From: a virus
DNA: 22,569 nt
Direction: 5' to 3' (one strand)
IMG/VR virus record: IMGVR_UViG_3300014962_000461
Location: 1-22,569 of that record
The number at the start of each line of letters is the position of its first letter. Positions within the stretch are counted from its first letter, which is position 1. The notes under the pieces are model-generated. The model was given only the letters and a program-made list of their open reading frames with translations. It was not told the origin of the DNA and made no database searches. Below, in pieces: positions 1 through 22,569 of this stretch. Position numbers and translations under genes: made by a program.

Positions 1-6
1 CTTGAC

Positions 7-378
7 ATGAGCGATGCAAGAGCGATATTCACGAACTACAGCCCATATACGGCGTGTGTTGAGTTCCTTGATGATGATGGCCCGTTCTTCCCCATTACCA
101 TGTCAGACCTCAAGCACATCAACTATCCGATGTCATTCAGCCCGTGTCAGAATGGGATAGCTAATAACCTTTGGAACTATTGGGCTATTGATATGCCAGT
201 AGGCGGGAAGAAAACCAACATTGCTTTCGAGTTCAAACTGAACTACTGCTGCTCTTATAATTCGTTGGACTTGTACATGAAGGTGTTGTTCCAAGACGGC
301 GTGACTGAGGGCGAAATCAATTACATTCAATACGACTACCAAAACCGCACAATCACCATCAAAGGCAACCTAATATGA
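7..378 (+). CDS. Hypothetical virion-type protein
   Basis: A 123-residue protein I do not recognise. It is soluble-looking, with no signal peptide or membrane segment, and is rich in aromatic residues and Asn, as phage structural beta-proteins often are. Near residues 25-45 it has a GPFFP motif followed by DL and a proline. A very similar motif occurs near the start of the next gene, so the two N-termini may be related. The start codon overlaps a TGA in another frame at 8-10, which probably ends an upstream gene cut off by the window. Its own stop overlaps the next start (ATGA), so the two are probably translated together. A role in the tail or baseplate is inferred only from neighbours. Confidence 0.75.
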   Translation: MSDARAIFTNYSPYTACVEFLDDDGPFFPITMSDLKHINYPMSFSPCQNGIANNLWNYWAIDMPVGGKKTNIAFEFKLNYCCSYNSLDLYMKVLFQDGVTEGEINYIQYDYQNRTITIKGNLI

Positions 379-1487
379 GCGTAATAAACAACCTTTGGGA
401 GGAATCATCATCGCAGGCGAACTGCAACCTATGCCCTGCCGATGAGCCGTTCTTCATGCCCCTTGAGAGGACCGACCTTGTGGCGCTACGGCTGCAACTG
501 CCGTACCAGTACGTCACGGCCAACGGCGGCGGCCTGCCTGTCAATACAAGCGTAAGGCTGCGGATCGTGGACGAGGTAGGTACTAATACACTGTGCGACC
601 TCAGCACGGCTAATGCAGGCAGGTTCCTGTTCGGCTATGTCAACGACAACACCAACAAGGTGGCGCAGTATCAGATTTACTCTCCTATTCCGATGGTCTA
701 CGCCGGCGGGACCCCTGTGAATGACAGCTATACACACGCATACATAGACGTAACGGCGGGCGATTGGGTGCAGATACTGAACACTAACGCACTGCCCGAT
801 ATGGACTTCATCTACGGCAGCGACCCGTTACCGGCAGGGCTGACAGAGATTAAGCCGGGGCGGTTGGTCTACCCCCGTGCTATTAGTGCCCCGTTTGGTG
901 TAGTCAATGTTAACGGCACGCCAGTTGCAGGCACATTCTTATACGGAGCCAATACGGCATGTAACCATGAGAACCTCGCCTGCTTCCGCTTCCGACTGAC
1001 GCTGACCTTCACGGTCTCAGGCGTAACCCGAGACTTCTACACTAAGCCGTTCAGAATCTTCCGCTGTGCTGACAGCGTGCGGGTGTCCGCCCAGTACCCA
1101 TTGGCCACCACAGACCCGAACGGGTACCTGCACTCCGCTAGCTGGAACATCGCCTCTATCGCTGACCCTAACAGGCTGCTGCTGCGCATACCCGCCGACA
1201 TTGATCGAGAGGCAAGCCGTGTGGTTAAGTCTTTCAACAGCAAGTGTTTCGCATACCGCACAGAGGTACAGAAGCGCTACCGGCTGAAGTCTGACCCCGT
1301 GCCGTGGTGGTTCGCCCATGAGGTAGAGAACATCGCAGCAGGTACGGGCTTCGCTGTTGATAACGTCGAGTATCTGAACGACACACAGGATAGTGTTTTT
1401 CAGAATAGTGATATTGAAAGTTCATCGTATCAGAATATCGACTTACCTTTGCAGCAATGCAAGTCTGAGAAGGTGTTTGTCTGTTAA
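375..1487 (+). CDS. Hypothetical structural protein
   Basis: A 370-residue protein of unknown family. The N-terminus carries a CNLC pair and then a DEPFFMP segment resembling the PFFP segment of the preceding protein. The rest is beta-rich, with many Asn, Thr, Gly and aromatic residues, and the last ~50 residues are Asn/Gln/Ser-rich. There is no signal peptide or membrane segment. It starts in an ATGA overlap with the upstream gene and is followed after 44 bases by the next structural gene. From length, composition and position it is probably a virion component such as a tail, baseplate or adsorption protein. That role is inferred, not recognised. Confidence 0.75.
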   Translation: MSVINNLWEESSSQANCNLCPADEPFFMPLERTDLVALRLQLPYQYVTANGGGLPVNTSVRLRIVDEVGTNTLCDLSTANAGRFLFGYVNDNTNKVAQYQIYSPIPMVYAGGTPVNDSYTHAYIDVTAGDWVQILNTNALPDMDFIYGSDPLPAGLTEIKPGRLVYPRAISAPFGVVNVNGTPVAGTFLYGANTACNHENLACFRFRLTLTFTVSGVTRDFYTKPFRIFRCADSVRVSAQYPLATTDPNGYLHSASWNIASIADPNRLLLRIPADIDREASRVVKSFNSKCFAYRTEVQKRYRLKSDPVPWWFAHEVENIAAGTGFAVDNVEYLNDTQDSVFQNSDIESSSYQNIDLPLQQCKSEKVFVC

Positions 1488-1531
1488 GAGGAGGTCTGCA
1501 AGCCATCCAATAACTCAAACCCAAACACCAA

Positions 1532-2182
1532 ATGTTCAGTACCTGTAACTCCGCCTGCGTGGGTTCGCTGACGCTGACCAAGACGGACCAATGTAACGTA
1601 TATCAGCGCTCGGAAGTTCCCGTCCGCCTTATCGGTGCATTGTGTAATGTAGACTTCCCGACGGGAGACTATGATGATGCCGCCCTTGCCACAGCCTTTG
1701 CAGCCCTTATCACTTCAGGCGATGTAACCGCCACATACGAACTCGCAGAAGTCGCATGGGCAGACCCAACCACCGCAACGAAGCAGTATCGCGCACGCTG
1801 CAAGCCTCCGAAGGTTATCAATGTAAGCCGTCAGTTGACCGGTAAAGATTTCAACGCCACAGACGTTGACAGCACCGGAGCCGCCGAACCTTACGCTGAC
1901 CGACTGTTCTTCGAAAACATCGTAAAGAACCCCGCCTTCGCCATCCGTGGCTATGTCACCTGTGACGGGAAGATTTACCTGTTCAAGAATCCGAACGGCA
2001 CCTTCATGAGCTACAATGCGCACTTCTTCACCGGTTACGACACCGAGATTGACGGTCAGAACGTGGAATTTAAGAACTACAACATCACCTTCATGGGTGA
2101 CCCCGTAGCCTACACCACGCCTTACCTCGACATCGTTGCTGCCGGTAACGACCCGCTGCTTGCATGGCTCTTCCAATCCTAA
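1532..2182 (+). CDS. Putative tail-tube-like or other structural protein
   Basis: A 216-residue soluble protein starting with a Cys-containing N-terminus (STCNSAC). The second half alternates short hydrophobic strands with polar turns; a GYDTEIDGQNVEFKNY stretch is followed by ITFMGDP. This layout resembles beta-barrel tube or decoration proteins of tailed phages, but I cannot assign a family. The ATG follows an A/C-rich leader (aacaccaa) with no Shine-Dalgarno sequence, typical of Bacteroidota. It lies between a structural protein and an exported protein, just upstream of the portal gene. A head-decoration or major tail protein role are both possible. Confidence 0.6.
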   Translation: MFSTCNSACVGSLTLTKTDQCNVYQRSEVPVRLIGALCNVDFPTGDYDDAALATAFAALITSGDVTATYELAEVAWADPTTATKQYRARCKPPKVINVSRQLTGKDFNATDVDSTGAAEPYADRLFFENIVKNPAFAIRGYVTCDGKIYLFKNPNGTFMSYNAHFFTGYDTEIDGQNVEFKNYNITFMGDPVAYTTPYLDIVAAGNDPLLAWLFQS

Positions 2183-2204
2183 ACCTCAACTCCAAACCCA
2201 CACA

Positions 2205-2714
2205 ATGAAAAAGTACATTTTCTTCCTTCTCCTGACCGCTTCCTTCGTTGCCTGCCAACGCAAGGCTGAAGCGCAATCCCTCATCCCGCTGACCGGTAGC
2301 AATACCTCGGCAAACTTCGACACGTTGACCAACGCCGGTACCGTGTACTTCACCACTGCTGCCAACGCTCTGAACGCCAACCGCACTGGCGGCTATGCGG
2401 TGCAGTTCAAACTGACTAACCTCAGTGGTACGTCTACCTTCAAGGTGATTCTCCAAGGTAGCCTTGACGGTACCAACTGGACCAACATCCACCAGGTAGC
2501 AGGTACTGACGGGATTCATTGCGATACTTTGCAGGTGACTTCAGGTAGCCCCGCCACTTGGATTTTCCGTGTTCAGCCCGGCAGCAAACATAGCGTAACG
2601 TCTTCTACCTTTTGGCACACCAACGCAGGCAAAGTACGCCGTCTGCGCCTTGCCTTTGTAGGAACTGGCACGCAATCGACCCGCCTAAGTTCTGTGTACC
2701 TTATTAACGACTAA
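2205..2714 (+). CDS. Exported or lipoprotein-like phage protein
   Basis: A 169-residue protein. I chose the ATG at 2205 because it directly starts a classical export signal: MKKY, a hydrophobic core FFLLLTASFV, then AC. An in-frame start at 2136 would bury the signal inside the preceding gene. A VAC sequence at residues 15-17 could be a lipobox with Cys17 as the lipidated residue; alternatively AEA-Q at about 24/25 fits signal peptidase I. The mature part is beta-rich with repeated SLDGTNW-like and SSTFW segments, suggesting a small beta-sandwich. It sits among virion genes, so it may be displayed on the infected cell (superinfection exclusion or lysogenic conversion) or be a virion protein with a signal-like N-terminus. 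Confidence 0.7.
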   Translation: MKKYIFFLLLTASFVACQRKAEAQSLIPLTGSNTSANFDTLTNAGTVYFTTAANALNANRTGGYAVQFKLTNLSGTSTFKVILQGSLDGTNWTNIHQVAGTDGIHCDTLQVTSGSPATWIFRVQPGSKHSVTSSTFWHTNAGKVRRLRLAFVGTGTQSTRLSSVYLIND

Positions 2715-2732
2715 CCCCAAACACGCCCACGC

Positions 2733-4370
2733 ATGGAGTTCGCACAATTCCTCAAGGGCTACCGCAGCAAAAGCACAATGCCTCTGCCCGAAGGCCACAG
2801 CCAACGGGTAGAGGCGTGCCTTGCGGTACAGATTCACACCACCGGCGCACGCCCTGCGTATGAGAGCAGCCGAGGATGGATCAAGCCTGAGACATACCAC
2901 AAGAAGTACGACAAGCTGTTTCAGACCCGTCTTCTGAACCGCCACCCGAACGAATCGCCGAGCCACTATAACTGGCGGCTGTCTGTGTATTCACCCGTGG
3001 CTAAGGAGTTGTTCGACAAGTTCAGCAACCTATGCAAGGGCAGCATCCTTCAGCCCAACAACTTCAGCATCAGCGGTGACGAGCGCCTGATGCAGTGGGC
3101 AGCAGGGCAGAACCTGAGCCATGAGATAGCCGAACTCATGGACTTCATTCTTCAGAACCCATACGGCTACATTGCCGTTATCCCTGAGCATGAGTACGGG
3201 CCAACCGAAGCGCCTGAAATCGACATGGTGACCATACCATACGAGGATGTGCTGATGGATGATGGCGAAAGCGTGGCATTCCGTTATGAGGGGAAACTTT
3301 ACTTCGTTGACAGTTATGCGGTGTACGAAATCAACAAAACAGACTACATTGAGAAGCCTCACCAGTTCGGTGAGGTTCCCGTGTGGGATTACCATAACTC
3401 ATTCCTTCAGCCGTATCAGTTTTGGTCCGATTCACTCGTCCGCAATATGAACGATGACGAGGCGATGGTGAAGCATTACAGCTACCCGATCGTTCAGGTC
3501 GTGGAGCAAGAGTGTACCTTATGCCACGGGCAGAAGCAAGTGGTAGATACTACCGCTATCGGCTACGACCCGCACGACCCGACCACTATCTGCCACAAGG
3601 AGTGCAGCACCTGTAACGGCAAAGGAACCATCAGCAGGAATCCCGGTGACTTCTACACCATCAGCGAAGAAACGCTGGCCCGTAACGGCGGCACCATGCA
3701 GGATATGGCTAAGTTCATCACCCCTGACGTTGGAATCCCTGAGTACCACCTGAAGCGGTGGCAGACGTTCTATGAGCGTGTAGAGGCATCGCTGCACCTG
3801 CGCACGATACAGGATGGCACGCAGTCGGGCGAGGCCAAGCGGGAGGATAGGAAGGATCAATACTACTTCCTTCAGACGGTATCTTCATTCGTCTTCGCAC
3901 AGCTACGCAAGGGGCTACGCTATGTTAGCGGGTACCTGAACCCGAACGGACCGCAGCCGGTCTACATCGTCGAGCCTAAGCAGTTCGACCTGATGAGTGA
4001 CAGCGACCTTGTAAACGAGTTCGCCATGCTTCAGGCCAAGACTGACGATTCACAGACGCTGAGCGAGTTGGCTTATATTGTGAATAGCAAGGTATTCCGT
4101 GACGATCCGGTACAGGGCAAGATAACCGAAGTGCTGTACCTTGCCGACCCGCTGTACGGCGTGGCCGGTGCAGCCCTGCGCACTAAGATTCTGTCAGGCG
4201 TGTACACACAGGCCGACATCACGCTGCATGAGAAGGGCTACAAGATGCTCGTCCGCATGGCTGATGAGATGACACCGGACGTATTCAAGGCCACGCCTAC
4301 ACGGGAACTGGTGCAGCGACTGACGGAGATGGCACAGGAATCAGTACCTGCGGGAATATATACCCTGTAA
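2733..4370 (+). CDS. Portal protein with inserted zinc finger
   Basis: A 545-residue protein of portal size. It lies directly upstream of a MuF-like head protein and upstream of scaffold and capsid candidates, the usual place for a portal. Portals form the dodecameric ring through which DNA is packaged. An N-terminal alpha/beta part is followed by a C-terminal helical part (about 320-545) rich in Gln, Leu and charged residues. A Cys cluster at 261-294 (CTLCHG, then Cys287, then CSTCNGKG) has the CxxCxG spacing of DnaJ-type zinc fingers, which is not usual for portals. Assignment rests on size, order and general sequence character rather than on a diagnostic motif. Confidence 0.75.
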   Translation: MEFAQFLKGYRSKSTMPLPEGHSQRVEACLAVQIHTTGARPAYESSRGWIKPETYHKKYDKLFQTRLLNRHPNESPSHYNWRLSVYSPVAKELFDKFSNLCKGSILQPNNFSISGDERLMQWAAGQNLSHEIAELMDFILQNPYGYIAVIPEHEYGPTEAPEIDMVTIPYEDVLMDDGESVAFRYEGKLYFVDSYAVYEINKTDYIEKPHQFGEVPVWDYHNSFLQPYQFWSDSLVRNMNDDEAMVKHYSYPIVQVVEQECTLCHGQKQVVDTTAIGYDPHDPTTICHKECSTCNGKGTISRNPGDFYTISEETLARNGGTMQDMAKFITPDVGIPEYHLKRWQTFYERVEASLHLRTIQDGTQSGEAKREDRKDQYYFLQTVSSFVFAQLRKGLRYVSGYLNPNGPQPVYIVEPKQFDLMSDSDLVNEFAMLQAKTDDSQTLSELAYIVNSKVFRDDPVQGKITEVLYLADPLYGVAGAALRTKILSGVYTQADITLHEKGYKMLVRMADEMTPDVFKATPTRELVQRLTEMAQESVPAGIYTL

Positions 4371-4373
4371 GAC

Positions 4374-5240
4374 ATGGGCATCATCGGGCAAAACGACCTG
4401 TTCAAAGAGGAGATGGCCAAGCGCCTTGCCGATGCTATGCCCAACATCGAGCAGAGGGTGTTGGATGAGATATTCCGCATCATTGACAAGATGGACAGCG
4501 CAGGCGGCAACTTCACCACAGGCGTACTGACAGCGGATAAGATGATGGAACTCACGCAGGTGATTAACCAAGCCCTGACAGGCGCAGGCTATCCGCAGCA
4601 GGTGCAGCTATTCATGTCCGACTTCGGTAAGGTGACTATCAATACAGCGGAAATCATGCAGCAGGTTGGCGGCGTGGCTGTTCGGCGTGTGGCACTCAGC
4701 GAGATAGAGAACAAGTGGAAGATGAACACGGTGGAAAGCCTGCTCGGTAGCGGTATCAATGAGAACTTCAAGCGCCCAATCCTGCGCATCCTTGACGATA
4801 CCATCAGCACGGGCGGCAGCATTGACGCAGCGAAGAAGACCCTGACTGAGTTCGTTAAGGGCGGTAATGACAAATCTGGTAAGCTGCAAAGCTACCTCAC
4901 ACAGACCGCCCGTGACAGCGTGGGGCAGCTACAAGGGCAGCAGTTTCAGTCCATTGCCGATGCGGTGGAAACAACAGGCGTGCGATACGTTGGCGGTCTG
5001 CTCAATGACAGCCGTGGGCAGTGTTATCGGTGGGTGCGGGAATTGAAAGGGTACATCCCGTGGGAAGACCTTGAGGATGAAATCAAATTGGCATACAAGA
5101 ATCAGACGGCCAAATTAGAGAAACCCCAAGGCCACAAGTGGAGCGGGCTGATGCCGAACACCAACCGAAAGAACTTCCTCACTCAGCGGGGGGGATATAA
5201 TTGCACCCACACCGCTGTACCTGTCAGACGGAAGCCTTAG
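4374..5240 (+). CDS. Phage head morphogenesis protein, MuF/SPP1 gp7-like
   Basis: A 288-residue minor head protein. The first ~180 residues are mostly helical. The C-terminal domain has the hallmark residues of the family: a DSRGQC segment at 212-217 and a terminal GGYNCTHTAVP segment with Cys277 and His279. MuF-type proteins bind the portal and help procapsid assembly or DNA ejection. The gene follows the portal gene by three bases, the standard pairing. The 3' end overlaps the convergent small gene on the other strand by 17 bases. A GGGGGGA run at 5189-5195 lies inside the final conserved motif without disturbing the frame. Confidence 0.85.
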   Translation: MGIIGQNDLFKEEMAKRLADAMPNIEQRVLDEIFRIIDKMDSAGGNFTTGVLTADKMMELTQVINQALTGAGYPQQVQLFMSDFGKVTINTAEIMQQVGGVAVRRVALSEIENKWKMNTVESLLGSGINENFKRPILRILDDTISTGGSIDAAKKTLTEFVKGGNDKSGKLQSYLTQTARDSVGQLQGQQFQSIADAVETTGVRYVGGLLNDSRGQCYRWVRELKGYIPWEDLEDEIKLAYKNQTAKLEKPQGHKWSGLMPNTNRKNFLTQRGGYNCTHTAVPVRRKP

Positions 5241-5436
5241 TGCGCTGCGCTACCTTGCCCGTCAGCACTACACCAATCTGCCGTTCCTTCCTGAGTTCGT
5301 GCCACTCCCTGATGATTTCCATAACAATGGCCGGTTTTGTCAGGCTTCGCCCTTGCATCAGCAGTTCGGCGGTTTTCTCGTTTATGGCTGCGTTGGTCAG
5401 CGCATCGATCGGTGTGAGAAGAATAGATTTTGGCAT
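5224..5436 (-). CDS. Small reverse-strand protein, possibly ribbon-helix-helix
   Basis: A 70-residue protein, the only convincing minus-strand gene in the window. It opens with a short strand-like SILLTPID, then two amphipathic helices separated by QGRSLTKP, an arrangement seen in ribbon-helix-helix DNA-binding proteins; the fold assignment is tentative. Codon choice resembles that of the flanking phage genes, and it fills the 261-base gap between two + strand genes. A TAnnTTTG element (TATCTTTG) on the same strand ends 17 bases before its ATG. The isolated, opposite-strand setting with its own promoter suggests a moron-type insertion or a small regulator. Confidence 0.7.
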   Translation of the reverse strand: MPKSILLTPIDALTNAAINEKTAELLMQGRSLTKPAIVMEIIREWHELRKERQIGVVLTGKVAQRTKASV

Positions 5437-5453
5437 ATTGTTATAAATTGTAA

Positions 5454-5461
5454 CAAAGATA
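5454..5461 (-). promoter_or_regulatory. Bacteroidota -7 promoter element for the reverse-strand gene
   Basis: On the minus strand this reads TATCTTTG, an exact match to the Bacteroidota -7 consensus TAnnTTTG. It lies in an AT-rich 65-base gap between divergent genes. Transcription would start roughly 10 bases before the ATG at 5436. No clear -33 TTTG is visible. Confidence 0.55.
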
Positions 5462-5501
5462 CATTATTCCCCACCACATATATTGCGGAACTTTGTCAAC
5501 A

Positions 5502-5822
5502 ATGGCAAGAAAGAAAGCCGCACCGCAGCCCGACAGCATAGACGTGGCAGCATTGGCACAGCAAGGCCCGACCGCAGAAGAGCAGTCCGCTGAGGCTGTG
5601 CCTGCGGCATTGGAAACCACCGAAGAAGATGGCGTACTGACGTTGACAGAAACGGCTGCACCCGTTGCCGCTGTGGTCACCCGTGGAGTGCCGAAACCGC
5701 CGACACCGGGGCTGAAGGTCCAACTGAAGAACCGCAAGACGGGCCGCATTGTGGCCATGTCGGTGAACAAAGAACTTGCCTTGGTCCTTGCTGCTAAAAA
5801 CCCAAACATCGAAATCATATAG
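5502..5822 (+). CDS. Hypothetical small Ala/Pro-rich head-region protein
   Basis: A 106-residue protein. I chose the ATG at 5502 over an in-frame TTG three codons upstream. The first ~65 residues are low-complexity, rich in Ala, Glu, Thr and Pro and probably disordered. The last ~40 contain a compact segment (GLKVQLKNRKTGRIVAMS then a helix). It is separated from the next gene by one base and shares a similar build with it: a Lys-rich start (MARKK/MAKK), an acidic Ala/Pro linker, and a basic beta segment near the end. Position just before the scaffold gene suggests a head assembly role, but the function is unknown. Confidence 0.65.
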   Translation: MARKKAAPQPDSIDVAALAQQGPTAEEQSAEAVPAALETTEEDGVLTLTETAAPVAAVVTRGVPKPPTPGLKVQLKNRKTGRIVAMSVNKELALVLAAKNPNIEII

Positions 5823-5823
5823 G

Positions 5824-6066
5824 ATGGCAAAGAAAGATAACATCATCGAAGAAGGCATTGAACTGACCGAGCAACCCGCAGAGGTTAAGCCCGCTGCGCC
5901 TGTTCCTGCCGCTACATCGCCTGTGCTGCCGGGGTACATCCGCATCCGGTTGAAAGACGGCAGCGGTAAGCCTGCCGGTATCATCGTTCATGCTACTCAA
6001 TACGGAGTAGATAAGGCATACAAGCCCGAAACATGGGAACTGATCGAGGACACAAAAAAAAAGTGA
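5824..6066 (+). CDS. Small head-region protein, zero-frame product
   Basis: An 80-residue protein starting at the ATG one base after the previous stop. It has an acidic Ala/Pro-rich first half and a small folded segment (GYIRIRLKDGSGKPAGIIV, then a Tyr/Trp-containing helix). It ends in a Lys run encoded by nine A residues and an immediate TGA. That run contains A AAA AAG, and a shift to the -1 frame continues for 21 more codons to a TAA at 6126-6128, giving a 101-residue form with a GGCSTCGNK end. The 80-bp gap after the short form is unusually long for this block. The function is unknown. Confidence 0.65.
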   Translation: MAKKDNIIEEGIELTEQPAEVKPAAPVPAATSPVLPGYIRIRLKDGSGKPAGIIVHATQYGVDKAYKPETWELIEDTKKK

Positions 6067-6128
6067 CCTTCTTCATAAGAGGCCACGCAGCAGGTAGTGG
6101 CGGTTGCTCAACCTGCGGAAACAAGTAA
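6054..6128 (+). other. Predicted -1 programmed frameshift site and 3' extension
   Basis: Nine A residues at 6054-6062 followed by G place the dnaX-type heptamer A AAA AAG at 6057-6063, in the correct zero frame and directly followed by the zero-frame stop TGA. The -1 frame then encodes 21 residues (beginning VTFFIRGHAAG, ending CSTCGNK) and stops at TAA 6126-6128, 18 bases before the next gene. A possible stimulatory hairpin pairs GCAGGT at 6090-6095 with ACCTGC at 6111-6116. An alternative is polymerase slippage or a sequencing length error in the A run. Confidence 0.55.
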
Positions 6129-6146
6129 CAACAACACCCCAACAAT

Positions 6147-7007
6147 ATGAGCGCAAACCTCACAGCACTTCTCGCAGCACTCGGAGTTCAAGATATTGAC
6201 ACCGTGGCTGCCGCTATTCTTTCTGACAGCCCCGCAGATGAAGCGGTGCAATCCGTCCTCAAAGGCGCACAGCAGTATGCCCGCCCATTCATTGAGGGCG
6301 AGTATAACGAGCGCATTAAGACCGAGCGAGGGCAATGGAAGGGTAAGTATATGAAGGAGGCACTGCTGAAGGCCAATAAGACCTTTGGCAATGTGCTGAC
6401 GAATAAAGAGATTGACGATATCCTGAACGACCCTGCTAACGAAGGGCAGTCCATTGATGCCGCACTGAACGCATTGAAGGAGAAGGCGAGCGACAAGAGT
6501 GGCAAGCCCGAAGCCGAGTTGCAGAAGATGCTCGACACGGCCAATGCCAAGATCGCTGAGTACGAAGCCCGCATCCCTGAGATTGAATCAGCCGCTGAGC
6601 GCAAGGCCCGTGAAACCATCGAGCAGTTCAAGCGTGACGGCGTGGTGACCACAGAACTGATGAAGGTGCTGAATGACAAGGTAGACAGCCCTGCAAAGGT
6701 TGCCGAACTGATTAAGGCGCAACTGGAGCGCAATGCTATTATCCGACTGAAAGATGATGGCAGCATCGGCCTGTACGACCCGAAGAACCCTGACAGCCCG
6801 CTGAAGAAGAACGAAACCACCCTGCACACCTTCGCAGACCTTGTATCTGAAACCGTGGACTACTACGGCCTGACAAAGAAATCACACGGCACAGAACGCA
6901 AACCGCTGCCCGCTGCGGGTAGTGGTGCAGCGCCTGAAAACACACCTAAAAACGGAGCCACAGGGCTTGAGGCGAAACTCGCACAAGTCGCTGCGGCTAC
7001 CGCATAA
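6147..7007 (+). CDS. Capsid scaffold-like protein
   Basis: A 286-residue, highly charged and mostly helical protein directly upstream of the major capsid candidate, the expected place and build for an internal scaffold. A Lys/Glu/Ala-rich region at about 100-175 looks like coiled coil (for example AELQKMLDTANAKIAEYEARI). The last ~60 residues become Pro, Ala, Gly and Thr rich and likely flexible. No protease motif (Ser/His/Asp of prohead proteases) is evident, so it is probably a plain scaffold. The start lies 18 bases after the stop of the predicted frameshifted product. The family assignment is by position and composition. Confidence 0.75.
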   Translation: MSANLTALLAALGVQDIDTVAAAILSDSPADEAVQSVLKGAQQYARPFIEGEYNERIKTERGQWKGKYMKEALLKANKTFGNVLTNKEIDDILNDPANEGQSIDAALNALKEKASDKSGKPEAELQKMLDTANAKIAEYEARIPEIESAAERKARETIEQFKRDGVVTTELMKVLNDKVDSPAKVAELIKAQLERNAIIRLKDDGSIGLYDPKNPDSPLKKNETTLHTFADLVSETVDYYGLTKKSHGTERKPLPAAGSGAAPENTPKNGATGLEAKLAQVAAATA

Positions 7008-7176
7008 GATACTTGCAGCCCCCCGCCGATGGGTAATCGGCACAGACAGACCCTGTTGGCCTTGCCCCTGAGCCTATCTAATCAGCGGCAACCCTTACCA
7101 CAGTTGGCCTGCTCCTGCCTGTTGAAAGTGAGCGAGAACTAACCCTTTCTTTCACTTACAACCCACCCATTAACCA
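7008..7176 (+). other. Leader region before the capsid gene
   Basis: This 169-base gap holds no convincing gene. It contains a 6-bp hairpin (GCCGAT at 7025-7030 with ATCGGC at 7036-7041) and an imperfect repeat of a TTGGCCT-containing segment near 7058 and 7104. There is no T-run, so the hairpin is not an intrinsic terminator. No exact TAnnTTTG is present. It may be a 5' leader controlling capsid expression. Confidence 0.3.
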
Positions 7177-8256
7177 ATGGCAAATAACTGCACACCCAAT
7201 GTACAGGCGTATATCAACGACCTGTACCGCCTCGGACGGGCGCAAGCCCCTGCCGGAGCCGTGGAACTCGCCATGAGCGCCGCAAACGGAGCCGAAGTTC
7301 AGGCTCAGATGATCCGCCAAGACGGCAAAAACTCCGTCTACTCTATCACCTATGCAGACAGCACCTGTACCGAACCGGTATCGTGTGAGTCCTTCGATTG
7401 TACCGGTGCTGGTACCGATGATTCATCGCTGACCTCCTGCGAAACCTTCAGCAGCTTCTCTTGCAAGTCTATGCCCGCTTGGCGTAACCTTGCCATCAGC
7501 AGCCTGCGTGACCTCGGTTCTGCCGATACCCGCCAAGTCTTCGCTGCCCACCTGTGGGATCAGATGCAGAAGATCAAGGCCGCTATCGATGTGGACCTCG
7601 TTACCGCTATCTGCACAGCCGCTGGCACTACAGGTACCCTGAACCTGCTGAACGCTCTCGGTGCGCCTAACTACAGCGTAGACAGCGACATCCTCGCAGA
7701 CTTCGGCGATGCCGGTTTCGCCGGTGTTACCCCCATGCTGCTCGGTAACCGTCAGACCCTGCGCTTCGCCAAGGCACAAGCCGGTGCAGGCATGGCTGAC
7801 AGCGGCCTGAACCTCGCCTCCATGATGCGCTTCCCTGCCTTCTACGACAACAATGTAGTAGATGCCAACTGCGCCCCGACCACGCCAGGAAACGAGGTAA
7901 TGCTCGCCGTGCTGCCCGGTATCGTTAATCACCTGTCATGGTCTGAGAATGCCGGCATGTTCGCCTCCCGTCAGAACCCGTCTCGCTGGGATGATGTGGA
8001 CCCGCTGAGCCTCATCCGTGAGGGTGACAGCTACGCCTTCACCACCATCGAAGACCCGTCTACCGGTATGCTGTTCGACCTGAACATCGTGTTCGAGCCG
8101 AAGTGTAAGAAGTTTCAGTACCAATTGAAAGCCTACTACAAGCACCTGATCCTGCCTGTAACCGGCTGCGTTGGCACCGAAGACTTCAGCGGTATCGTGA
8201 AGTACGATGTATGTCCTGCCACGGCTGTTGAGTGCGCCCCCGCACCCGAAGCCTAA
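7177..8256 (+). CDS. Putative major capsid protein, cysteine-rich
   Basis: A 359-residue protein directly downstream of the scaffold-like gene and followed by a strong terminator, which fits a highly expressed capsid gene. It shows major-capsid-like features: a helical N-arm; a long mid-region helix (LWDQMQKIKAAIDVDLVTAICTAAG); a VTPMLLGNRQTLRFAKAQ segment; and a beta-rich C-terminal region with a YYKHLILPV strand. It has 12 Cys (about 3%), six of them within residues 60-100 and three in the last ~30. The HK97-fold call is an inference from order and layout. Expected function: formation of the icosahedral head. Confidence 0.7.
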   Translation: MANNCTPNVQAYINDLYRLGRAQAPAGAVELAMSAANGAEVQAQMIRQDGKNSVYSITYADSTCTEPVSCESFDCTGAGTDDSSLTSCETFSSFSCKSMPAWRNLAISSLRDLGSADTRQVFAAHLWDQMQKIKAAIDVDLVTAICTAAGTTGTLNLLNALGAPNYSVDSDILADFGDAGFAGVTPMLLGNRQTLRFAKAQAGAGMADSGLNLASMMRFPAFYDNNVVDANCAPTTPGNEVMLAVLPGIVNHLSWSENAGMFASRQNPSRWDDVDPLSLIREGDSYAFTTIEDPSTGMLFDLNIVFEPKCKKFQYQLKAYYKHLILPVTGCVGTEDFSGIVKYDVCPATAVECAPAPEA

Positions 8257-8262
8257 CTGAAT

Positions 8263-8292
8263 GGGGGCGGCTAACTACCGCCCCCTTCTTTT
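8263..8292 (+). terminator. Intrinsic terminator after the capsid gene
   Basis: Perfect 8-bp G/C stem GGGGGCGG / CCGCCCCC (8263-8270 and 8278-8285) with a 7-base loop, followed by TTCTTTT. It lies six bases after the capsid stop. Since structural genes continue downstream on the same strand with no clear new promoter, it may be a partial terminator that keeps capsid mRNA in excess. Confidence 0.8.
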
Positions 8293-8312
8293 AAACCCCA
8301 AATCTCACACAC

Positions 8313-9290
8313 ATGGCCTCTTGCCTTGACAATATAATCGGAATCCGTGCCTCATGCTCAGGCAGCGACACGGAAAGCCTCAGCGGGTACTTCATCACTG
8401 ACTACCCCGGCATCACTATTCAATCGGCTGCGAACTACAATGACGAGAAGACGGTAACAGGATTCAACTACCTGACCGACCTCCGCCGCCGTGCGATGAT
8501 GCGCCTCAACGCAGACATTCAGGCTTACATTGCTTCTACATATCGTGTCAATGGGATTCAATCGAACGCATGGCGCACCGGTGAATGGGATGGCACCACC
8601 ATCGCCGCCGGAACCAATGGACAGCGGCGAGGCATCGTGGTGTACAAACAGAAGACGCAATGCCGCCTGTATAAGATCGTGGTCCGAGCCGTTCGCATCT
8701 ATTCAAATCAGACCATTGACACCACACTGCAACTCGCAGACACCACAGGAACCACTTACACCGCATCGGTCAGCCTTACAGCGGGTAAGATTAACGAGTT
8801 CGTGGTGAACAAGACATTCGAAGGCAACGAGATTCAAGTCACGCTGCCTTCAGACATCGCCGTCTACGGCAACAAACCTAACTGCGGCACAGGCTGCGGT
8901 GGGACCGTAAAGAACGAGTGCGTAAGGGTGAACGGGCTGAATAATGGTGTAGCCAACACCACACAATCCTATGGCATTGAACTCGACCTTTATTGCAAGT
9001 GCGACATCGGTACGCTCGTCTGCGACCTTGCCACACAAGGGCTAATCGGACAGGCTGCGTATGAACTCTGCGGGGCTATGTTCTATGATGAGATGGTGAA
9101 GAATCACCGACTGAACTACCTAACCATATACCAAGGCGAACAGATTACACAGCAGGCCGCAGCAGGATTCGAAGCCTACCGTGGCTATCTGATTAACGCC
9201 ATGCATGCCGTGCGGCAGTATATCGTGAACTCTGACGGCGGGTGCAAGTGCATCGACTGCTCAGGGGTGCAAGTAAAAACCAACGTCTAA
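8313..9290 (+). CDS. Cysteine-rich structural protein downstream of capsid
   Basis: A 325-residue protein of unknown family. It has 13 Cys (4%), concentrated at the N-terminus (ASC twice), in a CGTGC pair around 190, a CKC pair around 230, and a terminal GGCKCIDCSG segment at about 308-317. The middle is beta-rich with Thr repeats (DTTGTTYTASVSLTAG); the region 240-305 looks helical. Position immediately after the major capsid suggests a head-completion, connector or decoration protein. The ATG follows an A/C-rich leader. Its TAA is followed three bases later by the GTG of the next gene. Zinc binding or disulfides could explain the paired Cys. Confidence 0.65.
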   Translation: MASCLDNIIGIRASCSGSDTESLSGYFITDYPGITIQSAANYNDEKTVTGFNYLTDLRRRAMMRLNADIQAYIASTYRVNGIQSNAWRTGEWDGTTIAAGTNGQRRGIVVYKQKTQCRLYKIVVRAVRIYSNQTIDTTLQLADTTGTTYTASVSLTAGKINEFVVNKTFEGNEIQVTLPSDIAVYGNKPNCGTGCGGTVKNECVRVNGLNNGVANTTQSYGIELDLYCKCDIGTLVCDLATQGLIGQAAYELCGAMFYDEMVKNHRLNYLTIYQGEQITQQAAAGFEAYRGYLINAMHAVRQYIVNSDGGCKCIDCSGVQVKTNV

Positions 9291-9293
9291 TCA

Positions 9294-9854
9294 GTGAGCT
9301 TAGAAGCACTATCCATACACCTTCAAGACATCGCCCGTCAGCTTGACGAGCAGATGCCGGAGGTGGGCGTAGTGCAGGCCATGACGGAACTTGAAGCCGA
9401 ATGGAAGGACCGTGTGTTCGGTCGGGGCGAGAACTCAGACGGCGGAGATATTGGGCAATACAGCACTAAGCCGGCATATTACACTAAGGCCGCATTCATC
9501 CGTACAGGGGCATTCAAGCCTAAAGGGAAGAACAACGGAGGCCCTACATTCGAGAACGGCGCACAGCGCAAATCAATGTACCTTCCAGGCGGGTATAGCG
9601 AACTGCGCAGCATCCAAGGCCGTAGCACAGAGGTTGTAAACCTAAAGTACGGCGGCTCCCTTGAGCGGGCCTTCCGTGTCTACAAGTTCGGCAGCGAGGT
9701 TCTGTTCGGCAATGCTGATGCCGTAGAGCATAAGAAAGTCATTGGAAACGAGGAAAGATTCGGGGACTGGGCCTCGCTACAAGAATCAGAAAAAGAGTAT
9801 CTTCGCACTCAACTGGCTGACCAAGCCATAATCATAACAACCCGCAACGCATGA
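9294..9854 (+). CDS. Putative head-tail completion / virion morphogenesis protein
   Basis: A 186-residue protein that probably starts at GTG 9294, three bases after the upstream stop; no in-frame ATG gives a better start. It has an N-terminal amphipathic helix (EALSIHLQDIARQLDEQ), then a segment FGRGENSDGGDIGQYS-TKPAYYTK. A GxxIGxY-type motif of this kind is seen in tail-completion or virion morphogenesis proteins of the gpG/gp10 type. Order (after capsid, before a tail-terminator-like gene) supports a neck role. The stop overlaps the next start (ATGA). The family assignment is tentative. Confidence 0.6.
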   Translation: MSLEALSIHLQDIARQLDEQMPEVGVVQAMTELEAEWKDRVFGRGENSDGGDIGQYSTKPAYYTKAAFIRTGAFKPKGKNNGGPTFENGAQRKSMYLPGGYSELRSIQGRSTEVVNLKYGGSLERAFRVYKFGSEVLFGNADAVEHKKVIGNEERFGDWASLQESEKEYLRTQLADQAIIITTRNA

Positions 9855-10342
9855 TAGGCAAACTGAACGACCTCAAAGACTATCTGCTCGCCAAGTACAG
9901 CGAGTGGAATACAGGCTTTGCCAATGTCGAGAAGCCGTCAGGTACTGATGTAATAATGGACACGGACCGCCAATACGTCGGCATCCGTGATGATTACGGA
10001 AACTACTTCTACATCCGGTCACTCAAAAACAGCCGCCTGACAGCGCAGGCCCGTGGATGCCGTGTGCAGTATTACGAGAGGACTACATCGTGCCGTATCG
10101 TGGCTATTATGCGTGGCGCATCCGAGCAGAATCTGTCAATGGTTCTCGTGGATGCCATCACACGCAATGGGCATACCGCTACACGCATCGTTACCGAGCG
10201 TACGGAGGTGTTCTTTGCTGAGACTGGCAACCGAAATATAACGGACGGACTGCGAGGGCTTACCCTTGTGGCCGTTGACTTTGAAGTAAACGATATTATG
10301 TCCGGCAAGGACTGTAACCTCTTACTCTGTGAATGTCTATGA
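9851..10342 (+). CDS. Putative tail-terminator-like neck protein
   Basis: A 163-residue alpha/beta protein starting in an ATGA overlap. It begins with a helix (LNDLKDYLLAKYSEW), then a beta-rich body with YVGIRDDYGNYFYIR and a strand pair around IVTERTEVFFAETGN. This size and helix-then-sheet layout, and its place after a tail-completion-like gene, resemble tail-terminator or neck proteins, which cap the tail tube and join it to the head. I cannot name the family with certainty. The C-terminus is Cys-containing (CNLLLCECL), and its last ten bases overlap the next gene. Confidence 0.55.
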   Translation: MIGKLNDLKDYLLAKYSEWNTGFANVEKPSGTDVIMDTDRQYVGIRDDYGNYFYIRSLKNSRLTAQARGCRVQYYERTTSCRIVAIMRGASEQNLSMVLVDAITRNGHTATRIVTERTEVFFAETGNRNITDGLRGLTLVAVDFEVNDIMSGKDCNLLLCECL

Positions 10343-11031
10343 GTTGCTGCACTAATCCACAAGACCTCGGCTGCATTCGTGCCTGCGAAGGCATAGCCAC
10401 TTCAGTTACCGCAGACTGCGCAGGCGTGTTCACGTTATCGTTTGAACACAACGGAGCGCTGATTACTAGGCAGCTTCTGAGCAATGGCAGCGGCGGATTC
10501 CTTACAGTGCCAGGTAATACATTCAACGAAGGCAGCGAAACCACATTCAGCATCAGCACTTCAGCGGGTGTTGAGTTGGCCTGCTATAAGGTCAAGGTAC
10601 TTGCACAGGAATCCAATATCTACACCGATGTTGAGCCGTGGGGAACGATTAGCAGTAGCATATTCCTTGACAATGCAGTATGCGCACCTGTTCTACCGTC
10701 AGGTTCTGTTTGGTCTGTATCTGGTGCTATTACGTTAAATGATATTAACCTGCTCGATGACGGCACAGAAATAACAATCGGGGCATTGTACAATCCTGCT
10801 GGAGGAGTAACAGGAATTAGCTATACGGCTGTCAGTGCAGGTATTAGCATAACCAATAATGTAATGACAATCGTTGACAAGTCTCAGATTGGAGGCAACA
10901 CAATTTATTATGCAATTACATTCGATACGCCAAACTGCACACCTGTCAACTGGCGCAATTATGTAGCCTGCTATTCATTCCTGCCTATAGGTGTCGCAGT
11001 CGGTAACCAATTAATCAGCAACGCAATATGA
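10333..11031 (+). CDS. Cysteine-rich beta structural protein
   Basis: A 232-residue protein with 9 Cys; the N-terminus reads MSMSCCTNPQDLGCIRAC. Either of two ATGs at 10333 and 10339 could start it; both lie inside the 3' end of the upstream gene. The rest is Ser, Thr, Gly and Asn rich with no membrane segment and looks like one or two beta-sandwich domains, as in phage tail or adhesin-like proteins. Function unknown; a virion role is inferred from context. The last stretch is more AT-rich than the genes before it. The stop overlaps the next start in ATGA. Confidence 0.6.
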   Translation: MSMSCCTNPQDLGCIRACEGIATSVTADCAGVFTLSFEHNGALITRQLLSNGSGGFLTVPGNTFNEGSETTFSISTSAGVELACYKVKVLAQESNIYTDVEPWGTISSSIFLDNAVCAPVLPSGSVWSVSGAITLNDINLLDDGTEITIGALYNPAGGVTGISYTAVSAGISITNNVMTIVDKSQIGGNTIYYAITFDTPNCTPVNWRNYVACYSFLPIGVAVGNQLISNAI

Positions 11032-11417
11032 GCATAGAGTTTGTACTCACATTCATCCTTCTCGCCTTCGCAGTTGTCGGTGTAGGCGAGTTGTATTTGT
11101 TCGCCATCCGTGAGGGTCAGTTCCTTGACTTCATGGCCCGCCCGCTTGCATGGCTGCACGCTCGCATCGCTGATTCCAAGGCAGCAGAGTTCGCATTCAA
11201 ATCCATCGGCGGGTGTCGGGTCTGTACGATTCAACGCTTCTCAGACCTTGCCGCCGTTCTGCTATGGTTCCTGTTCCCTGAGCCGTGGTACTTCGACCTG
11301 CTGACCTACGTCCTGTTTGGCGGCATGGTGTTCTACGCACAGTCACGGGGGCAGGAGCAAGGCGTAGCATGGCGCAACCCACAGCCGGAAGTAGAATCCT
11401 CAAAACTTGAATTATAA
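11028..11417 (+). CDS. Small membrane protein with CxxC
   Basis: A 129-residue protein. Residues 4-25 form a clear transmembrane helix (FVLTFILLAFAVVGVGELYLF). A second hydrophobic stretch occupies about 73-100 (LAAVLLWFLFP, then a Trp/Tyr/Phe-rich segment to YVLFGGMVFYA). Between them is a GGCRVCT motif near 61-67 that could bind metal or form a disulfide. The C-terminus is polar. It is co-translated with its neighbours (ATGA and TAATG overlaps). It lies between a virion protein and the fibre module, so it could help membrane passage at entry or be an inner-membrane protein of infection. No family recognised. Confidence 0.6.
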   Translation: MSIEFVLTFILLAFAVVGVGELYLFAIREGQFLDFMARPLAWLHARIADSKAAEFAFKSIGGCRVCTIQRFSDLAAVLLWFLFPEPWYFDLLTYVLFGGMVFYAQSRGQEQGVAWRNPQPEVESSKLEL

Positions 11418-11695
11418 TGTTCATACGCATAGCAACCGCAGGAGTGACCAATACCGTGGTCGAATGGTCAGGTCAAGATTGGATTAACTTCACATCTACC
11501 TCAGGAGGCGCTACCTATACCCGCTTCGGTGTGGATATATCAGGCGGAATCAGTAACATCAGTAGGGGGTTCTTCGACTACACTCAATCGGTGCAGTGCG
11601 ATGATAGCGACTACATCACCGATGAACTCGGCAACGTCTACTACCGTGTGATGCAATACACAACAATCTCCACAGCACGACCTTCACGCACATGA
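11417..11695 (+). CDS. Small hypothetical fibre-associated protein
   Basis: A 92-residue soluble protein, beta-rich with aromatic and Gly/Ser/Thr residues, and no recognised family. Its start overlaps the previous stop (TAATG) and its stop overlaps the fibre gene start (ATGA), so expression is coupled to the fibre. It could be a fibre chaperone or attachment protein. It reads cleanly in frame with codon use like its neighbours. Confidence 0.6.
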   Translation: MFIRIATAGVTNTVVEWSGQDWINFTSTSGGATYTRFGVDISGGISNISRGFFDYTQSVQCDDSDYITDELGNVYYRVMQYTTISTARPSRT

Positions 11696-13674
11696 CATTC
11701 TACAACATAGCTACCGGACAATACCTCAGCGAGTGCGACTTCTATGCGCTTGTAAAGGATACAAACTATACCTGCTGTTCGCAGTCTGAGAATGTATGGA
11801 TCGCACATCCGAACAATCTTGCATTCAACGAGTACCAATGGCAACAGTACTTTCTCAGCCATGTGCCGTCATGCGGTTCGCCGTACACCCTCACACTTCG
11901 ATATTCAGCAGGAAATGCGCCGGTGCAGTCGCTCAATGATTGGAATACACAACTTGCGGGTAATTATACCGCAGTTTCCGTCATTGGCAATGATGTGATA
12001 TTGACAGGCGGAAGCGGTGTAGACATTCCCGCATCTGCGCTTATTGATTCTAACCTCGTGCAAGTGACAGATGACGGAAGCGTAAACAGCATGGGTGATA
12101 ACTGCCTTGCAGGCGGTTCTATTGCAAACCTTGTTCTGTCCGCTGCGGTTTCAGTAGGTAATGGACTGCTCGGTAACTGCCCGCTGTCGAACATTGAACT
12201 GCCGGCCTGCACTGCTCTTGGCTCAACGTCAGGCAATGACGGCATATTCACGGGCATTAGCGGTCAGTCGATTAGTGCGATATTCAACATAGCACTTGCA
12301 ACGAATAACGCAGGACAGCCTGACGGCGATATTCTCGACCTGTACGCCAACAACGATGTAACAACGCAATGGGACACAGCACCTGTGAATACGGTGGCTC
12401 CGGTTTTGACAGGTAACGGAACGATAGGCAGCACGGTATCATGCAGCACAGGAACATGGACATACCTTGGAGATATAACATATAGCTACCAATGGAAACG
12501 TGGTGTTTCTAATATTGGCACGAACTCGCCAAATTATACACTTGTCAGCGGTGATGCGGGGGCTGTTATTACTTGTGTTGTAACTGCTACAACCTCAGCA
12601 GGTTCTACTCCTGCTACGTCATCGAATAGCATTCAAGCCGATTCGGTTCCCGTTAATACAGTAGCACCTGCAATAACAGGCACTAATTCAGTAGGCTCTA
12701 CATTAACGGTGTCAAATGGTACATGGACGGCTAATGGAACAATAACCTACGCCTACCAATGGCGCAGGGGCGGTTCACCGATTGGAGGAGCTACTGCTTC
12801 GACTTATACACTTGTTCAGGCGGATGCTGCTGCTACTATTGACTGCGTTGTAACGGCAACCACTTCGGCAGGTTCTACTCCTGCTACCTCTTCCAATAGC
12901 TTGTATATTTATGACACAGATGCAAATGCGTTTATATCAGCAGCAAGTATTACGGATAATACGCAGAAAACTGCTGTAAATAAACTTGTTGCAGACCTTA
13001 AAGGCTATTCAATATGGACGAAAATGAAAGCCATCTATCCTATTGTTGGAGGTACGGCAGCTTCTCACAAATGGAATCTTAAAGACCCACAAGATACTAA
13101 TGCTGCATTTAGGCTTGTTTTTACTACTGGATGGACGCATTCAGCTAATGGCATGACACCTAATGGAACAAGTGCGTATGCAGATACATTTTTAAATGCA
13201 GCAACAGTAATATCTAATATCAATGATGGACATTTAAGTTATTATTCAAGAACTAATAATTCTGGAATTAATCAAGTTGAAATAGGTAATAGAAGCATTA
13301 CTTCTTCATTTGATTTGTTTATAAAATTCGGTTCAAGTAATTTAGCTGGTGCTTGTATTAATATGTCAGATACAAATACATTTATTAACACAAACAATTC
13401 AATTGGTTTATATCACGCTAATCAAAATAATACTCCAAATGTTCGTAAAATGTTCTGGAACGGCTCTGTTTTAGCTACTCAAACAGTTTCACAAAATGAA
13501 CAACCAAATTTAAAAATATTTATTGGTGCGCGAAATTTTAATAATGCAGTTGATCATTATTCAAACAGACAATGTGCTTTTGCATCAATAGGAAATGGAT
13601 TAACAGACACCGAAGCAGCTAACTTTTATACAGCGGTTCAAGCATTTCAAACAACATTAAACAGACAAGTATAA
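11692..13674 (+). CDS. Tail fibre / receptor-binding protein with two Ig-like repeats
   Basis: A 660-residue modular adhesin. Residues 1-230 are a virion-anchoring or assembly-type region, Cys-containing near the start (YTCCSQ) and Gly/Ser/Asn-rich later. Residues 231-313 and 320-403 are two tandem Ig-like domains repeating with an 89-residue period; both begin PVNTVAP, share YQW, and end TTSAGSTPATSSNS. Residues ~404-660 form a distinct C-terminal module beginning near DANAFISAASITD and containing KMKAIYPIVGG and HKWNLKDPQD, features I recall from C-terminal parts of Bacteroidota phage fibres with a lectin-like beta-sandwich. The DNA for this module is much richer in A+T than the rest, suggesting exchange. 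Expected role: host recognition. Confidence 0.8.
   Translation: MTFYNIATGQYLSECDFYALVKDTNYTCCSQSENVWIAHPNNLAFNEYQWQQYFLSHVPSCGSPYTLTLRYSAGNAPVQSLNDWNTQLAGNYTAVSVIGNDVILTGGSGVDIPASALIDSNLVQVTDDGSVNSMGDNCLAGGSIANLVLSAAVSVGNGLLGNCPLSNIELPACTALGSTSGNDGIFTGISGQSISAIFNIALATNNAGQPDGDILDLYANNDVTTQWDTAPVNTVAPVLTGNGTIGSTVSCSTGTWTYLGDITYSYQWKRGVSNIGTNSPNYTLVSGDAGAVITCVVTATTSAGSTPATSSNSIQADSVPVNTVAPAITGTNSVGSTLTVSNGTWTANGTITYAYQWRRGGSPIGGATASTYTLVQADAAATIDCVVTATTSAGSTPATSSNSLYIYDTDANAFISAASITDNTQKTAVNKLVADLKGYSIWTKMKAIYPIVGGTAASHKWNLKDPQDTNAAFRLVFTTGWTHSANGMTPNGTSAYADTFLNAATVISNINDGHLSYYSRTNNSGINQVEIGNRSITSSFDLFIKFGSSNLAGACINMSDTNTFINTNNSIGLYHANQNNTPNVRKMFWNGSVLATQTVSQNEQPNLKIFIGARNFNNAVDHYSNRQCAFASIGNGLTDTEAANFYTAVQAFQTTLNRQV
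12382..12900 (+). repeat. Tandem Ig-like domain repeat within the fibre gene
   Basis: Two direct copies, 12382-12630 and 12649-12900, with a 267-base period. The DNA is most alike at the 3' ends, where GCAGGTTCTACTCCTGCTAC is shared exactly. The proteins share the whole Ig-like layout. This indicates a domain duplication. Confidence 0.8.
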
Positions 13675-13892
13675 TGGAAGGAAGAATAGTAACAAACGAA
13701 ACAGCAGAGCAGCTACAAGGAGTATTCTTTGACCAAGATACTTTCTTCAACTTTGTGCAGGACATTAACGATGTTTATTTCCTGTTCCTTAGCGAACAGG
13801 ATGAACAAGACATCGCTGCAACAGAATATGCCTATCTGCTTGAAATTCCATTCAGCCCATACGAACCTAAACCAACTCCTCCTTTAGTATGA
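13674..13892 (+). CDS. Small acidic hypothetical protein after the fibre
   Basis: A 72-residue, strongly acidic protein with many Glu, Asp, Gln and Phe residues and a Pro-rich tail (PYEPKPTPPL). Start overlaps the fibre stop (TAATG) and stop overlaps the next start (ATGA). Its AT-rich composition resembles the fibre C-terminal module, so it may have travelled with that module, for example as a fibre chaperone. That link is inference only; no family recognised. Confidence 0.6.
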   Translation: MEGRIVTNETAEQLQGVFFDQDTFFNFVQDINDVYFLFLSEQDEQDIAATEYAYLLEIPFSPYEPKPTPPLV

Positions 13893-14212
13893 ATGCCTTC
13901 TGGGAAAAAGTAATCGAACAAAGCCCTATTGTGGCACTCGCATTGTACGGGGCGTACATTCTGTGGCGCAGATACGACCGATTCACCGAGCGGACGCAGA
14001 ACAAGCTGGAAGAAGCTGAGAAGCGCATCCGTGAGTACATGGAGAATGCACACAGCAAGTTGGTACTAATGGCAGAAACACAGCAGCGCATCATCAGCGA
14101 CAACACCGAGGCCATGAAATCTATTCAGAAAAGCATGGAACGCCACACAAAGATAATGGAGTGCGTGATGACCGAACTCAAAGAAACACGAGAACTGCGA
14201 AAAGGAAAATGA
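13889..14212 (+). CDS. BhlA/UviB-like holin candidate
   Basis: A 107-residue protein with the layout of BhlA/UviB-type holin-like peptides: a short N-terminus with FWEKVIEQSP, one transmembrane helix at about 12-28 (PIVALALYGAYILW), then a positively charged stretch (RRYDRF) and a long charged coiled coil to the end. Such proteins form membrane lesions in lysis. It lies upstream of the endolysin gene in the same operon, with one structural gene between, supporting a lysis role. It could instead be an Rz-like or unrelated membrane-anchored coiled-coil protein. Confidence 0.6.
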   Translation: MNAFWEKVIEQSPIVALALYGAYILWRRYDRFTERTQNKLEEAEKRIREYMENAHSKLVLMAETQQRIISDNTEAMKSIQKSMERHTKIMECVMTELKETRELRKGK

Positions 14213-15135
14213 TTCTCACACTAACCAATAACGGCAATACATTCTACCTCGATACGAGCCTTATTGCGTTTGTGTTCCAAGACGGAGGTAATGTGTTCGT
14301 TACCCTTAACACGGAGCCAATAGAGGCCGTGCGGATAGATCAAGCACTCAGTAGCCTTGTGTGGGATTCTTCGGGCCTATATGGCACGCAGACAATCGGA
14401 ATAGCCGAAACATACGCAGAGATAGTATCCTATACAGACGGCTACGGCTTCCACGAGTTCAATCATGCCGGCTATACTTATGTTCTCGTTAACTGCGCCG
14501 CTGTGCATCGTGTACAAGCAGTAAGCGGTGATGCGCTCATTCTGTTCCGCAGGTATGCATCCGTACAGACTACCGATGCTATTGCGGATGTGATGACAGC
14601 TATCAACCTCGCCGTGAATGGCAAGGACACTACGGATGCATCTATTGCGGACCAAGTAGGATTTGATGTGGATACCTATGTTGCCGATAGCAACATCATC
14701 ATTCCTTTGCATGGATTCGCACTGCGGTCCATGTTCTACTGGCGCATTTCGGCCTCAAAGACGGCAGACGGTGTAGCCGCTCCTGTGTACTCAATTAGGG
14801 TAGGCACAGGGCTGTCAACATCAGACACGGCGATCCTTCAGCTAACAGGTTCACCGCAGACAGCAGATACCGATAACGGGGTTCTTCATGTAATGGCAAC
14901 CGTGCGGGCAATAGGCACGCTGACAGTGGTACAAGGTTCGGCATGGTGGGTGCATAAGGGCAAAAGCGGAAGCCATGCGGTAGGGTTTTGCGAAGACAAT
15001 ACGGGACAAGTAGACGGAACAAGTGCTACATTTGACAGCACAGCATTCGCAGGACAATATATCGGACTAAGTATTGATGCTGGCACTGATGCAGCATGGA
15101 CAGTAACACAAGTACATTCACAAGTAAACTGGTAA
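14209..15135 (+). CDS. Hypothetical structural protein in the lysis region
   Basis: A 308-residue protein. I chose the ATG at 14209, which overlaps the upstream stop as ATGA; an earlier in-frame ATG at 14161 lies inside the upstream gene. It is beta-rich and soluble, with many Thr, Ala, Gly and Ser residues and no signal peptide. The N-terminal ~60 residues (TLTNNGNTFYLDTS, IAFVFQDGGNVFVTLN) form a small beta unit, and the C-terminal half looks like a larger beta-sandwich with paired Trp (AWWVHKG). This fits a tail-associated or fibre-like virion protein. Family not recognised. Confidence 0.6.
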   Translation: MILTLTNNGNTFYLDTSLIAFVFQDGGNVFVTLNTEPIEAVRIDQALSSLVWDSSGLYGTQTIGIAETYAEIVSYTDGYGFHEFNHAGYTYVLVNCAAVHRVQAVSGDALILFRRYASVQTTDAIADVMTAINLAVNGKDTTDASIADQVGFDVDTYVADSNIIIPLHGFALRSMFYWRISASKTADGVAAPVYSIRVGTGLSTSDTAILQLTGSPQTADTDNGVLHVMATVRAIGTLTVVQGSAWWVHKGKSGSHAVGFCEDNTGQVDGTSATFDSTAFAGQYIGLSIDAGTDAAWTVTQVHSQVNW

Positions 15136-15139
15136 TACT

Positions 15140-15364
15140 ATGAACACACGCAAAGTAATGGCAGGGCCGATTGGAACATTTCTAAAGGTCTTTATGTCAA
15201 CCGTCCTCACCCTTTGGATTGCAATGGATGATTTGTGGTGCATGGATATGGAAAGTATCAAGGCACTCGCCACTGCAGGCGTAGTAGCCGGTATGCCTGT
15301 AATCCTGAACTACTTGAACCCTGAGTACAAAAACTACGGCAAGGGGGCCGAAGCACAAGGATGA
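15140..15364 (+). CDS. Small membrane protein, second holin candidate
   Basis: A 74-residue protein with two hydrophobic helices: about 10-28 (GTFLKVFMSTVLTLWIAM) and about 42-60 (ALATAGVVAGMPVILNYL), ending in a short charged tail NPEYKNYGKG. This pattern, with NYLNP then a YGKG-like end, resembles short two-helix phage holins that sit next to endolysins. One gene separates it from the SH3-CHAP endolysin, and its stop overlaps the next start in ATGA. The likely role is timed permeabilisation of the cytoplasmic membrane. Function inferred from topology and context. Confidence 0.6.
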   Translation: MNTRKVMAGPIGTFLKVFMSTVLTLWIAMDDLWCMDMESIKALATAGVVAGMPVILNYLNPEYKNYGKGAEAQG

Positions 15365-15636
15365 GCGAATACGAATATCTCCTGACGGATCAGGACATTA
15401 CATACTTCCAACGCCGTGTACCTGATTATAACTACATCGTGCGGCGTGAACTTGGATACATGGCCGCTGCTGATATTGACCCACGGGATGCCAAACAACT
15501 GCTGCTGATAGCCCTACGGAATGCTTTACAGGCATACTCGCAGACTGAGCATACCACACGGGCAGGGTCTATACTCCGGCGCATCGCTGAGTTCCTATCA
15601 TTGCTTAACCCATTCGCATGGAAACGCACATCGTAA
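15361..15636 (+). CDS. Small hypothetical protein before the endolysin
   Basis: A 91-residue mostly helical, mildly basic protein with no membrane segment apart from a weakly hydrophobic C-terminal stretch (IAEFLSLLNPFAW). It starts in an ATGA overlap with the holin candidate, and its last 19 bases overlap the start of the endolysin gene. No family recognised. A lysis accessory role is possible from position only. Confidence 0.55.
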   Translation: MSEYEYLLTDQDITYFQRRVPDYNYIVRRELGYMAAADIDPRDAKQLLLIALRNALQAYSQTEHTTRAGSILRRIAEFLSLLNPFAWKRTS

Positions 15637-16289
15637 TCGCCACCAACCTGAATGTAAGGGCTACCGGCAGCACGTCAGCGGCTATTGTTGGAACCCTGCG
15701 GCAAGGTACTTCCGTTGCCATCACAGAAGAAGTGGACGGGTGGGGCAAGACAGCTACCGGATGGGTAAGCATGAAGTTCATGCGCCCGATTGCACCGCCA
15801 CCTCCGCCACCTCTCACAATGGACCTCGCCGACCGTGTGCTATCCGTGGCTCGGTCGCAGATTGGCCGTGCTGAAGAACCCCGTGGGTCCAACTGGGGGC
15901 CGGCTGTGCAGGGATACCTCGCATCGGTCGGGATCACATTCCCCGCCGCATGGTGCATGGCCTTCGCCTACTGGTGCGTGGACAAGGCAGCCCGTGAAGC
16001 CAAGGTCACTAACCCGTTGCATAAGACCGGCGGAGTGATGGCGCAATGGAACGCCCTGCGGGGTACCGGGCATCGTGTCAGCACGCCCCGCCGTGGTGAT
16101 CTGTTCGTGATGTCATTCGGTAAGGGTCTCGGCCACATCGGATTCGTTGAGCGGGTGCAGGGTGACCGCATTATGACCATTGAGGGCAATAGCAATGATG
16201 AGGGTAGCCGTGAAGGGCATGAGGTATGCCGCAAACCAGGTGGGCGTGCGATTAGCAGCTGCATAGGATTTATCAGACTAACCCAATAG
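15618..16289 (+). CDS. Endolysin with SH3 and CHAP domains
   Basis: A 223-residue lysin. Residues 1-57 form a bacterial SH3 domain, with the signature segments LNVRATGSTSAAIVGTL and GWGKTATGWVSMKF. A seven-Pro-containing linker (PIAPPPPPPL) follows, then a CHAP amidase/peptidase domain at about 70-223. Expected catalytic residues are visible: Cys113 in AAWCMAF, His173 in LGHIGFV, and Glu189/Asn191 in TIEGNSN. CHAP enzymes cleave peptidoglycan; SH3 domains bind cell wall. There is no signal peptide, so release should need a holin, and two candidates lie just upstream. An N-terminal SH3 before CHAP is the less common order. It starts inside the preceding gene. Confidence 0.88.
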   Translation: METHIVIATNLNVRATGSTSAAIVGTLRQGTSVAITEEVDGWGKTATGWVSMKFMRPIAPPPPPPLTMDLADRVLSVARSQIGRAEEPRGSNWGPAVQGYLASVGITFPAAWCMAFAYWCVDKAAREAKVTNPLHKTGGVMAQWNALRGTGHRVSTPRRGDLFVMSFGKGLGHIGFVERVQGDRIMTIEGNSNDEGSREGHEVCRKPGGRAISSCIGFIRLTQ

Positions 16290-16292
16290 CGT

Positions 16293-17297
16293 ATGCGGTT
16301 GAACAAAGCAGACATTGCACGACAATACAGAGATAAGTACGGCATGGATGTGCCGACTAAACAACTGGCTACCCTGATGCACATACAGCGCCCCAAGCTG
16401 TTTCCAAACGTAGAGAATGCCCGTACAGCATTGCGGCAAATTGAGGGTAAATGCGGCAATAAAGGGAATGGCATTAAGGTGACGCATAAGATGGAAGAAG
16501 AAAGGCCTAAGAACCCATACGGTCTGCCCGAATCATACGCCCGTGAGCCTATCCTGCTTGATTTGCCTGTGTGTAACAATAACATTGGCATAATTACAGA
16601 CCCGCACTTCCCTTATCAGCATAATCCGACCATAAGTGAGGCGGTACGATACTTCAAAGAGCAGAAAGTTAACACAATCGGGCTACTCGGTGATGTGATA
16701 GATTTTCACGGGGCAAGCCGATTTGAAGATGATCCTGAGAAACGAAGCACGGTTGAAGAGTTCGATGCCGCCCGTGCTTTCCTTGAACTTCTGCGGGGCC
16801 AATTCAAAACGCAGGACATCTTTTGGATAAAAGGAAACCATGACATCCGTCTTGAACATTATCTACGCCGCAACTGCCGAATATTGTTCGGGGATTCATA
16901 CTTCACTATGGAAGAGCGTCTGCGGCTCAATGACCTGCGGATTAAAACGTACAGCGATAAGGCCATTGTCAGAGCCGGGAACCTTGGCCTTGCACACGGC
17001 CACCACATAGCCAAAAGCAGAGGGGCAGGGTCAGCAGCTAAAGCCGTTTGGAACAAGGCATTCACAGACATGGCCATCGGTCATCTGCACACCCCATCAT
17101 CAAACATTGTTACCGATGCGAATGGTAAGACCTTCCGCACTTATACCATAGGCTGCGCCTGTGAGCGATACCCTGACTACAACCCGCAGATAGCACAGAA
17201 TTTCACAGGATTCGCTCATGTCAAGGTAAAGGTAGACGGTAGCTACCGATTCCATAATTATACAACTGACCATAATGGCAACATCATCGATGGGTGA
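16293..17297 (+). CDS. Calcineurin-like metallophosphoesterase with helical N-domain
   Basis: A 334-residue protein. Residues ~93-300 carry the full metallophosphoesterase motif set: DPH at 103-105, GDVID from 133, GNHD at 181-184, HGHH at 235-238, and GHLH at 263-266. These bind two metal ions and hydrolyse phosphoester bonds; the substrate may be DNA, RNA or a nucleotide and is not predictable here. Residues 1-60 (starting NKADIARQYRDKYG, ending ARTALRQIEGKCGNK) form a basic helical domain that could bind nucleic acid. The gene follows the endolysin by three bases and overlaps the next gene. DNA processing or counter-defence are both possible. Confidence 0.85.
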   Translation: MRLNKADIARQYRDKYGMDVPTKQLATLMHIQRPKLFPNVENARTALRQIEGKCGNKGNGIKVTHKMEEERPKNPYGLPESYAREPILLDLPVCNNNIGIITDPHFPYQHNPTISEAVRYFKEQKVNTIGLLGDVIDFHGASRFEDDPEKRSTVEEFDAARAFLELLRGQFKTQDIFWIKGNHDIRLEHYLRRNCRILFGDSYFTMEERLRLNDLRIKTYSDKAIVRAGNLGLAHGHHIAKSRGAGSAAKAVWNKAFTDMAIGHLHTPSSNIVTDANGKTFRTYTIGCACERYPDYNPQIAQNFTGFAHVKVKVDGSYRFHNYTTDHNGNIIDG

Positions 17298-17550
17298 AAC
17301 ACCCGCACCACACCCCGACTTGGACGAGCAGGACGATACCGAAGCCGTATGGATCGACCCGACTACCGAAACTGAGTTCATCACCTCGGCTGCCAATGCC
17401 ATTGATGCGGTGCAGGCGGTGGATACGGCATTACTGCCAGAGCAATACGAACGGCTTAAGCGCAGGGTAATAAAGCGGTCCCTGCGCCTGATTGATGCCG
17501 CTATTGGCAACCTATACGATGAGATGTTCAACCTAAACGGGGAAGAATAG
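17275..17550 (+). CDS. Small acidic hypothetical protein
   Basis: A 91-residue protein. ATG at 17275 or 17290 could start it; both lie inside the 3' end of the phosphoesterase gene. The first ~40 residues are acidic and low-complexity (DLDEQDDTEAVW). The rest is helical, with a basic stretch YERLKRRVIKRSLRLIDAA. It could be a protein partner or small DNA-associated protein. Last gene before the late terminator. No family recognised. Confidence 0.6.
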   Translation: MATSSMGETPAPHPDLDEQDDTEAVWIDPTTETEFITSAANAIDAVQAVDTALLPEQYERLKRRVIKRSLRLIDAAIGNLYDEMFNLNGEE

Positions 17551-17580
17551 CCCAACCGATGTTGTTGTTTTCATGTTGAT

Positions 17581-17613
17581 ACCCTGCCCTGTGTCTACGG
17601 GGCGGGGTTTTTT
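17581..17613 (+). terminator. Intrinsic terminator ending the late block
   Basis: A 9-bp stem, ACCCTGCCC (17581-17589) with GGGCGGGGT (17600-17608, one G-T pair), followed by a T-run extending to 17613. It lies 30 bases after the last late gene and ~90 bases before the next promoter, marking a transcription boundary. Confidence 0.85.
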
Positions 17614-17699
17614 ATGCAGTTTACCGCTAAATTCCGCACATTCACCACAGACTTACAAGAAACTTAGAATAAAATTAGGTTATATCGGTGCGGTGGTAG

Positions 17700-17707
17700 T
17701 ATGTTTG
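17700..17707 (+). promoter_or_regulatory. Bacteroidota -7 promoter element for the small-gene/RecT operon
   Basis: TATGTTTG exactly matches TAnnTTTG. It lies in a gene-free gap after a terminator and 46 bases before the next start codon. A TTAG about 21 bases upstream (17675-17678) could serve as a weak -33 element. It probably drives the operon from 17754 onward. Confidence 0.65.
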
Positions 17708-17753
17708 CATTCAGAAACAGCGGCCCGCTGGTCAGGGCAACAGACACAACAAC

Positions 17754-18089
17754 ATGGAACAACTCACACCAGAACAGCGCAGGCAACTCGCTGACCTGCT
17801 CTTCCACCTTGTCAATACACCCGATGAGGTAGCCGACACCGATGACATCGCAGCTATGTTCACGGCCTACATGACCAAACACGATTGGGCATACTCACAC
17901 GATGACTATGACCGCATCTTCCAAGCAGTAGACGAAGTATGCCTCCATAAACCGACACGCTATCGCTGCTCGGAAGCCATTGAAAATTGGATTCACTACG
18001 AATCACCGCAGCACCGTGAGGAAATCTGCGCTGGACCTGATAACTCAGCATTCCCTAACGAATGGGATTATATTCAATGCAAAGCATAA
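17754..18089 (+). CDS. Hypothetical protein, first gene of the early operon
   Basis: A 111-residue acidic, helical, soluble protein. No family recognised. It has conserved-looking Trp and His residues (KHDWAYSHDDYD, ENWIHYES) and two Cys pairs far apart. As first gene after the promoter at 17700 it should be expressed early; phage genes in such a position often modify host functions, but nothing in the sequence shows a target. A 20-base gap separates it from the next likely start at 18110. Confidence 0.65.
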   Translation: MEQLTPEQRRQLADLLFHLVNTPDEVADTDDIAAMFTAYMTKHDWAYSHDDYDRIFQAVDEVCLHKPTRYRCSEAIENWIHYESPQHREEICAGPDNSAFPNEWDYIQCKA

Positions 18090-18109
18090 TCACTCAAAAC
18101 AATAAACAC

Positions 18110-18325
18110 ATGGACCATCTGAAAATTATCAAAGAAGACCTAACCCGTCTGCGTGAGAACATCACATCACGGGATCGCACCGAAATCGCATTCATGACAG
18201 GCCTCAGCGCCGCATCTGTCAACAACTACCTGACCGGCCGTGGCACTAACTACGATACGGCATGGGACATCAGAGAAGCGGCCCGCCGCATAATCAACAA
18301 GCGTGAGGAGGCGCTCGCATCATGA
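18110..18325 (+). CDS. Small helix-turn-helix regulator
   Basis: A 71-residue DNA-binding protein. I chose the ATG at 18110, preceded by an A-rich leader (aataaacac); earlier in-frame ATGs at 18062 and 18077 overlap the upstream gene. The region 22-45 (RTEIAFMTGLSAASVNNYLTG) has the pattern of a helix-turn-helix: helix, small residue, turn with Gly-Leu-Ser, then a recognition helix. Flanking helices at 5-18 and 51-68 complete a Cro/lambda-repressor-like core. Probably a phage transcriptional regulator or a host-gene modulator. The stop overlaps the start of a tiny membrane peptide (ATGA). Confidence 0.65.
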   Translation: MDHLKIIKEDLTRLRENITSRDRTEIAFMTGLSAASVNNYLTGRGTNYDTAWDIREAARRIINKREEALAS

Positions 18326-18423
18326 GTCCGCTCGTATGGCTGCTGTGCGCCTTAGCACTGTTCTTCATTGGTATCTGTGGACTTGCAATGTTCAGCGACT
18401 ATGCAGCAGACAACGAAGAATAG
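18322..18423 (+). CDS. Single-helix membrane peptide (33 residues)
   Basis: A 33-residue peptide: MSPL, then a transmembrane helix VWLLCALALFFIGICGLAMF, then an acidic end SDYAADNEE. It starts in an ATGA overlap with the regulator gene, and its 3' end overlaps the next gene start by 23 bases. Translational coupling on both sides and a clean hydrophobic segment argue that it is real. Role unknown; small phage membrane peptides can act in superinfection exclusion or host membrane inhibition. Confidence 0.5.
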   Translation: MSPLVWLLCALALFFIGICGLAMFSDYAADNEE

Positions 18424-18613
18424 GCACATTGAACGGCAACCGTATATCCAGCCGCATACATTCATACCGCTGTGGCATGTATGGCAAGAAAACAAAAAAA
18501 TGCAGCAAGACCGCCTGCTGTGGGCCTATGCCAATGAATCAGACAGCGCTATCGAATACCTGCAAAAAGAAATTAAACGCCTAAATAATAATCTTAAAAT
18601 CTTCTTCAACTAA
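18401..18613 (+). CDS. Small hypothetical coiled-coil protein
   Basis: A 70-residue protein. I chose the ATG at 18401; a TTG 11 codons upstream is less likely. The first part is polar and basic, with aromatic residues (FIPLWHVW). The last ~35 residues are helical and look coiled-coil (SAIEYLQKEIKRLNNNLK). The stop overlaps the next start (TAATG). No family recognised. Confidence 0.5.
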   Translation: MQQTTKNRHIERQPYIQPHTFIPLWHVWQENKKMQQDRLLWAYANESDSAIEYLQKEIKRLNNNLKIFFN

Positions 18614-18843
18614 TGCTACCACATAAATTCCACGACATCGTTGCATCATGCACCACAGTCCTTCAACTTGACACTTGCCGCCACTTCGCAGACTACCTTT
18701 GGGGCGCATACGAACAGCACCACACACTCGCCTATGCTGTTATTCAGCAGCGTGAGTGCCAACTGATGCGCTCAGCCGCCCCTGAAGGCCGTACAGCATC
18801 GCCCGCACCTGGCGCAGATTCATCAATTCATACGATGGATTAG
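18613..18843 (+). CDS. Small hypothetical protein
   Basis: A 76-residue protein starting in a TAATG overlap. The first ~50 residues are helical with several His and Cys residues (CTTVLQLDTCRHF, EQHHTLAYAV). The C-terminal 25 residues are Ala/Pro-rich and probably disordered. No family recognised. It is followed by a 45-base gap without a gene. Confidence 0.55.
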   Translation: MLPHKFHDIVASCTTVLQLDTCRHFADYLWGAYEQHHTLAYAVIQQRECQLMRSAAPEGRTASPAPGADSSIHTMD

Positions 18844-18888
18844 GATTTATCAACATCACTCATTATCATTGCACAAAACAACAACACC

Positions 18889-19167
18889 ATGCAAGTAATA
18901 ATCAAAAAAGCCATAGCGGTCGAGGTTGAATTCCCGCTATACTTCCGTGAAGGCGCATCAGCCTATGCCGTATTCAGTGAACAACAAGCCGTAGTAGCCC
19001 ATTGGTGGGAGCGGCTGAACCGTGGGTTCATTAATTCCCTGACAGCCGAAGAAGCCCTGCGGGAATATCAGCCGGGAGCCGAAATAACCGCTGATGAGTA
19101 CCGTGCAGCCGCTAAGCACACATTCAATCACATCGAATCTATGTACCAACAATCCATTCAGCCATGA
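18889..19167 (+). CDS. Hypothetical protein upstream of RecT
   Basis: A 92-residue protein. An N-terminal beta unit (VIIKKAIAVEVEFPLYFR) leads to a helical region with a paired Trp (AHWWERLNRGF) and an acidic C-terminal half. The start follows an A/C-rich leader (acaacaacacc). The stop overlaps the RecT start in ATGA, so it is co-expressed with the recombinase and may be an accessory protein. No family recognised. Confidence 0.65.
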   Translation: MQVIIKKAIAVEVEFPLYFREGASAYAVFSEQQAVVAHWWERLNRGFINSLTAEEALREYQPGAEITADEYRAAAKHTFNHIESMYQQSIQP

Positions 19168-20072
19168 GTACGGCAGTAATCACACAGCAAGAGATGGAGC
19201 CGGTAAAGGCCCGCATGAGCAGCCTGCTCGATGCTGAGACCGTACAGCGGGAGGTTAGTTTTGCCATGCAAGCCATTAACGGCAGCGCAGGGCTGCAAAA
19301 GTGCAGCAAGGAATCCCTTCAAAAGGCCGTGTTCAACATCGCCCTCACCGGCCTGAGCCTTAACCCTGTAACGAAACTGGCTTACCTTATCCCTCGTTGG
19401 TCCGCTGGTGGAATGCAGGCGGTGTTGGAACCATCTTATCAGGGCCTTATCAGGCTGCTGACCGATACCGGAAGTCTGCGCAGCATCTACGCCCATCCAG
19501 TGTACGATGGCGATGAGTTCGAGGTGCAATACGGAACTACCGCCGAACTAATCCACCGCCCGAAGTTCTCGTCCAAGGTTATGACGCACGTCTATGCGGT
19601 GGCTACCCTGTCCGATGGGTCTAAGCAATTCGAGGTCATGACGGCCGAAGAAGTTAACAGCATCCGTGAGCGGTCCGAATCCTACAAGGCATTCCAAGCC
19701 GGTAAGGTCAAGTCATGCACATGGGAGAGCGATTACGGCGAGATGGCCCGCAAGACTGTCATCAAACGCATATTCAAGTACCTGCCGAAGTCCGACCAGT
19801 TCAACCGTGCCGCTGAAGCCATCGCCATCGCAGACAGCGACTACACCATCAGCGACCAACAGGCTGACTACCTTGTACAACTGATCGAGCAGGCGGGGTA
19901 CGACCCGAATGCACAGCGGCACCTTGTCGCACGGGTGTACGAAGGCATCACGAAGACAGAATACGAGCGCATGGTTTCAGAAGCGAAGGCCAACACAATG
20001 GACCCGATACTGGCAGGTCGGAACTACTCACAGACGGATATTAAGAACCACCTGAAGAATATGCCTGAGTAA
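19164..20072 (+). CDS. recT: RecT-family single-strand annealing protein
   Basis: A 302-residue recombinase. The body at ~30-220 matches RecT layout: SLQKAVFNIALTGLSLNPV near 50-70, then LAYLIPRW, then LEPSYQGLIRLL, then a beta core with AVATLSDGSK and the helix EMARKTVIKRIFKYLPKS. RecT binds single-stranded DNA and anneals complementary strands during phage recombination or replication. A DUF3127 OB-fold protein with an SSB-like tail lies downstream in the same block. No RecE-like exonuclease is visible in the window. The start overlaps the upstream gene. Confidence 0.9.
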   Translation: MSTAVITQQEMEPVKARMSSLLDAETVQREVSFAMQAINGSAGLQKCSKESLQKAVFNIALTGLSLNPVTKLAYLIPRWSAGGMQAVLEPSYQGLIRLLTDTGSLRSIYAHPVYDGDEFEVQYGTTAELIHRPKFSSKVMTHVYAVATLSDGSKQFEVMTAEEVNSIRERSESYKAFQAGKVKSCTWESDYGEMARKTVIKRIFKYLPKSDQFNRAAEAIAIADSDYTISDQQADYLVQLIEQAGYDPNAQRHLVARVYEGITKTEYERMVSEAKANTMDPILAGRNYSQTDIKNHLKNMPE

Positions 20073-20078
20073 GGCACA

Positions 20079-20168
20079 CCCATGTTAGTTCGGAGGGCTA
20101 AGTAGCCCCACATGGTAGAATCGCAGCGGAAGGGCTGCGGGACACGGGTTCGATTCCCGTACATGGGG
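20079..20168 (+). ncRNA. tRNA-like RNA with D-loop hairpin and abnormal anticodon loop
   Basis: A cloverleaf can be drawn. Acceptor CCCATGT (20079-20085) pairs 7/7 with ACATGGG (20161-20167). Next come TA, D-stem GTTC/GAAT (20088-20091, 20118-20121), anticodon stem GCAGC/GCTGC (20123-20127, 20134-20138), a five-base variable loop GGGAC, and T-arm ACGGG-TTCGATT-CCCGT (20144-20160). G20168 would be the discriminator; CCA is not encoded. Two things are abnormal. The D-loop carries an 18-base insert (20094-20111) forming hairpin GGGCT-AAGT-AGCCC; without it the loop is a normal GGATGGTA. The anticodon loop is GGAAGG, six bases with no U33. It may be a decoy or mimic tRNA, a degenerate tRNA, or a leader element for the gene at 20185. 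Confidence 0.6.
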
Positions 20169-20184
20169 CAACATAAACAATAAT

Positions 20185-20619
20185 ATGCCAAAAACAGTCA
20201 ACATCGCAGAACTGCGCAAGCGATACGCAGCCGTCACATCAGACCACTACAACACCCTGCCGCCTATCGTGCAGCAGCTTGCGGAATCTATCGCACCATT
20301 CTTCCGGCTCAACGCAGCGGACATCTTCATACCTCGCAGGGTGCGCAAAATTGTCGATGCACGGCAGGTTCTTCAGTTCGCACTTGTCCGGGGCTGCGGT
20401 ATGCAGCTAACGGAAACCGGAAGGCTTACCGTAGTCGGAGGCGCAGATCATACCACCGTACTGCACGCCTGCAATGTAATCGGCCATGTTGGTCGCAGCG
20501 TTGACCATGTAGCCGCAGCACTGAACCACGCTATAGGCATCGCAAGGCAGCACTACTCAGCGCAGCGCTACCCATGCCCGGCCATTACAGGGATGCATCT
20601 AAAAAAATATGCCGCATGA
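20185..20619 (+). CDS. Stand-alone DnaA domain IV-like DNA-binding protein
   Basis: A 144-residue protein matching the C-terminal DNA-binding domain of the replication initiator DnaA. Residues ~30-110 align in order: AESIAPFFRLNAADIF (start of domain), RRVRKIVDARQVLQFALV (basic loop and helix), and GGADHTTVLHACNVI at 85-99, the DnaA signature in which Asp, His and Thr contact DnaA-box DNA. The AAA+ ATPase domain is absent. Possible roles: phage origin binding, or interference with host initiation. The start follows an A-rich leader after the tRNA-like RNA. The 3' end has A AAA AAA in frame, which could shift ribosomes into the next gene. Confidence 0.85.
   Translation: MPKTVNIAELRKRYAAVTSDHYNTLPPIVQQLAESIAPFFRLNAADIFIPRRVRKIVDARQVLQFALVRGCGMQLTETGRLTVVGGADHTTVLHACNVIGHVGRSVDHVAAALNHAIGIARQHYSAQRYPCPAITGMHLKKYAA
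20601..20607 (+). other. Possible -1 frameshift heptamer A AAA AAA
   Basis: Codons CTA AAA AAA of the DnaA-like gene contain A AAA AAA in the correct frame for -1 slippage. After the slip, ribosomes read ATA TGC CGC and run into the ATG of the next gene in its own frame, with no stop between. This would fuse the DnaA-like domain to the downstream 134-residue protein. No downstream stem was identified. Confidence 0.4.
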
Positions 20620-21020
20620 ATAACTCAGCAACATTCTACATCAAGGCAGTACTTGTTGCCGCTGCCAATATGAAGCGGTATATCGACCAGATCATCATCG
20701 AAGAAAAAATCAGCAGGACGGCAAAGAAGTTCCTAACGGATACACGAAAAAAAGCCGAAAGCATCGAGCGGGATATTTGCCTCCGAACAACGCCTGAACT
20801 CGCAGCGGTAATACGAAAAGAAATAGCCGATAACTGGGAAACCATCGCATTCGATAACATCTTATTCATGGCCCTCACGCTTGACGATGAAAGGCTTGGA
20901 CGGCTTGAACAGACAGCGGAAGACCTGATGAATGAACAGAATGGATGCAAGTGTTTAAGGTTTACCGGTGGTGATAAATGGTACCCGAATGGCTGTACAA
21001 TTCATCCTAATGGACAATGA
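20616..21020 (+). CDS. Hypothetical protein coupled to the DnaA-like gene
   Basis: A 134-residue protein starting at the ATG overlapping the upstream stop (ATGA). The first ~105 residues are helical, basic at the start (IEEKISRTAKKFLTDTRKK) and acidic later. The C-terminal 30 residues hold a CKC pair near residue 110, then GGDKWYPNG and a third Cys, which may be a small metal-binding unit. No family recognised. It may be made both alone and as a frameshift fusion with the DnaA-like domain. Confidence 0.6.
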   Translation: MNNSATFYIKAVLVAAANMKRYIDQIIIEEKISRTAKKFLTDTRKKAESIERDICLRTTPELAAVIRKEIADNWETIAFDNILFMALTLDDERLGRLEQTAEDLMNEQNGCKCLRFTGGDKWYPNGCTIHPNGQ

Positions 21021-21097
21021 CCGATAACGACAAGGTATTATTGCCTGTTGGCGACTTAAAACAAAAATGTTGATTAAAAAACTAAAACTTTAATAAT

Positions 21098-21349
21098 ATG
21101 CAAAAAAATGATATGAAAAACCATACCGCCAATAGCAACAATACAATGTTTGGCGCAGTTAATTTGGACTGCAAGTTGATTAGCAACATTCAATTTGATG
21201 GCATTGACCACAAGGATGCTCCCGATTACTGTGATGCCTACATTGTAAGTGCAGAATATGATGGCGAAGAAATGACAGAAGAACAAATTGAGTTGCTAAA
21301 TGAAGATAGAGATTATGTTTACGAAAAGCTGATGGACTATCTCTATTAA
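21098..21349 (+). CDS. Small acidic hypothetical protein in an AT-rich insert
   Basis: An 83-residue, strongly acidic protein. The C-terminal half (EEMTEEQIELLNEDRDYVYEKLMDYLY) looks like a helical pair, similar in feel to small conserved proteins of Bacteroidota genomes, but I cannot name a family. The codons are much richer in A+T than flanking genes, and the upstream 77 bases are very AT-rich. There, a GTTG at 21069-21072 and an AAACTTTA at 21085-21092 could form a weak promoter. Recent acquisition is likely. The acidic character would fit a DNA-mimic or anti-host protein, which is speculation. Confidence 0.65.
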   Translation: MQKNDMKNHTANSNNTMFGAVNLDCKLISNIQFDGIDHKDAPDYCDAYIVSAEYDGEEMTEEQIELLNEDRDYVYEKLMDYLY

Positions 21350-21421
21350 TTGCGCCCAACTCCCATATCTACTCAACTTCTTCACGCCAATACAACATAG
21401 TCACTCTTAAACCACTCATAT

Positions 21422-21805
21422 ATGAGCAATTCCCCCCAAGCCTTCGGGCAAGTGGTCCACATCGGACCGACAGAACAAGTTAGCGAGAAGTTTCGCAAAC
21501 GGACTATTGTGCTGAAAACAGACACGGACACGCAATACCCACAAGAGGTAGCGTTCCAACTAAGCCAAGATCGCTGCGACACCATCGAGAAGTACGGCAT
21601 CAAAGTCGGGCAGTCTGTCACAATCAGTTACAACCTGCGTGGTCGGAAGTGGGATGACCCGAAGACAGGCACACCCAAATGGTTCAATACGCTGGATGCG
21701 TGGAGAATTGAAGCTGCGCAAGGACAAACGCAAGCCGAACCAACGGACATCGCATCGCAATTCCCCACAGAGGCTCCTGCCGAATCAACAGACCTACCAT
21801 TCTGA
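21422..21805 (+). CDS. DUF3127-type single-stranded-DNA-binding protein
   Basis: A 127-residue OB-fold protein. Residues ~8-96 match the DUF3127 pattern common in Bacteroidota: GQVVHIGP, then the strand RTIVLKTDTDTQYPQEVAFQLSQ, then KYGIKVGQSVTISYNLRGRKW and a final WFNTLDAWRIE. The tail (97-127) is disordered and ends TDLPF, like the acidic SSB tip that recruits repair and replication proteins. It probably covers single-stranded phage DNA and works with RecT. The 72 bases upstream hold no gene. Confidence 0.8.
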   Translation: MSNSPQAFGQVVHIGPTEQVSEKFRKRTIVLKTDTDTQYPQEVAFQLSQDRCDTIEKYGIKVGQSVTISYNLRGRKWDDPKTGTPKWFNTLDAWRIEAAQGQTQAEPTDIASQFPTEAPAESTDLPF

Positions 21806-22020
21806 TGATGACCACAGCATGGCATAACTTTACAGCCAGCATCGGCCTTACGCTCACCAAGCAGCCCGAATGCAATCCGTTACAAGCTGTAACGAGTAGG
21901 CTCGTAGAGTTATGCCTTGACTGCGGCCATGCACGTTATCATATACCAACCTGCCCCATATGCAGGTCAACACGAACCGAGCGGCATCGGTTGATAAGGG
22001 CCGCAGTTAGATGTAGGTAG
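21805..22020 (+). CDS. Small zinc-ribbon protein
   Basis: A 71-residue basic protein. It starts in a TGATG overlap with the DUF3127 gene. Four Cys at residues 37, 40, 50 and 53 (CLDCGHARYHIPTCPIC) form a CxxC-x9-CxxC zinc ribbon. The Arg-rich tail suggests nucleic acid contact. Its coupling to the ssDNA-binding protein hints at a DNA transaction role, but the function is unknown. Confidence 0.65.
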   Translation: MMTTAWHNFTASIGLTLTKQPECNPLQAVTSRLVELCLDCGHARYHIPTCPICRSTRTERHRLIRAAVRCR

Positions 22021-22036
22021 TATGAAACGGTCGTAC

Positions 22037-22044
22037 TATATTTG
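22037..22044 (+). promoter_or_regulatory. Bacteroidota -7 promoter element before the helicase
   Basis: TATATTTG exactly matches TAnnTTTG and lies in a gene-free gap. Transcription would begin near 22051, giving a leader of about 120 bases that contains a terminator-like structure before the helicase start. No clear -33 TTTG is visible. Confidence 0.6.
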
Positions 22045-22103
22045 CCACAGTTCTTACCCAATTACGCAGCGTGGAACCTGCGGTACTAACTTTAACACCA
22101 TTG

Positions 22104-22169
22104 CCCCTGACGGGCGTCCCGACCGGTTCGCCGGTGTTCCACCGGGGCATCCGTCAGGGGTCTTTTTTT
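22104..22169 (+). terminator. Branched terminator or attenuator upstream of the helicase
   Basis: A perfect 10-bp closing stem, CCCCTGACGG (22104-22113) with CCGTCAGGGG (22151-22160), is followed by TC and seven T. Inside, CCGGT at 22131-22135 can pair either upstream with ACCGG at 22122-22126 (TTCG loop) or, as CCGGTG, downstream with CACCGG at 22140-22145. The start codon of the helicase lies four bases after the T-run. Transcripts from the promoter at 22037 would end here unless read through. Confidence 0.8.
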
Positions 22170-22172
22170 ACC

Positions 22173-22569
22173 ATGAAAGATTACAACCAATTTCTGAAAC
22201 AGAAAGTAAAACAGCACGTTACAAGCGGGTTCGATATTGACGAATCTGATCTTAATACTAACTTATTCCCGTTTCAGCGCTTTATTGTGAAGCGGGCATT
22301 ATCAGCAGGGAAGTACGCTATTTTCGCAGACTGCGGACTTGGGAAAACATTAATGCAACTTGAATGGGCAAACCAGGTAAGCCGGCACACTCAACGACCT
22401 GTATTAATACTTGCGCCGCTTGCCGTTTCAGGTCAGACAATTAAAGAAGCTGAAAAGTTCGGGCTGCATTGTGAAAAATACAAGTCAGAATGTTTTGGAT
22501 TTGGTGTGTACATTACCAATTATGAGCATCTTGAAAATATAGACTGCACACCGTTCGCAGGTATTGTAC
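22173..22569 (+). CDS. DEAD/SNF2-like helicase, 3' end outside window (partial)
   Basis: The first 132 residues of a superfamily 2 helicase. Visible motifs: a Q-motif-like FPFQ at 32-35, Walker A GLGKT at 55-59, motif Ia APLAV at 81-85, and TNYEHL at 115-120. Walker B (DExx) should lie just past the window end. The start MKDYNQFLKQK with SGFDIDESDLN resembles phage helicases that may be fused to an adenine methyltransferase, but that part is not visible. The ATG lies directly after the terminator T-run with no Shine-Dalgarno sequence. Likely role: replication, DNA remodelling, or modification. Confidence 0.85.
   Translation, partial: MKDYNQFLKQKVKQHVTSGFDIDESDLNTNLFPFQRFIVKRALSAGKYAIFADCGLGKTLMQLEWANQVSRHTQRPVLILAPLAVSGQTIKEAEKFGLHCEKYKSECFGFGVYITNYEHLENIDCTPFAGIV

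Follow-up and report, generated by a model that had tools for sequence, protein, structure and literature searches.

Introduction

The bacterial Y RNA YrlA is a tRNA-mimicking small RNA that does not decode. tRNAs encoded by phages are under active study as counter-defense tools, and surveys of these molecules rely on tRNA finders. Phage tRNAs are reported to counter anticodon nucleases by means of changes in their anticodon loops (PMC10264068), and also to rescue phages from the tRNA-cleaving retron and PrrC systems (PMC11555353). Among cultured phages, phiEcoM-GJ1 carries an RNA annotated as tRNA-Arg, 'codon recognized: CGA; may contain an intron' (EF460875, 14456–14550). The words hairpin, insertion and D-stem are absent from the accessible text of PMC10264068, a review on non-canonical tRNAs (PMC7609411) never mentions phage, and an open-access text search for long D-loops in phage tRNAs returned nothing; an earlier description elsewhere is possible.

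Here we analyze a 22,569-nt stretch of viral DNA (the window; IMG/VR record IMGVR_UViG_3300014962_000461), in which a sequence-only reading had pointed to a tRNA-like RNA with a hairpin in its D-loop. In our interpretation, this RNA does not decode and belongs to a little-noticed form of phage tRNAs, for which we use the label D-hairpin variant, coined in this analysis and not the name of an established family.

Results

A tRNA-family RNA between recT and a dnaA-like gene

The window encodes a phage RNA of the tRNA family whose D-loop contains an extra hairpin (Table 1). The coordinates and anatomy given in the sequence-only reading, that is, complete acceptor, T- and anticodon stems, the canonical T-loop and the variable loop (GGGAC), all stood, as did the hairpin insert in the D-arm, which spans 22 nt (20092–20113), includes a 5-bp hairpin and is followed by GGTA. 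The D-stem (GTTC at 20088–20091, GAAT at 20118–20121) forms four of four pairs, one of them G-U, and altogether 26 of the 26 designed pairs are formed. G20168 is the discriminator; CCA is not encoded, and CAACA comes next. With hairpin placed between the 5' D-stem strand and GGTA, and acceptor and T-arm paired, the RNA has the arrangement that marks the D-hairpin variant, and its 26-nt D-loop is well outside the ordinary size of ~7–12 nt.

Table 1. Position of the tRNA-like RNA, its structural parts and its flanking genes in the window.
Feature	Position	Strand	Support
tRNA-like RNA with D-loop hairpin	20079..20168	+	RF00005 30.8 bits, E 1.6e-6; ARAGORN
Acceptor 5' strand, CCCATGT	20079..20085	+	7/7 pairs with 20161–20167 ACATGGG
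Acceptor 3' strand, ACATGGG	20161..20167	+	pair probabilities
D-arm, stem GTTC/GAAT, 26-nt loop (22-nt insert, then GGTA)	20088..20121	+	
Inserted D-loop hairpin, GGGCT-AAGT-AGCCC, 5/5 pairs	20095..20108	+	pair probabilities 0.87–1.00
Anticodon arm, GCAGC-GGAAGG-GCTGC, 6-nt loop 20128–20133 without U	20123..20138	+	
T-arm, ACGGG-TTCGATT-CCCGT, canonical, 5/5 pairs	20144..20160	+	
RecT single-strand annealing protein gene	19164..20072	+	PF03837 E 3.4e-35; phrog_148
DnaA C-terminal-domain protein gene (helix-turn-helix)	20185..20619	+	PF08299 E 8.7e-11

Infernal bore out the proposed family membership: the RF00005 score came from a cmscan of the local stretch and exceeds the gathering score of 29, and the E-value from a search across the record, while a fast scan of the whole window with Rfam models did not pick up the RNA. 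ARAGORN calls a tRNA at the site but with a meaningless anticodon, set beside the inserted hairpin, which suggests that tRNA finders are misled by the extra D-loop sequence. A tmRNA identity was rejected (16.5 bits in a truncated match, versus a gathering score of 47 bits). The whole RNA folds at −38.3 kcal/mol (z = −3.28), a stability that none of 200 shuffles equals, with pair probabilities of 0.84–1.00 in the acceptor, T-arm, anticodon arm and inserted hairpin. The D-stem reaches only 0.03 in this thermodynamic prediction, as expected of a stem that closes a 26-nt loop; the D-loop insert, taken separately, folds better than 99% of its own shuffles (p = 0.006).

To decode, a tRNA needs an anticodon loop of 7 nt in which U33 is present together with a triplet that can be read. 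The loop GGAAGG, 6 nt long and without U33, would be unable to present an anticodon normally, as judged from its sequence and in agreement with the earlier view that normal decoding was unlikely. The loop of the ortholog in contig L002 (AGAAGG) is likewise U-less and 6 nt long, so this form of the loop predates the split of the two copies. Decoding by way of the short anticodon arm is improbable, since neither a 6-nt nor an 8-nt reading gives a triplet after U33 in either copy, although many D-insert viral tRNAs with 15–16-nt anticodon arms do keep U33 and a triplet, such as those with an invariant UGAA in the GGTTG family (see below) and the tRNA-Arg of phiEcoM-GJ1, with U33-UCG.

Two further accounts of the locus fared worse still. 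Pairing of CCATGT with ACATGG had been put forward as an alternative fold and a leader switch for the dnaA-like gene. The six-base inverted repeat does exist, and the RNA ends shortly before the start codon, but the alternative fold has a pair probability of 0.00, the best structure that includes it reaches −32.1 versus −38.3 kcal/mol (a penalty of 6 kcal/mol), and in L002 CCATGT has become CCCTGT with ACATGG unchanged, which breaks the alternative stem; we regard such a switch as very improbable. Phages can carry 3' fragments of tRNAs at att sites, and the element might be an attachment-site duplicate of the 3' end of a host tRNA, or else a chance cluster of inverted repeats. Both halves are tRNA-like, however, with a complete acceptor and the E-value of Table 1, and no integrase occurs among the proteins searched near the RNA, which makes either origin hardly credible.

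The recT stop codon ends 6 nt upstream of the RNA and the dnaA-like gene starts 16 nt downstream, all on the plus strand, so that the three form a tight co-oriented string. No sigma-70-like promoter was found in 19700–20700, and no intrinsic-terminator-like site at the RNA. Purely from this arrangement of genes, we infer that the element may punctuate the transcript. Its outer half, i.e., the 12-bp acceptor/T minihelix with the T-loop, would be recognized by host RNase P and RNase Z, which would cut the RNA out of the recT–dnaA-like transcript. Excision would separate both messages and leave a short leader (CAACATAAACAATAAT) before the dnaA-like ATG, while the D-hairpin and the closed anticodon loop would keep the excised RNA out of translation; the excised RNA could act as a decoy in addition. 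Retention of the RNA for its tRNA-like outer half, through such excision, is the explanation that we tentatively favor.

Other protein families in the window are portal-like, endolysin, metallophosphoesterase and single-strand-binding, and 11692–13674 encodes a protein with near-identical tandem repeats (PVNTVAPxITGTxxVGSTLTxSxGTW...), possibly an adhesin or tail-tip protein. The replication region is mosaic: the primase-helicase genes at L013:4562-6829 and L015:6984-9281 are only 27% identical, and the genes flanking them are ~90% identical to those of the window. Relatives of the major capsid protein (61–65% identity), in possibly incomplete contigs, came with no RecT, DnaA-like or tRNA match, and a RecT search of cellular genome contigs yielded one distant match and no pointer to the host.

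Orthologs and other occupants of the same slot

The dnaA-like gene is common to three viral contigs, and recT to two of those. L002 (recT 97% identical) is the only ortholog that covers the whole RNA, with four substitutions (A20082C, C20108A, G20128A and G20147T) and no indel. Three of them break pairs without compensation: A20082C in the acceptor, C20108A at the outer end of the inserted hairpin and G20147T in the T-stem. Re-registering around a one-base bulged U can accommodate the acceptor change, whereas the T-stem change cannot be absorbed. The L002 copy scores 15.9 bits against RF00005. If paired states are taken as ancestral, three of the four substitutions arose in the lineage of L002, and every pair of the window copy is intact. 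A sequencing error in L002 is unlikely, as most of its differences in recT and the dnaA-like gene lie at third positions, and L014 (98.7% identical), a contig that starts inside the T-arm and may come from the same site as L002, has the T-stem change too.

How strong a conservation of the RNA can be claimed depends on the yardstick. The 4 changes in 90 positions compare with 9 of the 90 nearest third positions (Fisher p 0.12), with 35 of 182 within ~270 nt (p 0.00046) and with 31% of the synonymous sites of both flanking genes (p 1.3e-8), and local divergence varies along the stretch. A lack of covariation in the stems, which the sequence-only reading had named as refuting its proposal, was half borne out: this sole orthologous pair has none, with three of four changes breaking pairs, but the D-hairpins of other viral tRNAs do covary.

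Because of L002, decay is a serious rival and the main one: a D-hairpin tRNA whose anticodon loop had shrunk by one base would now be drifting, with L002 further along and the slot in L003 refilled by another tRNA. The non-decoding loop, the low score of L002, a share of changes at paired bases (3/4) close to the 58% expected without constraint, and the different tRNA of L003, in keeping with the ordinary turnover of tRNAs in phages, all fit this account. Yet the loss in the loop predates the split from L002, and the window copy still has 26/26 pairs, with 4/90 differences and no indel between both; we consider decay doubtful, if quite conceivable.

In L003 (recT 94% identical), the slot (4846–4985) is occupied by a different tRNA (47 bits; Ala-cgc in ARAGORN), whose anticodon arm is closed (TTAGGAG-TCGCT-CTCCTAA); just upstream stands a separate hairpin of 7 bp (GGCAGAC-GGGGTAAA-GTCTGCC). 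The acceptor, anticodon-arm and D-arm sequences of this tRNA are unrelated to those of the window RNA, and what the two lineages share is confined to location, orientation and the acceptor/T minihelix. Since the site retains a tRNA fold despite unrelated sequence, position and minihelix, and not the anticodon, are singled out as what both have in common.

No tRNA lies downstream of recT in the distant recT relatives L004–L009. The contig of L005 has a tRNA ~14 kb from recT (L044:1501-1604, minus strand; 47.5 bits) with a 43-nt insert in the anticodon arm; a NUMOD4/HNH endonuclease gene directly precedes this tRNA and extends into its 5' end. The exact 3'-end pattern GGTTCGATTCCCGTACATGGG had no match in viral contigs, and BLASTN of the RNA, with and without the insert, against named phages gave mostly T-arm matches.

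D-loop hairpins in other viral tRNAs

The D-loop hairpin, at first seen as a one-off, proved to be a recurrent variant of tRNAs from unrelated viruses. IMG/VR was scanned with patterns that allow 10–40 nt from the 5' strand of the D-stem to the conserved GGTAGA, set no structure requirement on the insert and yield counts that are lower bounds; candidates were then parsed for acceptor and T-arm pairing. Genuine D-loop-insert tRNAs occur in at least dozens of viral contigs from unrelated families, and most of the inserts are hairpins. A strict fixed-register filter was passed by 27 of 151 among the matches listed, and by more with a one-base shift. Many other matches were discarded as ordinary tRNAs with a chance TAGCTC or TAGTTC upstream. 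Inserts folded better than 95% of their shuffles in 15 of 26 cases tested, that of the window RNA included. As a cellular baseline, 297 genomes of one phylum gave a single pattern match, a false one; these contain too few tRNAs to support a claim that the variant is virus-specific.

Comparison of related copies revealed covariation. In L105, L133 and L153, the hairpin shows three two-sided changes with every pair intact, a signal that disappears when the partners are slid. Similarly, 9 of 88 positions differ between the RNAs of L189 and L192, whose contigs are 89% identical. Six of these changes combine into three pairs that preserve pairing, of which two lie in the inserted hairpin and one lies in the acceptor; the other three create a pair or fall in loops, and no pair is broken.

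The GGTTG family (L105, L106, L119, L133, L153 and ~20 further viral contigs) has a bulged acceptor; its U33-GAA is invariant, for which reason its members are probably tRNA-Phe. Anticodon arms in the variant are often 14–16 nt long instead of 17, and several members keep U33 and a triplet. This does not hold for the window RNA (GGAAGG), L150 (CCAACA) and L165 (AAGA), and the arm of L207 is closed by extra pairs. ARAGORN finds nothing in most GGTTG-family contigs and assigns arbitrary anticodons to other members of the variant. Within L158:2625-5197, a D-hairpin tRNA-Phe adjoins a weak YrlA-like match (40.1 bits, below the cut-off), a GOLLD RNA (320 bits) and a tmRNA (73.7 bits), all on the same viral contig.

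L207 has a solitary D-hairpin tRNA-like RNA (11461–11555) with a long closed anticodon arm (CCTCCGGG-TAGCC-CCCGGAGG), flanked on one side by an Enc34-type ssDNA-binding/annealing gene and on the other by a DNA polymerase gene. This location may parallel that of the window RNA and, as one case, is suggestive.

In cultured phages, the RNA of L145 was found in 36 named records, 35 of them from Escherichia phages; those read belong to Chaseviridae (Carltongylesvirus and relatives; L211–L219). The Carltongylesvirus 'tRNA-Arg, may contain an intron' is this RNA and belongs with the D-hairpin variant; most named records leave it without annotation. In the copies read, the body is nearly constant and the loop within the stem ATCTG/CAGAT is TTCGA, TCGAA or TAAGA, which would be three different anticodons if read as U33-NNN-A37.

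A constant body with a swapped loop would also suit a mimic or decoy, i.e., an RNA that occupies or misleads a tRNA-cleaving defense nuclease or a host tRNA-modifying or charging enzyme. Such a role for the window RNA would agree with its non-decoding loop on a good tRNA body and with the counter-nuclease phage tRNAs reported in PMC11555353 and PMC10264068. The published cases, however, act by supplying a functional tRNA, and the stems are broken in L002; as the main function we deem it rather unlikely.

Discussion

Our preferred, still tentative reading, i.e., excision of the RNA from the recT–dnaA-like transcript, draws on membership in the tRNA family, the 6-nt and 16-nt spacing without a promoter or terminator-like site, the tRNA fold at the same site in L003, the parallel location in L207, the few changes with respect to L002 together with the intact pairs of the window copy, and the covariation of the D-loop hairpin in L105/L133/L153 and L189/L192. 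Against it count the L002 changes that break three cloverleaf pairs and lower the RF00005 score, and the weak conservation with respect to the nearest silent sites. More broadly, it is conceivable, though less likely than not, that phages hold a class of RNAs derived from tRNAs, as yet without a name, in which the D-loop hairpin covaries and the anticodon arm is shortened or closed. Some of these RNAs would be non-decoding tRNA mimics or tRNA-type processing signals in replication operons, such as recT–dnaA-like in the window and ssDNA-annealing protein–DNA polymerase in L207.

tRNA finders can miss or misread the variant, as seen with ARAGORN on the GGTTG family and with the 'intron' label in an E. 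coli phage. A covarying hairpin where the D-loop meets the T-loop should change how tRNA-recognizing enzymes and nucleases see the molecule. Carltongylesvirus phages grow easily on E. coli and offer natural anticodon-loop swaps, which renders function directly testable.

With phage tRNAs of RF00005, the window RNA shares the acceptor, the T-arm, the T-loop TTCGATT, UA at 8–9, the D-stem and the GG of the D-loop; it differs in the 22-nt D-loop insert with its hairpin, the 6-nt loop devoid of U33 and the lack of an anticodon. The tRNA-Arg of phiEcoM-GJ1 resembles it in the tRNA body, the long and partly paired D-loop insert, the short anticodon arm and its solitary occurrence, but is unrelated in sequence beyond what makes a tRNA and keeps U33-UCG-A37, so it may decode. 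The GGTTG family likewise places a hairpin between AG(T) and GGTA and has anticodon arms of 15–17 nt (16 nt in L106, equal to the window), whereas its U33-GAA is invariant, its acceptor bulged and its phages unrelated. L077 and L078 come closest in D-arm wording (TAGTTCGGA-hairpin-CATTGGTAGAA versus TAGTTCGGA-hairpin-CACATGGTAGAA in the window), and differ in a 7-nt loop with U33 (ATTAATA) and in gene neighborhood. YrlA is also a non-decoding tRNA mimic; with its model, a search of this region of the window at E-values of up to 10 gave no match. The nuclease-evading phage tRNAs, as described in the accessible text of PMC10264068, equally have altered anticodon loops but remain functional tRNAs.
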